Notes under the pieces: generated by a model
Told to the model about the DNA's origin: nothing
The model's input: only the letters and a program-made list of their open reading frames with translations
Database searches by the model: none
DNA from: Hyunsoonleella pacifica
Lineage (GTDB): Bacteria > Bacteroidota > Bacteroidia > Flavobacteriales > Flavobacteriaceae
Assembly: GCF_004310335.1 (NCBI RefSeq)
Contig: NZ_SIRS01000003.1
Coordinates: 248,001-312,000 of the forward strand
Direction of reading: 5' to 3'
DNA length: 64,000 bases
Translations under genes and position numbers: made by a program
Part shown: piece after piece, positions 1-64,000 of the stretch
How the letters are laid out: every line of letters starts with the position of its first letter
How positions within the stretch are numbered: the first letter of the stretch is position 1

Positions 1-104
1 GCTACCATCTCACCTTCTTCTACAGATAAATCTATACCTTTTAAAACATGTAAACTGGAATCACCTATAGCATAGGACTTGTGTAATGCGTTTATTTTTA
101 ACAT
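1..104 (-). CDS. ABC transporter ATP-binding protein, N-terminal fragment (LolD/MacB-like)
   Basis: Only the first 35 codons lie in the window; the gene runs off the left edge. The start ATG is at 102-104 (reverse strand). The visible protein begins MLKINALHKSYAIGD and continues into VLKGIDLSVEEGEMVA. This is the opening beta-sheet and the stretch before the Walker A motif typical of LolD/FtsE/MacB-type ABC ATPases, which work in lipoprotein release or macrolide/peptide export at the inner membrane. The Walker motifs are outside the window, so the exact subfamily is an inference from the short N-terminus. Confidence 0.75.
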   Translation of the reverse strand, partial: MLKINALHKSYAIGDSSLHVLKGIDLSVEEGEMV

Positions 105-211
105 TTTTTGATTGATTGAGAACGTTCAATTAGTCACTTTTAACCAATGCGCTTTGCAATAAGACTAACATTACAAAGAAATGTTACAAAAAATGTGTGA
201 AAAAACTTTTA

Positions 212-430
212 TTACTTTTTTAACTTATAGAACTTCCTGTAAATCAGGTAACCAACACCAGCAACCAATATATAAGGGATAGCCATTAAATACATAATAC
301 CATTATTAATACCCTCAGCTGCAGTTTGCCCTTCCTCACTCTCTAATACTGCGCGACACATCGCACATTGCGCATTACTTTCTAAGAACAAGAAAAAGGA
401 AACAAGCAATAAGACAACTTTAGACTTCAT
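212..430 (-). CDS. small membrane protein with CAMC motif, hypothetical
   Basis: A 72-residue protein with an N-terminal signal-like hydrophobic segment (about residues 4-20), a QCAMCRA motif right after it, and one strong transmembrane helix (about 46-64) followed by a basic tail. The CxxC pair would lie on the outer face of the membrane. It is the last gene before the ABC ATPase and follows the DUF420 gene by 13 bases, so it is probably co-transcribed with the sco/DUF420 genes. A role in oxidase assembly or metal or thiol chemistry is suggested only by this position. I do not recognise a named family. Confidence 0.7.
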   Translation of the reverse strand: MKSKVVLLLVSFFLFLESNAQCAMCRAVLESEEGQTAAEGINNGIMYLMAIPYILVAGVGYLIYRKFYKLKK

Positions 431-443
431 CTTTTTAAAAGCA

Positions 444-977
444 TTAGGTATAGTAAGGAGAAATCATAATGTAAACCACCACACCAGTTATAGCTACATA
501 CAGCCATAAAGGAAATGTAATTTTGGCTATTTTTTTATGCCGTTCTATATTATTGGTAATAGCCCTAACGTAAGTTATCAAAACAAAAGGTATAACTGCT
601 ACAGACAATAAAATATGTGAGATCAAAATGAAATAATAGATATATGCAACTGCACCTTCGCCTCCAAATTTAGTAGAATCGCTAGTCATATGATAAGCTA
701 CATACATTACTAAAAACAACACAGATAAAACGATAGCTAACTTCATTAAGCGCTCATGTAGTTTGATCTTTTTATTTTTAATTGCTATTAAGGCTGCTAT
801 TAAAACCCCAGCAGTAACCGCATTGATAGCTGCATATATTGGCGGTAAAAATACAGGTAATGTCGCATCAATCTTAACACCAAACAAAACAGCTACTACA
901 ACAGGAATAGCTATAGACAATACAACAATTAAGGTGTTATACTTTTTTTCATCGAGTAACTTTTCTGAATTATTCAT
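444..977 (-). CDS. DUF420 family membrane protein (CtaM-like oxidase assembly factor)
   Basis: The protein has 177 residues with about five transmembrane helices and almost no soluble domain. The pattern fits the DUF420 family; its best-known member, YozB/CtaM of Firmicutes, is needed to assemble haem-A oxidases. Membrane histidines are visible in the motifs VAYHMTSD and ILISHILLS. The start overlaps the end of the sco gene by 8 bases, indicating translational coupling. The context (sco, ctaB and cox subunits nearby) supports a role in assembling cytochrome oxidase in the inner membrane. The family assignment is from topology and context; the function in this organism is inferred. Confidence 0.8.
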   Translation of the reverse strand: MNNSEKLLDEKKYNTLIVVLSIAIPVVVAVLFGVKIDATLPVFLPPIYAAINAVTAGVLIAALIAIKNKKIKLHERLMKLAIVLSVLFLVMYVAYHMTSDSTKFGGEGAVAYIYYFILISHILLSVAVIPFVLITYVRAITNNIERHKKIAKITFPLWLYVAITGVVVYIMISPYYT

Positions 978-1722
978 TTAGCAACTTTTTTATATCCTCT
1001 TTTAAAATACCAATTTGCTCTTTTTCTCCATTATCATCAACACCTTCCTCTTGGGAAGCAATACCTCTATAATAAATTATAGGATTTCCAAATGTATCTT
1101 TTCGCGAACGGATAAAGCCATTTTTATCTATCAACGCAAAGTTTCCAGAATGCTCAAAACCTCCTTCTACAGCACTGTTTTCGGCAGCATATATATAAAA
1201 CCCTGCGTTTGCCAACTCGTATATGGTTCCTTTATCCCCAGTCATCAAATGCCAGTTAGGGTTTGTAATACCATAGGTTACGGCATATTCATTTAAGACT
1301 TCAGGAGTATCGTATTCTGGATTTATGGTAAACGATGCTACACCAAAATTCTGTAAATCCTTAAACTCGTTTTGAATTTTAACCAAGTTATTATTCATTC
1401 TTGGACAAATGGTTGGGCAGGTTGTAAAAAAGAATTCTATAACATATACCTTTCCTTCATAATCCTTATTGGTAATTAACTTACCGTTTTGATTTGTAAA
1501 ACTAAATTCTGGTACTTTACGCTTTTGACCATTATTTTCAATAAATGCCAAATCAGAAGCAGTAGACGTTTTCACTTGTTCTCGTTTTTGATCGCTTCTG
1601 CTTTCGTTGCGCGACACGTCATTATTAGTTATCCTATCTACAATTCTTGGCACAAACCATATACCAAAAACAAGAATCACAAATGCTATACCTATGTAAG
1701 AGTAATTATTCTTTTGTTTCAT
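970..1722 (-). CDS. SCO1/SenC family copper chaperone
   Basis: The 250-residue protein has one N-terminal membrane anchor (about 9-26) and a thioredoxin-fold periplasmic domain. The copper-binding CPTIC motif is at residues 102-106 (in FFTTCPTICPRM) and the third ligand is H191 in FEHSGNF. Sco proteins deliver copper to the CuA site of oxidase subunit II, here CoxB. The gene overlaps the upstream 241-residue protein by 17 bases and the downstream DUF420 gene by 8 bases, so the three form a tightly packed operon. All key metal ligands are present. Confidence 0.92.
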   Translation of the reverse strand: MKQKNNYSYIGIAFVILVFGIWFVPRIVDRITNNDVSRNESRSDQKREQVKTSTASDLAFIENNGQKRKVPEFSFTNQNGKLITNKDYEGKVYVIEFFFTTCPTICPRMNNNLVKIQNEFKDLQNFGVASFTINPEYDTPEVLNEYAVTYGITNPNWHLMTGDKGTIYELANAGFYIYAAENSAVEGGFEHSGNFALIDKNGFIRSRKDTFGNPIIYYRGIASQEEGVDDNGEKEQIGILKEDIKKLLNE

Positions 1723-2431
1723 CTCTTCCTTTTAAATCCTCTGCTCTTCGTGTATCAGAATTAAATTCGCCTTTGCGTTTTTGCCTATATTCAGTAAACA
1801 AGATACGTAAGTCCTCACTCATTTTATTTTTAATGGTAGCCACCTCTATGCAGTTGTATGAATTAAGCCCATAGATAGGTTTATCTTTTTCTATTTCACG
1901 GTCTTCCCTATCATCAATACGCCCACGTTGGCTCAAATCTTTATCAATAATAAAAACATCATCTGTGGCGTAATTTGCATCTAAAGATTGGGTATATTTT
2001 ATACTATTAAACAGCTTAGTTATTTGCTGTGGTGTACCATATACTAGATGTAAGAAACGTAAATCTTCGTAAAGGCTAATCTCCTTTCGTAATTTTTCAG
2101 CATCCGCTTTACTTGCTAGAGGTGCAATTAAAACTATTTGAAACTTCTTAAAGCCCTTAAACTTATCATATACTAACTCCTTTAAATTAGAAGTCGCTGT
2201 TAATCGTTCCATAGGTTTAGCACCCAAAAAACTTAATACGGTAATATGATCTTTTAGAACAATTCTATCTTCGGTATTAGAATTAAAATCGTTTAAATCT
2301 AGCACATTTTCATTTACAATATCAAGGGGTGTATAATTATGAGTTGCTGGATATAAAAACAATAAGAAGGTAACTGGAAGAAAAAAAAGAATTCCTAAAA
2401 TTGCGTATATACCTGCTTTTTTATATTTCAT
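1706..2431 (-). CDS. membrane-anchored thioredoxin-like protein, Sco-like but without the Cys pair
   Basis: The 241-residue protein has one N-terminal transmembrane helix (about 9-27) and a soluble domain with alternating strands such as HITVLSFLGAKP, FQIVLIAPLA and DDVFIIDKDLSQRGRID. The last resembles the FALIDKNG strand of the adjacent Sco protein. No CxxxC motif is present; the only cysteine is in GLNSYNCIEVA. The C-terminus is highly charged. It is the first gene of the sco/DUF420 operon and follows the terminator of the cox operon. I suspect a degenerate Sco/thioredoxin paralogue involved in oxidase assembly, but this rests on fold-like pattern and position. Confidence 0.65.
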   Translation of the reverse strand: MKYKKAGIYAILGILFFLPVTFLLFLYPATHNYTPLDIVNENVLDLNDFNSNTEDRIVLKDHITVLSFLGAKPMERLTATSNLKELVYDKFKGFKKFQIVLIAPLASKADAEKLRKEISLYEDLRFLHLVYGTPQQITKLFNSIKYTQSLDANYATDDVFIIDKDLSQRGRIDDREDREIEKDKPIYGLNSYNCIEVATIKNKMSEDLRILFTEYRQKRKGEFNSDTRRAEDLKGRDETKE

Positions 2432-2477
2432 AAAACTTTAGATTACCCTTTTAGTAAATACTTTTGCAAAAATAAAA

Positions 2478-2501
2478 AAGGTGGTTCTTAAAAACCACCT
2501 T
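2478..2501 (-). terminator. Rho-independent terminator after subunit IV gene
   Basis: A 9-bp inverted repeat (AAGGTGGTT and AACCACCTT) with a 6-base loop. On the minus strand it is followed by CTTTTTTATTTTTG, a strong U-tail. It lies between the end of the subunit IV gene and the start of the sco-like operon, so it separates the two transcription units. Confidence 0.85.
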
Positions 2502-2530
2502 AGCTGTATATTTTTAACACTAAATTGTGC

Positions 2531-2911
2531 TTAAAAATCTCTTTTTATATATCCATCGTCATATACATCAAACACATAGCCTCCTTCTTGTAATAAAATG
2601 AATATTAAATATAAAATCAAGAATATAGTAGTCCAAACTACCATACGTCTTAGTGCTTTGGTTTCGTCACGCATGTGCATGAAATCCCATGTAATGTAGT
2701 AGGCTTTTACGATAGTAAGTATAATGAATATCCAGTTTAAAATCTTCATGCCTAAAAATTTAGCCATTAAACTTTCTGGTTTATAAATACCCAATATAAC
2801 CTCAACTGCAGTTACTAAACTTAAAAAAACTAAAACACCCCAAATTTTTTGAGTATTAGATTTAAATTTAAGTAAACCTTGAAATATTGCTAATTTATGT
2901 TCGTGTGCCAT
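2531..2911 (-). CDS. cytochrome c oxidase subunit IV (COX4_pro type)
   Basis: A small hydrophobic protein of 126 residues with three predicted transmembrane helices (about 24-42, 52-72 and 89-110). It directly follows the larger subunit III gene and precedes a terminator. The size, topology and order (ctaB, coxIII, coxIII, coxIV) match the subunit IV of caa3-type haem-copper oxidases in Bacteroidota. It stabilises the oxidase and has no catalytic residues. The C-terminal hydrophilic tail is rich in Asp and Tyr. Confidence 0.85.
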   Translation of the reverse strand: MAHEHKLAIFQGLLKFKSNTQKIWGVLVFLSLVTAVEVILGIYKPESLMAKFLGMKILNWIFIILTIVKAYYITWDFMHMRDETKALRRMVVWTTIFLILYLIFILLQEGGYVFDVYDDGYIKRDF

Positions 2912-2962
2912 TTTTAAAATATATTTTCATTTAATCCCAATGCCTTGGGAGATAATTTTTTT

Positions 2963-3955
2963 TTAAACTAAGTAGAAGAATGTAAATACAAATACCCAAA
3001 CTAAATCTACAAAGTGCCAGTATAATCCAACTTTCTCTACCATTTCGTAACTGCCACGTCTTTCATAAGTACCTAACACCACATTAAAGAAAATAATAAT
3101 GTTTATAACAATTCCTGAAAATACGTGAAACCCGTGAAATCCTGTTATAAAGAAAAAGAAATCAGCAAATAATGGTGATCCGTATTCATTTACATGAAGG
3201 TTAGCACCCTCAACATAAACTTTACCATTTTTCATAATTTGGTTTATAGACTCTTCTCTAGTTAAAACAGTTTTTTCGCCTTCGTCATTTATTATTTGTG
3301 TTCTTACCAAAATATCTTTGTTAGCTTGTAAGCCATGAATCACTTCATCCATAGTAAAACTCGGTAAGCTACCTTCGCTAACAAACCACAACCCATTCTT
3401 TCTCTCATGCTGTGTTCTATCTTGATGAGCTGCAGAAACAGCAAAATCTCTTACAGCAACACGCTTAAACACTTTCTCTCCATCATTATCAACGTAGTGT
3501 CCAAATTGCAAAATGTTACCACCTCTAGTTTGTACAGCACCATAATCACCTTTAATAAATGTATTCCATTCCCAAGCCTGAGACCCAACAAATATTATTC
3601 CTCCTATAATAGTAAGGAACATATATAATGTAACCTTAGCCTTATTCAGGTGGTGCCCTGCATCTACTGCCAGTACCATAGTTACAGATGACATAATAAG
3701 TACAAACGTCATAAAAGCCACGTAATACATCGGTGCATCTACACCATGTAAAAACGGAAAGTGTGTAAACACCTCATCTGCAATAGGCCATGCATCTATA
3801 AACTTAAATCTTGAAAAACCGTAGGCTGCCAAAAACCCAGAGAATGTTAATGCATCAGAAACGATGAAAAACCACATCATCATTTTACCATAACTTGCCT
3901 GTAAAGGTTTATTTCCTCCGCCCCAAGTTTTGCCTTCTGCTACTGCTGTACTCAT
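2963..3955 (-). CDS. cytochrome c oxidase subunit III with a large soluble insertion
   Basis: A haem-copper oxidase subunit III of 330 residues. The N-terminal half has helices with the motif MMWFFIVSDALTFSGFLAAY. The C-terminal half has FFFFITGFHGFHVFSG and VGLYWHFVDLVWVFVF, the family signature. Between them (about residues 130-255) is a hydrophilic segment of about 125 residues absent from minimal subunit III proteins. A second, shorter subunit III gene lies upstream. A TATTTTTG -7-like element (3984-3991, minus strand) suggests it can also have its own promoter. The protein forms part of the membrane oxidase complex and is not itself a redox subunit. Confidence 0.92.
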   Translation of the reverse strand: MSTAVAEGKTWGGGNKPLQASYGKMMMWFFIVSDALTFSGFLAAYGFSRFKFIDAWPIADEVFTHFPFLHGVDAPMYYVAFMTFVLIMSSVTMVLAVDAGHHLNKAKVTLYMFLTIIGGIIFVGSQAWEWNTFIKGDYGAVQTRGGNILQFGHYVDNDGEKVFKRVAVRDFAVSAAHQDRTQHERKNGLWFVSEGSLPSFTMDEVIHGLQANKDILVRTQIINDEGEKTVLTREESINQIMKNGKVYVEGANLHVNEYGSPLFADFFFFITGFHGFHVFSGIVINIIIFFNVVLGTYERRGSYEMVEKVGLYWHFVDLVWVFVFTFFYLV

Positions 3956-4071
3956 ATATAAAGGTTGTTATTTAAAAGTTGCACAAAAATAATCATTTTA
4001 TTCATCTAACGAAATATCGCACTCTAAAAATAGACCTAGATTTTTTCTTTTATTGGCATTACCCTCCTTGA

Positions 4072-4150
4072 GTCGCGTCGGGCTTTCACTACTCAATCCC
4101 TCCTAACGTCGGGGATTTCAAACATGCCGTTCTATCCCTAATGCAGGCTT
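4072..4150. repeat. degenerate interspersed intergenic repeat
   Basis: Between the two subunit III genes there is a GC-rich stretch unlike its AT-rich surroundings. It contains GTCGGGCTTTCACTACTCAA, then a TCCCTCCTAACGTCGGGGAT block, ATTTCAAACATGCCG and CTATCCCTAA. The order resembles a short non-coding repeat I recall as common in Flavobacteriaceae intergenic regions (TCGGGCT...AATCCCT...GGGATTTCAAAC...ATCCCTAACG). The paired CCC and GGG blocks could fold on themselves. No ORF fits. Identity is by recall of the family pattern, not by comparison. Confidence 0.5.
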
Positions 4151-4201
4151 ACCCGCCATCTACCAGTTAAAACACACACCATCTTACTGTATACAAGCAC
4201 T

Positions 4202-4783
4202 TTACCCTACAAAATAGAGGAATAAAAACAAGTAAATCCACAGTATATCAATAAAATGCCAAAACGTAGCTGCTAACTCAAAGCCTAACAAATTCTCCGA
4301 ATTATACTTTTGTTTAAAATGATTATAAATTACCACTAAAACACAAATCAATCCAGCCACTACATGTAAAATATGCACAGCAGCAATTAGATAAATGTAA
4401 GACATGGTAACGTTACTGGTAGGTCCTGTAAAATTATAACCCAAATCAATAATCTGGTTAAAACCATTTACCTGGTTTATAATAAACAACACACCCAACA
4501 CTAAAGTAATTAACAATAAAACTGTTGCAAGAGCACGGTTACCCTTTCTTATAGCTAGCTTTGCTAAAATAAAACTAATACTGCTCAGCACAATTACCAC
4601 TGTGCTAATAACAAAAGCATTAGGCAACTCAAAATCAGTAACCCAATCTGGCCTTGATCTACTTACTAAAAACGCACTCGTCCAGCCTCCAAAACTCATT
4701 ATTAAAGACACAATACCAAACCAAAGCATCATTTTCTTTGCTCTGCTATTTTTATCTTTAGGTGTTCCTTGAGTTAAATCCAT
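4202..4783 (-). CDS. cytochrome c oxidase subunit III (short form)
   Basis: The protein has 193 residues and five transmembrane helices. Helix signatures include MMLWFGIVSLIMSFGGWTSA, YIYLIAAVHILHVVAGL and the C-terminal LAATFWHFIDILWIYLFLFL, the conserved subunit III ending. It starts one base after the ctaB stop codon region, so ctaB and this gene are coupled. It is a paralogue of the longer subunit III gene downstream. Both keep the terminal WHF-D-W signature, so they are not two halves of a broken gene. Confidence 0.92.
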   Translation of the reverse strand: MDLTQGTPKDKNSRAKKMMLWFGIVSLIMSFGGWTSAFLVSRSRPDWVTDFELPNAFVISTVVIVLSSISFILAKLAIRKGNRALATVLLLITLVLGVLFIINQVNGFNQIIDLGYNFTGPTSNVTMSYIYLIAAVHILHVVAGLICVLVVIYNHFKQKYNSENLLGFELAATFWHFIDILWIYLFLFLYFVG

Positions 4784-4784
4784 G

Positions 4785-5678
4785 TTAACTTAAAAATTTA
4801 TCAATTACATAAACTATTTGCACCAATGTAATATAAGATACACTTACCAACATTAATTGTTTAGCTGCCTTTTCCGTCATTAATCTAAACAACCTTACAG
4901 CGTAATAAATCATCCATAATCCTAATCCAAAAACAATAATTGCAGCAATAATGGATAAATGTAATCGCCCCGTAAATCCAAACACGGGGATGATAGAAAT
5001 TATTACTGTCCAGATACAATACATTATGGTCTGTACTGCTGTTCCTTTATCCTGTTTTCCTGTAGGCAACATAAAAAATCCACCTTTTTTATAATCATCA
5101 TACAAAAACCAGCCAATAGCCCAAAAATGTGGGAATTGCCAAAAAAATTGAAGCGCAAATAAAGTTCCTGGTTCAATTCCAAAATCATCCGTTGCAGCTA
5201 CCCACCCTAACATAAATGGAATAGCACCTGGTATAGCTCCTACAAAAACAGCTAAAGGTGTTTTTGTTTTTAAAGGTGTATAGGCACAGGTGTATAAAAA
5301 AATAGAAATAGCACCAAACATAGCGGTTTGCTTATTGATACTGTACAAAATAATAATACCTAAAAGCGTAAAAATAGATGAGATAATAAATGCTGTAGTA
5401 ACCGACATACGACCTGCAGGTATAGGCCTGTTTTTAGTCCTACTCATCAACGCATCCAAGTCCTTCTCAATAATCTGATTAAAACCATTAGAAGCTCCCA
5501 CCATAAAATAACCGCCTAAAGCAAGTAAGGCAAGTATTTTAAAATCGACTATATCAACACCCAACAAATAACCTACAAGCGAAGAAAACACAACACTAAT
5601 TGATAAGCGCATTTTTGTAATTTCTTTAAAATCTGAAATTACCGAAGGTGCTGCTACTGAAGTTTTTGTGTTACTCAA
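4785..5678 (-). CDS. ctaB: protohaem IX farnesyltransferase (haem O synthase)
   Basis: A 297-residue UbiA-family prenyltransferase with about eight transmembrane helices. It transfers a farnesyl group to haem b to make haem O, the precursor of haem A for the oxidase. The Asp-rich active-site motif is visible as NGFNQIIEKDLDALMSRTKNRP, of the N-x3-D-x3-D form, with NRPIPAG after it. It is the first gene of the oxidase subunit III/IV operon and has a good promoter upstream. Also called cyoE. No haem A synthase gene (ctaA) is seen in this window. Confidence 0.95.
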   Translation of the reverse strand: MSNTKTSVAAPSVISDFKEITKMRLSISVVFSSLVGYLLGVDIVDFKILALLALGGYFMVGASNGFNQIIEKDLDALMSRTKNRPIPAGRMSVTTAFIISSIFTLLGIIILYSINKQTAMFGAISIFLYTCAYTPLKTKTPLAVFVGAIPGAIPFMLGWVAATDDFGIEPGTLFALQFFWQFPHFWAIGWFLYDDYKKGGFFMLPTGKQDKGTAVQTIMYCIWTVIISIIPVFGFTGRLHLSIIAAIIVFGLGLWMIYYAVRLFRLMTEKAAKQLMLVSVSYITLVQIVYVIDKFLS

Positions 5679-5712
5679 GGCTATCCTATTAATCGCTTTT
5701 TATTTGCGAGTG

Positions 5713-5743
5713 CAAAGATACGCCTTAAAACTAATTTGAGCAA
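5713..5743 (-). promoter_or_regulatory. Bacteroidota-type promoter for the ctaB-cox operon
   Basis: On the minus strand a TTG (-33 element, 5741-5743) is followed after 20 bases by TATCTTTG (-7 element, 5713-5720). This fits the Bacteroidota consensus TTG-N19/20-TAnnTTTG. The ctaB start codon lies 35 bases downstream. Confidence 0.65.
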
Positions 5744-5798
5744 TGGAAGACAAACTTTTAATATCTTTAATACACGCTCTTAAAAAAAACAAAAATCT

Positions 5799-6656
5799 AT
5801 GAAATCTGCAACACCATACACATTTCTTTGTTTCTTCCTAATTACCCTTTCAACTTACGCACAAGGACGATTTGATAAAGTAACTATTACAACAACACAG
5901 CTTACTAATCACACTTACATGCTTGTTGGTGCAGGTGGTAACATTGGGGTTTCAATAGGAGAAGATGGTGTTTTAATAATAGATAACCAATTTGCACCTT
6001 TAACTAAAAAGATTGTGAATGCCCTAAAAAAGCTAAGCGACAAACTTGTAAAATATGTCATGAATACCCACCATCATGGCGACCACACTGGTGGCAACGA
6101 AAATTTTGGCAACATTGGAGCTACCATTATGGCACATGATAATGTAAAAAAACGACTTAAAGAAAAAAGCCCTGAAGCTGCAATACCAGTGATTACTTAT
6201 AATGATAAATTAACCGTACAAATAAATGGTGAAGAGGTTATCGTAATTCATGTAGATAATGCACATACTGATGGGGATTCGCTACTGTATTTTACCCAAA
6301 GTAACGTGCTACACACAGGCGACACTTATTTTAACGGACGCTACCCTTACATCGATTTAAAATCTGGAGGCAGTGTAAACGGATACATTAATGCTGTAAA
6401 AACAGGTTTAATGTTAATAGATGAAAACACTAAAATTATCCCAGGTCATGGCGAGTTATCCAATAAAGCCGAGTATGAAACTTTTTTAAATATGCTAAAA
6501 AATGTAAAAACAAAAGTTTTAGCAGAGATAAAAGCTGGAAAAACCGAAGATGACGTTGCTGCTAATACTTCAATAACAAAAACGTATGATGATTTAGATT
6601 ATGGATGTTGCTTTATTAATTCAGAAAAGATAGAAGGACGTTTTATAAGAGTTTGA
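5799..6656 (+). CDS. secreted metallo-beta-lactamase-fold hydrolase
   Basis: The 285-residue protein has a signal peptide (about 1-21, ending in TYAQ). The zinc-binding motif HHHGDH is at residues 91-96, with further metal ligands in HTGD (172-175) and PGHGE (H217). This is the MBL-fold hydrolase pattern (COG0491-like, cyclase/quinoprotein-relay type). The substrate cannot be told from sequence; true beta-lactamase activity is possible but not the default. It is transcribed alone on the plus strand, divergent from ctaB and convergent with remB. A hairpin follows at 6700-6719. Confidence 0.88.
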   Translation: MKSATPYTFLCFFLITLSTYAQGRFDKVTITTTQLTNHTYMLVGAGGNIGVSIGEDGVLIIDNQFAPLTKKIVNALKKLSDKLVKYVMNTHHHGDHTGGNENFGNIGATIMAHDNVKKRLKEKSPEAAIPVITYNDKLTVQINGEEVIVIHVDNAHTDGDSLLYFTQSNVLHTGDTYFNGRYPYIDLKSGGSVNGYINAVKTGLMLIDENTKIIPGHGELSNKAEYETFLNMLKNVKTKVLAEIKAGKTEDDVAANTSITKTYDDLDYGCCFINSEKIEGRFIRV

Positions 6657-6699
6657 AGAGGTAAACATTACTTTTTAATATCTGGATAGTTAAAAATAA

Positions 6700-6719
6700 A
6701 TTCCTGCTTTCGCAGGAAT
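6700..6719. repeat. short palindromic intergenic repeat (ATTCCTGC-TTTC-GCAGGAAT)
   Basis: A perfect 8-bp inverted repeat with a TTTC loop, followed by GACA. It sits between the convergent MBL hydrolase and remB genes, so it may also slow or stop transcription, although there is no clean T-run. A decayed copy of the same unit (TTCCTAC-TTT-TGCAGGAGCGACA) is at 32461-32482. Confidence 0.6.
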
Positions 6720-6761
6720 GACAGCTACTGAGATGCTGAAAACCAGTACAACAAAACAACC

Positions 6762-8855
6762 CTAGTTGTCGAAATACCAATTAAACAAATCGGTTCTTAA
6801 TCCAAAATTTAACCAAACAGTATTGTTTTTAAAGGTATCTATTGTAGTGACATCGGGATTAAAATTTCTAACAGTTAAATCGGTAAATAGTTTAAGGTTA
6901 GACGCTGGGTTTATTAAATATCCCACTTGTAAATTACCATAAAAGGTTTTTGTTTTTATACCTTGTCCTATTTCAATGCCTGTGTCAGCTGGTCTATCGC
7001 CTTCAACGCGATAAATATTACCACCGTAATTAAAGTTGTCTGTTCCATCTAAAACATCAAAACCTCGAGTCCCGAAAATAAGTCTTGCATCTCCAAACCA
7101 ACGCTGTTTGCGATAACGCCCAATTAATATAACTTCACTAAAATTAGCACCCCATAAATGTGCTACAGGTTGATTGTTGTGCCCGTAATTTAAAACGATG
7201 GTATTGTGCGAGTAAGTATAGGGTCTTACACGGTTTAACTCCAATTGCAACAACAAGTTATCTACATTAAAAGCATTGTAGTATTTAACACCTAGCTGGT
7301 ATCCAAACTTATTTTTCCAACTTTGGTTACCTGCCCTAACGTCGCCTAGGGAAAATTCATCTAGAATAAATTGTCCATAAGCATTAACATTATCACTAAA
7401 TTTATATTTACCTGAGGCTCCCAAAAGTGCATTACCTGCATCTTGCCCTGTTTCAAACTCTATGGCACGGTAAAAAATAATAGGATTTAAATAATTGACG
7501 TCAAAGCCTCGGTTATTACTGTTAGTCCATAATACCGATTCAAAAAAACCTAAATTTAAACGTTTAGATACATTCCAGCTTAAATAATGGTTGGCTATAT
7601 ATTTAGTTAAAAAAGCACCATCTTCTTTAACTTCCGGTCTTACATCGCGCATCCACATAAAGGTGTTGGTATATTTAATCTTCCAAAAGTTGGTGTTTAA
7701 TTTTAAAAATGGATGCGGACTGGTAACATCGCTTAAAATTAAGGAACGATATCCATCTCCAATAAAATTTTTACCATGTCCAAATTGAACATTTAAAAAC
7801 TTTGCTGGCGAATACGACAGATATGCTTCTGCTGCTGGGTAATCGTAGCTATCGGTTTTAAACCGTTTTGAAACACCTCTCCCTGGCACTATGGGCTCAG
7901 AACCTGAGGCTCTAATACTTTCAATGTATCTATTTACATAATCAGCAAACCGCCCTTGGCTTTCAAAAATCGTAGTGTAAAAATTAAATTTTTTACCTAA
8001 ACCGCCTTGAACCCAAATACCTCTGGTGTTATTGTAAGTACTTCCTCCTTCTGAGTCTGTTCCTGTTTGTAAATCAAAAATTGGGTCTATCGTGAACCAA
8101 TAATCTTTACCTTCAATCTGTACCAAATGTTCATTCCATATTTTTTTTCCTGCCCAAGTCTCGGCATCCTTTGTCAATGTTTTTCTCTCTGCTTCAAAAT
8201 CATAATATTTGGAAACGTTTTCATACAAGAATGGCTTTTGTGCTGTATGGCTATTCGTCCCTACAAGGTTTATTGCTCTATCAAATCTTGCATAATCACT
8301 ATGTGTAAACTGAATATTTAACTGGCTCCTTAATGCTTTATTTGTATAGGATTTTAATGTACTATTTACACTATCAAATTCTTGTTTTGTTGCTAAAGCT
8401 TCTTGTTCTATTTGATTGACTTCTTGCGTGTTTTTTGAACTTGACAGCTTAAAATCTTCAATTGGGATTTGAATTGGAATGGAATATTGTCTAAAAGTCT
8501 TACGTCCACTATATGTTGCGGGTGTTATTTTTGGAAATAAATCAAAAACCCGTTGGGTTTCTTGCTTTAATTCATCATACAAAGCATCAACATACATCAC
8601 TTTAAATGTACCTATAGTATCAACCTCAAAAAGCACTACTATTTTGCCTTTATAATCTTCATCAATTACATTTTGAGGCACTTTAAAATTATCTTTTACG
8701 TGCTGAAATACATGTTTATTAAAACACTGTTGCAGACTATCAATGGCTATATTAGAACATTCAGGAAAAACAGGCGGTTTTTCGTAAATGTCTTCATTTT
8801 GAGAAAAGGCAGTATGGTAACAAATAAAAAGTAGAAGGGCTACAAATTGTTTCAT
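6762..8855 (-). CDS. RemB-like gliding-associated outer-membrane protein
   Basis: The 697-residue protein has a signal peptide (about 1-18, ending TAFS). Its N-terminal domain (about 28-135) resembles the TonB C-terminal domain: PPVFPEC, a second Cys in LQQCFNKHV, then GKIVVLFEVDTIGTFK and QRVFDLFPKITPA. The rest looks like an outer-membrane beta-barrel with many aromatic alternating strands (for example YLSYSPAKFLNVQFGHGKNF). The architecture fits proteins annotated as gliding motility protein RemB in Flavobacterium. The C-terminus lacks a type-A CTD signature. It lies downstream of two tonB genes that share the N-terminal domain type. The name is a family-level inference. Confidence 0.7.
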   Translation of the reverse strand: MKQFVALLLFICYHTAFSQNEDIYEKPPVFPECSNIAIDSLQQCFNKHVFQHVKDNFKVPQNVIDEDYKGKIVVLFEVDTIGTFKVMYVDALYDELKQETQRVFDLFPKITPATYSGRKTFRQYSIPIQIPIEDFKLSSSKNTQEVNQIEQEALATKQEFDSVNSTLKSYTNKALRSQLNIQFTHSDYARFDRAINLVGTNSHTAQKPFLYENVSKYYDFEAERKTLTKDAETWAGKKIWNEHLVQIEGKDYWFTIDPIFDLQTGTDSEGGSTYNNTRGIWVQGGLGKKFNFYTTIFESQGRFADYVNRYIESIRASGSEPIVPGRGVSKRFKTDSYDYPAAEAYLSYSPAKFLNVQFGHGKNFIGDGYRSLILSDVTSPHPFLKLNTNFWKIKYTNTFMWMRDVRPEVKEDGAFLTKYIANHYLSWNVSKRLNLGFFESVLWTNSNNRGFDVNYLNPIIFYRAIEFETGQDAGNALLGASGKYKFSDNVNAYGQFILDEFSLGDVRAGNQSWKNKFGYQLGVKYYNAFNVDNLLLQLELNRVRPYTYSHNTIVLNYGHNNQPVAHLWGANFSEVILIGRYRKQRWFGDARLIFGTRGFDVLDGTDNFNYGGNIYRVEGDRPADTGIEIGQGIKTKTFYGNLQVGYLINPASNLKLFTDLTVRNFNPDVTTIDTFKNNTVWLNFGLRTDLFNWYFDN

Positions 8856-9026
8856 CTGATAAATTTTATTGTTTTTAAAAGGTCAGATGTAATTCGCTAT
8901 TGGATATTTTGGCAAAAAAATCAACGTATTGCAATAGCTCATTTCATATTATAGATATGATTACATTTTGGACTGAAAGATAGTATATTTTATTAAGATG
9001 ATTGAATATTCTTTATTGATATAAAA

Positions 9027-9054
9027 AAACCGTTATCTTAAAAGATAACGGTTT
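9027..9054 (-). terminator. terminator after the first tonB gene
   Basis: An inverted repeat ACCGTTATC...GATAACGGT (extendable to 11 bp) with an A/T loop. On the minus strand it is followed by a run of T (GGTTTTTTTAT). It lies just downstream of the tonB stop codon at 9077. The stretch from here to remB (8856-9026) shows no gene. Confidence 0.85.
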
Positions 9055-9076
9055 TATGCATGCTAAATTATAATTA

Positions 9077-9877
9077 TTACTCTGCTATAAATATAATAGG
9101 GAGTGTATAGCGAACCCCAACTGGTTTATCACGTTGTTTTCCTGGTTTCATTTCTGGGATTTTATTAACTACTCTTCTCGCTTCAGCTTCTAATTTTTCG
9201 TGTGGTGCTCTAGTTTTTATATCAGAAACCTTTCCAGTTTTATCTATTAAGAACTGTACACTTATCCTTTGTTTTCCTTCTAATCCATACCTAGAAGCTA
9301 TATCATACCCATTGAATTTACGTTGTACCAATTTTGTAATAGCATCAGACATACATTTTTTTCGAGCTTTGTTTCCAACTTTATCTTCGCAACCTGGATA
9401 GACAGGAACATTCTCAATTAAAATAAAATCTACTTCATCTGGAATATCTGGCTTTTCAATATTGTCTACTCCGTCTGGATTGAATAGCTGATCTGTTGTT
9501 TTCTTTGTTGGTGTTTCAACAAAATCTTCAGGTAAATCATTATCATCTTTAACTTCCTCAAATTTGTCAACAAACTTCTTGGTCACTTTTTCCTGCTTCT
9601 TTATTTGTTTTTTTTGCTCTGGTTTCACATAATGCTTATAATTAATAGCCTCCATATCAAAGACATCATTAGGATCCTCATAGTTATAAGCAACATCTAC
9701 AGGTTTAGTTTCAAATCGCATTTCCAATAAACCTAAGGTTGCCAAAAGACAAACAATAAGGCCTACTTGAAAAAAGAGGGTTGAGTTTTTTTGTAAATTT
9801 GCATCATGCCGATGTGATTTTTTCACGCTATCATCGTTTTGCCGAACGATGTCGTGAGATTGTTTTGAATTTTTCAT
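9077..9877 (-). CDS. energy transducer TonB family protein
   Basis: A 266-residue protein with a charged N-terminal cytoplasmic segment, one transmembrane helix (about 34-52), a Lys/Glu-rich periplasmic linker (about 80-130) and a TonB C-terminal domain (about 145-266). The domain shows VPVYPGCEDKVGNKARKKC, VQFLIDKTGKVSDI and MKPGKQRDKPVGVRYTLPI. TonB couples the ExbBD proton motor to outer-membrane receptors. No exbB or exbD is nearby. It is a paralogue of the next gene, with which it shares the C-terminal domain but not the linker. Confidence 0.88.
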   Translation of the reverse strand: MKNSKQSHDIVRQNDDSVKKSHRHDANLQKNSTLFFQVGLIVCLLATLGLLEMRFETKPVDVAYNYEDPNDVFDMEAINYKHYVKPEQKKQIKKQEKVTKKFVDKFEEVKDDNDLPEDFVETPTKKTTDQLFNPDGVDNIEKPDIPDEVDFILIENVPVYPGCEDKVGNKARKKCMSDAITKLVQRKFNGYDIASRYGLEGKQRISVQFLIDKTGKVSDIKTRAPHEKLEAEARRVVNKIPEMKPGKQRDKPVGVRYTLPIIFIAE

Positions 9878-10030
9878 TTGTTGTGATTTTTCTAAAACTA
9901 CAATGAAAAAAATTCATAAGATTAAGAACTGTTAGCATGCAAAAAACAGTGAATTGGTCTTATTCATTTCATTATCATAGTTGTGATGTTAATATTATGA
10001 TAAAATCACAAGAAGCATACCAAAACAAGA

Positions 10031-10059
10031 AATCCCGCTACAAATAATGTAGCGGGATT
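10031..10059. terminator. hairpin terminator downstream of the second tonB gene
   Basis: A 12-bp perfect inverted repeat (AATCCCGCTACA and TGTAGCGGGATT) with a 5-base loop. On the minus strand the tail is TTCTTGTTTTGG. It follows the tonB stop codon at 10095, so the two tonB genes are probably separate transcripts. The rest of 9878-10094 shows no gene. Confidence 0.8.
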
Positions 10060-10094
10060 TTATTTTTTATGGTTTCTGCTATGGCAGAACCAAT

Positions 10095-10814
10095 TTAATC
10101 TTGTACTTGGAAAACGATAGGTAAAGAATAAGGCACAGTAACTGGTTTACCTCTTTGCTTTCCTGGTTTCATTTTAGGTAATTGACCAATAACACGTTTA
10201 GCTTCTTTTTCTAAGCCTGGGTGTGGTGCTCTTGCACGAATACCAGTAATATTACCCGTTTTATCAATTTTAAAAATAACATTGATACGCTGTCTTCCTG
10301 ACAACCCGAGGTCACCTGCTAATTCTGTATTAAATTTTCTTTGAACAAATTTTTGAATCTTATCAGACATGCATTTCTTCTTCTTTGCATTGTTACCTTT
10401 TTCACATCCTGGGAAAACTGGAACATTTTCAATTACTGCAAAAGGTACTTCAACATCCTCTTCAACTGCATCAACTTCAATCTCTTCAACCTCTACAATT
10501 TCAGTTTCTTGATCAACTTCAGTAGATTCAATAACTGTTTCTTCAACTTCTTCTTCATCTTCAACTACTTCGATTACTTCTGGAGCTGCTGGAGGTGGAG
10601 GTGGAGGTGGAGGTGTTACAATTTGTTGTGTTAATGGTATTTCCTCTTCTAACTCTTCTTCTAGGTTTAATTGTCCTATATCAATATCAGCCTTATCGTA
10701 GGTTTTGTAATTGATAGCGGAATATGCTAAAAATAGCATTAATGCTAAACCTATAGCAAAAAACAAACCACTGTTTCTGCCTACGTTAGCTTTTGGATTT
10801 TTTTTAGGTTCCAT
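10095..10814 (-). CDS. energy transducer TonB family protein with polyproline linker
   Basis: The 239-residue protein has one transmembrane helix near the N-terminus (about 17-33), then an acidic linker containing a run of eight prolines (about 67-76) and a long Glu/Val-rich stretch. A TonB C-terminal domain (about 125-239) ends the protein, with IENVPVFPGCEKGNN, VIFKIDKTGNITGI and KMKPGKQRGKPVTVPYSLP. The Pro-rich spacer is the classical TonB design for spanning the periplasm. It is a tandem paralogue of the 266-residue TonB. The PxGC...KKC cysteine pair is typical of Bacteroidota TonB domains. Confidence 0.9.
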   Translation of the reverse strand: MEPKKNPKANVGRNSGLFFAIGLALMLFLAYSAINYKTYDKADIDIGQLNLEEELEEEIPLTQQIVTPPPPPPPPAAPEVIEVVEDEEEVEETVIESTEVDQETEIVEVEEIEVDAVEEDVEVPFAVIENVPVFPGCEKGNNAKKKKCMSDKIQKFVQRKFNTELAGDLGLSGRQRINVIFKIDKTGNITGIRARAPHPGLEKEAKRVIGQLPKMKPGKQRGKPVTVPYSLPIVFQVQD

Positions 10815-10876
10815 AATTTTATTGTTTTTCCAGATTGCTAAAATAAGTACTTATTTAGGAAAAAAGCAAGTCTTTA

Positions 10877-11254
10877 TTAATTTTTAACTTGTATCCTTCC
10901 TTTCATCAACAAAAGCGCTCCTGCCAACAATGCTCCTAAGCTATTAGCTAGGGCATCGTAAACATCAAACGATCTGTGAGATGTTATTGTTCCTTGTAAT
11001 ATCTCAAGAAGTATACCAAAAATTATTGACAATACTATTGCTCTTAATATTGCTTTCTTTTTGGGTAGATTTTGTTTAAAATAAAATACTATATACCATA
11101 ACCAACAAAGCAGTGCATAAGCTAAAAAATGGAAGATTTTATCACCATAATCAACTTCCACATCAGGTAATTTTCCACTTAAATTAATTAAACTTACTGT
11201 TGCTAAAGCAATGGTGTAAGAAATTGCAAGGAAAAGCGCTACTTTTTTAAGCAC
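10877..11254 (-). CDS. VanZ-like family membrane protein
   Basis: A small membrane protein of 125 residues with four hydrophobic segments. It contains the VanZ-family features [17 protein letters not shown] and [29 protein letters not shown]-type helices. VanZ-like proteins are linked to glycopeptide resistance in some Gram-positives, but in Bacteroidota their role is unknown. Its start overlaps the end of gcvH by 8 bases, implying coupled translation. A housekeeping role is more likely than resistance here. Confidence 0.85.
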
Positions 11255-11627
11255 CTATTAATGCTTTATAATCTTCATCAGATAGCAAACCTTCTATTTG
11301 TGAAGCATCAGAATACTTGATTTTTATCATCCATCCACTACCATAAGGATCTGAATTCACACTTTCTGGTTCGTCTTCTAAGGCTTCATTAAACTCAACG
11401 ATTTCTCCTGATAATGGTAAAAATAAATCGGAAACTGTTTTTACAGCTTCAACTGTACCAAAAATTTCATCAGCATCCAAAGTTTCGTCTAAAGTTTCAA
11501 CTTCAACATAAACAATGTCTCCTAGTTCGCTTTGTGCAAAATCGGTAATACCTACGATGGCTATGTCTCCTTCAATTTTTACCCACTCGTGGTCTTTAGT
11601 GTATTTTAATTCTGATGGTATGTTCAT
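11247..11627 (-). CDS. gcvH: glycine cleavage system H protein
   Basis: A 126-residue lipoyl-carrier protein. The protein begins [17 protein letters not shown] and has the lipoylation site lysine in [15 protein letters not shown] (about K63), where lipoic acid is attached. The H protein shuttles the methylamine intermediate between P, T and L proteins of the glycine cleavage system. The full family length (about 125) is present. None of gcvP, gcvT or lpd is in the window. A textbook promoter lies upstream. Confidence 0.96.
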
Positions 11628-11652
11628 TATGAAAAATTAAAAATTGTTTTCA

Positions 11653-11682
11653 CAAATGTATCTATTCGAAATTAGATTTCAA
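11653..11682 (-). promoter_or_regulatory. Bacteroidota-type promoter for gcvH-vanZ
   Basis: On the minus strand TTG (11680-11682) is followed after 19 bases by TACATTTG (11653-11660). Both elements and the spacing match the Bacteroidota consensus. The gcvH start is 25 bases further downstream. Confidence 0.75.
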
Positions 11683-11779
11683 ATAGGTTTGTGTTAATTA
11701 AAAAACTGTTTGATCGCGCTGTTATATCATCATTAACTCTTCTTGTCTAAATGATATTTTTATTTTATTAACTCAAAAA

Positions 11780-11880
11780 CACCCCTAAAGCCCCCTCAAG
11801 GGGACAATCTTGTAAAAAGTACGTTCGGAGTTTATTTATAGTCATACACCTCCCTTACTCCCTCCTTTTTAGGAGGGACA
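11780..11880. repeat. GC-rich interspersed repeats between sprA and gcvH
   Basis: Two short hairpin units stand out in AT-rich sequence. The first is ACCCCTAAAG followed by CCCC-TCAA-GGGG (11792-11803). The second is CCCTCCT-TTTT-AGGAGGG (11860-11877). They resemble the unit between queG and ruvB (31359-31386). They look like members of an intergenic repeat family and may double as terminators. No gene is seen in 11628-11910. Confidence 0.55.
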
Positions 11881-11910
11881 CTGTTACGGATATAGTTAAA
11901 GCCCGTAGGT

Positions 11911-14900
11911 TTAATTACCAAAATTATATCTTAGGGTAAATCCTGAACGTATGGTGGTTTGTGGAAATGCAGTGGAAATAGCATAGTCTGCAAAGGCATA
12001 ATCAAAATAGAAAATGGCAGTTAGGTTTCTACTAAATGCGTAGTCTGCGGAATATTTAAGTCCCCAAATGGTTTGCCCTGAGGTTACTTGATTATTTTCT
12101 AAATCTAAATAACGTACTATGGTTTTATTATCTCTTACCGAGATATCGGCTTTCATATTTAAATCACTTACTATACGTTTTTTTGGCCCCGCTAAATTAG
12201 ACTTTATCCGTACATCTTTTATACGATACCCTAAGCCTATGGCATATTCATTACCTATAACTTCGGTTAATAAATTATTGTCAAAACTTAAAGATAATAG
12301 TCTGTCTTTTCTAACCTCAGCAAGGATCTTCATGGAATTTTTCATTTCCATATCAATTCTAACCAATGGACTAAACATTTCTGTTAAGTTAATATTACTA
12401 AACAAACGCTCGTTTTTAAAATTCCCTGACTGGTCTTTAGTATCAGGATCTTGACTATCATAATCCAAATTAAAATCTGGGGACGTGAAATCTAAGTTTG
12501 TTTGAAACTGATTGATATTATAACTAGAACGATACCCATGAGTTACTGAAAAACGTCTGAAATTCTTTTTAAACCAAGCGAATTTCATAAACCCTGTGTA
12601 TTTTAAATCCCAGTTTGGGATAGGTACGCTTCTAAATGCGTCTAGTTTTACATTATTTGCATCTTGCCCTGAGTAAGCTGCTAAAAATGCAGGTAATAAT
12701 ACAGCTTGACTATTTTTACCAAAACCTCTAGGAAAACCTTCGGCATCTACATCATTTACATCTGTACCTCTTGCGGCTGCAACTCGTCTTGCTATTGTGA
12801 GTCTGTTTGCCCTAAAATCGTTAAACGCATCAGAGCCTGTTTCGTCACTTTTACCAAAGGCTGTCTTTATTAAAACAGTAGAGATATTAAAGTTACCGAA
12901 AGTATTAGGTGTTAGCGCTATATAATCCAATGTTGCTGGATCAACTCTAAAGTTTTCAGCAAAATTCTCAAAATAGGTTTTGTTTCCTGAGATATCAATT
13001 TTCAAGTCTCTTACTGGCTCTAAACTCGCCGAGATATCTAACTGTTCACTATGGGTTTGCGTAAATTGCTGATTAAACTCTTGGAATGTTGTTAACCAAC
13101 CGCGTCTCGCTGCTTCTTGCCTTATATCATTTTGTGAACCAAAGGTAAAACCAAATGATGGTTTTAATGTACCTACAAAACCAGGAGTCCTTGTGTAACC
13201 AGGTAAAAACGTACCGTTATTTTCTGAATAATTAATTTGTATACGCTTTACACTGGTTAAAATATCTATTCCTGCATTTAATAATTTTGTGCCGGGTTTA
13301 TTTTTACTTCTAGTTTTTTTTGCATCATTATCTTTCGTTCCTGGAGGTCCTCCAGTACTTCTAGTGCGGGTTCTAACAGTACGTGTTGGCTTCTTCTGCA
13401 AACCAATATATTTATATAACCGCCTCATATCCAAACTTGTATTTAAGTTATGGGTATTAGAGTTTTGAACGGTATGCGCTGGTCCTCCTATACCGCCATC
13501 TTCTATTTGTCTTTCAAAAAAGTCTGAACCCTTTTGCCATTGAAAATCTCCATTGTACTGGTATGTAGCATCAATAAAACTAAAGGCTGGTATTTTGTTT
13601 AAAGGCAGTTGGTAGTTGACACCTAAACTTTGGGTTTGCCTATTGGGGTCTCCAATATCTAAAAGTCCGTCCCATACATCTAGTCTAGGGTCTTGTTCTC
13701 CTGCAATTAAATCATCGCCTAGAAAATAATTTCTAACTATATTATTATTTGCTGCTGTAAAATTAAGCTGTAATGCTTTGGTTAAGTTGTAGTTAATGGT
13801 ATACTGAAAATCAAATGTGTAGTTTCTACGAAATAATTCTTCTACTCCAATATTGCCGCCCGATAAATCTATTTCTCTAAATTTTTGACGATTAAACTGT
13901 CTGTTAAGATCAGTGTTTATAGCAAAACTCGTAGGTAACAAATTCACGTTAAATTCTTTCAATAATTTCCAGTATTTCCCTGTAAATAAGGAATCGTTCT
14001 TTTTAAAAGGTTCTACTGTAATTGGATTGAAGTTGAATGCGTAATTTGCACCTGCTCTTAAGGTTTTATTTACTGAATTTTCAATTTCAAAATCACGGTG
14101 CTCCACTTTATTATAGGAATAATTAAAGGTAAAGTTTTCAACATCGTAAAACCTTGGTGTTTTATCTGTAGTTCTGTTCTTTCTTACGCCTATTAAGTTG
14201 ATACTTTGACGCCTTGTATAATCTTCTGACTGTTCTTTTACACGATCTTTTCCTTCTTGAGTATCTTCTGCATCAATACGGTCTTGCAATTTTAAATCTT
14301 TATAAAACTGATCGAATTTTGGCGTCACTAATTCTTCACTTTGAGCATAATTAAAAGGAATTTGCACACCCCATTTCTTTGGTAATAACTGTCCTGCATT
14401 TATATTGGTTACTACATCATATTGCTGAACATCTTCAAGTGCGCGCTCACTTGGCCCTTGCTCTAAAGCACCAAACCCAGATGTACTTTGTCTACCTGTG
14501 GCACTTATATTTGCAAAATCTGCTATATTGGTATCCATACTTACCACTGCAGCCCAACCTCCTTCATTATCTAAATCTGACAAGCGTAATTCGTTAAACC
14601 ACACATTAGCACATACATCACTGTTTGTAGCGTTTTTAACCCCTACCATCAATGTTCTTACATCCCCGAAATTTGGATTACCCTTTATGGCTACACGATG
14701 TTGCCCAGTAACATAACCTGTAAGTTCATTTACAACTTCTACTATGTTATCTCCAATAACGTCATAATATGTTGGTTCTCCATCGAGCAAAGTACCATTT
14801 GCAATACCTTCAGCTTTAATTTTGCCTAAAATATCAAGAGGTAAGTTAATTTCATTTTCTAATGGCCATACATCTTCTCGTCTTAAAGATCCATTTGGGG

Positions 14901-17900
14901 ATTTTACTAACGGTATCTCAATTTGATAGTAGTTATCATTTAAATCATTACCAATTCTCATGAATCCCACTAAACGCTCAGCGTTAGTATCAGTAAATCC
15001 ATAATCATCATCTTGAGCGTGTAAAAACATTCTTAAACGTTTATACTGACGCATATCTATATTAATATTTTTAAATACCGCTCGAGAATCTTCAGATTCT
15101 AAATCACATACATTAACCACTAGAGCTTGCTCATTTTGACGCACTACTGTATTATTATTAAATAACTGCTCTGGTTCAATCCCTGGAGGCCGTACATAAG
15201 ACCCTTCGTTATCAATAGTCCCTACAATACCTACTGAAAAATCAGTATCATCATCAGTTGGGTCGTCATTATTGGCTTGTAAGGTTTGGTTATAGCGTCT
15301 CCAATCACTTCGTACTAAATCTAATGTTCCAAAACGAAATACTGTATTTTGATTAAACTCTTTCAAATAAGTTCTTACAAAACGAACCGATCTAAAATCT
15401 GTAATACCTCCAACGGCTCTAGTACTTTTTGTTACAGGAATCCTGAATAGATACCATTTTGGATATACTACTTCTCCATTTTCAAGTAAACGTCTATTGT
15501 CTTCACTTTGTGCTTCCACGTTTTTGGTGTCCACAATAAACTCATTATTAATATTTAATGTAGCTGGTGTAATATCTAGTTCATATTCAAAATAGCTATC
15601 AATAGTATTCATAGTGTTATCTCTATTGATATCCTCTACATCTGGTTGTGGATTATTTGCTCTTTGGGTATCTGTAAATACGTCTGGTGTATTCCCTTCA
15701 ACACCGTTGAATTTTTTATAACGTTCAAAAATACCACCTTCGGCATCTAGGAAAAAGGTATAGTTATCGTTTGAAGGGTCATCCCCAAAAGCGGTTCCAA
15801 ACTCTTGAATTTCATTAGCATCACTGTACCCGTCGTAACCTACATCTTGATTAGTTCTTTCTTGTCCAGTAGTATCAAAAGCATAAACCAAAGATTGATT
15901 TAAAGGCACTACTGTTCCCCAATCTGTTTGAGGTAATAAACTAATATCCCCATCTTCCGGTAAACCATTTTCATATAACTTCCTTCCATCTTTTACTACG
16001 TCTTCAGAAATATTCCCTAAGTTAAACACTAGTTTACCTCCTGGATTTGCAGGGTTTTCCTGGAACGGATCTTGTAACCAAAACTCGATATACTCTACAT
16101 TGGCTTGTTCCAAATCTGTGGAGGTTAATTGACGTGTAATTCCCGCCCAACTCTCTTCTGGATTATCCAAAAACCCATCATTGTTAGCATCTGATTCGTT
16201 TAAAGGCTCAAAATTATATGGTCCACGTTCTTCTGGATAATAGGCTAAATCTAAAGTAAATAGAATAGAGTTTTGCCCTTGCACTAAATCTTGTTCTGGA
16301 AATAACTCATTGATAAATACACGACTGGTATACAAACTGGATAGGTCTTCATCTGATACGCCGCTTGGTCGTCTTGCACTGTAAAAAATGGGATCTACAG
16401 TATACCAATTTAGCATTCCCCTACCATAACCATTTTGGATACCAGCTTGATCTTCAATTTCATTCTCATTACCATTACCATCAACATCCACAGGTCTACT
16501 CGATAAAAACCAAGATTGTTGTGCTTTTAAATCAATAGCATTTTGCGTGCCTTCAAAGTCATCAATATACGATGTAGCTTCTCCATTAAGGTCTGTACCT
16601 TTTGGTGCACCTGGTGCTAAATAAGCAAATTCTCCACGTAACGAAATATTAGATGGTACATCTGTATCAATATTTGGTAACTTATTAACCATTCTCGTTA
16701 GGAAAGGCACTTCTGATGAAAAGTTACCATTAAATCCAAAAATAGTATTATTTATAGGTTCTGACCCAAAATTTGCCTTTTGTGTGATGGGGCGTTCGTT
16801 CAAATTTAAAAGTGTACCTGCGATTACGAAATTATCATTGAATTTGTGTTCTACATTAATCCCAGTGAAACGCCTGGTTTGTTGTCCAAATACCGCATTA
16901 TTTTCAGTAGAAACCTGAATTGGGGTATTAGATGCTTTAAGTGCTTCATCTAAAATTTGTACACGTCCTAATTGATAATTTACCGTATAATCTACACCTT
17001 CAACCAGTACACGACCTCCTGCTGTAACTCTTACTGAACCTCGCGGCACATTGAATGCCCCAATAGGGATACCATCTCCGCCACCACTAGAGCTATAGCG
17101 CCCTTTTAGCTTAAACTTGTTTTTATCTGCTTCTTCTAATGCTGCAATTTTTGTACTCTTATATAAAATATCATAAACGTACTTTTCCTGATTTGGATTG
17201 GTATATACATCTGCTTCGTAGTCCGCATCATTATTATTTGGGTTATCATCATCATCTAAAACATCAAATAAGTAACGACCAAATGGTTCTACTTTAGTAA
17301 AAATAATTTTTCCATTTTGTGGTTGTACTGTGATTCCAGGAACAAAGTCAAAAAAACCATCTCCATTGCCTTGAGGGTCATTATTAAAATTCAATTTATC
17401 CCAATTAAATAGGCGTATTAAAGTAGTTTCTTCAATTTCTCTATCATCCCCTGGTGTAGTTGGTGTATGGTTATCAAATAGTGGAAACGTTGTACCTTCA
17501 ACGGGTGTAATGAAATTTAACGGCGAGGCTTCATTATAGAAAATATTTAAGGAAAAATCGTCTTGACTTAAATTAAAAGCACCTGTATCGTAGATGTTTT
17601 TCATCATTAAATCCCAGATAGGATGATCAACATTGGTTACACTACTCTTCAACATTTTTAACACCAATGCTTTGTTGGTTACTTGGGTAACTTGTCCTTG
17701 GTTATTGGTATCAACTTCATTAGGATTTACACCATCATTAGCAAACTCACCAACTTGGAATACTTGTCCGCCCACTGTAAATTGATAGGCTACTGCTAAA
17801 ACCTCATCGGCGGTTAAGCGTTGGTTTAATGAAATATAACCTAAATCCGTATTAAATGTATATTCTTGCCCGTTTTGTAGTTTTCTAGCATTTTCAATTT

Positions 17901-19164
17901 TACCGTAATCAGATCCTTCATTTACATTATTTTGTATGGCTCCAAATCCTTGTTGTGCTGTTGCAATATCACGAATGGCTTCTGTTAAAACAGATCCACT
18001 ACCAATGGCTGTTGGATCTAGATTATTATTGCTGTTATCTGGAAAAGCACCGGGGCCAGTAGTAACATTTACAGATGCAGAGAACAACTTATCGCTCTCT
18101 CCTAAATCCTGTAACGCTACCACATTTCTTACATTATCTGTTCTATTACTTCGGTTAGTAATATATACTTCTAAACGCGTAATTTGTAACCCTCTATTAT
18201 TGATAAAGGGATAGTTTCTTAATGCTTCATCATAAGTATCTCTAAAATATTGCGCTAAAAAGAAGTGTCGGTTTTCATCATAATCTCTTATGAAAAAATC
18301 AAATTCTTCTAAAGTACCTCCACCTTGCGCTACTACAGTATTACCTTGAGATTGTTGCTCAGAAAACACTCCTGTTACTGTTGTTCTACCAAACTGTAAT
18401 TGTGCTTTTACACCAAATAAACTTTGAGCTCCTGTTATTAAAGAACTGTTTAATGGCATATTTACATTACCAACTTCTATTTTTTGAATGATATCATCCT
18501 CAGTTGGCGTGTAATCTAGTTTTATAATATTTTGAAAATCGAAAGTAGATTGCGTATCGTAATTAGCATTTACTTGAAGTCTTGTACCTACTTTACCTAA
18601 AAGGCTTAAACTGATACGTTGGTCAAAATCAAACGTAAAATTGCTACGGTTTCTTGGAGAAAAAGACGGATTATCTTGCCTTGAAAACAATACACCTAAA
18701 TCCATTTCTACAGAACCTTGAGGTACAACTTCAATAGTATTACCTCCAAAAATAGTTTCAAAAAAGCCTGAGTTTACATAAAACTCTGGTAATAAATTTT
18801 TCTGTTCATCTTCAGCTCCTTTCTTTTTACCATCAAAAGCATCAATTTTTTCTTTATAATAGTTTTTCAGATTTTCTTTGGCAACTAAATCCTTAAACTC
18901 TTTTGGTGTTAAAATTATAGGGTAATTAATATTGAACTCACCAATTTTTTCGGTATAAATATACCTGTCAGTTATAGGATCATAAGTGTATTTAGACTCA
19001 ATTCCGTTAAGTTTTGGAAACTTAATTTTACCTAAACTAAAACCTGTTTTTGTTGAATCTTGGGTAGGTTGTTGCGCCCATCCTGATACTGAGATAAGTA
19101 GGAGGGCTATTAGGGCAACATAGGTTTTAATCGATTTATGACAGCTATGGTTAGTTATGTTCAA
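11911..19164 (-). CDS. sprA: SprA, T9SS outer-membrane translocon / gliding protein
   Basis: The protein is 2,417 residues, close to the usual 2,400 of flavobacterial SprA. A signal peptide (about 1-30, ending SGWAQ) leads into a huge beta-strand-rich protein with repeated aromatic, Asn/Asp-rich barrel strands to the C-terminal RSGFTLRYNFGN. SprA (Sov in Porphyromonas) forms the 36-strand outer-membrane channel of the type IX secretion system, which exports adhesins and enzymes and is needed for gliding. It lies 6 bases downstream of ruvA, an order I recall from other Flavobacteriaceae. Conserved internal patches such as SIDDFEGTQNAIDLKAQQSW-like sequence (about 870) support the assignment. 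Confidence 0.93.
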   Translation of the reverse strand: MNITNHSCHKSIKTYVALIALLLISVSGWAQQPTQDSTKTGFSLGKIKFPKLNGIESKYTYDPITDRYIYTEKIGEFNINYPIILTPKEFKDLVAKENLKNYYKEKIDAFDGKKKGAEDEQKNLLPEFYVNSGFFETIFGGNTIEVVPQGSVEMDLGVLFSRQDNPSFSPRNRSNFTFDFDQRISLSLLGKVGTRLQVNANYDTQSTFDFQNIIKLDYTPTEDDIIQKIEVGNVNMPLNSSLITGAQSLFGVKAQLQFGRTTVTGVFSEQQSQGNTVVAQGGGTLEEFDFFIRDYDENRHFFLAQYFRDTYDEALRNYPFINNRGLQITRLEVYITNRSNRTDNVRNVVALQDLGESDKLFSASVNVTTGPGAFPDNSNNNLDPTAIGSGSVLTEAIRDIATAQQGFGAIQNNVNEGSDYGKIENARKLQNGQEYTFNTDLGYISLNQRLTADEVLAVAYQFTVGGQVFQVGEFANDGVNPNEVDTNNQGQVTQVTNKALVLKMLKSSVTNVDHPIWDLMMKNIYDTGAFNLSQDDFSLNIFYNEASPLNFITPVEGTTFPLFDNHTPTTPGDDREIEETTLIRLFNWDKLNFNNDPQGNGDGFFDFVPGITVQPQNGKIIFTKVEPFGRYLFDVLDDDDNPNNNDADYEADVYTNPNQEKYVYDILYKSTKIAALEEADKNKFKLKGRYSSSGGGDGIPIGAFNVPRGSVRVTAGGRVLVEGVDYTVNYQLGRVQILDEALKASNTPIQVSTENNAVFGQQTRRFTGINVEHKFNDNFVIAGTLLNLNERPITQKANFGSEPINNTIFGFNGNFSSEVPFLTRMVNKLPNIDTDVPSNISLRGEFAYLAPGAPKGTDLNGEATSYIDDFEGTQNAIDLKAQQSWFLSSRPVDVDGNGNENEIEDQAGIQNGYGRGMLNWYTVDPIFYSARRPSGVSDEDLSSLYTSRVFINELFPEQDLVQGQNSILFTLDLAYYPEERGPYNFEPLNESDANNDGFLDNPEESWAGITRQLTSTDLEQANVEYIEFWLQDPFQENPANPGGKLVFNLGNISEDVVKDGRKLYENGLPEDGDISLLPQTDWGTVVPLNQSLVYAFDTTGQERTNQDVGYDGYSDANEIQEFGTAFGDDPSNDNYTFFLDAEGGIFERYKKFNGVEGNTPDVFTDTQRANNPQPDVEDINRDNTMNTIDSYFEYELDITPATLNINNEFIVDTKNVEAQSEDNRRLLENGEVVYPKWYLFRIPVTKSTRAVGGITDFRSVRFVRTYLKEFNQNTVFRFGTLDLVRSDWRRYNQTLQANNDDPTDDDTDFSVGIVGTIDNEGSYVRPPGIEPEQLFNNNTVVRQNEQALVVNVCDLESEDSRAVFKNINIDMRQYKRLRMFLHAQDDDYGFTDTNAERLVGFMRIGNDLNDNYYQIEIPLVKSPNGSLRREDVWPLENEINLPLDILGKIKAEGIANGTLLDGEPTYYDVIGDNIVEVVNELTGYVTGQHRVAIKGNPNFGDVRTLMVGVKNATNSDVCANVWFNELRLSDLDNEGGWAAVVSMDTNIADFANISATGRQSTSGFGALEQGPSERALEDVQQYDVVTNINAGQLLPKKWGVQIPFNYAQSEELVTPKFDQFYKDLKLQDRIDAEDTQEGKDRVKEQSEDYTRRQSINLIGVRKNRTTDKTPRFYDVENFTFNYSYNKVEHRDFEIENSVNKTLRAGANYAFNFNPITVEPFKKNDSLFTGKYWKLLKEFNVNLLPTSFAINTDLNRQFNRQKFREIDLSGGNIGVEELFRRNYTFDFQYTINYNLTKALQLNFTAANNNIVRNYFLGDDLIAGEQDPRLDVWDGLLDIGDPNRQTQSLGVNYQLPLNKIPAFSFIDATYQYNGDFQWQKGSDFFERQIEDGGIGGPAHTVQNSNTHNLNTSLDMRRLYKYIGLQKKPTRTVRTRTRSTGGPPGTKDNDAKKTRSKNKPGTKLLNAGIDILTSVKRIQINYSENNGTFLPGYTRTPGFVGTLKPSFGFTFGSQNDIRQEAARRGWLTTFQEFNQQFTQTHSEQLDISASLEPVRDLKIDISGNKTYFENFAENFRVDPATLDYIALTPNTFGNFNISTVLIKTAFGKSDETGSDAFNDFRANRLTIARRVAAARGTDVNDVDAEGFPRGFGKNSQAVLLPAFLAAYSGQDANNVKLDAFRSVPIPNWDLKYTGFMKFAWFKKNFRRFSVTHGYRSSYNINQFQTNLDFTSPDFNLDYDSQDPDTKDQSGNFKNERLFSNINLTEMFSPLVRIDMEMKNSMKILAEVRKDRLLSLSFDNNLLTEVIGNEYAIGLGYRIKDVRIKSNLAGPKKRIVSDLNMKADISVRDNKTIVRYLDLENNQVTSGQTIWGLKYSADYAFSRNLTAIFYFDYAFADYAISTAFPQTTIRSGFTLRYNFGN

Positions 19165-19170
19165 AATCTC

Positions 19171-19752
19171 TTATAAATTTTTTAAGGCTTGTTTTATAAT
19201 AGTTTCTACAGTAGCATCTGGCTGAGATATCATAATTTTGTCCACAACCCGTTCTGCCTGCTTTTTTGCAAAACCAAGAACTTCTAAAGCAGATAACGCT
19301 TCATTCTTGTTGGTATTGTCTTTAGAAACCGAAACTTCGTCAATATCGTATATTTTCAAAATTTTATCTTTTAAATCTATGATGACACGTTGTGCTGTTT
19401 TAGCCCCTATACCTTTTATGGACTGAATTAATGCCACATCTCCTGAGGCGATACCTTCTCTAACTTGTTTTGGGGTTAATGAAGATAACATAGTTCTTGC
19501 CGTACTAGCACCAATACCACTTACTGAAATTAATAGCCTAAATATTTCGCGTTCTGCTAAAGATGAAAAACCAAATAGTGTATGCGAATCTTCTTTTACT
19601 TGAAGATGCGTATACAACTTTAAATGTTCTTTATCTGGAATTTGAGAGAATGTATGTAGCGAAATATTTAACAAATACCCAACACCATTACAATCTATAA
19701 CAACGTCTGTTGGGTTTTTCTCAATAAGTTTTCCTTGTATATGCGTAATCAT
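19171..19752 (-). CDS. ruvA: Holliday junction branch migration protein RuvA
   Basis: A 193-residue protein of normal length. It has an OB-fold N-terminal domain (MITHIQGKLIEKNPTDVVID), tandem helix-hairpin-helix motifs (LLISVSGIGASTARTML and ALIQSIKGIGAKTAQRVI) and a small C-terminal domain that contacts RuvB (about 148-193). RuvA binds the four-way junction and loads the RuvB motor. The partner ruvB is about 11.6 kb away at 31387, on the same strand, with maeB, the sucrose island and queG between them. Confidence 0.96.
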   Translation of the reverse strand: MITHIQGKLIEKNPTDVVIDCNGVGYLLNISLHTFSQIPDKEHLKLYTHLQVKEDSHTLFGFSSLAEREIFRLLISVSGIGASTARTMLSSLTPKQVREGIASGDVALIQSIKGIGAKTAQRVIIDLKDKILKIYDIDEVSVSKDNTNKNEALSALEVLGFAKKQAERVVDKIMISQPDATVETIIKQALKNL

Positions 19753-19806
19753 ATTAAAATCACTCTTAACCAGCCAAATGTAATGAATTTATTTACGTTT
19801 TAGCAC

Positions 19807-22101
19807 CTATGAAATATCTTTTTCAAGCTCCCACATTTCCTTATTCTGAGCATCAATAACTGCTATTGCAGTCATGTTTACTATTTCATCAACACTTGCA
19901 TCTAATTGTAATATATGCACCGGTTTTCGCATACCCATCATGATAGGGCCAATAGAATCAGCCTCATTTAACTCTTTTAATAACTTATATGTAATGTTTG
20001 CAGAATCCAGATTAGGAAAAATTAAACTATTCACTTTTCTGCCTACTAATTTTGAAAAAGGAAACTGATCTCGCAACATTTCATCATTTAAAGCAAAGTC
20101 TGTTTGTAATTCGCCATCTACCACCAAATCGGGATATTGACGATGTAATATAGCCACCGCTTCTCTTACTTTTGAAGCTCTTTCATTATCTGAGGAACCA
20201 AAATTTGAATATGACGTTAATGCCATAACTGGCTCAAAACCAAAAGTTTTTATCACTTTTGATGTCATCACTGCTATTTTAGCTAAATCTTTAGCTGTAG
20301 GATCTATATTTATGGATGTATCACTTAAGAACATAGGTCCTCTTTTTGTCATCATCACATTTGTAGTTGCGATTCTAGTTGCACCTTTAGCCATACCTAT
20401 TAACTCTAACATAGGCTTAACTACTGAAGGGTAATTTCTTGAATATCCTGAAATTAAAGCATCTGCATCTCCTTCATTAACCATCATAGCAGCAAAATAA
20501 TTTCGCTCACGCATCAAACGTTGAGCTGCATAATAGGTAACACCGCGCCTTTTGCGCTGTTCCCAATATACTTTGGCGTAACGGTTTTTTCGATCGTTTT
20601 CTTCTTCTGTCTTTGGATCAACAATAGTAATATCTGCTTCAAAGTCTATTTGCTTCATCAACTCTTCGATAGTTTCTCTTCTACCTAATAATATAGGAAT
20701 AGCAATGCCTTCCTCATGAGCAATTTGTGCAGCTTTTAAAACAGCTAATTGATCTGCTTCTGCGTATACTACACGTTTAGGGTTTAGTTTTGCACGACTT
20801 AAAAGTAATCTTACCAGCTTGTTATCTGAACCCAAGCGTTCTCTTAGTGAATCTTTGTATTTGTCCCAGTCTGTAATTTCAAATTGAGCTACACCACTTT
20901 CCATTGCTGCCTTTGCTACAGCAGGAGGAATTTCTGCTATAAGTCGAGGATCAAATGGTTTTGGAATAATGTATTTTCTACCAAAAGCCAAACGTGTTTG
21001 CTCGTAAGCTACATTTACTTGTTCGGGCACCGGTTCCTTAGCTAAAGCGGCTAATGCTTTAACCGCAGCCATTTTCATTTCTTCATTAATGCAAGTGGCA
21101 CGAACATCTAGTGCGCCTCTAAAGATAAATGGAAAACCTAAAACATTATTTACCTGGTTAGGATGATCACTACGTCCAGTAGCCATAATAATATCATCTC
21201 TTGTATCTACAGCAAGTTGATATTTTATTTCTGGATCTGGGTTAGCCATAGCAAAAACTATAGGATCTTTTGCCATAGCTTTAAGCATTTCAGGAGAAAC
21301 AATGTCTGCCATTGATAGTCCTATAAATACATCAGCATCCTCCATTGCTTCATCTAAAGTATCTATTTTTCTGTGCGTGGCGAATTCTGCTTTTTGAGAG
21401 GTAAGGTTATCTCTATCATCTCTAATAACACCTTTGCTATCTAACATTACCATATTTTCCCGCCTTGCACCACAAGATTGATACAAACGTGAGCAAGAAA
21501 TTGCTGCCGCACCTGCACCACTGATCACAATTTTTACATCCTCAATGTTTTTATTAGCAAGTTCTAAAGCGTTTATTAAGGCCGCTGCAGAAATAATTGC
21601 TGTACCATGTTGGTCATCGTGCATTACCGGAATATCCAGTTCTTCTTTGAGTCGACGCTCTATTTCAAAAGCTTCTGGCGCTTTGATATCCTCTAAATTT
21701 ATACCTCCAAAAGTAGGCGCTATATTTTTTACCGTTTCAATAAAAGCATCTACATTTTTAGTATCTACTTCTATATCAAACACATCAATATCTGCAAAAA
21801 TTTTAAAAAGCAACCCCTTACCTTCCATAACGGGTTTTGATGCTTCGGGACCAATATCGCCAAGACCTAATACTGCTGTTCCATTAGAAATTACAGCTAC
21901 TAAATTCCCTTTGGCTGTGTAACGATACGCATTGTTTTTGTCTTTTTCAATCTCTAAACAAGGCTCTGCTACACCTGGAGAATATGCTAAAGACAAATCT
22001 CTCTGACTTGCGTATTTCTTGGTAGGAACTACTTTTATTTTTCCTGGAGTGGGTTTAGCGTGGTATATTAGTGCTTCTCTTCGCTTACTTTCTTCGCTCA
22101 T
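19807..22101 (-). CDS. maeB: NADP-dependent malic enzyme (malic plus phosphotransacetylase-like domains)
   Basis: The 764-residue protein has the MaeB two-domain layout. The malic enzyme domain (about 1-430) shows YSPGVAEPCLEIEKDK, the dinucleotide-binding VISGAGAAAISCSRLY and MATGRSDHPNQVNNVLGFP. A phosphotransacetylase-like domain (about 440-760) follows, regulatory in known MaeB proteins. It converts malate to pyruvate with NADPH and CO2 formation in the cytoplasm. A -7-like TATATTTG (22127-22134, minus strand) lies just upstream. The queG remnant sits about 60 bases upstream of its start codon. Confidence 0.95.
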   Translation of the reverse strand: MSEESKRREALIYHAKPTPGKIKVVPTKKYASQRDLSLAYSPGVAEPCLEIEKDKNNAYRYTAKGNLVAVISNGTAVLGLGDIGPEASKPVMEGKGLLFKIFADIDVFDIEVDTKNVDAFIETVKNIAPTFGGINLEDIKAPEAFEIERRLKEELDIPVMHDDQHGTAIISAAALINALELANKNIEDVKIVISGAGAAAISCSRLYQSCGARRENMVMLDSKGVIRDDRDNLTSQKAEFATHRKIDTLDEAMEDADVFIGLSMADIVSPEMLKAMAKDPIVFAMANPDPEIKYQLAVDTRDDIIMATGRSDHPNQVNNVLGFPFIFRGALDVRATCINEEMKMAAVKALAALAKEPVPEQVNVAYEQTRLAFGRKYIIPKPFDPRLIAEIPPAVAKAAMESGVAQFEITDWDKYKDSLRERLGSDNKLVRLLLSRAKLNPKRVVYAEADQLAVLKAAQIAHEEGIAIPILLGRRETIEELMKQIDFEADITIVDPKTEEENDRKNRYAKVYWEQRKRRGVTYYAAQRLMRERNYFAAMMVNEGDADALISGYSRNYPSVVKPMLELIGMAKGATRIATTNVMMTKRGPMFLSDTSINIDPTAKDLAKIAVMTSKVIKTFGFEPVMALTSYSNFGSSDNERASKVREAVAILHRQYPDLVVDGELQTDFALNDEMLRDQFPFSKLVGRKVNSLIFPNLDSANITYKLLKELNEADSIGPIMMGMRKPVHILQLDASVDEIVNMTAIAVIDAQNKEMWELEKDIS

Positions 22102-22155
22102 AATAATGGATTGTCAACTAAACCAACAAATATAACAATCCTACGAAGTAAACGC

Positions 22156-22200
22156 CTAATCTTTTAAGAAATTGATATTTCTTTTTAAACCTAAAAAACA
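22156..22200 (-). pseudogene. orphan 3' end of queG (insertion scar)
   Basis: Reading the minus strand in frame from 22200 to 22156 gives [14 protein letters not shown] and a TAG stop. The intact queG ends [14 protein letters not shown] with TAA. A 25-base stretch is identical between 22157-22181 and 30387-30411. Beyond it, differences fall partly at silent positions (TTT/TTC for Phe, GGT/GGA for Gly, AGA/CGA for Arg, TAG/TAA stop). It has no upstream coding part and lies between maeB and the sucrose phosphorylase gene. It marks the left boundary of the sucrose island. Confidence 0.75.
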
Positions 22201-22204
22201 CAAC

Positions 22205-23767
22205 TTAGAAAGCATAAAATTTACTTTCTCCTAATTCAGTATAATCTATTGTGAAGTTATACGTGTTAAGATTTACCTTAAGGTGGGCAAACTCATTTTC
22301 ATTAACCCATTTGATATCGATGATTTTGTGTGAAGACGTATTGATTTCCACAGACCCTGAAAATGCTTTTGATGTATTTCTTAACCTCAACAATTTTAAC
22401 TGATTTAAAACCACATCTTTTTTAAGCCCTTCTTCTATATCTTCTACCGAAAGCGTTGTTCTGTTAATTTCCTTATGTCCACCACTGCCTGCATTATCTG
22501 CAGCTTTATAATCATTTTTACCCGCAAAAATATCCAAGTACCAAACTTGTGGTATTCCTGGCATAAACATTTGAATAGCTCTTGCCAATAATAATTTTTG
22601 CTCACTTTCTCCTAATGCACTGAAAAACGTAGCATTAACTTGGTAATAGGATATTTTTTTACCATTTGGTCCGTATAAATTTTTAACTCTCCCGCCCCGT
22701 TCAATAATAATATCCATGATGTCTTCTATATCTTCATCCAAGAGCAGCCCTTTATAATATACGCTATCTACTTCTTTTCCTTTTAAATCTAAAACAGGTA
22801 TACCATCATGACACCCTAACATATTAACTGTTTTATAGCCTTTATCAATAATCTCGTTAGCCCAATTTAACAACGCATTGCTATCTTTTTTTTCGATAGT
22901 ATGAATCATTAAACCTGGTAGAAAAAAATCATATATTTGATAGCCTTTTTTTGCTACCTCATCATGCAAATATGTACCATATTCTGCATGTATTTCTGGT
23001 AAAAGCGTTAAATTATTTTTATCTGCAATTTGCTTGATACGCTCAAGATAATCCCAAGTTCCTGGTTTATTAAAAAAGTTTGATGCCCCAACAGCTTTAT
23101 GCAAATATGCAAAAGCATCCAGTCGCAATATTTTGCACCCGTAACTACTAACTTTTTGCAGGGTGTCCTTGTAAAAATCCCAAACCAGTTGAGATGTTGC
23201 ATTAACATCCATCTGCCCCAAAACACTGTTATCTGCATTTGTCTTTTGGTAAAACGTATTCCAATAAGGCTCTTCTGATCCATCAGGAAAAGGCACTTTT
23301 AAAACTGGCAATCCTGATTTTCGCATAAATAATTTGTCTAGAAATTCTTTTTTAGGAATGACGATGCCATCCTCTCCCATAGCACCATTACCCTCCCAAA
23401 AGGTATTCCAGTTGATAAAAAAATCCTTGTATTTTGATTGATTTCCGTTTTTAAGCAGGTCTTTAAATTGAGGGGATGCCACCGATAAGTGATTTAATAC
23501 AATATCCAACTTTAGTTGAATATTGAGCTGCTCTAAATCTTCCAAATCAGACTTTGACACTAATTCTTCATTACGATTATAATCAATTATAGAAAATCCC
23601 CTATCTAAATCACTATTAAAGAATGTTGGCAATATGTAAAATAACGAAAATACATCTTTAAACTCTGAGCGTTTAAGCATATTAATAGTATCGCTAAGTG
23701 TTCTGCCAATACTATCTGGGTATGCATTTAACATAACACCGTTTGCAATATTAGAGTCTTTCAACAT
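22205..23767 (-). CDS. sucrose phosphorylase-like GH13 enzyme
   Basis: A 520-residue alpha-amylase-superfamily enzyme without a signal peptide, so cytoplasmic. The catalytic triad is visible: nucleophile D217 in ILRLDAFAYLHK, acid/base E258 in TLLPEIHAEYG, and D321 in LGCHDGIPVLDLKG. The HDGI motif is characteristic of GH13_18 sucrose phosphorylases, which convert sucrose and phosphate to glucose 1-phosphate and fructose. The adjacent PfkB kinase would use the fructose, and the MFS gene encodes a SUT-like transporter. Sucrose-6-phosphate or glucosylglycerate phosphorylase activity cannot be excluded from sequence. It is the last gene of the island. Confidence 0.82.
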   Translation of the reverse strand: MLKDSNIANGVMLNAYPDSIGRTLSDTINMLKRSEFKDVFSLFYILPTFFNSDLDRGFSIIDYNRNEELVSKSDLEDLEQLNIQLKLDIVLNHLSVASPQFKDLLKNGNQSKYKDFFINWNTFWEGNGAMGEDGIVIPKKEFLDKLFMRKSGLPVLKVPFPDGSEEPYWNTFYQKTNADNSVLGQMDVNATSQLVWDFYKDTLQKVSSYGCKILRLDAFAYLHKAVGASNFFNKPGTWDYLERIKQIADKNNLTLLPEIHAEYGTYLHDEVAKKGYQIYDFFLPGLMIHTIEKKDSNALLNWANEIIDKGYKTVNMLGCHDGIPVLDLKGKEVDSVYYKGLLLDEDIEDIMDIIIERGGRVKNLYGPNGKKISYYQVNATFFSALGESEQKLLLARAIQMFMPGIPQVWYLDIFAGKNDYKAADNAGSGGHKEINRTTLSVEDIEEGLKKDVVLNQLKLLRLRNTSKAFSGSVEINTSSHKIIDIKWVNENEFAHLKVNLNTYNFTIDYTELGESKFYAF

Positions 23768-23776
23768 CGTTTAATT

Positions 23777-24715
23777 TTATAAAAGTTCTGATAAAATATT
23801 AATGTTATCTGGTAATCTACCTACATTTTGAAGTTTTAACGCTGCCAGCTGTAGTGCTACTTCCAAGCATTTCTCTATAGGGCGTTTTTTTATGTAAGCA
23901 AACAAAAAACCAGACCAAAAGGCATCTCCAGCTCCTGTGGCATCTTGCACAACATCAATTTGTATAGCTGGTAATTGGATAATATCTTTCCCTTTTTCTG
24001 ATAGCTTTACGCCTTTACTCCCTAGAGTTAAACATATCGTATCAACCCCTTCTGAATGAAAGAAATTAAAAATATCCTCATGTGGAAGTTGTTGCCCAAA
24101 GAGCCTTAACATATCATCTTCACTAATCTTTACTAAGGGATTAAATTTACAGTACGATTTTATTACCTCAATGGCTTCTTCTTGGCTGTTCCATAATTTT
24201 TCAGCGTAGTTTACATCGATACTTAATTTACAACCTAAATTGAACGCTTCTTCAGCCTTTTTTAATATGGTAACTTTCGCTGGGTTTTTACTTAAAGCAA
24301 AACATGTAGTATGAAATATGTTTGTTTTTAAAAGTAAATCTGCGGAGATTTGATGTTCAGCAATATATGCATCTGCTTTTCTAAAAGGTATGAAATCTGG
24401 TGTACTGTCGGTTTTTGATACAAAAACGACACTCGTAGGTTTGTCGTTAATTGTTGCAATGTAACTTGTGTTGACACCAACACCCGTAAGTCGCTCAAAA
24501 ATATATTCTCCAAAACCATCATTGCCCACAGTTGCTACTAAAACAGACTTTAAACCTAATCTCGCTGAATTCATAGCTACATTTGCTGGCGAACCCCCTA
24601 AATACCTATGATAGTCTCTTGTATCATTTATAAGTACACCTGTTTGGTGCCCTATAAAATCTACAAGAACCTCACCTACACATAAAATGTCTATATCTTT
24701 TATATTCTCTTCCAA
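23777..24715 (-). CDS. PfkB-family carbohydrate kinase, probable fructokinase
   Basis: The 312-residue protein has the two PfkB signatures: an N-terminal YLGGSPANVAMNSARLG (about residues 38-54) and the C-terminal anion-hole and catalytic-base motif DATGAGDAFWSGFLFAY, in which the Asp of GAGD acts as base. It would phosphorylate fructose to fructose 6-phosphate with ATP. The gene ends 9 bases before the phosphorylase start and follows the transporter, so it acts on the fructose released inside the cell. 2-Keto-3-deoxygluconate kinase is the main alternative but fits the context less well. Confidence 0.85.
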   Translation of the reverse strand: MEENIKDIDILCVGEVLVDFIGHQTGVLINDTRDYHRYLGGSPANVAMNSARLGLKSVLVATVGNDGFGEYIFERLTGVGVNTSYIATINDKPTSVVFVSKTDSTPDFIPFRKADAYIAEHQISADLLLKTNIFHTTCFALSKNPAKVTILKKAEEAFNLGCKLSIDVNYAEKLWNSQEEAIEVIKSYCKFNPLVKISEDDMLRLFGQQLPHEDIFNFFHSEGVDTICLTLGSKGVKLSEKGKDIIQLPAIQIDVVQDATGAGDAFWSGFLFAYIKKRPIEKCLEVALQLAALKLQNVGRLPDNINILSELL

Positions 24716-24733
24716 AATTATTTTTTCAAAAAA

Positions 24734-26086
24734 TTAATGTCCACCACTTCCCGAAACAATTATATCTTCATCGCCTCCAATAGACTTTGGTTGTTTTAAC
24801 CTCAACGCCAAAATCCCAGCTATTATGAAAAACACTCCACCTAATAGTATGGCTTTAACCGCACTATTATCTAGTAGATGTTTTACTATGGGACCAAATG
24901 TTACCGTTTGGATTCCCATTGGAATTACTATCATCATGTTTAAAATCCCCATATATACCCCACGTCGTTCTTGAGGCACAATTTTAGACACCATAGAATA
25001 CGGAATACCCATCATTGCAGCCCAACCAACACCAAATAATATCATAGGTAAGATTACCAAAAGCGAATCTTGAATGTATGGAATACTTAGCATTGCTATT
25101 CCTGTTAAAAACAGACTAAACACATATACTTTTTTACCGCCAAATTTTAAAGCTAGTGGCACTAGGGCTAGCGCAAAAATTATTGTTGATATATTGTATG
25201 TAGTATTCATTTTAGCAGCCTGACTTAGGGCTTCAGAACTGTTTAACCCCATACTTTCTTTAAACATTGGCGCTATAAATTGCCAATACACAAACAAGGC
25301 ATACCACTGAAATAAATATACACCAGATAACTTCCACATAAACTTGGGCATATCTTTTATAGCACTAACTATCTCTAAAAATGGTGTTTTTATCCTTTCT
25401 GAAAAGGATAGTCTATTATGCTTTTTAATAGCTTCCAATTCTTCTTCAGATGGTGGTATTTCTGGTGTTTTTAGCACTGACCATAGAATTGTTGAAATGG
25501 ACAAAACAGCCCCTATAAAAAAGGAATAGTACAACCATTTTGGTATTGAGGTTACACTTTCGGTAACTTCTTCTACTCCACCAAACCAATCCTGAAAAAG
25601 AAAAATAGAGGCGTTTGCCAATACGATACCTGCACCAACAAATAAACTCTGCATTTGGTAGCCAAAACTTAATTGACGATTTGGTAATTTATCTCCTACA
25701 AAAGCTCTGTATGGCTCCATTGCCATGTTGTTCCCTACATCTAGAATCCACAGTAACCCTACCGCAAACCATAATGCCGGACTAAACGGAAAAGCGAATA
25801 AACATAAACTCCCCAACAAAGCTCCTATTAAAAAGAAAGGCTTACGTCTTCCCCATCGTGGCGACCATGTTTTATCTGAAATTGCCCCAATAATAGGCTG
25901 TATAATTAAACCTGTTACAGGGCCAGCTAAATTTAATAATGGTAACTGGTCGTGCTCTGCACCTAAAAATGAAAAAATAGGATTTACAGCTGTTTGTTGT
26001 AAACCAAAACTATACTGAATCCCCAGAAAACCGACATTCATATTAAAAATCTGCCAAAAGGATAATTTTGGTTTTGCTATTTTCAT
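24734..26086 (-). CDS. MFS sugar (sucrose) transporter, SUT/GPH-like
   Basis: A 450-residue inner-membrane protein with about 12 transmembrane helices. The loop after helix 2 reads SDKTWSPRWGRRKPFFLIGA; the RWGRRKPF pattern is the hallmark of plant SUT/SLC45-type sucrose-proton symporters and their bacterial relatives. The N-terminal NMNVGFLGIQYSFGLQQ also fits that family. It would import sucrose from the periplasm. It starts one base after the glutaredoxin gene end (26088), and these genes to the phosphorylase form one operon. Maltose is the alternative substrate, but the PfkB and phosphorylase genes favour sucrose. Confidence 0.85.
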   Translation of the reverse strand: MKIAKPKLSFWQIFNMNVGFLGIQYSFGLQQTAVNPIFSFLGAEHDQLPLLNLAGPVTGLIIQPIIGAISDKTWSPRWGRRKPFFLIGALLGSLCLFAFPFSPALWFAVGLLWILDVGNNMAMEPYRAFVGDKLPNRQLSFGYQMQSLFVGAGIVLANASIFLFQDWFGGVEEVTESVTSIPKWLYYSFFIGAVLSISTILWSVLKTPEIPPSEEELEAIKKHNRLSFSERIKTPFLEIVSAIKDMPKFMWKLSGVYLFQWYALFVYWQFIAPMFKESMGLNSSEALSQAAKMNTTYNISTIIFALALVPLALKFGGKKVYVFSLFLTGIAMLSIPYIQDSLLVILPMILFGVGWAAMMGIPYSMVSKIVPQERRGVYMGILNMMIVIPMGIQTVTFGPIVKHLLDNSAVKAILLGGVFFIIAGILALRLKQPKSIGGDEDIIVSGSGGH

Positions 26087-26087
26087 C

Positions 26088-26453
26088 TTATTTTGTTTTT
26101 TCTATTAAACTTTTTAGAAAGCCCTTAAAATTAGTTACATCATTCATCTTTAAGCTTCTTCCATTTATATCTACTACGGGAAGTGATATAGCATCTAGAG
26201 GTATTCCTGCATTTTGCAATTTTTCCACCATCTCTTTTTGCTTTTCTAGGCGCACATCTACATCATAATACACAAATTCTACATGCTGTTCTTTTAAAAA
26301 CACTTTAGTGTCTGTGCAATAATGGCACGTATCACTACCATACACAATTACGGTATCCTGTTTTACTACTTCTTTATCTGTACGTTTATCTTGACCAAAA
26401 CCTATTAAACCAAAAGTTAAACTAAATACTACACACAACACAAAACCTCTCAT
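26088..26453 (-). CDS. secreted glutaredoxin-like protein in the sucrose operon
   Basis: A 121-residue protein with a signal peptide (about 1-20, ending GFGQ), then a glutaredoxin fold. The redox motif is CHYC in VYGSDTCHYCTDTKVFL (about residues 43-46), and the cis-proline strand is AISLPVVDINGRSL. It should act in the periplasm or at the membrane, which is unusual for a glutaredoxin. It is sandwiched between the TonB receptor (with a hairpin between) and the transporter, and lies one base from the transporter gene. Its job in sucrose use is unknown; reduction of a partner's disulfide is only a guess. Confidence 0.8.
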   Translation of the reverse strand: MRGFVLCVVFSLTFGLIGFGQDKRTDKEVVKQDTVIVYGSDTCHYCTDTKVFLKEQHVEFVYYDVDVRLEKQKEMVEKLQNAGIPLDAISLPVVDINGRSLKMNDVTNFKGFLKSLIEKTK

Positions 26454-26479
26454 ATTTTAACTTTTTTATTTGGATGACA

Positions 26480-26514
26480 AAAAGAGTTGGACCTTATTTA
26501 ACTCCAACTCTTTT
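26480..26514 (-). terminator. hairpin between receptor and glutaredoxin genes
   Basis: A 12-bp perfect inverted repeat (AAAAGAGTTGGA and TCCAACTCTTTT) with an 11-base loop, flanked by A/T runs. On the minus strand it follows the TonB receptor gene. It probably stops or reduces read-through, giving more receptor mRNA than enzyme mRNA. Confidence 0.8.
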
Positions 26515-26551
26515 ATTAACAACCTGAAATCAAACTAAACTAACCCATTTT

Positions 26552-29179
26552 TTAAAACTTATACTGTAACGACAGTGTAGTGGAACGACCACTAATTGAT
26601 CTTGCTCTTACTAAACGATTTGAACCAAAAGCGCCATCTCCATTTCCTTCAACTTCTGTGATACCAACTGTATCAAAGAGATTGTTTACACTCAATACAA
26701 GAGAAAGCCCATCTGTTAAACCTGCTCTACCTATTAAGTTAAAGTAAGCATAAGCTGGCATTACTAAATCGTTATCATCTTGTGCATAAGATTTTGTTGT
26801 ACCTAATATGCTTAATGCCAAACCATGCTGACTGTTTTCTCCAAAATTATATGATGGCGATAAGTTATAAACCAAATCTGCTTGTCTTCTAGGTTTGTTC
26901 CCTTTATTGTCTCCACCATCTATTTCGGCTTTTGTCCAAGTAAACGAACCATTAAAGTTGAAGTTTTCTCCAAAGGCAAGTGCTGTTTCTGCTTCAATAC
27001 CTAATGCTTTAAATGGATTACCTACAGATCTGTTTAATTCATTACTCAACCCTTCATCAGTATTACTCATAAATCCTGTAAGGTTAAGCACTCCATTGTT
27101 TAATCTTTTCTTGAAACCAACTTCTAATTGTGATACTTCATCGTACTGCACATCTGCCTTACCATCTGTACCATAATTATTTCTATCTGGAGCTCTTCCT
27201 GATGCACCAGAACTATATCTTGCAAATACAGCTGATCCTTGATTCAATTTATAATTTAAACCTGCTGAGAAAGACACAAAGTTATAATCGTCATTTATTA
27301 TTTGTCCCGCATTACCTGCAATTACCGGTACCACTTGCTCTATCCCTTCTATTGTACCATTTCCATCATAATCATATGAATCTTGGCTACTAGGTCCATT
27401 AGCTATTGTTCCATTTACATTTACGTTTTCAAAACGTATACTTCCATCAAAATTTAATTTTTCGGTTATCTCTGCATCAACACCTACATACGGCGAATTC
27501 ACATTGTGTACAGTATTATATCTACGCTGGCAACAATTACCCCATACTGGCGTACCATAAGAGTATTGTCCGTTTCTTGAGAAACCATCAAAATCTGCCA
27601 ATCTTGCTTCTCCACCACCTTTAACTTCAGAAATAAATGAACTCCATTGCCATCCTATTTTTGTGTTTTGAGTTGCCGTAAACAATCCTGCAGTTACGCC
27701 AACATTATCACTTAATTTTTTTGAGATTTTTACATCACTAAAAAAGTTACTTAAGTCATCTACCGTTACATCAAACATGTGTATAATTTGAGCCAAACCA
27801 TTTGATGGGTTAAATACTTCTCTATCGCCATCAGCATATACCAAAGTACCTGTAGCATTTGAAGCGTCTCTGGCTGTAGTTTCAATTTCAGAAACTGTAC
27901 CTACTGCTGCTGTAAATGGCGATACCCATTCTCCGCTATTATTAGAGTAACGCGCTTTACCTGCTATTTTCCAATCGCTTCCCAAGTCAAAAGAAAACTC
28001 AGTCCCTAATGATTTAGACACAGGATTGTTTCCATTTCTAACATCATTTACATGTCTTCCACCTCCATCAAAAGGATTTGTTCCAGCACTTTGTTGTAAG
28101 TATGCTGAGTGTTGAGAATCACTAGTAATATCAAAACCTGGTAAATTTGAAAATGTTGGATCATCATTGTTTCCTTCCAATAACATTGGCATAGGTAAAT
28201 ACATCACAGATCTATCATTTAATAGTTTAGCATAAACTCGCACATAACCCGCATCAAATCTTTTTGTAAGATTTGCTTTAAATTGCCCTCCTTTATTACC
28301 TTGATACCCTATATCTCTAGGACCTTCTCCTGTTCTAATAAAACCACCGAAGTGATAAGACATTCCATTTTCTAATGGTGCACCATACTCGAAATCCAAC
28401 CTACTTGTTTGGTAATCTAACCCAAAAGTTGTCCCTAAAGAACCTCCTTCTGTAGCACCAGTTTTACTAATCATATTAATAATACCTGCTGGACCATTAG
28501 ACGTTTGCGTAGATGCTGAACCCCCTCTAATAGCCTCAACTCTTCCTATGTTAGAATCTATTCTTAAAAAATTATCCGCATTTCCAAAAGACGTATCTCC
28601 AAATAAATTTAATGGTAATCCATCTTCTTGAATTTGAAAATATCTTGATCCCCCTGAAGAAATTGGCACACCACGTACATTAAAGTTTGCATTACCCTCA
28701 CCTCCTGAAGACTCTGCACGAATACCAGGAATATTTCTAAAAAGTTCACCCGAACTCCTTGGTGCAGCCTGTTCTATCAACTCTATATCCATAGTTGAAA
28801 CAGATACACTGGATTCTATTTTAGATTTAGGATTAACAACACCTGTTACAATGATCTGATCTAAAGATTGCGCATCCTCTTTCATAATAACATCTACTGT
28901 AATATCATTACCTTGTACAGTAACCTGTTGCGAAAACTTTGCGTACCCTAAAAATGTAGCAGATAATGTGTAATCGCCATTTTCTATATCGTTAATAATA
29001 TAATTTCCATCAAAATCTGTAACTGCTCCTTTAGTAGTACCTTCTAAAATAACATTTACACCTGGCAATGGCACTCCTGCTTCGTCTTTAACGTTTCCCG
29101 ATATTGATTGTGCGATTAATGCGCTTGTAGATAACAGCATCAATACCAATAAAAACGTACTTTTTTTAATTGCATTCAT
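26552..29179 (-). CDS. TonB-dependent receptor of the sucrose island
   Basis: The 875-residue protein has a signal peptide (about 1-23), a carboxypeptidase-regulatory-like domain (about 24-105, GNVKDEAGVPLPGVNVILEG), a plug domain with the TonB-box-like DQIIVTGVV and then a 22-strand-type barrel ending in the aromatic SLQYKF. It is shorter than SusC proteins (about 1,000 residues) and there is no susD gene next to it, so it resembles a classical receptor rather than a SusCD pair. It presumably takes sucrose or a related sugar across the outer membrane. The paired LacI operators lie upstream of its promoter region. Confidence 0.88.
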   Translation of the reverse strand: MNAIKKSTFLLVLMLLSTSALIAQSISGNVKDEAGVPLPGVNVILEGTTKGAVTDFDGNYIINDIENGDYTLSATFLGYAKFSQQVTVQGNDITVDVIMKEDAQSLDQIIVTGVVNPKSKIESSVSVSTMDIELIEQAAPRSSGELFRNIPGIRAESSGGEGNANFNVRGVPISSGGSRYFQIQEDGLPLNLFGDTSFGNADNFLRIDSNIGRVEAIRGGSASTQTSNGPAGIINMISKTGATEGGSLGTTFGLDYQTSRLDFEYGAPLENGMSYHFGGFIRTGEGPRDIGYQGNKGGQFKANLTKRFDAGYVRVYAKLLNDRSVMYLPMPMLLEGNNDDPTFSNLPGFDITSDSQHSAYLQQSAGTNPFDGGGRHVNDVRNGNNPVSKSLGTEFSFDLGSDWKIAGKARYSNNSGEWVSPFTAAVGTVSEIETTARDASNATGTLVYADGDREVFNPSNGLAQIIHMFDVTVDDLSNFFSDVKISKKLSDNVGVTAGLFTATQNTKIGWQWSSFISEVKGGGEARLADFDGFSRNGQYSYGTPVWGNCCQRRYNTVHNVNSPYVGVDAEITEKLNFDGSIRFENVNVNGTIANGPSSQDSYDYDGNGTIEGIEQVVPVIAGNAGQIINDDYNFVSFSAGLNYKLNQGSAVFARYSSGASGRAPDRNNYGTDGKADVQYDEVSQLEVGFKKRLNNGVLNLTGFMSNTDEGLSNELNRSVGNPFKALGIEAETALAFGENFNFNGSFTWTKAEIDGGDNKGNKPRRQADLVYNLSPSYNFGENSQHGLALSILGTTKSYAQDDNDLVMPAYAYFNLIGRAGLTDGLSLVLSVNNLFDTVGITEVEGNGDGAFGSNRLVRARSISGRSTTLSLQYKF

Positions 29180-29225
29180 TTTTGTCTTTTTTAGTTATTC
29201 GATAAATAATTGAGTTGATTTTTGT

Positions 29226-29233
29226 CAAATCTA
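29226..29233 (-). promoter_or_regulatory. possible -7 element for the sucrose operon
   Basis: On the minus strand 29226-29233 reads TAGATTTG, matching TAnnTTTG. It is 46 bases upstream of the receptor start codon. No TTG is found at the usual -33 spacing, which would fit a promoter that needs help from an activator bound at the adjacent palindromes. Confidence 0.45.
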
Positions 29234-29267
29234 TATTTATAAGCCATATAAAATATGTTTTTATTAA

Positions 29268-29303
29268 TCGAAAACGTTTTCGAAAATAACGAAAACGTTT
29301 TCG
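29268..29303. promoter_or_regulatory. paired LacI-family operators
   Basis: Two palindromes lie between the divergent lacI and receptor genes: TCGAAAACGTTTTCGA at 29268-29283 and CGAAAACGTTTTCG at 29290-29303. Both share the core GAAAACGTTTTC with the central CG typical of LacI-family operators. The centres are 21 bases apart, two helical turns, so two dimers would bind on the same face of the DNA. They are probably bound by the adjacent regulator. Confidence 0.88.
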
Positions 29304-29351
29304 ATTTTATATTTTTAATATATTTATTACCTGAAATTAAACTCATTTTTA

Positions 29352-30389
29352 ATGAAAATTGTTACTCTAAGAGATATTGCAGAACAATTAAACATTTCTG
29401 TAACCACAGTTTCTAAAGCACTAAAGGATTATCCTGATGTTAGCAAAAAAACTAAATTGCAGGTACGAGAACTTGCTAAAACCCTAAATTATAAGCCCAA
29501 CGCTTTTGCTGTTAACCTAAGAACTAGAGAATCTAAAACCATTGGTCTAATTATCCCTGTGATTGTGCATCATTTTTTTTCGAATGTTATTAAAGGTATT
29601 ATTTCCCAAGCTGAAAAAAAAGGGTACCTGGTTATTATTCTTCAATCGGATGAATCTTATGAATTAGAAAAAAAGCAAGTTGAATTATTATTAAGTCAAC
29701 GTGTAGATGGTATTATTATCTCTTTAGCTAATGGCACTGCTAAGTATGATCATTTAAATGAAATTATCGCTCAAGGAAAACCTTTAGTAATGTTCGATAA
29801 AATTGCTAAAATGGTAAAGTGTTCAAAAGTTATAATAGACGATAGAAAAGCGGCTTATACCGCAACGCAACATTTAATTGATATTGGTTGTAAACGCATT
29901 GCCCACTTTAGAGGAGCTCTGTTACCACAAAACTCTATTGATAGGTTTTTAGGCTACAAAAAAGCTTTGTTAGATAATGACTTGCCTTACGATCCGTCCT
30001 TGGTGTATATCTGTGAATGCGGCGATATGAGTTTTGAAGAGGGTAAAAAAAATGCAAAACAATTGTTAGAAGATCATGATGATGTAGATGGTATTTTTAT
30101 AAATACTGATTTGGTTGCTATAGGTGCCATGACTGCATTTCAGGAAATGGGCGTAAAAATTCCTGAAGACATTAGTATTGTTGGGTTTAGTAATTGGTTT
30201 ATGTCGTCTGTAATATCCCCAAGTCTTACCACTATAAATCAACCAGGGTTTGAAATGGGAAAAAGGGCCTTTAAACAACTTTTTAAAGAAATTAAAGCCC
30301 GCAAAAAAGAGAAACCTTTTGAACCTAAAACCGTGGTTTTAGAAACAGATTTGATTGTTAGAACATCAACAAAAACTAATATTACTTAA
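29352..30389 (+). CDS. LacI-family transcriptional regulator
   Basis: A 345-residue regulator. The N-terminal helix-turn-helix and hinge are clear ([21 protein letters not shown], about residues 4-24, and the hinge up to about 60). A periplasmic-binding-protein-like effector domain follows (about 60-335), with motifs [19 protein letters not shown] and [15 protein letters not shown]. It is divergent from the sucrose operon and should sense sucrose or a derived sugar. Its stop codon (30387-30389) is the first base triplet of the duplicated queG end and overlaps the queG stop, so the gene runs exactly to the island junction. Confidence 0.92.
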
Positions 30390-31351
30390 TCTTTTAAGAA
30401 ATTGATATTTCGGTTTAATCCAGAGAATTTAGTGCGTTTTACTGCTGATTTTTTAAATACCTTTCTAAAGGTTTCTTCTGTGATGTCCTCCCAATCTTTT
30501 TTTGACATACTTAATAATTCTGGATGTGGATTGAATAGTGGCTCACTATGTGATTTTGAGAATCTATTCCATGGGCATACATCTTGACAGACATCGCAAC
30601 CAAACATCCAATCATCAAACTTTCCTTTAAATTCTGTAGGTATATTGTCTTTGAGTTCTATAGTGAAATATGAAATGCATTTACTGCCATCTACAACATA
30701 AGGCTCAACAATAGCTTCTGTTGGGCAGGCGTCAATACATGCCGTACAAGTGCCACAATGATCTGTTACTGGTGTATCGTACTCTAACTCTAAATCAATA
30801 ATAAGCTCAGCAATAAAATAGAAAGAACCTATTTGCTGTGTTAGTAAATTAGAGTGTTTCCCAATCCATCCCAAACCAGATTTTGCTGCCCAAGCTTTAT
30901 CTAAAACGGGTGCTGAATCTACAAAAGCACGTCCATTAACTTCCCCTATTTCATCTTGAATAAAGTGCAATAGTGATTTTAGTTTGTCTTTGATAACGAA
31001 ATGGTAATCTGTACCATAGGCGTACTTTGATAGTTTATAGCTTTCTGTGTTTTGTGTTTCTGAAGGAAAATAATTTAGTAACAAGGATACTACACTTTTT
31101 GAATCTTCAACTAATTTTGTGGGATCTAAGCGTTTATCAAAATGGTTTTCCATATAACGCATCTCTCCGTGCATATTTTGGTTTAACCATCGTTCTAATC
31201 GTGGTGCTTCTTCTTCTAAAAATTCGGCTTTACTAATACCACAAGACAAAAAACCGAGGCGTTTGGCTTCGGTTTTAATGATAGAAGCCCTCTCTCTAGC
31301 TCTCTCCCGAGGGGAGAGAGAACTCATACTCAAGTCTTTCTTTCTACTCAT
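30386..31351 (-). CDS. queG: epoxyqueuosine reductase QueG
   Basis: The protein makes queuosine in tRNA by reducing epoxyqueuosine with cobalamin and two 4Fe-4S clusters. The ferredoxin motifs are [16 protein letters not shown] and [13 protein letters not shown]. The substrate region [20 protein letters not shown] is present. I chose the ATG at 31351 (MSRKKDL); a further TTG at 31378 lies inside a repeat and is unlikely. Residues about 9-20 ([12 protein letters not shown]) derive from a GC-rich repeat inserted before the conserved [19 protein letters not shown]. From ATG the length is 321. Its last codons are duplicated at 22156. Confidence 0.93.
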
Positions 31352-31386
31352 AATATTTCCTCCCCTTTGAGGAGGCAAGGTGGGTT
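31290..31386. repeat. GC-rich hairpin repeats at the queG start and queG-ruvB gap
   Basis: Two units lie side by side. One has CTCTCTCCC (31300-31308) paired with GGGAGAGAG (31312-31320) and is inside the queG reading frame. The other has CCTCC (31359-31363) paired with GGAGG (31371-31375), followed by CAAGGTGGGTTTTA in the gap to ruvB. Both are GC-rich patches in an AT-rich genome and resemble the units at 11780-11880. Confidence 0.65.
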
Positions 31387-32409
31387 TTAGAACAGCCCCC
31401 CTTGAATATTTCCTTTAATTTTCCCTAAGTGCTTATATGCTTGCTCTGTTACTTCGCGTCCACGAGGGGTACGCATAATGAATCCTTGCTGGATCAGAAA
31501 GGGTTCATATACTTCTTCTATAGTTTCAGGGCTTTCACTTACTGCAGTGGCAATAGTGGTAATCCCTACAGGACCTCCTTTAAATTTATCGATGATGGTA
31601 GATAAAATTTTATTGTCCATTTCATCTAAACCATGGGCATCTACATTTAATGCCTCTAATGCAAACTTTGCTATTTTTATATCAATACTACCGTTTCCTT
31701 TTATTTGTGCAAAATCTCTAACACGTCGCAATAATGCATTTGCTATACGTGGTGTCCCTCTACTTCGTCCTGCAATTTCAACAGCTGCTTCCATAGAAAT
31801 TGGAACATCCAAAATCATCGCACTACGTTGAACAATAGTAGTCAATAAATCGGTTTTATAATATTGCAGCCTACTTTGAATCCCAAAACGTGCACGCATG
31901 GGAGAGGTTAACAATCCTGAACGCGTTGTTGCTCCTACTAACGTAAACGGACTTAAATTGATTTGGACTGTACGGGCATTTGGCCCTGTTTCAATCATAA
32001 TATCAATCTTGTAATCTTCCATAGCGGAGTACAGGTATTCCTCAACAATAGGGCTTAAGCGATGGATTTCATCTATGAACAAAACGTCACGTTCATCCAA
32101 ATTCGTTAATAAGCCAGCTAAATCTCCTGGTTTATCTAAAACTGGCCCTGAAGTTACTTTGATACCAACATCTAACTCATTTGCTAAAATATGGGCTAAC
32201 GTTGTTTTACCCAATCCTGGAGGTCCATGAAATAAAGTATGATCTAAAGCTTCTCCTCTTAAATTGGCTGCTTTTACAAAAATTTGAAGATTTTCCAACA
32301 CTTGGTCTTGCCCCGTAAAATCATTAAAGGCTAATGGCCTCAACTTTTTTTCTACATCAAATTCTTCCGGAGAAAAATTATCGTTTGTTGGATCTAGGTT
32401 TTCGTTCAT
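31387..32409 (-). CDS. ruvB: Holliday junction branch migration ATPase RuvB
   Basis: A 340-residue AAA+ motor of normal length. Walker A is [12 protein letters not shown], Walker B is [10 protein letters not shown], and sensor 1 with the arginine-finger region is [20 protein letters not shown]-terminal winged-helix domain ends in [20 protein letters not shown]. It drives branch migration with RuvA. It is followed by queG, with the repeat in the gap. A -7-like TATATTTG (32507-32514, minus strand) is present upstream. Confidence 0.97.
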
Positions 32410-32460
32410 TACAACTTCAAATAAAAGTGGGAATTGCTTTTTAAAAGATTTTTTGGCAGG

Positions 32461-32482
32461 TTCCTACTTTTGCAGGAGCGAC
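32461..32482. repeat. decayed copy of the TTCCTGC palindromic repeat
   Basis: TTCCTAC-TTT-TGCAGGAGCGACA resembles the perfect hairpin at 6700-6719 (ATTCCTGC-TTTC-GCAGGAATGACA) with substitutions that weaken the stem. It lies between ruvB and the terminator of the OmpA operon. Confidence 0.5.
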
Positions 32483-32517
32483 AAAAATATATGCTTTCAT
32501 TTAAAACAAATATAAAC

Positions 32518-32557
32518 AAAAAGCCTTTCACATCTAACCGTAGTTAGTAGAAAGGCT
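32518..32557 (-). terminator. terminator of the adhesin-porP-ompA operon
   Basis: An outer stem AGCCTTTC/GAAAGGCT and an inner stem CTAAC/GTTAG. On the minus strand it is followed by GCTTTTTGTTT. It lies downstream of the OmpA-like gene stop codon at 32586. Confidence 0.8.
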
Positions 32558-32585
32558 CTTTCGGCTTTTGGTTGGGTTATGTTGG

Positions 32586-34472
32586 TTATTTTAGAATTGT
32601 AAATTCACAACGTCGGTTAATATCATATTCTTCATCAGTGCAAATACCTTCTTTAACACATTTGTTAAGCGGCTGCATTTCTCCATAACCTATGCTTTTT
32701 AATCTATCTCTGACTATGCCTTGGCTTACCAAATATTCCAAGGTTGAAGCTGCACGTTGTTTTGATAACTCTAAATTATATTGGTCTGGACCTCGTGCAT
32801 CAGTATGAGCAGAAACTTCTACTTCCATAGATGGATACTTTTTCATTAAATCTACTAAAACATTAAGGGTAGTAGCAGCATCTTCTCTAATATCTGATTT
32901 ATCAAAATCGAAGAAAATTTTATCCAGCTCTACTTGTACAAGATCGGTATCTTTTTCTTTAACACGCTCTTCTGCATCTGCAAAAGACTCTAAACTTAGG
33001 TAGATATTATGTTGTACTTTCCCTTTACTATCTGTAGAGAATTCTACATCTTGAGGAATGTACGCTTTTCGTGTACCTCTTACTTTATACTTTTTATTTG
33101 GCTCTATTTTAAATATATAATAGGCATCTTCTCCTACAATGGTATCCTGAATTACAGTTCCTGTCTCATCAAATAAAGTTACCAAAGCACCAGATAGCAA
33201 TTCTTTACTATTTAAATCTTCTACCACACCTTCAACTTGATAGAATGTAAGCGGGTTCTTTTCTCTTTTGAAACCAAATAGTCTATCGTATCCTCCTCGG
33301 TTGGAAGACACAAAACCTTTATTATCTTTTTCTCTAACTACATAGGCAAAGTCGTCTAAAGGGCTGTTAATTGTGCTTCCTAAGTTTACAGGCTTATCAA
33401 ATTCGCCGTTTACCAAATTACTTCTAAACACATCTAATCCGCCATAACCTAAATGTCCTATTGATGAAAAATACAACACATTATATTTACTTATAAATGG
33501 AAATTGTTCCCTGTGTTTGGTATTAATGGTTTCTCCTAAATTCACTGGTTCGCCATAGGTACCATCCTCATTTATGACTACTTTAAAAATATCGAAACTC
33601 CCTAAAGTCCCAGGCATATCACTAGCAAAATACAAGGTTTTCTCATCTTTACTCAACGCTGGGTGCTCTGTACTATATGCGTTTGATGTAAATGGTAGTG
33701 CGGTAACATTGGTCCACTCTCCATCTACCAATTCTGCTTTATAAATTTTAATATGCGCAATACGTTCTTCATCTGTTTTCTTTCGCGTTGTATTTGTTCT
33801 ATTAAAATACATGGTTTTACCGTCTTTTGTAAACACAGCACTACTCTCATGGGATTCTGTATTTATTGATGCTGAAAATGGTTCTACATTTTCTAGTACA
33901 TTTTCACTTGTTAAAGTGCCGCTATACAAATCTAAATACGGTAAGTTATTCCAAGAATATGCTGGGTTTTCTGAATTTCTTGCGGATGCAAAAGCTACTT
34001 TATCATCTCCATAAAACGACAAGCCAAAATCACTACTAGAATTTCTATTTTCTATTTGCTTTAATTTAAAGGTATGCGGAGTTGTTTTATCTGTTTCCTC
34101 AATAAAAGCTAAAGTATTTATTTGCTTATTGTAGTAGCGTCTTAAATGCTTATCTGCTTCTTTGTATTCCTTAACTCCTTTTAAAGCTTGGGCAAATCTA
34201 AAGTGATATTCAATATCAATTGAATCTCCATATTGCACAAACAGCTCCCTGTATGTTTTTATAGCTTTTTGAAGACTGGCATTATAATAATAGCTATCAG
34301 CTAAATTCTGAAGTACTTCTTGATTTCGTTCTTTGGTTTCATAAATTTCAGCTGCATCTTTATAAGCTCTCATCTCAAAAAGCTTATTTACACGCTTTAA
34401 ATTTTTCTTTTGAGCAAACCCTATTCCACTAACTAATAAAAGGCTTGCAAGTATGTATATATGTTTTTTCAT
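32586..34472 (-). CDS. OmpA-family protein with PD40 repeats (T9SS-associated)
   Basis: The 628-residue protein has a signal peptide (about 1-20), a TPR-like helical N-terminal region (about 25-115), a beta-propeller of PD40-type repeats (about 150-390; for example SKDEKTLYFASDMPGTLGSFDIF), a carboxypeptidase-regulatory-like domain (about 410-495) and an OmpA C-terminal peptidoglycan-binding domain (about 515-628, FFDFDKSDIREDAATTLN and VSAHTDARGPDQYNLELSKQ). Such proteins, PorE-like in T9SS loci, link outer-membrane machinery to the cell wall. It lies directly after the PorP/SprF gene and adhesin. Confidence 0.85.
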   Translation of the reverse strand: MKKHIYILASLLLVSGIGFAQKKNLKRVNKLFEMRAYKDAAEIYETKERNQEVLQNLADSYYYNASLQKAIKTYRELFVQYGDSIDIEYHFRFAQALKGVKEYKEADKHLRRYYNKQINTLAFIEETDKTTPHTFKLKQIENRNSSSDFGLSFYGDDKVAFASARNSENPAYSWNNLPYLDLYSGTLTSENVLENVEPFSASINTESHESSAVFTKDGKTMYFNRTNTTRKKTDEERIAHIKIYKAELVDGEWTNVTALPFTSNAYSTEHPALSKDEKTLYFASDMPGTLGSFDIFKVVINEDGTYGEPVNLGETINTKHREQFPFISKYNVLYFSSIGHLGYGGLDVFRSNLVNGEFDKPVNLGSTINSPLDDFAYVVREKDNKGFVSSNRGGYDRLFGFKREKNPLTFYQVEGVVEDLNSKELLSGALVTLFDETGTVIQDTIVGEDAYYIFKIEPNKKYKVRGTRKAYIPQDVEFSTDSKGKVQHNIYLSLESFADAEERVKEKDTDLVQVELDKIFFDFDKSDIREDAATTLNVLVDLMKKYPSMEVEVSAHTDARGPDQYNLELSKQRAASTLEYLVSQGIVRDRLKSIGYGEMQPLNKCVKEGICTDEEYDINRRCEFTILK

Positions 34473-34490
34473 GTTTCCTAGTATTATATG

Positions 34491-35447
34491 TTAGAAGAAT
34501 CTTGGGGAACGATCATACCCATTTTTAAATCCGAATAAATCCACATCAAATAAAATGAATATCTCATGGGAACCTGAATTAAAATCCCCCAAGTTATTGG
34601 TTGTATAATCGTAGGCATACCCTATTCTTAAATCTGGAGTAACTCTAAAATTTACCAGAGCACTCATTGCATCTCCTAAACGGTAGCCTAAACCTGCTTC
34701 TAATTTTTCATTTATTAAAACGTTAGCAGTAATATCTAAAGCTAATGGTGCTCCCTTAACTGATCTCGCCATAAATGCGGGCTTCAGCTTTAATTTTGAG
34801 TTAAGATCAAAAACATAACCTCCTGTAAAGAAGTAGTGTACACTCTCTACACCTGTTGCTTTGATACCGTTTTCGTTTTCAAGATGTTTTGTAGACAACA
34901 TATTGGGTGCCGAAATACCTAAATAATAATGCTCTGTAAAAAAGAATGCACCTATACCTAAATTCGGGAATGCACGATTAAGGTTTTCATTAAATGCGAT
35001 ATCTCCACTTGCTGGTCCGTTTTGTAATTGCAAACCATTAAAGTTGGTATCAAACATGCGCACACCTGCTTTTAATCCGAAAGAAATTTTTGTTTCTATA
35101 CCAACTGGTAATACGTAAGCGAAATCTGCAAAAATGTTATTCTCGTTTACTATATCTCCAATGTTATCATTAGTAAATGACACACCCATCTCTATTTTAT
35201 CGTTAATGGGTGTGTGGGCAAAAAAGGTTCCGGTTCTTGGCGCTCCTTCTAAGCCTACCCATTGGGTTCTGTATAATCCACCAAGATTTAAAATACCTTC
35301 TTCTGCTGTCGCATAAGCTGGATTAATCACACTCATGTTATACATATATTGTGTGAACTGTGGATCTTGTTGTGCAAAACTTTGTAATGACAGGAACGTC
35401 AAACTTAACAAAGCAGCTATTTTATGATATATATTTAAATGTTTCAT
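34491..35447 (-). CDS. PorP/SprF-family T9SS outer-membrane protein
   Basis: A 318-residue protein with a signal peptide (about 1-25, LQSFAQ) followed by the PorP/SprF opening QDPQFTQYMYNMSVINPAYA and a beta-barrel. SprF-like proteins are needed for secretion and surface display of particular T9SS type-B cargo; SprF serves SprB in gliding. It is placed 27 bases downstream of the large adhesin gene, so it is likely that adhesin's dedicated partner. Several genomic copies are normal in this family, so which SprF paralogue this is cannot be decided here. Confidence 0.9.
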   Translation of the reverse strand: MKHLNIYHKIAALLSLTFLSLQSFAQQDPQFTQYMYNMSVINPAYATAEEGILNLGGLYRTQWVGLEGAPRTGTFFAHTPINDKIEMGVSFTNDNIGDIVNENNIFADFAYVLPVGIETKISFGLKAGVRMFDTNFNGLQLQNGPASGDIAFNENLNRAFPNLGIGAFFFTEHYYLGISAPNMLSTKHLENENGIKATGVESVHYFFTGGYVFDLNSKLKLKPAFMARSVKGAPLALDITANVLINEKLEAGLGYRLGDAMSALVNFRVTPDLRIGYAYDYTTNNLGDFNSGSHEIFILFDVDLFGFKNGYDRSPRFF

Positions 35448-35474
35448 TTGTCTAAATTTTGCTTTATCTATAAA

Positions 35475-38400
35475 CTATCTGCTTAAGTATAAGCGTCCTT
35501 GTTCTGGGGCATCCACCCCGTTATTAAATCTAAAAATATAGAAGTACACACCCACTGGTAAGTCGCCTTTTACAACAACTCGTCCTTGGTTTGATGTACC
35601 ATCAAATCGTGCTGTGCTTGCATTACCTTTATATACTATATTTCCGTTTCTGTTAAATATCTCTAATTCAAAATTTGGATAAATGATACTTAAGTTGTCA
35701 ATATCATAAGTGTCGTTTACACCATCTCCATTTGGCGAGAATCCATCGGGTAAACTTAATTTTCCACAAGCCGTAATATCAGGTACTACTTCTAATCTCA
35801 CAGAACTCTCACATCCTGTAGCTTGGTCGATTAAAGCGGCATAATATGTAAAAGGACCCAGTTCGGTATCTTCTGAAATTTGATTTCCGCCTATTGGTGC
35901 GTCATACCACACTATATTGTCTAATGTAGCTTCGTATTCTACAATATTATCTGATAATGTACTTAGCGTTGGACCATCATTGATACAATATGTTTCTGTA
36001 CTATCTTCTAATGTAGGCGTTAGTGCATCATTTATAGTAACATCAACACGTTCTGCCACTGATGATTCACACCCAGTATTATTTGTTTGTGTAGCGTAGT
36101 AATCTTCTCCGTCTACTAATGCATCTGTATCTGTAACTGGGGATGTTAGCGCTGCATCTTCGTACCAATTTACAGTTCCTGTAGCACGGATGCTATCGCT
36201 TAAATCAGCCACAACTGGCATATCCGCTAAACAAAATGTAGGGTTAGGCTCTAAAATAATTACTGGTAAACTATCATCGATAGTCACTGTAACATCGGCT
36301 GTTGCATCTAGAGAACATGGTGTGGTCGCGACTACTGTGTAAGTGTATATGCCTTCATTATCTACTGAAGGATCAAACACTCCTGTACCACTAATTAAAG
36401 CTGGAGACCAAGTTCCTCCTGTTTGTGCATCGGTTCCTAAAAGTGTAAATAGATCTGTAGTACCATCTCCAGCACATGCCGCTAGTGATGCATTAACTCC
36501 TGCATTTGGCGCTTCAACCACATTTACTTCTACATCACTACTTACTGTACCACAAGCATTTGTAATGGAATATGTGTATATTCCTGATGTATCTATTGCT
36601 GGATCGAAATCTCCCGTACCACTTGTTAGGGCAGGAGACCATGTTCCTCCTGTGTCTGCAGCACCTAATAATCCAAATAAATCTATTATCCCATCAGAGC
36701 TACAAATATCTATGTTTGCACCTGTTCCTGCGCTTTGTGGTTCTTCTATAGTTACTGTGATAGTTGTACTCATATCTAAACAAGGGGCAGAGGCAACTAC
36801 ATAATATGTAAATTCATAACTTCCTTCCATAAACCCATTAACATTATAAACTGTAGGGTTAGAAGCTACAGCCCCAGTATTATCTGTACCTTCGTACCAA
36901 GTTCCATTACTATCTTGAGAGCCATCTAAACCTAAGTTTAAATCTATGGTAGTATTATTACATGAAATTATAGGGTTAGCCGCTAAACCTCCTGAATTAG
37001 GGGTTTGATATACTCTTGCTGTCACAGCTGTTCTTGTCGAAGACTCACATGTTGTACCTGCAATATCGGTTTGGGACGCATAGTATATAGTATTATCAAC
37101 TAAGGTATCTCCGCTAGAAAGTAAGTTTCCATCAGTTAAAGCGTCGTACCATCTGATATCAGCACCTGTAGCTACTAAATCCCCTACTGTAGCACTATCA
37201 CAAAACTCTTGAGTAGCATTAGCCGTTGGTGCTGTAATATCATTTATTATAATACTTACAGTAACGTTAACATCATCACAACTTCCAATGGCGTCTACAT
37301 CATAAGTAAAATTATATGTTCCTACTGTAAGACCATCAATAGTTACTAAATTTCCTGTAAGCGCCCCTGTAGTATCATCATCGTTCCAACTTCCTATTTG
37401 GTCTTCATCCGTTAATAAATCGAATAGATCATAGGTTTGTCCTGTAGTAACTTCTGATACACAAAACTCTACAGGTGTATTTACAGTTCCTGATTCTGGA
37501 GCGTCTTCCACTGTAACTGTTACGGTTGAACTATTTGTACATGTATTTACATCTGTAATAGTATATGTAAAACTGTATGTCCCTATGACCAACTGTGTTA
37601 AATCTACATCACTTCCTGTTAAAGCACCTGTTGTATCATCATCTGTCCAAGTACCTCCTACGTCTTCTCCTGTTAACTGACCGAATAGATCTAAAGGCGA
37701 ATTTGCAATCAATTCGTTTTCACAAAATGTGGCGGGAGATGGTGTACCTGTATTTGGTAATGGGTTGATAATTATCTGAACCGTTACCAATGGGTCATCA
37801 CAACTTCCTATAGCGTCCACATCAAAAGTATAATTATACGTTCCTGATATTAAACCAGATAAATCCACTGTATTTGGGGTTGTGGCTCCTGTATTGTCTG
37901 TACCAACATACCACGTTCCTGTTTGATCTTCATTCTCTAACAAATCGAATAAATCATAACTTGACGGTGCTGATCCTTCACAAAACTCTGGGAAAGCAGC
38001 TACTGGTGTTCCTGATTCTGGAGCATCCTCAATTGTAATAACTACTGTTGTACTATTTGTACAATTATTTACATCTGTAATGGTATAAGTAAAGTTATAG
38101 CTCCCAATGGCTAATACGGTTAAATCTACATCGCTTCCTGTTAAAGCGACTGTTGTATCATCATCTGTCCAAGTACCTCCTGCGTCTTCTCCTGTTAACT
38201 GACCGAATAAGTCTAAAGGCGAATTAGCTACTACATCATTTTCACAAAATGTAGCAGGCGATGGTGTACCTGTATTTGGTAATGGGTTGATAATTACCTG
38301 AACCGTTACCAACGGGTCGTCACAACTTCCTATAGCGTCCACATCAAAAGTATAATTATACGTTCCTGATATTAAACCAGATAAATCCACTGTATTTGGA

Positions 38401-40172
38401 GTTGTGGCTCCTGTATTGTCTGTACCCACATACCATGTTCCTGTTTGATCTTCATTCTCTAACAAATCGAATAAATCATAACTTGACGGTGCTGATCCTT
38501 CACAAAACTCTGGGAAAGTGGTAACCGGTGTTCCCGATTCTGGAGCATCTTCAATTGTAATTGATATTTGCTCAGCGTCTGTACATGTACCGTTATCTAT
38601 TGTATATGTAAACAAATAAGGGCTACCCGCTACTGTAAAACTTGTAATGTCTATAGGATTAGTTACTGTAGTATTGGCAGCATCTGTCCATGTACCAGAA
38701 TTATTATCTTGAGAACCATCTAAGGCATCAAATAAATTAAATGGTGAGTTTCCTGTTAAATCATTTTCACAAAATGTTTGATTTACTGCATTTCCAGCAT
38801 TTGGGTCTACCAAAATAGTAACTTGAACCGTAGTAGATTCTTCCGGACAAGGGTTTGGTAACAGGTTGTGCGTATAGGTAAAATTATAAGTACCAGGTGT
38901 AAAAGCTCCTGTAGTTAAGTCTATTGGAGATGTAACAACTGGATCTGTACTTAATGTACCTTGCGTCCATTGTCCTCCTATATCTTCGTTATCTAGTAAT
39001 GAAAATAAATCTAAATCAGTTGGTAAGCCAGATTCACAATATGAAGCAGGATTAGCTGCTGATGGTGTACCAGAGCTAAAAGTTTCAAAAATTTGAATCG
39101 TTACTGTTGCAACTGCATCTGGACAAGCTCCAGTACTTGGAACTGTGTATGTAAATATGTAAGTACCAGCCGCTAATACTGATATGTTTACTGTACCTCT
39201 AAAACCATTTGAAGTTGTTAAAGGTCCTGCCCATGTGCCCGTATTATCGGGTGTTCCTCCCAATTCATCAAATAAATCAAAAGCACCTGGTAAACTATCA
39301 TCACAGTACTCTAAATTTGCTGAGCTTCCTGCTTCGGTTGGTGTATCAATAGTTACCGTAACAGCTACCGGATTACTTACACAAAATATATCATCTACTT
39401 GAACATAATACGTGTTACCATCTACCAACGGTGTTGTTGACGATAAAGCTGGAGGTATCGGATCTCCAGAACCATCTAAACTGTCATACCACAGAAAATT
39501 TGTTGATGCTGTTCCTGGATCTAAATTTCCAACCTGTGGATTAGTATCAGCACAAAATTCCTGAGGTGTGGCTGGCGTAGGATCAGTTGGTGCTGTAAAG
39601 ACACCTACTTGACCTATTTCAATTTGGCTTCTACAGCCTCCATTATCTACAAAAACAATATAGTAGTTTGAGGCTCCAACGGGGATAGCATCTGTTGGAT
39701 TAGCTTGATTCGTTAAATCGAAATCATTATACACTTCTACTGCGCCTCCTGAAGGAATGCTTCCCAGAAGCACATCATCAATATAGGTTTGGATTGTGGC
39801 ACTTTCGTTACTACAATAAATACGATCAAGGTTTTCTCCAGAAGGATTCACTTGAAAGTCAATTGTAATAAACGGTCTAACAACACATGAACCAGAATTA
39901 TTATCTGCATAGTATGTACCTTCAGATACTAGTTCATTGGTGTTAAATGGCGTGCCACCTGTAAGTGCATCATACCATACTATACCATCGCCATTATCTG
40001 TGGCAAGAGTATTCAAATCACTAAATGTATAGCCAGAAGCATCACATATTGGAGGAGGGTTTGGATCGCTTATTGTGGGACATTGTGCTGTCATTGAAAA
40101 TGACACTAACAAAAACAATAAACTAAAGTATATACCTAAGTATATATTCTTTGAGATAGGTTTGTTTTTCAT
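35475..40172 (-). CDS. large surface adhesin with T9SS type-B C-terminal domain
   Basis: A 1,565-residue repeat protein with a signal peptide (about 1-30, FSMTAQ). The body is tandem Ig-like or PKD-like modules of about 85-90 residues, Cys-poor and rich in Asp, Gly, Thr (YDLFDLLENEDQTGTW, GTYNYTFDVDAIGSCDD). The C-terminus (about 1475-1565) has LPDGFSPNGDGVNDTYDI and LEIFNRNGNIVYKG, the gliding-motility-associated type-B sorting domain. It should be exported by SprA and held at the surface. A near-exact tandem duplication of 174 codons is present at 37509-38552. The ligand is unknown. Confidence 0.9.
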   Translation of the reverse strand: MKNKPISKNIYLGIYFSLLFLLVSFSMTAQCPTISDPNPPPICDASGYTFSDLNTLATDNGDGIVWYDALTGGTPFNTNELVSEGTYYADNNSGSCVVRPFITIDFQVNPSGENLDRIYCSNESATIQTYIDDVLLGSIPSGGAVEVYNDFDLTNQANPTDAIPVGASNYYIVFVDNGGCRSQIEIGQVGVFTAPTDPTPATPQEFCADTNPQVGNLDPGTASTNFLWYDSLDGSGDPIPPALSSTTPLVDGNTYYVQVDDIFCVSNPVAVTVTIDTPTEAGSSANLEYCDDSLPGAFDLFDELGGTPDNTGTWAGPLTTSNGFRGTVNISVLAAGTYIFTYTVPSTGACPDAVATVTIQIFETFSSGTPSAANPASYCESGLPTDLDLFSLLDNEDIGGQWTQGTLSTDPVVTSPIDLTTGAFTPGTYNFTYTHNLLPNPCPEESTTVQVTILVDPNAGNAVNQTFCENDLTGNSPFNLFDALDGSQDNNSGTWTDAANTTVTNPIDITSFTVAGSPYLFTYTIDNGTCTDAEQISITIEDAPESGTPVTTFPEFCEGSAPSSYDLFDLLENEDQTGTWYVGTDNTGATTPNTVDLSGLISGTYNYTFDVDAIGSCDDPLVTVQVIINPLPNTGTPSPATFCENDVVANSPLDLFGQLTGEDAGGTWTDDDTTVALTGSDVDLTVLAIGSYNFTYTITDVNNCTNSTTVVITIEDAPESGTPVAAFPEFCEGSAPSSYDLFDLLENEDQTGTWYVGTDNTGATTPNTVDLSGLISGTYNYTFDVDAIGSCDDPLVTVQIIINPLPNTGTPSPATFCENELIANSPLDLFGQLTGEDVGGTWTDDDTTGALTGSDVDLTQLVIGTYSFTYTITDVNTCTNSSTVTVTVEDAPESGTVNTPVEFCVSEVTTGQTYDLFDLLTDEDQIGSWNDDDTTGALTGNLVTIDGLTVGTYNFTYDVDAIGSCDDVNVTVSIIINDITAPTANATQEFCDSATVGDLVATGADIRWYDALTDGNLLSSGDTLVDNTIYYASQTDIAGTTCESSTRTAVTARVYQTPNSGGLAANPIISCNNTTIDLNLGLDGSQDSNGTWYEGTDNTGAVASNPTVYNVNGFMEGSYEFTYYVVASAPCLDMSTTITVTIEEPQSAGTGANIDICSSDGIIDLFGLLGAADTGGTWSPALTSGTGDFDPAIDTSGIYTYSITNACGTVSSDVEVNVVEAPNAGVNASLAACAGDGTTDLFTLLGTDAQTGGTWSPALISGTGVFDPSVDNEGIYTYTVVATTPCSLDATADVTVTIDDSLPVIILEPNPTFCLADMPVVADLSDSIRATGTVNWYEDAALTSPVTDTDALVDGEDYYATQTNNTGCESSVAERVDVTINDALTPTLEDSTETYCINDGPTLSTLSDNIVEYEATLDNIVWYDAPIGGNQISEDTELGPFTYYAALIDQATGCESSVRLEVVPDITACGKLSLPDGFSPNGDGVNDTYDIDNLSIIYPNFELEIFNRNGNIVYKGNASTARFDGTSNQGRVVVKGDLPVGVYFYIFRFNNGVDAPEQGRLYLSR
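37509..38552 (-). repeat. tandem duplication of a 522-bp unit within the adhesin gene
   Basis: Two adjacent copies (38031-38552 and 37509-38030), each 174 codons, begin EDAPESGTPV and contain FPEFCEGSAPSSYDLFDLLE and LPNTGTPSPATFCENE/D. The copies are nearly identical at DNA level, with small differences concentrated in the last third (for example AGGTWTDDDTTVA and VGGTWTDDDTTGA). Shorter, more diverged relatives flank them. Confidence 0.9.
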
Positions 40173-40342
40173 TTTAAATGGTTAAAAATCATATTTAATA
40201 GCAAGGAAACTTAATGATGATATTTATAAGCAAATCTTCATCTTAATATTTTTCCGACTGCAATTTAACTGATTTTTTTGTATTTCATCGATTTTTTTAA
40301 ATAAAATTTACTTTTTATCGAAAAAAACAATCACTTAAACTG

Positions 40343-40371
40343 AAAAACCCACCAAATTAGGTGGGCTTTTT
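40343..40371 (-). terminator. terminator of the act-cox operon
   Basis: An inverted repeat CCCACC-AAATTA-GGTGGG flanked by A and T runs. On the minus strand it reads GCCCACC...GGTGGGTTTTTC. It lies 23 bases after the coxA stop codon. The rest of 40173-40342 shows no gene. Confidence 0.85.
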
Positions 40372-40393
40372 ATGTAAGATATTTTTTATTTAT

Positions 40394-42184
40394 TTAATGC
40401 TGTAACTCTTCTTCTCCGTCTTTTAGAGGTATGTGTTGAGGTACAAAATCTTCATCATGTCCTGGTTTACTATAATCATATGCCCAACGGTGTACATGAG
40501 GAATCTCTCCCGGCCAGTTACCATGGATGTGCTCTACTGGCGCTGTCCATTCTAAAGTTGTAGATCTCCAAGGGTTTTGAACAGCTTTCTTTCCAAAGAA
40601 AATACTAGCAAAGAAATTGTACAAATAAACAATTTGTACAACACCTCCAACTAAGGCAAATATAGTGATGATAACATTTACGTTGGCTACATCATCAAAT
40701 AGAGGGAAATTACTATTTGTGTAATATCTTCTTGGTAATCCTGCCATTCCAATAAAATGCATTGGGAAAAACACACCATAAGCACAAACTGCTGTTACCC
40801 AAAAATGAATATAACCTAAATTTTTATTTAGCATTTTACCGAACATTCTAGGAAACCAATGATATATTCCTGCAAACATTCCATATAAAGCTGATATACC
40901 CATTACTAAGTGGAAATGTGCTACTACAAAGTACGTATCGTGTACATTAATATCAAGCGCACTATCTCCTAAAATAATTCCTGTTAATCCTCCTGTAATA
41001 AATGTAGACACAAAGCCTATAGAGAATAACATAGCTGGATTCATCTGTAGATTACCTTTCCAAAGTGTTGTTATCCAGTTGAAGGCCTTAACGGCTGATG
41101 GTATAGCAATTAATAACGTTGTAAATGTAAATACAGAACCTAAGAATGGATTCATTCCTGATATAAACATATGATGTCCCCATACAATTGTTGATAAAAA
41201 TGCAATTGCTAAAATAGAGGCAATCATAGCACGATATCCAAAAATTGGTTTACGTGAATTAGATGCCATAATTTCAGAAACCAGTCCCATTGCAGGTAAT
41301 ATTACAATATAAACCTCTGGATGTCCTAAAAACCAAAATAAGTGTTCAAATAAAACGGGGGATCCTCCTTGATAGTGTAATACTTCACCTTGTATAAATA
41401 TATCTGACAGGAAAAATGATGTTCCAAAACTTCTATCCATTATGAGTAATAAGGCTGCAGATAATAATACAGGGAATGAGATAATACCTATTACCGCTGT
41501 GATAAAAAATGCCCATATAGTTAATGGAAGTCTTGTCATAGACATTCCTTTAGTACGCAAGTTTATGACTGTAACAACATAATTTAATGAGCCAAGTAAA
41601 GATGATGCTATAAATATTGCCATTGAAACCAACCAAAGCGTCATACCCATGCCTGAACCGCCTTGTGCTAAAGGTAAAGCACTAAGTGGTGGATATATTG
41701 TCCATCCAGCAGCAGCAGGTCCTGCTTCAACAAACAAAGAAATTACCATGATAACACTCGATAAAAAGAATAACCAGTAGGATACCATGTTTAAGAAACC
41801 TGAAGCCATATCTCGTGCTCCAATTTGTAACGGAATTAATAGGTTACTAAACGTACCACTTAACCCTGCCGTTAAAACGAAGAATACCATTATAGTACCA
41901 TGTATCGTAACTAACGCTAAATATATATCGGCATCCATAACACCATCAGGTGCCCACTTTCCTAATAATGCTTCAAAAAGCACATTAGGTTCTTCTGGCC
42001 ATGCGATTTGCATACGGAACATTAAAGACATCATTACACCAATAACTCCCATAATAGTACCAGTGATAAGGTACTGTTTAGCAATCATTTTATGGTCTTG
42101 ACTAAATATATATTTAGTTATAAACGTTTCTTTATGATGATGTCCGTGGTCGTCGTGAGCGTGAGTATCTGCGTGTGCTGACAT
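40394..42184 (-). CDS. coxA: cytochrome c oxidase subunit I
   Basis: A 596-residue catalytic subunit with about 12-14 helices. It carries the haem a and haem a3/CuB ligands: FWFLGHPEVYIVILPAMG with the His-Tyr crosslink, TIVWGHHMFISGMNP with the two CuB histidines, and VHDTYFVVAHFHLVMG. It reduces oxygen to water and pumps protons. The N-terminus is unusually His-rich (residues 1-18, many His and Asp). CoxB and the act genes precede it in one operon. The subunit III/IV genes are 36 kb away. Confidence 0.97.
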   Translation of the reverse strand: MSAHADTHAHDDHGHHHKETFITKYIFSQDHKMIAKQYLITGTIMGVIGVMMSLMFRMQIAWPEEPNVLFEALLGKWAPDGVMDADIYLALVTIHGTIMVFFVLTAGLSGTFSNLLIPLQIGARDMASGFLNMVSYWLFFLSSVIMVISLFVEAGPAAAGWTIYPPLSALPLAQGGSGMGMTLWLVSMAIFIASSLLGSLNYVVTVINLRTKGMSMTRLPLTIWAFFITAVIGIISFPVLLSAALLLIMDRSFGTSFFLSDIFIQGEVLHYQGGSPVLFEHLFWFLGHPEVYIVILPAMGLVSEIMASNSRKPIFGYRAMIASILAIAFLSTIVWGHHMFISGMNPFLGSVFTFTTLLIAIPSAVKAFNWITTLWKGNLQMNPAMLFSIGFVSTFITGGLTGIILGDSALDINVHDTYFVVAHFHLVMGISALYGMFAGIYHWFPRMFGKMLNKNLGYIHFWVTAVCAYGVFFPMHFIGMAGLPRRYYTNSNFPLFDDVANVNVIITIFALVGGVVQIVYLYNFFASIFFGKKAVQNPWRSTTLEWTAPVEHIHGNWPGEIPHVHRWAYDYSKPGHDEDFVPQHIPLKDGEEELQH

Positions 42185-42210
42185 AATCTTATATCGTTTT
42201 TCTTTTTGTA

Positions 42211-43284
42211 TTAGTTAATTAAAGAGTTTTTGAATTCCTTTTGCTCCTTTATCCAAGCTTCATATTCTTCTTGTGTTTCTACCACAATTTTCATCTGCAT
42301 ATTGTAATGCGATTTTCCACAAATCTTATTACATAATAAAAGATAATCAAACTCATAGGGTTCTAGAGCATCTTCGCCTTTAGCGGTTAATGCTTTACTT
42401 TTTTCTAATCTTATATTATTGATGTTCTTAACCTTTTCCTGCATATCAGGTGTTTGCCTCATATCTGTAGTAGTCACTGTTGGAGTAAATCCAAACTGTG
42501 TGATCATACCTGGAACACAATTCATTTGTGCTCTAAAATGTGGCATGTAGGCCGAATGCAAAACATCTTGAGATCGCATTTTAAATAATACCGGTCTGCC
42601 TACTGGTAAGTGTAATTCTGTAGTAATAATATCATCCTGCGCATTAGGGTCTGCCTCATCCAAACCTAAAATATTAGCACGATCTATATCAATTAATCTA
42701 ACATTGGCTTTTCCTAAAGTGTTATCTGCACCAGCATATCTTGCTTTCCAGTTAAATTGTTGAGCATATAACTCCACAACTAATGGATCATCACTCTCAT
42801 CAACACCCATGATGTTAATCCAAGTATTTAAGCCATATATGATTAAACCAGCTAATACAATAACTGGAATAATAGTCCAGATAAACTCTAACTTATTATT
42901 ATCTGCAAAGAATAAAGCCTTCTTTCCTTTTTCACCTTTGTACTTAAAAGCAAAATAGTGTAATAAAAACTGAGTGACTGTTTGTACAAAGAAGATAATA
43001 ACTAAAGAGATAACCATTAAATTATCTATAGTTGGTCCATGCTCTGAAGCTGAATTTGATAATAGAGGCAAATCCCCCCATTTAACACAACTTATAATAG
43101 TTATTATATAGATGAAAGCTAAAAAGCCCATCATCAAATATCCATTTATGGTATTATCCTTATCTGTAGCTACACCAGCAATGTCATTTTCGTTTTTAGC
43201 TTGAGCTAAGTCGAAAATTTTAACCATCTGCCAAATGGCTATTAAAATAAATACTAAAACTATAATTGTTAATAAAGCAGTCAT
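42211..43284 (-). CDS. coxB: cytochrome c oxidase subunit II (CuA)
   Basis: A 357-residue subunit with hydrophobic helices in the first 155 residues and a periplasmic cupredoxin domain. The CuA ligands are in DYLLLCNKICGKSHYNMQM (C-x3-C, His and Met), and the earlier His in SQDVLHSAYMPHFRAQM. It receives electrons from the cytochrome c part and passes them to haem a. No fused cytochrome c domain (CxxCH) is seen, so it depends on ActE or another carrier. It lies 26 bases before coxA. Confidence 0.95.
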   Translation of the reverse strand: MTALLTIIVLVFILIAIWQMVKIFDLAQAKNENDIAGVATDKDNTINGYLMMGFLAFIYIITIISCVKWGDLPLLSNSASEHGPTIDNLMVISLVIIFFVQTVTQFLLHYFAFKYKGEKGKKALFFADNNKLEFIWTIIPVIVLAGLIIYGLNTWINIMGVDESDDPLVVELYAQQFNWKARYAGADNTLGKANVRLIDIDRANILGLDEADPNAQDDIITTELHLPVGRPVLFKMRSQDVLHSAYMPHFRAQMNCVPGMITQFGFTPTVTTTDMRQTPDMQEKVKNINNIRLEKSKALTAKGEDALEPYEFDYLLLCNKICGKSHYNMQMKIVVETQEEYEAWIKEQKEFKNSLIN

Positions 43285-43314
43285 TGTTATCAGTCGTCTT
43301 TATTTATATCTTAA

Positions 43315-44682
43315 TTAATAATGAAAATCTTCGCTTTCCTTTCTAAATGGGTAACCTTTTACCAATAGTGGTGCTTTTGTTAATGCCGTAAATACAATAA
43401 AAATGAATAATCCAGCAAATAATAAAATTGAACCAATTTCTGGTATACCAATAAACCATCTATCTCCAACAGTTGCAGGCATAATCATATTGAAAACATC
43501 AATGTAGTGCCCAAATAATATTACTAAACCTGTCATGACAACAAACCAAGGAATACGCTTGTAATCTGCATTCATCAACATTAATATTGGGAATACGAAG
43601 TTTAAAACCACCATGCCTAGGAACGGTAATTTGTAATCGTTAAAACGTGTAATGAAATATGTTACTTCTTCAGGAATATTTGAATACCAAATTAGCATGA
43701 ATTGTGAGAACCATAGATAAGTCCAGAAAATACTTATTGCAAACATGAACTTTGCTACATCGTGTAAATGGTTTTCATTTACAAACTCTAAATATCCTCT
43801 AGATTTTAAGTAGATTGAAATTAAAGCTATTGCTGTAATTCCACTTACAAACATACTAGCAAATACATACCATCCAAATAGTGTTGAGAACCAGTGTGGA
43901 TCTACACTCATAATCCAATCCCAAGACATCATAGATTCTGTATATATAAAGAATACTAAGAATCCCGCAGTCCATTTAAATAACTTTTTAAAACTTGCTT
44001 TATCTTCGGTTTCTTCGATATTTCTAGATAATTTTCTGGAAATATGTCTGTAAAAACTCCACCCAGCTATAAATATAATTCCTCTTATGGCAAATCCGTA
44101 GATATTTAACCATCCTGATTTTCCTTGAATTAACTTATCATGAGCTACAACTTCAGGATCCATCCAAATGAACAAACTATTATGTCCAAGATAATGAGAT
44201 GCTAATGCTATGATTAAAACAATAACAGCGCCAGGTAACAAATACGCTGTTATACCTTCCATCACTCTAAATAATACAGGAGACCATCCTGCTTGTGATG
44301 CTATTTGTATTGCATAAAATGCTAAACAGCCTAATGCAATCATCATAAAGAAAAATGCCGCTACATAAAGTGCAGACCAAGGTCTGTTAGCTATTTGGTG
44401 TTGTACATGCTCTACATGCTTTTTATGAGCGTCTTCTCCTGCATGAGCATCGTCACTATGAGAATCTCCATGTGCTTCAGCTACCCCATGTGTATCGTGA
44501 CCAGAAGTTGCATGAGCAGCTTCTTCTCCGTGTCCGCCTCCATGATGTGCTTCCTCAGCAAGTAAGTGCTCTACTTCTTCAAAAGATTTATGAGATGTCA
44601 TAAAACCATATCCTACTCCTAATATTCCAAGTACAACTAGGATGATAGAAAATGTCTTTAATTTATTTGAAAATGTGTACAT
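43315..44682 (-). CDS. actF: alternative complex III subunit ActF
   Basis: A 455-residue membrane subunit with about ten helices; ActF is a homologue of ActC/NrfD-type subunits without cofactors. It stabilises the quinol-oxidising complex. A His/Glu/Asp-rich segment (about residues 40-95) with some 13 histidines lies between the first and second helices. The segment AHATSGHDTHGVAEAHGD is one example. It is encoded between coxB and actE. Confidence 0.9.
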   Translation of the reverse strand: MYTFSNKLKTFSIILVVLGILGVGYGFMTSHKSFEEVEHLLAEEAHHGGGHGEEAAHATSGHDTHGVAEAHGDSHSDDAHAGEDAHKKHVEHVQHQIANRPWSALYVAAFFFMMIALGCLAFYAIQIASQAGWSPVLFRVMEGITAYLLPGAVIVLIIALASHYLGHNSLFIWMDPEVVAHDKLIQGKSGWLNIYGFAIRGIIFIAGWSFYRHISRKLSRNIEETEDKASFKKLFKWTAGFLVFFIYTESMMSWDWIMSVDPHWFSTLFGWYVFASMFVSGITAIALISIYLKSRGYLEFVNENHLHDVAKFMFAISIFWTYLWFSQFMLIWYSNIPEEVTYFITRFNDYKLPFLGMVVLNFVFPILMLMNADYKRIPWFVVMTGLVILFGHYIDVFNMIMPATVGDRWFIGIPEIGSILLFAGLFIFIVFTALTKAPLLVKGYPFRKESEDFHY

Positions 44683-44702
44683 ATCTATATAATCTTATCT
44701 TC

Positions 44703-45257
44703 TTACTTTTCTAAATCTGCTTTTAACTTTAAAACGTAAGATACCACTTGCCAGCGTTCTTCTTCGTTTAGTTGATTTGCGTAACTCCCCATTGAGTTTT
44801 TACCATAATAAATAGTATGATAAATACTGCCTTCATTTATAGCTCTACCAGCATCGTCATAACTAGGAATCCCTAATATTTTTTCTCGCTTTACCAACTT
44901 ACCTTGCCCGTTACCTTTATTACCATGACATATACCACAGTAAATCTCATATAATTCTTTACCTCTTTCTAAATCTACATCAGTAGAATCTAAAGGGCTC
45001 TTTAGGGTCGCTTTTGCTAAATCGTAGCCTTCAGTAGAATTTTCAATATCGAAAGGAATATAGCCTCTTGGAATACTTCCTGGAGCTGGTGTCCTAGCTT
45101 CCATTCCATTTTCGAACATTTTGTTTTCTCCGTAAGTTTCATAACCAGCAGATTCATACATATTAGGCATAAATTGATAGTTTGGTGCAGAATCTTTTTT
45201 ACAAGACACAGCTACAAACACTACTGCTATTACCAAAATTTTAATTAAGCTCTTCAT
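44703..45257 (-). CDS. actE: alternative complex III subunit ActE (monohaem cytochrome c)
   Basis: A 184-residue lipoprotein-like subunit: the N-terminal hydrophobic stretch ends in FVAVSCKKD, a lipobox with a candidate lipidated Cys (about residue 19). A single haem-binding CxxCH motif is in EIYCGICHGNKGNGQG (about 106-110), with a distal Met in YGKNSMGSYANQLN. It takes electrons from ActA and delivers them to the oxidase. It is followed by actF, with actD 9 bases upstream. Confidence 0.93.
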   Translation of the reverse strand: MKSLIKILVIAVVFVAVSCKKDSAPNYQFMPNMYESAGYETYGENKMFENGMEARTPAPGSIPRGYIPFDIENSTEGYDLAKATLKSPLDSTDVDLERGKELYEIYCGICHGNKGNGQGKLVKREKILGIPSYDDAGRAINEGSIYHTIYYGKNSMGSYANQLNEEERWQVVSYVLKLKADLEK

Positions 45258-45266
45258 AAAACTATA

Positions 45267-45800
45267 TTAATGCGCTTCTTTATCTACAATATTAATTTCT
45301 ACTGCTCCCGTTTCTGCTAATAAGCTTTCTAACTCATTTTCATTTCCGTGTATAGCTATTTCCATTAAGAAATGATCATCAGTTGTTCTAGGATCAGGAT
45401 TTTCAGCTTTTTTAAATGGCCACATTCTACTTCTTAGATAAAATGTAATTACCATTAAATGCGCTGCAAAAAACACCGTTAACTCAAACATAATGGGAAC
45501 AAATGCAGGCATATTTTCCAAGTAACTAAAACTTGGCTTTCCTCCTATGTTTTGAGGCCAATCTTTAATCATAATGAAATTCATCATTACAATTGCAACT
45601 GTTAACCCTACTAAACCATACATAAATGCAGTAATTGCAATTTTTGTTGGTTCTAGTCCCATGGCTTTGTCTAAACCATGTACAGGAAAAGGTGTATATA
45701 TTTCTTCAATATGATGCTTTTCTGACTTAACCTTTTTAACGGCAGACATTAATACATCATCATCAGTATAGATAGCGTGAATAACTTTTGAAGCTTCCAT
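45267..45800 (-). CDS. actD: alternative complex III subunit ActD (DUF3341)
   Basis: The protein has 177 residues: a short N-terminal cytoplasmic part that starts EASKVIHAIYTDDDVLMSAVK, two transmembrane helices (about 55-76 and 95-115) and an acidic C-terminus. This matches the DUF3341 ActD family, a structural, cofactor-free subunit. It is placed 9 bases after actC and 9 bases before actE. Confidence 0.92.
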   Translation of the reverse strand: MEASKVIHAIYTDDDVLMSAVKKVKSEKHHIEEIYTPFPVHGLDKAMGLEPTKIAITAFMYGLVGLTVAIVMMNFIMIKDWPQNIGGKPSFSYLENMPAFVPIMFELTVFFAAHLMVITFYLRSRMWPFKKAENPDPRTTDDHFLMEIAIHGNENELESLLAETGAVEINIVDKEAH

Positions 45801-45809
45801 TGACTATGT

Positions 45810-47558
45810 TTAGTTTATTAATTTTTTAGCTTGTCCTGACCAATCATCACGTTCTGCTCTTCCAGGGAATGAACCGGTAATGCTGTCTAACAAATCATAT
45901 TCTTTTTTGGTCATTTTACTTACCTGAAGGAACGTATAAATACCAATACTGTTTAAAACTTCTTCCATTTTAGGACCAACACCACTAATTTTCTTTAAAT
46001 CATCAGCCGTTTGAGAAGAGGCATCAAATGTCCCAATACTTTCAAGTAATGAATTTGTCATTTCAGACTTATCTTCATCAGATATATCAGTTTTTGGTGC
46101 ATCTGTTTGAACATCTATTGCCTTAATTGAACTTCCTGAAGTTCTCTCATCAGCACCTGTTCCTACTAAACTTTTACCAGAATCTCTTAAATTCTTGTAT
46201 CGCTCTCCTGAAGATTTCAATATAGTCTTAACTTCAGCCTGAGCAATTACAGGGAATGTTCTAGAATATAATAAGAACAATACAAAGAAGAATCCTATAG
46301 TTCCTATGAAGATACCTATATCTACAAATGTTGGTGAGAACATAGTCCATGATGATGGTAAGTAATCTCTATGTAATGATGTTACGATGATTACAAAACG
46401 CTCAAACCACATCCCTATATTTACCACAATTGAAATAGCAAAAGAGAACATGATACTTGTTCTTAATTTCTTAATCCACATAAACTGTGGAGAGAATACG
46501 TTACAAGACATCATCATCCAATAAGCCCAAGCGTAAGGACCTGTTGCTCTATTTAAGAATGCGTACTGCTCATATTCTACACCAGAGTACCAAGCAATAA
46601 ATAACTCAGTAATATAGGCTACACCTACTATAGAACCCGTAATCATAATTACGATGTTCATTAACTCGATGTGCTGTACTGTAATATAATCTTCTAGGTT
46701 ACATACCTTTCTCATAATAATAAGAAGTGTATTTACCATAGCAAATCCTGAGAATACCGCACCAGCAACAAAATAAGGTGGAAATATTGTAGTATGCCAA
46801 CCAGGGATTACAGACGTTGCAAAGTCAAAAGATACAATAGTGTGTACAGAAAGTACAAGTGGTGTTGCTAAACCTGCAAGTACTAGAGATACTTCTTCAA
46901 AACGTTGCCAATCTTTAGCTCTACCAGACCATCCAAAACTTAATAATGCATATATTTTCTTTTGAAATGGTTTGATTGCTCTATCACGTAACATCGCAAA
47001 ATCAGGTAATAAACCAGTCCACCAGAATACTAACGATACTGATAAATACGTTGAAATTGCAAATACGTCCCAAAGTAGCGGCGAATTGAAGTTAACCCAA
47101 AGTGAACCAAATTGATTTGGAATTGGTAATACCCAGTAACCTAACCAAGGACGACCCATGTGAATAATTGGGAATAAACCTGCCTGAACTACTGAGAAAA
47201 TTGTCATTGCTTCTGCAGAACGGTTAATTGCCATTCTCCATTTTTGACGGAATAGTAATAGTACCGCAGAAATAAGTGTTCCTGCATGACCAATACCTAC
47301 CCACCAAACAAAGTTTGTAATATCCCAGGCCCAACCAACAGTTTTGTTAAGACCCCAAGTTCCAATACCCGTTGATATTGTGTATAATATACATCCAATT
47401 CCCCAAAGAAAAGCCGCAAGTGAGATACCAAAAACTATCCACCAGTGCTTATTGGCTTTTCCTTCTACAGGTTTTGCTACATCCACAGTAACATCGTGGT
47501 ATGATTTTTCGCCTGTAACTAAAGGTCTTCTAATAGGTGCTTCGTAATGAGACGCCAT
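45810..47558 (-). CDS. actC: alternative complex III subunit ActC (NrfD-like) with C-terminal helix-hairpin-helix domain
   Basis: The first ~460 residues form the NrfD/PsrC-type ten-helix membrane subunit that binds menaquinol and contributes to proton transfer (for example HIGRPWLGYWVLPIPNQ-like loops and MMSCNVFSPQFMWIKKL). Residues about 515-582 form an added soluble domain: DDLKKISGVGPKMEEVLNSI and then LQVSKMTKKEYDLLDSI, a helix-hairpin-helix fold resembling extensions of Bacteroidota ribosomal L21. The linker (about 460-515) is Ser/Asp/Thr-rich. Such a DNA/RNA-binding-type tail on a respiratory subunit is odd. The complex-III role is secure; the role of the tail is not known. Confidence 0.92.
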   Translation of the reverse strand: MASHYEAPIRRPLVTGEKSYHDVTVDVAKPVEGKANKHWWIVFGISLAAFLWGIGCILYTISTGIGTWGLNKTVGWAWDITNFVWWVGIGHAGTLISAVLLLFRQKWRMAINRSAEAMTIFSVVQAGLFPIIHMGRPWLGYWVLPIPNQFGSLWVNFNSPLLWDVFAISTYLSVSLVFWWTGLLPDFAMLRDRAIKPFQKKIYALLSFGWSGRAKDWQRFEEVSLVLAGLATPLVLSVHTIVSFDFATSVIPGWHTTIFPPYFVAGAVFSGFAMVNTLLIIMRKVCNLEDYITVQHIELMNIVIMITGSIVGVAYITELFIAWYSGVEYEQYAFLNRATGPYAWAYWMMMSCNVFSPQFMWIKKLRTSIMFSFAISIVVNIGMWFERFVIIVTSLHRDYLPSSWTMFSPTFVDIGIFIGTIGFFFVLFLLYSRTFPVIAQAEVKTILKSSGERYKNLRDSGKSLVGTGADERTSGSSIKAIDVQTDAPKTDISDEDKSEMTNSLLESIGTFDASSQTADDLKKISGVGPKMEEVLNSIGIYTFLQVSKMTKKEYDLLDSITGSFPGRAERDDWSGQAKKLIN

Positions 47559-47642
47559 ATTTAATTGTTTAATTGTTTATATGTTTAAAAGCTTAAAGCA
47601 ATGCTACTTTTAACTTTCTAACTTTTACTTTGTTACTTAAAA

Positions 47643-50600
47643 TTATGCTTCGGTTGTATTTCTCACTTTTGTTTGGTAGATCACATTTGGTTTTGTGCCA
47701 ACATGCTCTAACAAGTGATACATACGGTTATCTTCTTTAAGTTTTGCAACTTTACTTTCCTTATCATTAATATCTCCAAATACCATTGCACCAGAGCTAC
47801 ATGCTGCTGAACATGCTGTTTGGAATTCTCCATCTTTAATTTCACGCCCGTCACGCTTCGCATCAAGAATCGTTTTTTGTGTTTTTTGAATACACATAGA
47901 ACATTTCTCCATAACACCACGAGAACGTACCACAACGTCTGGGTTTAATACCATACGTCCTAAATCATCATTCATATGATAATCGAACTCATCGTTTCCG
48001 TTGTATAAGAACCAGTTGAAACGACGTACTTTATAAGGACAGTTGTTCGCACAATATCTTGTACCTACACAACGGTTATATGCCATGTGATTTTGACCTT
48101 GACGACCGTGAGATGTTGCTGCTACCGGACAAACTGTTTCACACGGTGCGTGATTACAGTGTTGACACATTACAGGCTGGAATGCTACTTGAGGATTTTC
48201 TGACGGATCTTCCATTTCTCCAAATCCACCTAACGAACCTTTATCTCCCCAAAGTCCTGAAAATTCTTCCTTTTTAGTATCATCTGCTTCAAATGTTTCA
48301 TCTGAAGAATAATATCTATCAATACGTAACCAATGCATATCGCGGCTACGACGTACTTCTGTTTTACCAACAACTGGTACGTTGTTTTCTGAGTGACATG
48401 CAATTACACAAGCTCCACATCCTGTACATGCATTCAAATCTATAGATAAATTAAAATGATGCCCAATAGAACGATCAAACTCATCCCATAAGTCAACTTC
48501 AGGAGAAGTAACTGGAGTCTCTTCGTGATTTAATGATACTACTGGTACTGGGTTCCAGTATTTCTTATCTTTTGTATTAAATACCTCTAACGTAGTTTCT
48601 TTAACAATATCTCCACGTCCCATTAAGGTATTGTGCAATTGTACACAAGCAAATTCATGCTCTCCACCTACAGCTTCAACTGTTACATCTTGAACTGTGT
48701 TGAAGTTTTGATATAAAGGAAATGCATCAACTCCTGTTTGCATTTCTGTTTTTAACCCTAGTTTTTTTCCATACCCTAAAGCTAAACCAACAGAACCTTT
48801 TGCTTGACCTGGTTGAATAATCACAGGTGCAGTAACAGAAACTCCATTAACAGTAACTTTAGCGTAGCTACCATTTAATGCACCATTAGCAACGTTAGTA
48901 TTAGTTAAACCTAGTTTTTCTGCATCAGATTTAGAAACTGTTAAATAGTTATCCCATGATGTTCTCGTAATAGGATCTGGAAATTCTTGTAACCATGGGT
49001 TATTGGCTTGTTGCCCATCGCCCATACCTACTTTGGTATATAATGTTAATTCTAAACCATTAGACTTAGCAGAGGTAGCTAATGCTCTTGCTGCATTCCC
49101 TGACGGTGCTTCAATATCTTCTTCATTTATAGCTCCAACTTCTTCAGCTAGAGTTCCAACATAAACACCATCGTGTAAAGCCTTGTTAAATGAACCGCCT
49201 CCTAAGATATCAGAACCCCAAGTTGATTTTATGTAATCGTGATATGAACTATCATTTCCAGTCCATTTTAATAAAGCTTCTTGAAATTGTCTTGTATCAA
49301 ATAAAGGACGTATAGTAGGTTGTGTTAAGGCGTAATGGCCTTTTTTCAATTCTACATCCCCCCAAGATTCTAAGTAATGTGGTGCAGCTGCAGTATATTG
49401 ACATTGTGAAGCTGTTTCGTCTTCTTTTAATGAAAATGCTACAGACAATTTTGTTTTCTTTAAACCTTCTAAAAAGTCTGCCGAATTTGGCAACGTATAA
49501 GCTGGATTTACACCACTTATTATAATAGCACCTACTTTACCTGCTTTCATATCAGCAATTAATTGCGCTACTGTTTTATCGTTACCTTGTCTTGTTTTTC
49601 TAGGTGTTTTAGAATCGAATGCTTTACTATTTAAAGCTTCATTTATTTCTAAAGCTACAGTTTGCGCATTCACATCCTGAATACCTGCAACTAATACACC
49701 TTTACTTCCTGCTTTCTTTAATTCTGAAGCTGCTTTTGTAGCTGCTTCATTTATATGTTCTGGTAAATCTGTAGATACAGAACCTCCAACAACTAAACTG
49801 TATAATTTAGCTAATACTTGTTTTTGTTGACTTGGCGTTAATGGCACACGTTTATCTGCATTTGCACCAGACAAACTCATGTTAGATTCAAATTGAATAT
49901 GACGTGACATCTTACCATGATCTGGAATTCTATTTTTAGCATATCCAGAATCAAATCCTCCTCCTTGCCAATCGCCTAAGAAATCTGCTCCAACAGATAC
50001 AATTGTCATTGCTTTAGCAAAATCGTAATTTGCTAAACCTCTTTCTCCATATTTTGTTTGAAATGCGTCTAAAGCTGCTGATTCTGAAACCGCATCATAC
50101 TGCACATGACTTACATTACCATATTTTTCAGAAAATTCAGCTACTAACTTATTTGTAGATGGACTTGCATAAGTTTGAGTTAACAACACAATACTCTTAT
50201 TTGCAGCTGCTATATCCGTTAAAGCTTTAGTAGTTTCAGCATCAAAATCATCCCAAGAAATAGCTTGACTACCTTTTTTTGGTCCTTGCACTCTTAAACT
50301 GTCATACAAACCTAAAACAGAAGCATGAACTCTGGCGTTCGCACTACCATTAGTAGCTGCCATTGCATTATTTTCTATTTTTATAGGACGACCTTCTCGA
50401 GTTTTTACTAAAACACTTGCAAAATCAAAACCATCTGCAATTGTAGTTGCATAATAGTTAGCAACACCTGGAATAATTTCAGTTGGTTGCACTACATAAG
50501 GAATTGATTTTTTCACTGGTCCTTCACAAGCTGTTAATGAAGCAGCAGCTGTTGTAAAACCAACATATTTTAAGAAATCACGACGTGTTGTAGATGTAGA

Positions 50601-50738
50601 CTCCAACGTTTCCTTATCTCCTAAGAATTCATCAGTAGGAATCTCCTCTACAAATTCGTTTTGTTTTAGCGTCTCAACAATAGAGCTATTTTCGTTTAGC
50701 TCTTCAACACTTTTCCAGTATTTCTTGTTTGATGACAT
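47643..50738 (-). CDS. actB: alternative complex III subunit ActB (Fe-S, molybdopterin-oxidoreductase-like)
   Basis: A 1,031-residue periplasmic subunit made by fusion of a molybdopterin-like domain, which in this family has no Mo cofactor, and a four-cluster ferredoxin domain. The N-terminus has a twin-arginine signal TRRDFLKYVGFTTAAASLTA. Cluster motifs are CTGCGACVIACHSENNVPVV, CQHCNHAPCETVCPVAA, CVGTRYCANNCPYKVRRFNW and CSMCIQKT...CSAACSSGAM. It carries electrons from quinol oxidation to ActA. It lies between actA and actC. Confidence 0.96.
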   Translation of the reverse strand: MSSNKKYWKSVEELNENSSIVETLKQNEFVEEIPTDEFLGDKETLESTSTTRRDFLKYVGFTTAAASLTACEGPVKKSIPYVVQPTEIIPGVANYYATTIADGFDFASVLVKTREGRPIKIENNAMAATNGSANARVHASVLGLYDSLRVQGPKKGSQAISWDDFDAETTKALTDIAAANKSIVLLTQTYASPSTNKLVAEFSEKYGNVSHVQYDAVSESAALDAFQTKYGERGLANYDFAKAMTIVSVGADFLGDWQGGGFDSGYAKNRIPDHGKMSRHIQFESNMSLSGANADKRVPLTPSQQKQVLAKLYSLVVGGSVSTDLPEHINEAATKAASELKKAGSKGVLVAGIQDVNAQTVALEINEALNSKAFDSKTPRKTRQGNDKTVAQLIADMKAGKVGAIIISGVNPAYTLPNSADFLEGLKKTKLSVAFSLKEDETASQCQYTAAAPHYLESWGDVELKKGHYALTQPTIRPLFDTRQFQEALLKWTGNDSSYHDYIKSTWGSDILGGGSFNKALHDGVYVGTLAEEVGAINEEDIEAPSGNAARALATSAKSNGLELTLYTKVGMGDGQQANNPWLQEFPDPITRTSWDNYLTVSKSDAEKLGLTNTNVANGALNGSYAKVTVNGVSVTAPVIIQPGQAKGSVGLALGYGKKLGLKTEMQTGVDAFPLYQNFNTVQDVTVEAVGGEHEFACVQLHNTLMGRGDIVKETTLEVFNTKDKKYWNPVPVVSLNHEETPVTSPEVDLWDEFDRSIGHHFNLSIDLNACTGCGACVIACHSENNVPVVGKTEVRRSRDMHWLRIDRYYSSDETFEADDTKKEEFSGLWGDKGSLGGFGEMEDPSENPQVAFQPVMCQHCNHAPCETVCPVAATSHGRQGQNHMAYNRCVGTRYCANNCPYKVRRFNWFLYNGNDEFDYHMNDDLGRMVLNPDVVVRSRGVMEKCSMCIQKTQKTILDAKRDGREIKDGEFQTACSAACSSGAMVFGDINDKESKVAKLKEDNRMYHLLEHVGTKPNVIYQTKVRNTTEA

Positions 50739-50811
50739 ATTGTTTACTAGTTATTAGTTGATGGTTATTAGTTGTTAGTTTCCCTAAACTAAAACCGTTA
50801 CTTTTTCGTTA

Positions 50812-52116
50812 TTAATAATGACACTTACCACATTCAAGCCCACCCATTTGAGCCGCTGTTAAATTCTCAACGCCATACTTCTTAGACAACTCTTCATGAA
50901 TCTTTTCGTAGTACGCATTATCTTTTACTGCTACATTAGTCTCTCTGTGACAATTAATACACCATCCCATAGTTAATGGCGCATGCTGATACATCACTTC
51001 CATTTCTTCTACTGGCCCATGACAAGTTTGACATTCAACACCTGCAACCGTAACGTGTTGTGAGTGATTAAAATATGCGAAATCAGGTAAGTTATGTATT
51101 CTAACCCATTTTACAGGTTTTGTTTCTCCTGTATATTTTTGATTTTCATCATCCCATCCTACCGCTTCGTAAAGTTTTTTAATCTCTGCATTATAATCGA
51201 TACCATATTCACTTAAACCTTCTTGCTGTGTTTCATCAGCAACCTGGTAAATTGATTTATGACAGTTCATACAAACATTTAAAGACGGTATTCCAGAATG
51301 TTTACTTACTCTTGCAGATGAGTGACAGTATTTACAATCAATACCATTATCACCAGCGTGAATTCTATGTGAATAATGAATAGGTTGCACAGGTTCGTAA
51401 CCCTGATCTACCCCGATTTGTGATAAATAACCGTAAACAAAATACGCACTAGACAACAAAAAGAAAATCGCTACAACAATCATTAAAAATTGATTTTGTA
51501 CAAATGCTTTCCAAAGTGGTGTTCTCTTAGTTGCTTCTGGTAAATCTATACCTTGTGCAGAAGCAAAGCGACGTAACGTTTTATTTACTAGATATAGACC
51601 AGCAGCTAATAAAATAAATAATATAGCTAAAGCTCCTAAGATTATTTCATTTGAAATCCCTCCAGAATTACCACTTCCTCCTCCTTCAGGAGTTACAGCT
51701 ACAGCAGCTGCAGCTGGTGCTTTTTTCTCCTCAGCAGTGTAAGCTAAAATATTATTTATATCATCATCCGATAATTGTGGAAATGCAGTCATTGCCGCTC
51801 CACCATATTCGTTATAGATTTTGTTTGCGTAAGCATCGCCAGATTTAATAAGAGCCGAACTATTTCTAATCCAAGCATAAATCCAATCCCTGTCAAGACC
51901 TTGCTCTTCTGACAATCTCGCTTCAACATTACGTAATGCAGGTCCTGTCATCTTTTTATCAAGCTGATGACAAGCAGCACAATTTGCGTTAAATAAAGAT
52001 TTTCCTTTTGCTGGGTCTCCTTCCTGAGCCGAAAGAGAGAATGTAAATGCTAATAATACAATTAAGCTCGTGCGAAGAACATACTTGCTTAATTTACGGT
52101 GAATCACCTGTTTCAT
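50812..52116 (-). CDS. actA: alternative complex III subunit ActA (multihaem cytochrome c)
   Basis: I chose the ATG at 52116 (MKQVIHRKLSK); an upstream ATG at 52170 would add 18 residues before the signal peptide. A hydrophobic signal ends in TFSLSAQ, then a class I cytochrome c domain (NANCAACHQLDKKMTGP, CxxCH at about 46-50). Two transmembrane helices follow (about 160-182 and 212-233), then five CxxCH motifs: CKYCH, CMNCH, CQTCH, CINCH and CGKCH. So six haem-binding motifs are present, compared with five in described ActA proteins. It passes electrons from ActB to ActE. Confidence 0.93.
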   Translation of the reverse strand: MKQVIHRKLSKYVLRTSLIVLLAFTFSLSAQEGDPAKGKSLFNANCAACHQLDKKMTGPALRNVEARLSEEQGLDRDWIYAWIRNSSALIKSGDAYANKIYNEYGGAAMTAFPQLSDDDINNILAYTAEEKKAPAAAAVAVTPEGGGSGNSGGISNEIILGALAILFILLAAGLYLVNKTLRRFASAQGIDLPEATKRTPLWKAFVQNQFLMIVVAIFFLLSSAYFVYGYLSQIGVDQGYEPVQPIHYSHRIHAGDNGIDCKYCHSSARVSKHSGIPSLNVCMNCHKSIYQVADETQQEGLSEYGIDYNAEIKKLYEAVGWDDENQKYTGETKPVKWVRIHNLPDFAYFNHSQHVTVAGVECQTCHGPVEEMEVMYQHAPLTMGWCINCHRETNVAVKDNAYYEKIHEELSKKYGVENLTAAQMGGLECGKCHY

Positions 52117-52198
52117 ATTGTTAGTTATATTAACTTCTAAATTTTGGTACGATTTTTTCATTGAAAACACTGAAAAAACATAGTCATAAAATCTCAGG

Positions 52199-52206
52199 CA
52201 AAAGTA
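52199..52206 (-). promoter_or_regulatory. putative -7 element of the act-cox operon
   Basis: On the minus strand 52199-52206 reads TACTTTTG, matching TAnnTTTG, about 83 bases upstream of the actA start. No clear TTG lies at the usual distance. The divergent spor gene has its own -7 element at 52305-52312. Confidence 0.55.
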
Positions 52207-52304
52207 ATACTTAAAGTCGATTTTCGAAATGTTAGGGAACTGTTAATTGATAATTTAGAAGGATTCTAAATAAATAAATGACCAATGTTTTCGTTTATCT
52301 CGTA

Positions 52305-52312
52305 TATATTTG
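52305..52312 (+). promoter_or_regulatory. putative -7 element of the SPOR gene
   Basis: TATATTTG lies 27 bases upstream of the SPOR-domain gene start, at the right distance for a Bacteroidota -7 element. A -33 TTG is not evident. Confidence 0.6.
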
Positions 52313-52339
52313 CAATAAGACAATTAAAAAGAAATTACA

Positions 52340-52723
52340 ATGAATTTAAAAAGCGTCTATCTTACAGTTATTTGCATTGTTTTCTGCCTATTTTTAGGTA
52401 ATGCGCAAGATGGAGATGTAACCATAAATCAAGACGATCGCATTCCAAAACTTCTTGAGTTAAAAAAGAAGATGAATAAGGATGAAACTAATTCTAGACG
52501 TTATAAAATTCAAGTCTATTCTGGAAATAGAAATGGTGCTAAAAATGCACAAAAAGATTTTGCTGAAGCTTTTGGCGATTGGCGACCTGTAATGCATTAT
52601 GAAACACCAAACTTCAAAGTTTGGGCTGGAAATTTTAACACACGCTTGGAAGCTGATAGGGCTTTAAAACGTATAAAACGCAAATTTCCTTCTGCATTTA
52701 TTTTTAAACCTAAGAAAAAGTAA
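52340..52723 (+). CDS. secreted SPOR domain protein
   Basis: The 127-residue protein has a signal peptide (about 1-22, FLGNAQ), a charged middle section and a C-terminal SPOR domain (about 54-125). Its RRYKIQVYSGNRNGAKNAQK and FKVWAGNFNTRLEADRALKR strands fit the peptidoglycan-denuded-glycan-binding fold. It should act in the periplasm or cell wall, perhaps in division, as other SPOR proteins do. It stands alone between the divergent act operon and the convergent infB operon. Confidence 0.88.
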   Translation: MNLKSVYLTVICIVFCLFLGNAQDGDVTINQDDRIPKLLELKKKMNKDETNSRRYKIQVYSGNRNGAKNAQKDFAEAFGDWRPVMHYETPNFKVWAGNFNTRLEADRALKRIKRKFPSAFIFKPKKK

Positions 52724-52731
52724 GAGACATT

Positions 52732-52763
52732 AAAAAAGCGAATCTGATTAGATTCGCTTTTTT
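52732..52763. terminator. bidirectional terminator between SPOR and infB genes
   Basis: A perfect inverted repeat GCGAATCT-GATT-AGATTCGC flanked by A6 and T6. It lies between the convergent SPOR and infB genes, so it can serve both strands. Confidence 0.92.
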
Positions 52764-52766
52764 GTT

Positions 52767-55514
52767 TTATTTCAATTTCTTCTTTACTTCTACTTCATGG
52801 AAGGCTTCAATAATATCACCTTCTTTAATATCGTTGTAATTCTTCACTTGCATACCACAATCGTAACCCTTTGAAACTTCCTTAACATCGTCCTTAAATC
52901 GTTTCAATGAGGTTAATTCTCCAGTATGTACTACTACACCATCGCGTATTAAACGTACACCAGAGTTTCTAAAGATTTTACCATTGGTTACCATACAACC
53001 TGCAATACTTCCAATTTTGGACACTTTAAATACTTGTCTGATTTCAGCTGTACCTGTAACTTCTTCCTTAAGCTCTGGAGACAACATGCCTTCCATTGCA
53101 TCTTTAAGATCATTGATAGCATCGTAGATAATAGAATATGTTCTGATATCAATTTCTTCTTTGTCAGCAATATCTCTTGCATTCCCAACAGGTCGCACAT
53201 TAAATCCAACAATAATTGCATCAGAAGCTGACGCTAATAACACATCACTTTCAGTAATAGCTCCAACGCCTTTATGTAAAATATTTACTTGTATTTCTTC
53301 GGTAGATAATTTCTGGAACGAATCTGTTAATGCTTCTACTGAACCATCCACATCCCCTTTAAGTATAATATTCAACTCTTGGAAATCACCAAGTGCAATA
53401 CGACGACCAATTTCATCAAGTGTGATATGACGTTGTGTTCTAACAGATTGCTCTCGTTGTAATTGTGAGCGCTTTGCTGCAATTTGTTTCGCTTCTCGCT
53501 CATCTTCAAATACATTGAATTTATCTCCTGCTTGCGGTGCTCCATCTAAACCAAGTATAGATACTGGTGTAGAAGGCCCTGCTGCTTCGATATCATTTCC
53601 ACGCTCGTCATGCATTGCCTTTACCTTACCACTATGTTGACCTGCCAATACATAATCTCCAACACGTAGTGTACCAGCTTGAACTAGAATAGTAGACACA
53701 TAACCTCTTCCTTTATCTAAGAATGCTTCTACAACTGTTCCTACAGCAGGTTTATCTGGGTTTGCTTTCAATTCTAAAAGCTCAGCTTCTAATAAAACTT
53801 TTTCTAACAATTCTTTTACACCTGTTCCCATTTTGGCAGATATATCATGAGATTGTATTTTACCTCCCCAATCTTCTACTAATAAATTCATATTAGCAAG
53901 ACCTTCCTTTATTTTTTCAGGGTTTGCTGCTGGTAAATCAATTTTATTAATAGCAAATACAATAGGTACTCCAGCTGCTTGGGCATGAGAAATAGCCTCT
54001 TTGGTTTGTGGCATAATATCATCATCTGCTGCTGCAACAATAATAGCTATATCTGTAACCTGAGCACCACGAGCACGCATTGCCGTAAACGCTTCGTGAC
54101 CTGGTGTATCTAAAAATGCTATTTTTTGTCCGCTATCTAAAGTTACACCATAAGCACCAATGTGCTGGGTAATACCTCCTGACTCTCCTGCAATCACATT
54201 TTCTTCACGGATATAATCTAAAAGCGATGTTTTACCATGATCTACATGCCCCATTACTGTAACGATTGGCGCACGTGCTTTTAAATCTTCTGGATTATCT
54301 TCATCTTCTACAATCGATTCTTCAATATCAGCCGTAACGAATTCTACCTGATATCCAAACTCTTCAGCAACAATAGATAAAGTTTCAGCATCTAAACGCT
54401 GATTCATTGTTACCATCATTCCTAAAGACATACATGCTGAAATAATTTCGGTAACTCCCACGTTCATCATAGTAGCTACTTCACTTGCAGTAACAAACTC
54501 TGTTACTTTAAGAATTTTACTTTCAGCTGCTTCTGCTTGTAATTCTTTTTCTGTTTGATCTCTATGTTGATCTCTCTTCTCTCTACGATATTTTGCTCCT
54601 TTACCTTTTGAAGATTTACCTTGTAATTTTTCAAGTGTTTCGCGCACTTGTTTTTTTACATCTTCTTCACTAGGTTCTTCTTTTACAACATTGCGACGCC
54701 CTTTTCCTTTAAACCTATCATTGTTACGGTTACCACCTCTCTGGTTATTACCGCCTTGCCCTCCACTAGGACCAGCTTTACTAATACGACGCCTTTTCTT
54801 TTTGTTTGCATTGCCAGTAGAAGCTCCTCCTTCTTTTTTCTCCTCTTTTTTCTTCTTTGGCTTATTAAATTGAGATAAATCTATTTTATCTCCAGCAATC
54901 TTAGGGCCTGTAAGCTTTTGGTATTGTGTTTTTACTTGCTCATCAGGAGTAACCAATTCGTCATCAACAACAATCTTCTTTGGTGTCTCCTTTTTCTCTG
55001 GTTTTACTTCTTCTTTCTTAGCTACGAGCTTTTTTTCTTCAACCTTTGCTGGTTCCTCTTTCTTGTTTACCGGTTTTTCTACAACTTCTTTTTTGGCAAT
55101 AGGCTTTTCCTCGGCAACAGGCTTTTCTTCTTTCGCTTCAACCACAACCTTTTTCTTTGGTTCTAAATCTATTTTACCAACAGTTTTAGGTCCCGAAAGT
55201 GTTGATGCGGCCTTAACAACCTCAGATTTTTGCACAGCTTCTTGAGCTTTTTGCTTTTCCTCTAGCTCTTTTTCACGTTTAATACGCAAATCTTCCTTTT
55301 CCTTTAGCTTAGCTTCACTTACCTCTTGTGACTTCATCTTCTTATTTGCATCCGTCTCAAATTCATCTGAAAGCACATTATAAGTCTCCTCAGAAATTTT
55401 TGTAGTTGGACGCTTCTCTATCTCTATGCCTTTGGAATCTAAAAATTCCACAGCACGGTCTAAAGAAATGTTCAGCTCTCGTAAAACTTTATTTAATCTA
55501 ATTGTTTCAGCCAT
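52767..55514 (-). CDS. infB: translation initiation factor IF-2
   Basis: A 915-residue GTPase. The N-terminal IF2_N domain ([20 protein letters not shown]) is followed by a Lys/Glu-rich low-complexity segment (about 75-330) and the GTPase core with G1 [13 protein letters not shown]3 [11 protein letters not shown] and G4 NKIDLPAAN. The remaining domains bind initiator tRNA. It brings fMet-tRNA to the 30S subunit. It is the last gene of the rimP-nusA-infB operon and ends just before a bidirectional terminator. Confidence 0.97.
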
Positions 55515-55587
55515 AAATTGCCTTTAAAATCTCAAATATACTATAATACCTCTACTGTTAAAACTTCTTTTAAAATTTCAGTTGGTA

Positions 55588-56820
55588 CTAATCTTCGAAT
55601 TCTTCTTTAAGAATTCTAATAACATCATTTATCGTCTCCTCTTCTAAATCTGTTCTTTTTACTAAATCGTCAACATCTTCTTCTAGAACACTTTTAGCGG
55701 TATCTAATCCAGCTTTACTGAATTCTTGAATAATCCATTCTTCTATTTCGTCTGAAAATTCACTTAACTCAACATCTTCTTCAGCTCCTTCTCTGAATAC
55801 ATCTATTTCGTAACCTGTTAATTGACCGGCCAAACGAATGTTATGACCTCCTCTACCAATAGCTTTACTAACTTCCTCAGGTTTTAAAATAACCTCAGCG
55901 CGTTTGTTTTCTTCATCAAGTTTTATAGACGTTACACGTGCTGGACTTAATGCTCTTGTAATGAATAATTGTAAGTTATTCGTATAATTAATAACATCAA
56001 TGTTTTCGTTACCTAACTCACGAACAATACCGTGAATTCTAGAACCTTTCATGCCAACACAAGCACCTACTGGATCTATTCTATCATCATAAGAATCTAC
56101 AGCAACCTTTGCTTTCTCGCCTGGGATTCTTACTACTTTCTTTATGGTAATTAAGCCATCAAATACCTCTGGAATCTCCTGCTCAAATAATTTTTCTAAA
56201 AATACAGGAGAACTTCTAGACATAATAATTGTAGGTTTTGCTCCTTTAAGTTCTACTGTATCTATAACACCTCTTACATTATCTCCCTTTCTAAAAAAAT
56301 CAGATGGTATTTGTCTGTCTTTTGGCAATACAATCTCATTACCTTCATCATCTAGTAAAATAACTGCTCTATGTCTTATATGATGTACTTCAGCAGTATA
56401 TATCTCTCCTACTAAATCTTTAAATTGTTTGTAGATTATAGTGTTATCATGCTCATGAATTTTAGAGATAAGATTTTGGCGTAATGCTAAAATAGCGCGT
56501 CTCCCTAAATCTATTAGCTTCACTTCTTCTGACACATCTTCACCTACTTCAAAATCTGGCTCTATCTTTCTTGCATCGGTTAAAGATATTTCTTGGTTTT
56601 CGTCTTCTACTTCTCCATCAGCAACAACAATACGATTTCTCCAAATTTCTAAATCGCCTTTATCAGGGTTTACAATAATGTCAAAATTATCATCGTCTCC
56701 ATATTTTCGTTTTAAGGCGCTTCTAAAAACATCTTCTAAAATCGCCATTAGCGTAACACGATCAATTAATTTATCGTCTTTGAATTCTGAAAAAGATTCA
56801 ATTAACGCAACATTCTCCAT
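55588..56820 (-). CDS. nusA: transcription termination/antitermination factor NusA
   Basis: The 410-residue protein has an N-terminal RNA-polymerase-binding domain (1-125), an S1 domain (about 130-200, FKDLVGEIYTAEVHHIRHRAV) and two KH domains (IVRELGNENIDVINYTNN and SKAIGRGGHNIRLAGQLTGYEIDV). It lacks the C-terminal acidic repeats of the E. coli protein, as is usual outside Proteobacteria. It binds nascent RNA to modulate pausing and termination. Spacing to rimP is 13 bases. Confidence 0.95.
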   Translation of the reverse strand: MENVALIESFSEFKDDKLIDRVTLMAILEDVFRSALKRKYGDDDNFDIIVNPDKGDLEIWRNRIVVADGEVEDENQEISLTDARKIEPDFEVGEDVSEEVKLIDLGRRAILALRQNLISKIHEHDNTIIYKQFKDLVGEIYTAEVHHIRHRAVILLDDEGNEIVLPKDRQIPSDFFRKGDNVRGVIDTVELKGAKPTIIMSRSSPVFLEKLFEQEIPEVFDGLITIKKVVRIPGEKAKVAVDSYDDRIDPVGACVGMKGSRIHGIVRELGNENIDVINYTNNLQLFITRALSPARVTSIKLDEENKRAEVILKPEEVSKAIGRGGHNIRLAGQLTGYEIDVFREGAEEDVELSEFSDEIEEWIIQEFSKAGLDTAKSVLEEDVDDLVKRTDLEEETINDVIRILKEEFED

Positions 56821-56833
56821 AACTCTACTTGAA

Positions 56834-57295
56834 TTAAAATTTAATCATAACTTTTGCTTCTACAATATCTTCGTAAGCCACATTGGCTTGTTTTTTTACA
56901 GTAACCTTACCTTTACCAACAGGTTTTGGTTCTCTAGCTTTCCATTCTAAAAGAATAGTGTCTTCTGATGCTTCAGTTAATACCCCTTCTAATTTATCTG
57001 ATGTGGTCTTAACTTTTAAAGTACGGTTTATATGTCTTTTATACTGCCTTTTGTTTACCAAAGGCGATGAGGCTCCTGCAGACATCACTTCCAGAGAAAA
57101 ATCTTGTGCTTCCCTATCTAAATTATGCTCAATAGCTCTGCTTAAAAACATACAATCTTCTACCAACACACCATTGTCCCCATCAACAATTACCTTTATG
57201 TGGTTTGCAGCGTTAACATCAAAATCTATTAAAAATAAATCTGGACGTTCGCCTAATGCATCTTCTAATAAGCTGTGTACTGTATCCTTAAACAT
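56834..57295 (-). CDS. rimP: ribosome maturation factor RimP
   Basis: I use the ATG at 57295 (MFKDTVHSLLEDAL), giving 153 residues; an upstream start inside the leader hairpin would add 12 residues and is not credible. The N-terminal DFDVNAANHIKVIVDGDNGV and LSRAIEHNLDREAQDFSLEV stretches and the SM-like C-terminal domain (about 85-153) fit RimP, which matures the 30S subunit. It is the first gene of the rimP-nusA-infB operon and has an attenuator-like leader. Confidence 0.93.
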   Translation of the reverse strand: MFKDTVHSLLEDALGERPDLFLIDFDVNAANHIKVIVDGDNGVLVEDCMFLSRAIEHNLDREAQDFSLEVMSAGASSPLVNKRQYKRHINRTLKVKTTSDKLEGVLTEASEDTILLEWKAREPKPVGKGKVTVKKQANVAYEDIVEAKVMIKF

Positions 57296-57303
57296 TTTAG
57301 TAT

Positions 57304-57327
57304 AAAAAGAGGGGACTCTCCGTCCCC
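57304..57327 (-). promoter_or_regulatory. attenuator-like hairpin in the rimP leader
   Basis: On the minus strand GGGGAC-GGAGA-GTCCCC is followed by TCTTTTTATA, the shape of an intrinsic terminator. It lies between a -7 element (57357-57364) and the rimP start codon (57295), only 15 bases upstream of the ATG. It may attenuate the operon that encodes the termination factor NusA. The stem could also hide the ribosome-binding region. Confidence 0.7.
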
Positions 57328-57331
57328 TCAT

Positions 57332-57642
57332 AATTAATTTCGCCTGTTCAACGCGGCAAATATAATATATTAAATTGGTTTTTAAACTATTTACACCTAT
57401 TTTTATTAGAGTTTATATGACTTGATCTTAAACCTTAAAAATAACAAAATAAGTAACAAGCAAACACATCTTAATCATTAAATATATTTCCTCAAATTTT
57501 TATAAATAGGTAGTAACTTGATAAATATAATAGGATACTATTAAAAGGTTAAAAAATTACATACTTTAACTTTACCAAACTCAATATAAACACCTGAAAA
57601 ACAAAATAATAAAACATTTACAGATGGTGAAAACTCTAAAAA
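57332..57642. other. intergenic region between rimP and tRNA-Gln
   Basis: About 310 bases of AT-rich sequence. I see a -7-like TATATTTG for rimP (57357-57364, minus strand) and no ORF or RNA gene in the remainder. The tRNA-Gln terminator begins at 57644. Confidence 0.6.
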
Positions 57643-57643
57643 C

Positions 57644-57677
57644 AAAAAAAGCTTTCAATATATATTGAAAGCTTTTT
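57644..57677. terminator. terminator of tRNA-Gln
   Basis: A perfect 22-bp palindrome GCTTTCAATATATATTGAAAGC (two 11-base halves, 57651-57672) flanked by A7 and T5. On the minus strand a run of T follows (GCTTTTTTTG). It begins 6 bases after the tRNA 3' end. Confidence 0.92.
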
Positions 57678-57682
57678 AAATG

Positions 57683-57755
57683 TTGGCCTACTAGGGCTCG
57701 AACCTAGACTCTTCTGGACCAAAACCAGACGTGTTGCCAGTTACACCATAGGCCA
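57683..57755 (-). tRNA. tRNA-Gln (anticodon TTG)
   Basis: The minus strand folds as a tRNA with a 7-bp acceptor stem TGGCCTA/TAGGCCA, a D-arm in TGGTGTAACTGGCA, an anticodon stem CTGG-TTTTGGT-CCAG with TTG, and a T-arm CTAGGTTCGAGCCCTAG. The discriminator is A; the CCA end is not encoded. The length is 73 bases. UUG reads glutamine codons CAA and CAG. Confidence 0.95.
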
Positions 57756-57963
57756 ATGCGGGTGCAAATTTAGCACAAAGTTTTGTTTGCACAAGATTTT
57801 TTTTAGAAAAATGAACTTTCTACGCGTCTAAGTTTTAAAAAAAACACATATTGTAACATAATCTTAGTTAAAGTGAAAGCGTTAATGTTAAGGGTTGTAT
57901 AATATTTATCGCTGTTTGATATTTATCATTAAATTCGCCACAGCTAACAAACACAGATTTTAG

Positions 57964-60900
57964 ATGATGGATTTTAATTTTAAAAAATGGAACACCATTT
58001 TAGGTTGGTTCTCTTTTTTAATTGCTTTAATTACATATAGCTTAACGGTAGAACCTACCGTGAGTTTTTGGGATGCAGGAGAGTATATTTTAACATCATC
58101 TAAATTACAAGTAGGGCATCCTCCTGGAGCACCACTTTTCCAAATGCTTGGCGCCTTTTTCTCAACCTTTACTTTTGGAAATAATGAGCTTATTGGTTGG
58201 ATGATGAATATGATGAGCGCCGTGGCTAGTGCATTTACAATCCTATTTATGTTTTGGACCATAACATTGCTACTTAAAAAGTTAGTAGGTCATCTTAATA
58301 CTGAAAAGGATGATACACTATCTAAACCGCAACTTCAAGCCATTTTAGGTAGTGGTCTAGTTGGAAGTTTAGCATTTACGTTTACAGATTCATTCTGGTT
58401 TAATGCAGTAGAGACAGAAGTATACGCCATGGCTACCTTAATCATGTCTTCGTTATTTTGGTTAGCATTGCGTTGGGAGCAAGACATGGATAAGCCTCGT
58501 GGAAACCGTTGGCTAATTTTAATTGCTTTTATCATTGGGCTTTCGTTTGGAGTACATTTTATGGGACTTCTAACTATTCCTGTAATTGGCCTTATTTATT
58601 ACTTTAAAAATTACAAAACAATTACCATTAAAAACTTCATTATTGCTAATGCAGTTTCGGTAGCAATACTGTTATTTGTATTTAAATTATTAGCACCAAA
58701 CATTCTTAAAATTTTCAGTGTTTTTGAAATTTTCTTTGTAAACAATGTTGGATTACCTTTTAATTCTGGGTCTATTTTAGCAGGTATCGTATTGGTTGCC
58801 ATAATTTTCTATGCGTTACGCTATACCCAACAAAAAAACTATGTACATTTAAATACTGGTGTTTTGTGTTTAACATTTATTATCATTGGATTTTCTACAT
58901 GGTTAATGTTACCTATTCGTGCTAATGCCAATGTTGTGATTAATGAAAACAACCCTTCTAGTGCGCGTGAACTTCTAGCATATTATAACTTAGAGCAATA
59001 CCCTGAAACACACTTATTTTATGGTCCACAGTTTACAGACATGTACGCATATTTAGATAAAAACAACCCTTATATTGACGATAAGCCCAAATATGAAAAA
59101 GACGAAGAAAAAGGCGAATACGTTATTGTAAACGAATATAAAGATGCTAAACAGAATTACAATTCTGATCACGCAGCTATATTACCAAGAATGTGGAGCA
59201 GTGAGCATGCAGAAAATTACATGATATATACTGGGTTTTTAAATTTTTCAGTCAGTCCTGACATCTATAAATCTCGTTATCGAAGTGCAATTTCTGCAGG
59301 AGCTACCGAAGAGCAGGCTAATACCTATGCGCTCAACGAAGTTACACAATACAAAAGAAAAATAAATGACTTTAAAAATCAAGTCGCTCAAGGTAATGTT
59401 GATTATGAAGATTACAATGCGTTTTTAAAAAGAGAGCAATCTAATTTAGATATTGAAAAGCCCAATTGGGCAAGTAATATAAGGTATCTTTTTGAATACC
59501 AGTTAGGGTACATGTATTGGCGTTATTTTATGTGGAACTTTTCCGGGAGACAGGATGATATCCAAGGTAAATTAGATAATAACGGTAATTGGATAAGTGG
59601 TATTAAACCTATTGATGAGTTTCATTTAGGTTATTCTCAAGACAATTTACCTAGCGATGTGAAAAACAACAAAGCCAGAAACACGTATTATTTTTTACCT
59701 CTTATTTTGGGACTCATTGGTATGTTTTTCGTCCTAAACTCAGACAAAAAGCTTTTTTGGGTCATGCTAGTGTTTTTCCTCTTTACAGGATTAGCCATCC
59801 AGGTGTATACTAATGTACGCCCTTTTGAGCCTCGTGAACGTGATTACTCAGTAGTAGGGTCGTTTTATGTATTTGCCTTATGGATAGGTATTGGTGTATA
59901 TGGTATTTATCATGCTTTAAAAAATAAATTACCTAAAGCTATGGCAGCACCTATTATTACAATAGTTTGTTTAGTTCTTGTTCCTGGGGTATTGGCGGCA
60001 AATAATTGGGACGATCATGATCGTTCAGGCAAGTACACCGCACAAGCTATGGCTAGAAAATACCTGGATTCTTGTGCTGAAAATGCTATACTGTTTACCA
60101 TTGGAGATAATGATACGTTTGCACTTTGGTATGCGCAAGAAATTGAGGGCTACCGAACAGATGTTAGGGTAGTAAATACGAGTTTATTTCAAACTGACTG
60201 GTATATAGACCAAATGAAGCGAAAAGCTTATGAGAGTGATCCTATTCCCTCTCAGTTAAACCATAAAGATTACTTATATGGTGCTAACGATTATGTAAGG
60301 ATAGAATCCCTTACCCAAGATACCATAAGTTTAAAATATGCTTTAAATTTTATTCAGGATGATGCTCCTAAAACCAAGTATAAATATTTAATGCAAAAAC
60401 AAGGTTACGATATAAGTGGTATTAGAAGTCAAGATTTAAATGCTAATTATTTATTCACACGTAATATTCGCATTGATGTTAATAAAGACAATACTCTAAA
60501 AAATGGTATAGTAAAAGCCAAAGACACTGATAAAATTGTACCCTATATTGATATTGCTATACAAGGTGGTGCTATTTACAAAAACCGCTTATTGATGCTA
60601 GATATTGTTGCTAATAATGAATGGAAGCGTCCCATATACTTTACCGGAGGAAGCTTTGGTAATGATGATTATATCTGGATGAAAGATTACTTACAACTAG
60701 ATGGTATGTGTTATAAACTTGTGCCAATTAAAACAGAAGTTGATAGAGCAAACCCATTTGACATGGGACGAATTGACACAGATCTTATGTACGAACAAGT
60801 AAAAACTTGGAATTGGGGTAATAGTGGCAGTCCTGATATTTATCATGATCCTGAAACACGTAAAAACTCTATTACTTATAGAGGTAATTTAGCACGGTTA

Positions 60901-61356
60901 GTTGAAGAACTGATAAATGAAGACAAACTTGAAAAGGCAGAAGAAGTAGCAGATATTGCTATGAAAAATATGCCTGTAGAATACTTTGGATACTACACTT
61001 TATTGGAACCCTACATAGGCGCATATTATGAAGTAGATGCAAAAGAAAAAGCCAGAGACTTATATTTTGATGTAAGTAAAAAATACCAAGAAAATCTAAC
61101 TCATTATAGTGGTTTATCCGAAGAAAACCAAGAACGTTTGTTTGAGGATATTTATGTAGACATTCAACGTTATAAAGGTTTAATTGATGTGCTAGTTAAA
61201 TATGACAAAGAACTAGCTGAAAAAGAAGGCGATATTTTTAATAACTATCTTAGGTTGTTCAAGTATTTTTATGGAGAGGAAGAAGAAACAGAAGTAGAAA
61301 AAACTGATATTGACATGCCTTTGGATAGTAGCACTACCATTGAATCGGTTGATTAA
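57964..61356 (+). CDS. DUF2723 family membrane protein (GT-C-like glycosyltransferase)
   Basis: The 1,130-residue protein starts at 57964, with a second ATG one codon later. About ten transmembrane helices occupy the first ~380 residues, and two or three more lie at about 580-680. A large soluble C-terminal region follows to 1130. The acidic motif FWDAGEYILTSSKLQVGHPPGAP near residue 35 is the signature of DUF2723, thought to be GT-C-fold O-mannosyl- or related glycosyltransferases in Bacteroidota. It probably glycosylates proteins or surface polymers at the inner membrane. It is followed after 14 bases by the deacetylase gene. Confidence 0.88.
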   Translation: MMDFNFKKWNTILGWFSFLIALITYSLTVEPTVSFWDAGEYILTSSKLQVGHPPGAPLFQMLGAFFSTFTFGNNELIGWMMNMMSAVASAFTILFMFWTITLLLKKLVGHLNTEKDDTLSKPQLQAILGSGLVGSLAFTFTDSFWFNAVETEVYAMATLIMSSLFWLALRWEQDMDKPRGNRWLILIAFIIGLSFGVHFMGLLTIPVIGLIYYFKNYKTITIKNFIIANAVSVAILLFVFKLLAPNILKIFSVFEIFFVNNVGLPFNSGSILAGIVLVAIIFYALRYTQQKNYVHLNTGVLCLTFIIIGFSTWLMLPIRANANVVINENNPSSARELLAYYNLEQYPETHLFYGPQFTDMYAYLDKNNPYIDDKPKYEKDEEKGEYVIVNEYKDAKQNYNSDHAAILPRMWSSEHAENYMIYTGFLNFSVSPDIYKSRYRSAISAGATEEQANTYALNEVTQYKRKINDFKNQVAQGNVDYEDYNAFLKREQSNLDIEKPNWASNIRYLFEYQLGYMYWRYFMWNFSGRQDDIQGKLDNNGNWISGIKPIDEFHLGYSQDNLPSDVKNNKARNTYYFLPLILGLIGMFFVLNSDKKLFWVMLVFFLFTGLAIQVYTNVRPFEPRERDYSVVGSFYVFALWIGIGVYGIYHALKNKLPKAMAAPIITIVCLVLVPGVLAANNWDDHDRSGKYTAQAMARKYLDSCAENAILFTIGDNDTFALWYAQEIEGYRTDVRVVNTSLFQTDWYIDQMKRKAYESDPIPSQLNHKDYLYGANDYVRIESLTQDTISLKYALNFIQDDAPKTKYKYLMQKQGYDISGIRSQDLNANYLFTRNIRIDVNKDNTLKNGIVKAKDTDKIVPYIDIAIQGGAIYKNRLLMLDIVANNEWKRPIYFTGGSFGNDDYIWMKDYLQLDGMCYKLVPIKTEVDRANPFDMGRIDTDLMYEQVKTWNWGNSGSPDIYHDPETRKNSITYRGNLARLVEELINEDKLEKAEEVADIAMKNMPVEYFGYYTLLEPYIGAYYEVDAKEKARDLYFDVSKKYQENLTHYSGLSEENQERLFEDIYVDIQRYKGLIDVLVKYDKELAEKEGDIFNNYLRLFKYFYGEEEETEVEKTDIDMPLDSSTTIESVD

Positions 61357-61370
61357 ATACTGGCAAAACT

Positions 61371-62027
61371 ATGCCTTTTACACCTGTAAAAACACCTAAA
61401 GTTGTAAAGTCGCTTTTTCCAAATTATGTTTGGAATGTTGATACCTTAAAAAAAGATATCTATCTTACTTTTGATGATGGGCCAACACCAGAGATTACGC
61501 ACTGGACGTTAAATACGCTTACTAAGTATAATGCCAAAGCCACGTTTTTCTGTATTGGGGCGAATATAGAAAAGCACCCCAGTATTTTTCAGGACATCTT
61601 AGAAGAGGGACATAGTATTGGTAACCATACGCAACAGCATTTAAAAGGTTGGAAAACAAATACAGAAGCATACTTAAAAGATATTGAAAAAGCTCAAAAG
61701 GTAATTAAATCTAAAATTCTGAATTCTCAATTGAGAATTCAGAATTTATTCCGTCCGCCTTATGGCAAAATCACACCCAAACAAGGTAAACTACTCCTAG
61801 AAAAAGGCTATAATATTATCATGTGGGACGTATTATCTTATGATTGGGATAAAACAGTTTCAAGAGAAGATTGCTTAACGAATGTAATTTCAAAAACACA
61901 AAACGGAAGTATCGTTGTGTTTCACGATAGTATTAAAGCTTCAAAAAACATGCAATATGTACTCCCTAAAGTTTTAAAACATTATACTGAAGCGGGATAT
62001 CGGTTTAAGAGTTTAAATACGTTTTGA
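61371..62027 (+). CDS. polysaccharide deacetylase (NodB homology), with in-frame palindrome
   Basis: The 218-residue protein is a CE4 deacetylase without a signal peptide. Motif 1 is LTFDDGPTPEIT (D35, D36), motif 2 HSIGNHTQQH (H86, H90 as zinc ligands), motif 3 LFRPPYGKI (about 126-133), motif 4 MWDVLSYDWD and motif 5 IVVFHDSIKAS. It would remove acetyl groups from a polymer such as peptidoglycan. Residues I116-N125 are encoded by a 34-bp perfect palindrome and look like an insertion just before motif 3. It follows the DUF2723 gene by 14 bases, and both probably act on cell-surface glycans. Confidence 0.93.
   Translation: MPFTPVKTPKVVKSLFPNYVWNVDTLKKDIYLTFDDGPTPEITHWTLNTLTKYNAKATFFCIGANIEKHPSIFQDILEEGHSIGNHTQQHLKGWKTNTEAYLKDIEKAQKVIKSKILNSQLRIQNLFRPPYGKITPKQGKLLLEKGYNIIMWDVLSYDWDKTVSREDCLTNVISKTQNGSIVVFHDSIKASKNMQYVLPKVLKHYTEAGYRFKSLNTF
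61714..61747. repeat. 34-bp perfect palindrome inside the deacetylase gene
   Basis: Two 17-base halves, 61714-61730 and 61731-61747, are exact reverse complements with no loop; the core is GAATTCTCAATTGAGAATTC. It encodes ILNSQLRIQN in frame between the helix ending KVIKSK and the LFRPPYG motif. On RNA it would form a strong stem. Confidence 0.95.
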
Positions 62028-62237
62028 CAGAAGATTTACTGATTAGTATAAAGTTAGAAAAAATGATAACTTCGTTTAACATCTTATTACAGTTCATCAA
62101 AAACAGAATTGCATCTACACATTGTATGCTTACGAAACACAAGGCTCTGACACTAATGGCGTATGAATGACATATTAAAGACGTTATCATATATGATTAA
62201 ACCAAATACTTTTACTTCAAATTAAAAACACACAGAA

Positions 62238-62831
62238 ATGAACAATTTGAATTTAGCACAAAGAGTAAAAGATTTAAGAAATAGAAAAGGAATCTCACAA
62301 GAAAATTTGGCAGAAGAATCTGGTTTAAGCTTAAGGACAATTCAGAGAATTGAAAATAACGAAACAGTTCCTAGAGGAGATACTTTGAAAAGACTATCTA
62401 TTGCTTTGGACACCTCACCTGATGAAATAGTGGATTGGAAAATACAAGAAGACCAAAACTATTTGACTTTGATGAGTCTTTCTGCACTTGGTTTTCTATT
62501 TTTCCCTATACTTGGAATAATTATTCCTTTAACAATGTGGATTTTTAAAAAAGACAAACTAAAAAATGTAAATGAACTTGGAAAATCAATGTTGAATTTT
62601 CAAATATCTTGGACTTTATTATTATTTCTATACTACTTATTTATAATAACAGGAATGTTTGGCGGTGTTTTAAATGGAATATTACCAAATTGGAATTTTG
62701 GAATATTTACAATTTTCATTCCTTTATTAGTGCTTTACGCATTCAATTTTATAGTAACTATTTATAATACAATTAGAATTTATAATAAAAAATCATTTAA
62801 GTATATACCTGCATTACGAATTTTAAAATAA
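62238..62831 (+). CDS. XRE-type HTH protein with membrane C-terminal domain
   Basis: The 197-residue protein has an XRE helix-turn-helix at the N-terminus (about 5-60, RVKDLRNRKGISQENLAEES and LSLRTIQRIENNETVPRGDT) and then about four transmembrane helices (about 75-190). HTH proteins tethered to the membrane like this are known but poorly characterised. It stands alone, with more than 200 bases without genes on each side. Short matching motifs flank it (see findings). Its target genes are unknown. Confidence 0.85.
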   Translation: MNNLNLAQRVKDLRNRKGISQENLAEESGLSLRTIQRIENNETVPRGDTLKRLSIALDTSPDEIVDWKIQEDQNYLTLMSLSALGFLFFPILGIIIPLTMWIFKKDKLKNVNELGKSMLNFQISWTLLLFLYYLFIITGMFGGVLNGILPNWNFGIFTIFIPLLVLYAFNFIVTIYNTIRIYNKKSFKYIPALRILK

Positions 62832-63067
62832 AAGACACTAACCACACAACAAAGACGTATAAAATTAATTACTTGTTGCTTACGAACATACTCACGAAAA
62901 TCCTCTCGAATTTTCTATTAGACCTGTATTTCTAAATCAATTTGAAACACGCAACTAATCACAAACAAGTTAAACTAACCCTTACAAAAAATACAGAAAC
63001 ATAGTCTAGAAAAAATCTTAGCACTCATGCCCGCATAGAGATTGAGTAGTAAAAACTTGACCACGCT
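62832..63067. other. intergenic region after the HTH membrane gene
   Basis: 236 bases without a gene. An inverted repeat GAAAAT...ATTTTC (62896-62915) lies in it, plus a copy of TGCTTACGAA (62877-62886) that also occurs upstream of the HTH gene (62127-62136). No ORF of note. Confidence 0.5.
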
Positions 63068-64000
63068 CTAAACAATATCTAAAACATCTTCTAAAGTTTG
63101 ATAGACCTTTTGTAATTGTGCATTTGTAATTACATAAGGCGGTTGAATATAAATGGTGTTGCCAAGGGGACGTAAAAAGATACCGCGATCCATAAAGAAT
63201 TTTAAAAGTTTATCTCGTAAATCGCCATAACGCTGCATTTTGGTGTTGAGGTCTAGGGCGAAAATAACACCTAAATGTCTTGTTGTTTTAACTTTTGGGT
63301 GGTTTTGAATACGTTTTTTAAAATCGGTATGAGATTTTATAATGTTTTGGATGTTATTTTGAATTTTAGCTGAAGTTAACAATTCTATACCTGCAATTGC
63401 GGCAGCACAAGCCACAGGATTTGCAGAGTAGGTGTGGCAATGAAAAAATCCTTTGGAGATATCTTCACTTAAAAATCCTTCATAAATATCCTGAGTACAC
63501 GAGGTAATGGCCATAGGTAATAAACCAGCAGTTAGAGCTTTACTTAAACAGATAATATCGGGCTTGGCTTCTAGATAGTCTGAGGCAAAATTTTTGCCTG
63601 TTTTCCCAAAACCTGTCATAACTTCATCAGCTATGGTAAGTATGTTTCGCGTTTTAAAAAAGTTTAAAATAGTATTTAGTCCATTAGCATCATGGGTTTT
63701 CATGCCTGCTGCTCCTTGAATTAGGGGTTCGTAGATAAAACCCGCTATTTTATGGTTAGAGACTAATGTTTTTAGTTGTTGTAAAATGCTATCTGTATTA
63801 CTGTCGTTTGGAACAGGTATACGTTTTACGTTTATTAAAAAATCTTCGAATGGACCATTATAAACCGAAAGTCCAGAAACGCTCATAGCTCCAAAGGTGT
63901 CGCCATGAAAACCATCTTCAAACGCTATGAATAGCGAGCGTTTTTCGTCTTTGTTAAAATAGTATTGCAATGCCATTTTAATACCCGCTTCTACCGCAGT
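63068..64000 (-). CDS. bioA: adenosylmethionine-8-amino-7-oxononanoate aminotransferase, C-terminal part
   Basis: The gene enters from the right edge; 311 codons are visible and the frame continues through 64000 as TAVEAGIKMALQYYF, so the internal ATG at 63976 is not the start. It is a class III PLP-dependent aminotransferase. Visible motifs are FEDGFHGDTFGAMSVSG, ADEVMTGFGKTGKNFASDYL (PLP-binding Asp) and CLSKALTAGLLPMAIT, which holds the Schiff-base lysine. It makes 7,8-diaminopelargonate in biotin synthesis. The C-terminal RGIFLRPLGNTIYIQPPYVI is typical of BioA. Confidence 0.92.
   Translation of the reverse strand, partial: TAVEAGIKMALQYYFNKDEKRSLFIAFEDGFHGDTFGAMSVSGLSVYNGPFEDFLINVKRIPVPNDSNTDSILQQLKTLVSNHKIAGFIYEPLIQGAAGMKTHDANGLNTILNFFKTRNILTIADEVMTGFGKTGKNFASDYLEAKPDIICLSKALTAGLLPMAITSCTQDIYEGFLSEDISKGFFHCHTYSANPVACAAAIAGIELLTSAKIQNNIQNIIKSHTDFKKRIQNHPKVKTTRHLGVIFALDLNTKMQRYGDLRDKLLKFFMDRGIFLRPLGNTIYIQPPYVITNAQLQKVYQTLEDVLDIV

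Follow-up and report, generated by a model that had tools for sequence, protein, structure and literature searches.

Across much of the Flavobacteriaceae, the final queG codons probably double as a promoter element of the neighbouring gene maeB, which would constrain their synonymous sites, and the insertion of a sugar cluster, once or repeatedly, would have duplicated this stretch and split its two jobs. We give this reading a probability of roughly 0.6. It draws together a duplicated gene end, empty sites, a fixed spacing to a predicted promoter, a constraint near maeB and conflicting trees of the island genes. The window analysed here is a stretch of 64,000 nucleotides from Hyunsoonleella pacifica (contig NZ_SIRS01000003.1, positions 248,001 to 312,000), and all coordinates below count from its first base.

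The duplicated queG end and the island of the window

The gene queG, for the tRNA-modification enzyme epoxyqueuosine reductase (TIGR00276), lies on the minus strand at 30386..31378. Its own 3' end (30386..30421, minus strand) was compared with the other copy of the repeat, which adjoins maeB (22156..22191, minus strand, 36 nt) and is the proposed upstream promoter element of that gene. The 25 bases at 22157-22181 and 30387-30411 are identical, as a first-pass annotation of this DNA had reported, and 32 of 35 positions agree between 22157-22191 and 30387-30421. We observed no longer exact direct repeat between 18000 and 35000; in first-order Markov shuffles the maximum was 18, and none of 200 reached 25. 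Translated in the queG frame, the copy adjoining maeB yields the QueG C-terminus, and direct repeats derived from the end of the target gene are present at both island edges. A search of the same genome with up to three mismatches returned only the two known copies, and a role of the motif as a regulon site was rejected for this reason.

The proposed beneficiary of the element, maeB (19807..22101, minus strand), encodes by its domain matches an NADP malic enzyme with a phosphotransacetylase domain. Between the repeats, the minus strand carries genes for a sucrose phosphorylase (22205..23767; TIGR03852, 343.2 bits for a cut-off of 334.4), a PfkB-family sugar kinase, probably a fructokinase (23777..24715; NCBIfam matches below cut-off), an MFS transporter (24734..26086), whose best NCBIfam match is that of sucrose/proton symporters (TIGR01301, below cut-off), a small protein with a glutaredoxin domain match (26088..26453) and a TonB-dependent receptor (26552..29179; family matches). 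A LacI-family regulator (29352..30389, plus strand; family matches), the type to which SuxR also belongs, is convergent with queG, the two coding ends overlapping by 4 nt. Between regulator and receptor are two perfect CGAAAACGTTTTCG palindromes (29269-29282 and 29290-29303), probable LacI-type operators, and at least one CGnnAACGTTnnCG site occurs between lacI and the receptor gene in 30 of 33 among the islands listed. These observations agree with the gene content claimed earlier (transporter, phosphorylase, kinase, receptor, regulator and operators). The claimed absence of an integrase or transposase was confirmed for the six cargo proteins of the window, none of which matched such a family. 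Truncation of lacI by the island was considered and rejected, LacI ending shortly past the same residues wherever the island sits. A plasmid search using ruvB gave no match.

With a receptor, an inner-membrane transporter, a sucrose enzyme and a regulator together, the island is by annotation a sucrose CUT locus. The same four functions make up the sux CUT locus of Xanthomonas in the excerpt of Blanvillain et al. (2007, PMC1790865), the window being known by annotation only. Unlike the locus described in that excerpt, the window has a sucrose phosphorylase and a sugar kinase rather than amylosucrase, as well as a glutaredoxin-like gene, and the phylum differs.

The queG-maeB interval in Hyunsoonleella and across the family

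The phosphorylase is present in 5 of 12 genomes of the genus, and in all five it stands beside maeB with a copy of the queG end. Two congeners lacking it, G001 and G003, have an empty site, with maeB 51 and 54 bp past queG, respectively; relatives in which maeB directly follows queG, as anticipated, were thus found. Together with the five copies, these empty sites support the earlier proposal that the island was inserted at the queG 3' end and left an extra end beside maeB. In the other phosphorylase-free congeners the gap measures 120 (G011), 133 (G006), 323 (G005), 1162 (G004) and 4080 bp (G009).

Several side observations were made in these genomes. In H. aestuarii (L124, G068), which the genome set assigns to another genus, the phosphorylase lies elsewhere and the queG-maeB site is empty. 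The interval of G009 holds what looks by eye, from its open reading frames, like a sulfur-metabolism module, with genes that we take to be FadL-, SQR-, DsrC- and DsrE-like; the same module is found in G007, placed between queG and lacI. G010 contains two full rpoB genes on different contigs, which suggests a mixed assembly.

The view of the island as a local one did not hold, the same type of cluster occupying the same interval in many genera. Among the loci examined, 32 distinct ones from many genera have a sucrose phosphorylase cluster in the interval between queG and maeB. By hand count, 43 of the 80 named phosphorylase loci, again from many genera, have maeB on the stretch that was fetched, and many of them keep one gene order; a recent, strain-specific island was rejected on this evidence. 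The genera with both genes include Hyunsoonleella, Algibacter, Aestuariivivens, Marixanthotalea, Tamlana, Winogradskyella, Seonamhaeicola, Polaribacter, Maribacter, Olleya and others. The condition under which the insertion was to be doubted, that most relatives share the island and its duplication, applies to many relatives but not to most, since the phosphorylase (E <= 1e-100) was found in 26 of 249 family genomes of an even draw. By coordinates, among the matches listed, at least 10 of these 26 phosphorylases are no more than about 3 kb away from maeB, and at least 7 are elsewhere.

We sorted 87 distinct queG-maeB loci by gap: 15 have less than 150 bp, 5 have 150-600 bp and 67 have 600 bp or more (32 have the phosphorylase), in a sample biased to filled sites, which were chosen partly for being filled. 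Other cargo includes a GH32/receptor cluster between queG and maeB (L167) and an SSF-MFS-trehalase-GH100 invertase cluster with LacI and a kinase (L168). Over the 87 loci, conserved flanks therefore enclose variable content, as expected of a hotspot. Gene-transfer hotspots without mobile elements are known (Oliveira et al. 2017, PMC5635113); as far as the excerpt of that paper goes, the interval resembles them in its conserved core flanks and variable cargo and in that the window island has no recognisable mobile genes, exchange fitting homologous recombination at the flanks. It differs from the hotspots of the excerpt in that one insertion edge duplicates a gene end still under selection. Among the titles and abstract beginnings listed, none concerned the queG-maeB interval itself.

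Some inserts are large, about 34 kb (L162-L163, G252) and about 17 kb (L166, G070), the latter with a 148-aa frame that resembles by eye an IS200-type transposase. Directly 3' of queG, seven loci (L036, L193, L200, L174, L096, L097 and L150) share a conserved segment of about 200 bp with an opposite-strand frame of 40-45 codons, open in six of the seven and ending in several with ...YKRALEIPYR. The frame is preceded by TTAACATTAAATTTACA-like words, which we take to be Pho-box-like, and a protein search of 60 relatives recovered it in one. The lacI stubs of L193 and L036 were considered as scars of loss; the downstream stretch that they share is this separate segment.

The trees of the island genes disagree. 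Hyunsoonleella forms one clade for maeB (99/90, 12 rows) and for LacI (93/83, 4 rows), and it does not for the phosphorylase (SucP) or the kinase (FrkA) (AU p 0.00018 each, 5 rows), so that phylogenetic conflict of the kind left by exchange is seen for these two. Seonamhaeicola aphaedonensis groups with Hyunsoonleella for LacI, with three of the five for the phosphorylase, and not for maeB. When the window was compared with H. ulvae, DNA identity averaged 93.4% over 22.0-31.0 kb (18 bins) versus 87.8% below (10 bins) and 89.6% above (3 bins), all hand averages. The tree conflict and the identity profile fit recombination in the flanks, together with an exchange of genes within the island. Of the two mechanisms suggested at first, homologous recombination would thus suit the later spread, and for an integrase using a gene end as target there was no candidate among the six proteins. 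The queG tree pairs G007 with G009 (94/92, not starred), unlike rpoB, and these are the two genomes that share the FadL/SQR/DsrC/DsrE-like module. We also noted MFS types (about 55 versus 83-95% identity) and receptor types (about 45-52, 63-70 and 78-98%) that are exchanged between otherwise similar islands.

Position and constraint of the copy and of the queG end

The copy was searched for with a 36-column profile built from 54 distinct real queG ends. The profile recovered it in 20 of the 71 loci whose gap is at least 300 bp, namely 16 of 32 with the phosphorylase and 4 of 39 without. None of 500 shuffles reached the score of any of the 20, the weakest score being 13.0 (L192), and the locus null was 0.007 for L177 and zero for the other 19. 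Non-phosphorylase content beside a copy comprises three types of cargo and a single gap that lacks an open frame (L167, L184, L192 and L193), and G010 and L131 have copies too, both on stretches without queG. No copy was found in 16 phosphorylase loci and 35 of 39 others; loss or replacement of the element is therefore possible, which makes it dispensable or replaceable. In 16 loci with LacI and with neither queG nor maeB in the stretch, no convincing queG end was detected at the island edge, and the repeat was not seen to travel to other sites there as that of an integrative element does. Borderline matches in L104, L106, L117 (15.6-19.9 bits), L128 and L148 were read and judged to be chance; the one in L117 (19.9 bits) sits about 1 kb outside lacI. 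In Algibacter amylolyticus, near L131:11790-11825, an inverted copy of the middle part precedes the queG-end copy and forms with it a palindrome of about 13-14 bp per arm, by eye.

The predicted promoter box of maeB is TATATTTG (22127..22134, minus strand), 21 nt from the element, a match to TAnnTTTG, which we take to be the flavobacterial promoter box. The copy ends 21-22 nt ahead of TAnnTTTG in 19 of 20 cases, and in empty loci the queG stop is 20-22 nt ahead of it in 30 of 32; the background is 107 of 2042 60-nt windows from 40 loci. With the box set at -12 to -5, the core AGAAAYATCAATTTYTTAAAAGAT falls at about -60 to -37. UP elements are A+T-rich, lie directly upstream of the core promoter at a fixed spacing and usually occupy about -60 to -37. 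Like them, the proposed element is A+T-rich and keeps a fixed position just upstream of the predicted core promoter; unlike them, this putative element would ancestrally lie inside a neighbouring coding sequence.

The copy had been regarded as an inert left-over, a view that the comparison of its letters contradicts. In 15 loci with the phosphorylase near maeB, chosen because the copy is recognisable, similarity over the final 27 nt of the copy is 82.4%, and at the third positions of maeB it is 52.3%; the copy exceeds these in 105 of 105 pairs, and 0 of 2000 blocks reach its value. In the same loci the 24 nt upstream are 39.8% alike, the 29 nt downstream 56.1% and the phosphorylase third positions 55.9%. 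The 20 copies are 74.7% alike among themselves versus 63.6% to their own queG, which argues against gene conversion.

We then compared the queG end between empty and filled loci. The first test took in the whole sample, with 16 empty and 66 filled loci, and did not reach significance (p 0.17, or p 0.31 at third positions); the test limited to maeB identity of at least 80% gave p 0.03 (third positions p 0.10). Among nearer relatives, with 6 empty loci, third-position similarity is 78.1% in the seven final queG codons versus 53.2% elsewhere in queG; the cut of 83% maeB identity was picked after viewing three cuts. The follow-up used 40 newly fetched loci, with a gap below 150 bp in 39 and of 161 bp in one. 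At maeB identity of at least 83%, the last seven codons of the 26 new empty loci are 67.5% alike at third positions, a value reached by 2 of 113 other blocks; for 35 filled loci the same measure is 53.5%, reached by 56 of 113. At 80% or more, 34 new empty loci give 59.9%, a level that 18 of 113 blocks attain, while the value elsewhere is 52.5%. When third positions were compared with the copy consensus, similarity was 0.80 in 32 empty versus 0.59 in 35 filled loci (p 9e-5; new loci only, p 4e-4). When the 32 closest empty/filled pairs were examined, the empty locus was higher in 21 and the filled one in 5, with 6 ties (sign p 0.002); the 20 closest pairs gave 12 and 3 (p 0.04), and the pair difference occurred in 0 of 113 control blocks. 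On well-supported branches the pair test comprises 2 pairs, and the queG tree has at least 22 changes between the empty and filled states. The constraint tracks proximity to maeB, an effect that is clear only within the set of nearer relatives.

Proposed origin of the duplication and its meaning

We consider it quite likely, from the comparisons above, that the queG end and an upstream promoter element of maeB overlap, and that duplication of this end admitted the island without disabling either gene. In the ancestral arrangement, about the last nine codons of queG would have been both the QueG C-terminus and an A+T-rich element upstream of maeB, at a fixed 20-22 nt before the TAnnTTTG box, and acting in maeB transcription in the manner of an UP element or as an activator site. 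A disaccharide cluster would have entered at the queG stop codon, leaving the stretch on both sides, so that queG kept its end and maeB its element. For the first insertion, homologous pairing within queG at one edge and an illegitimate join at the opposite edge would give this outcome, as would the single crossover of a circle. Afterwards, the maeB-side copy would have remained under constraint, whereas only the needs of the protein would have limited drift in the queG copy, and the cluster would have spread and swapped genes through recombination in the flanks that the loci share. Loss probably gave rise to some of the empty or copy-less lineages.

Direct repeats at the 3' end of a gene are typical of integrase or crossover events, and the repeat could be an inert scar, that is, an attachment-site or single-crossover duplication made by an integrase-borne or circular element since lost. 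The similar copies beside three other cargo types and in one frameless gap (L167, L184, L192 and L193) would agree with this, but we find it unlikely: a scar shared by several genera should drift like third positions, and the copy is far more conserved; moreover, no queG end was seen at the island edge in the 16 LacI loci without queG and maeB, nor an integrase among the six cargo proteins. Some islands integrate at gene 3' ends with direct repeats and leave the gene intact, and the present case is like them in its directly repeated gene end and intact gene. It is unlike them in that no integrase was seen, off-site islands lack the repeat and the second copy is conserved rather than inert.

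It is also rather improbable that the copies are alike only through recent transfer of island and copy between genera, or through gene conversion from queG. Exchange across genera is real, as the phosphorylase and kinase break the Hyunsoonleella clade that maeB keeps, but phosphorylase (55.9%) and maeB (52.3%) third positions and the 24 nt upstream (39.8%) are not alike, the copies are closer to one another than to their own queG, and empty loci without any island have the same conserved letters. That the copy serves the sucrose operon instead of maeB, be it as a terminator or as the 3' end of an mRNA, seems very improbable. The copy does start 6-69 nt past the phosphorylase stop, and for 2 of 15 copies the fold is better than a z of -2; however, the mean fold z over the 15 is -0.44, which does not support an RNA hairpin, the spacing is fixed to the maeB promoter and not to the phosphorylase stop, and empty loci are constrained even without the operon.

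Gene-end duplications at island edges are usually taken as integrase footprints. Judged from sequence, the present case suggests that selection kept the duplicate because of the promoter element of a neighbour, which may provide a general reason for inserts to settle exactly at gene ends and to retain a copy. The matched sets of genomes have coding and regulatory constraint on one DNA stretch either joined or split. If the reading in which the queG end also serves maeB is true, they would represent a natural separation experiment for the coding and regulatory jobs of this gene end.
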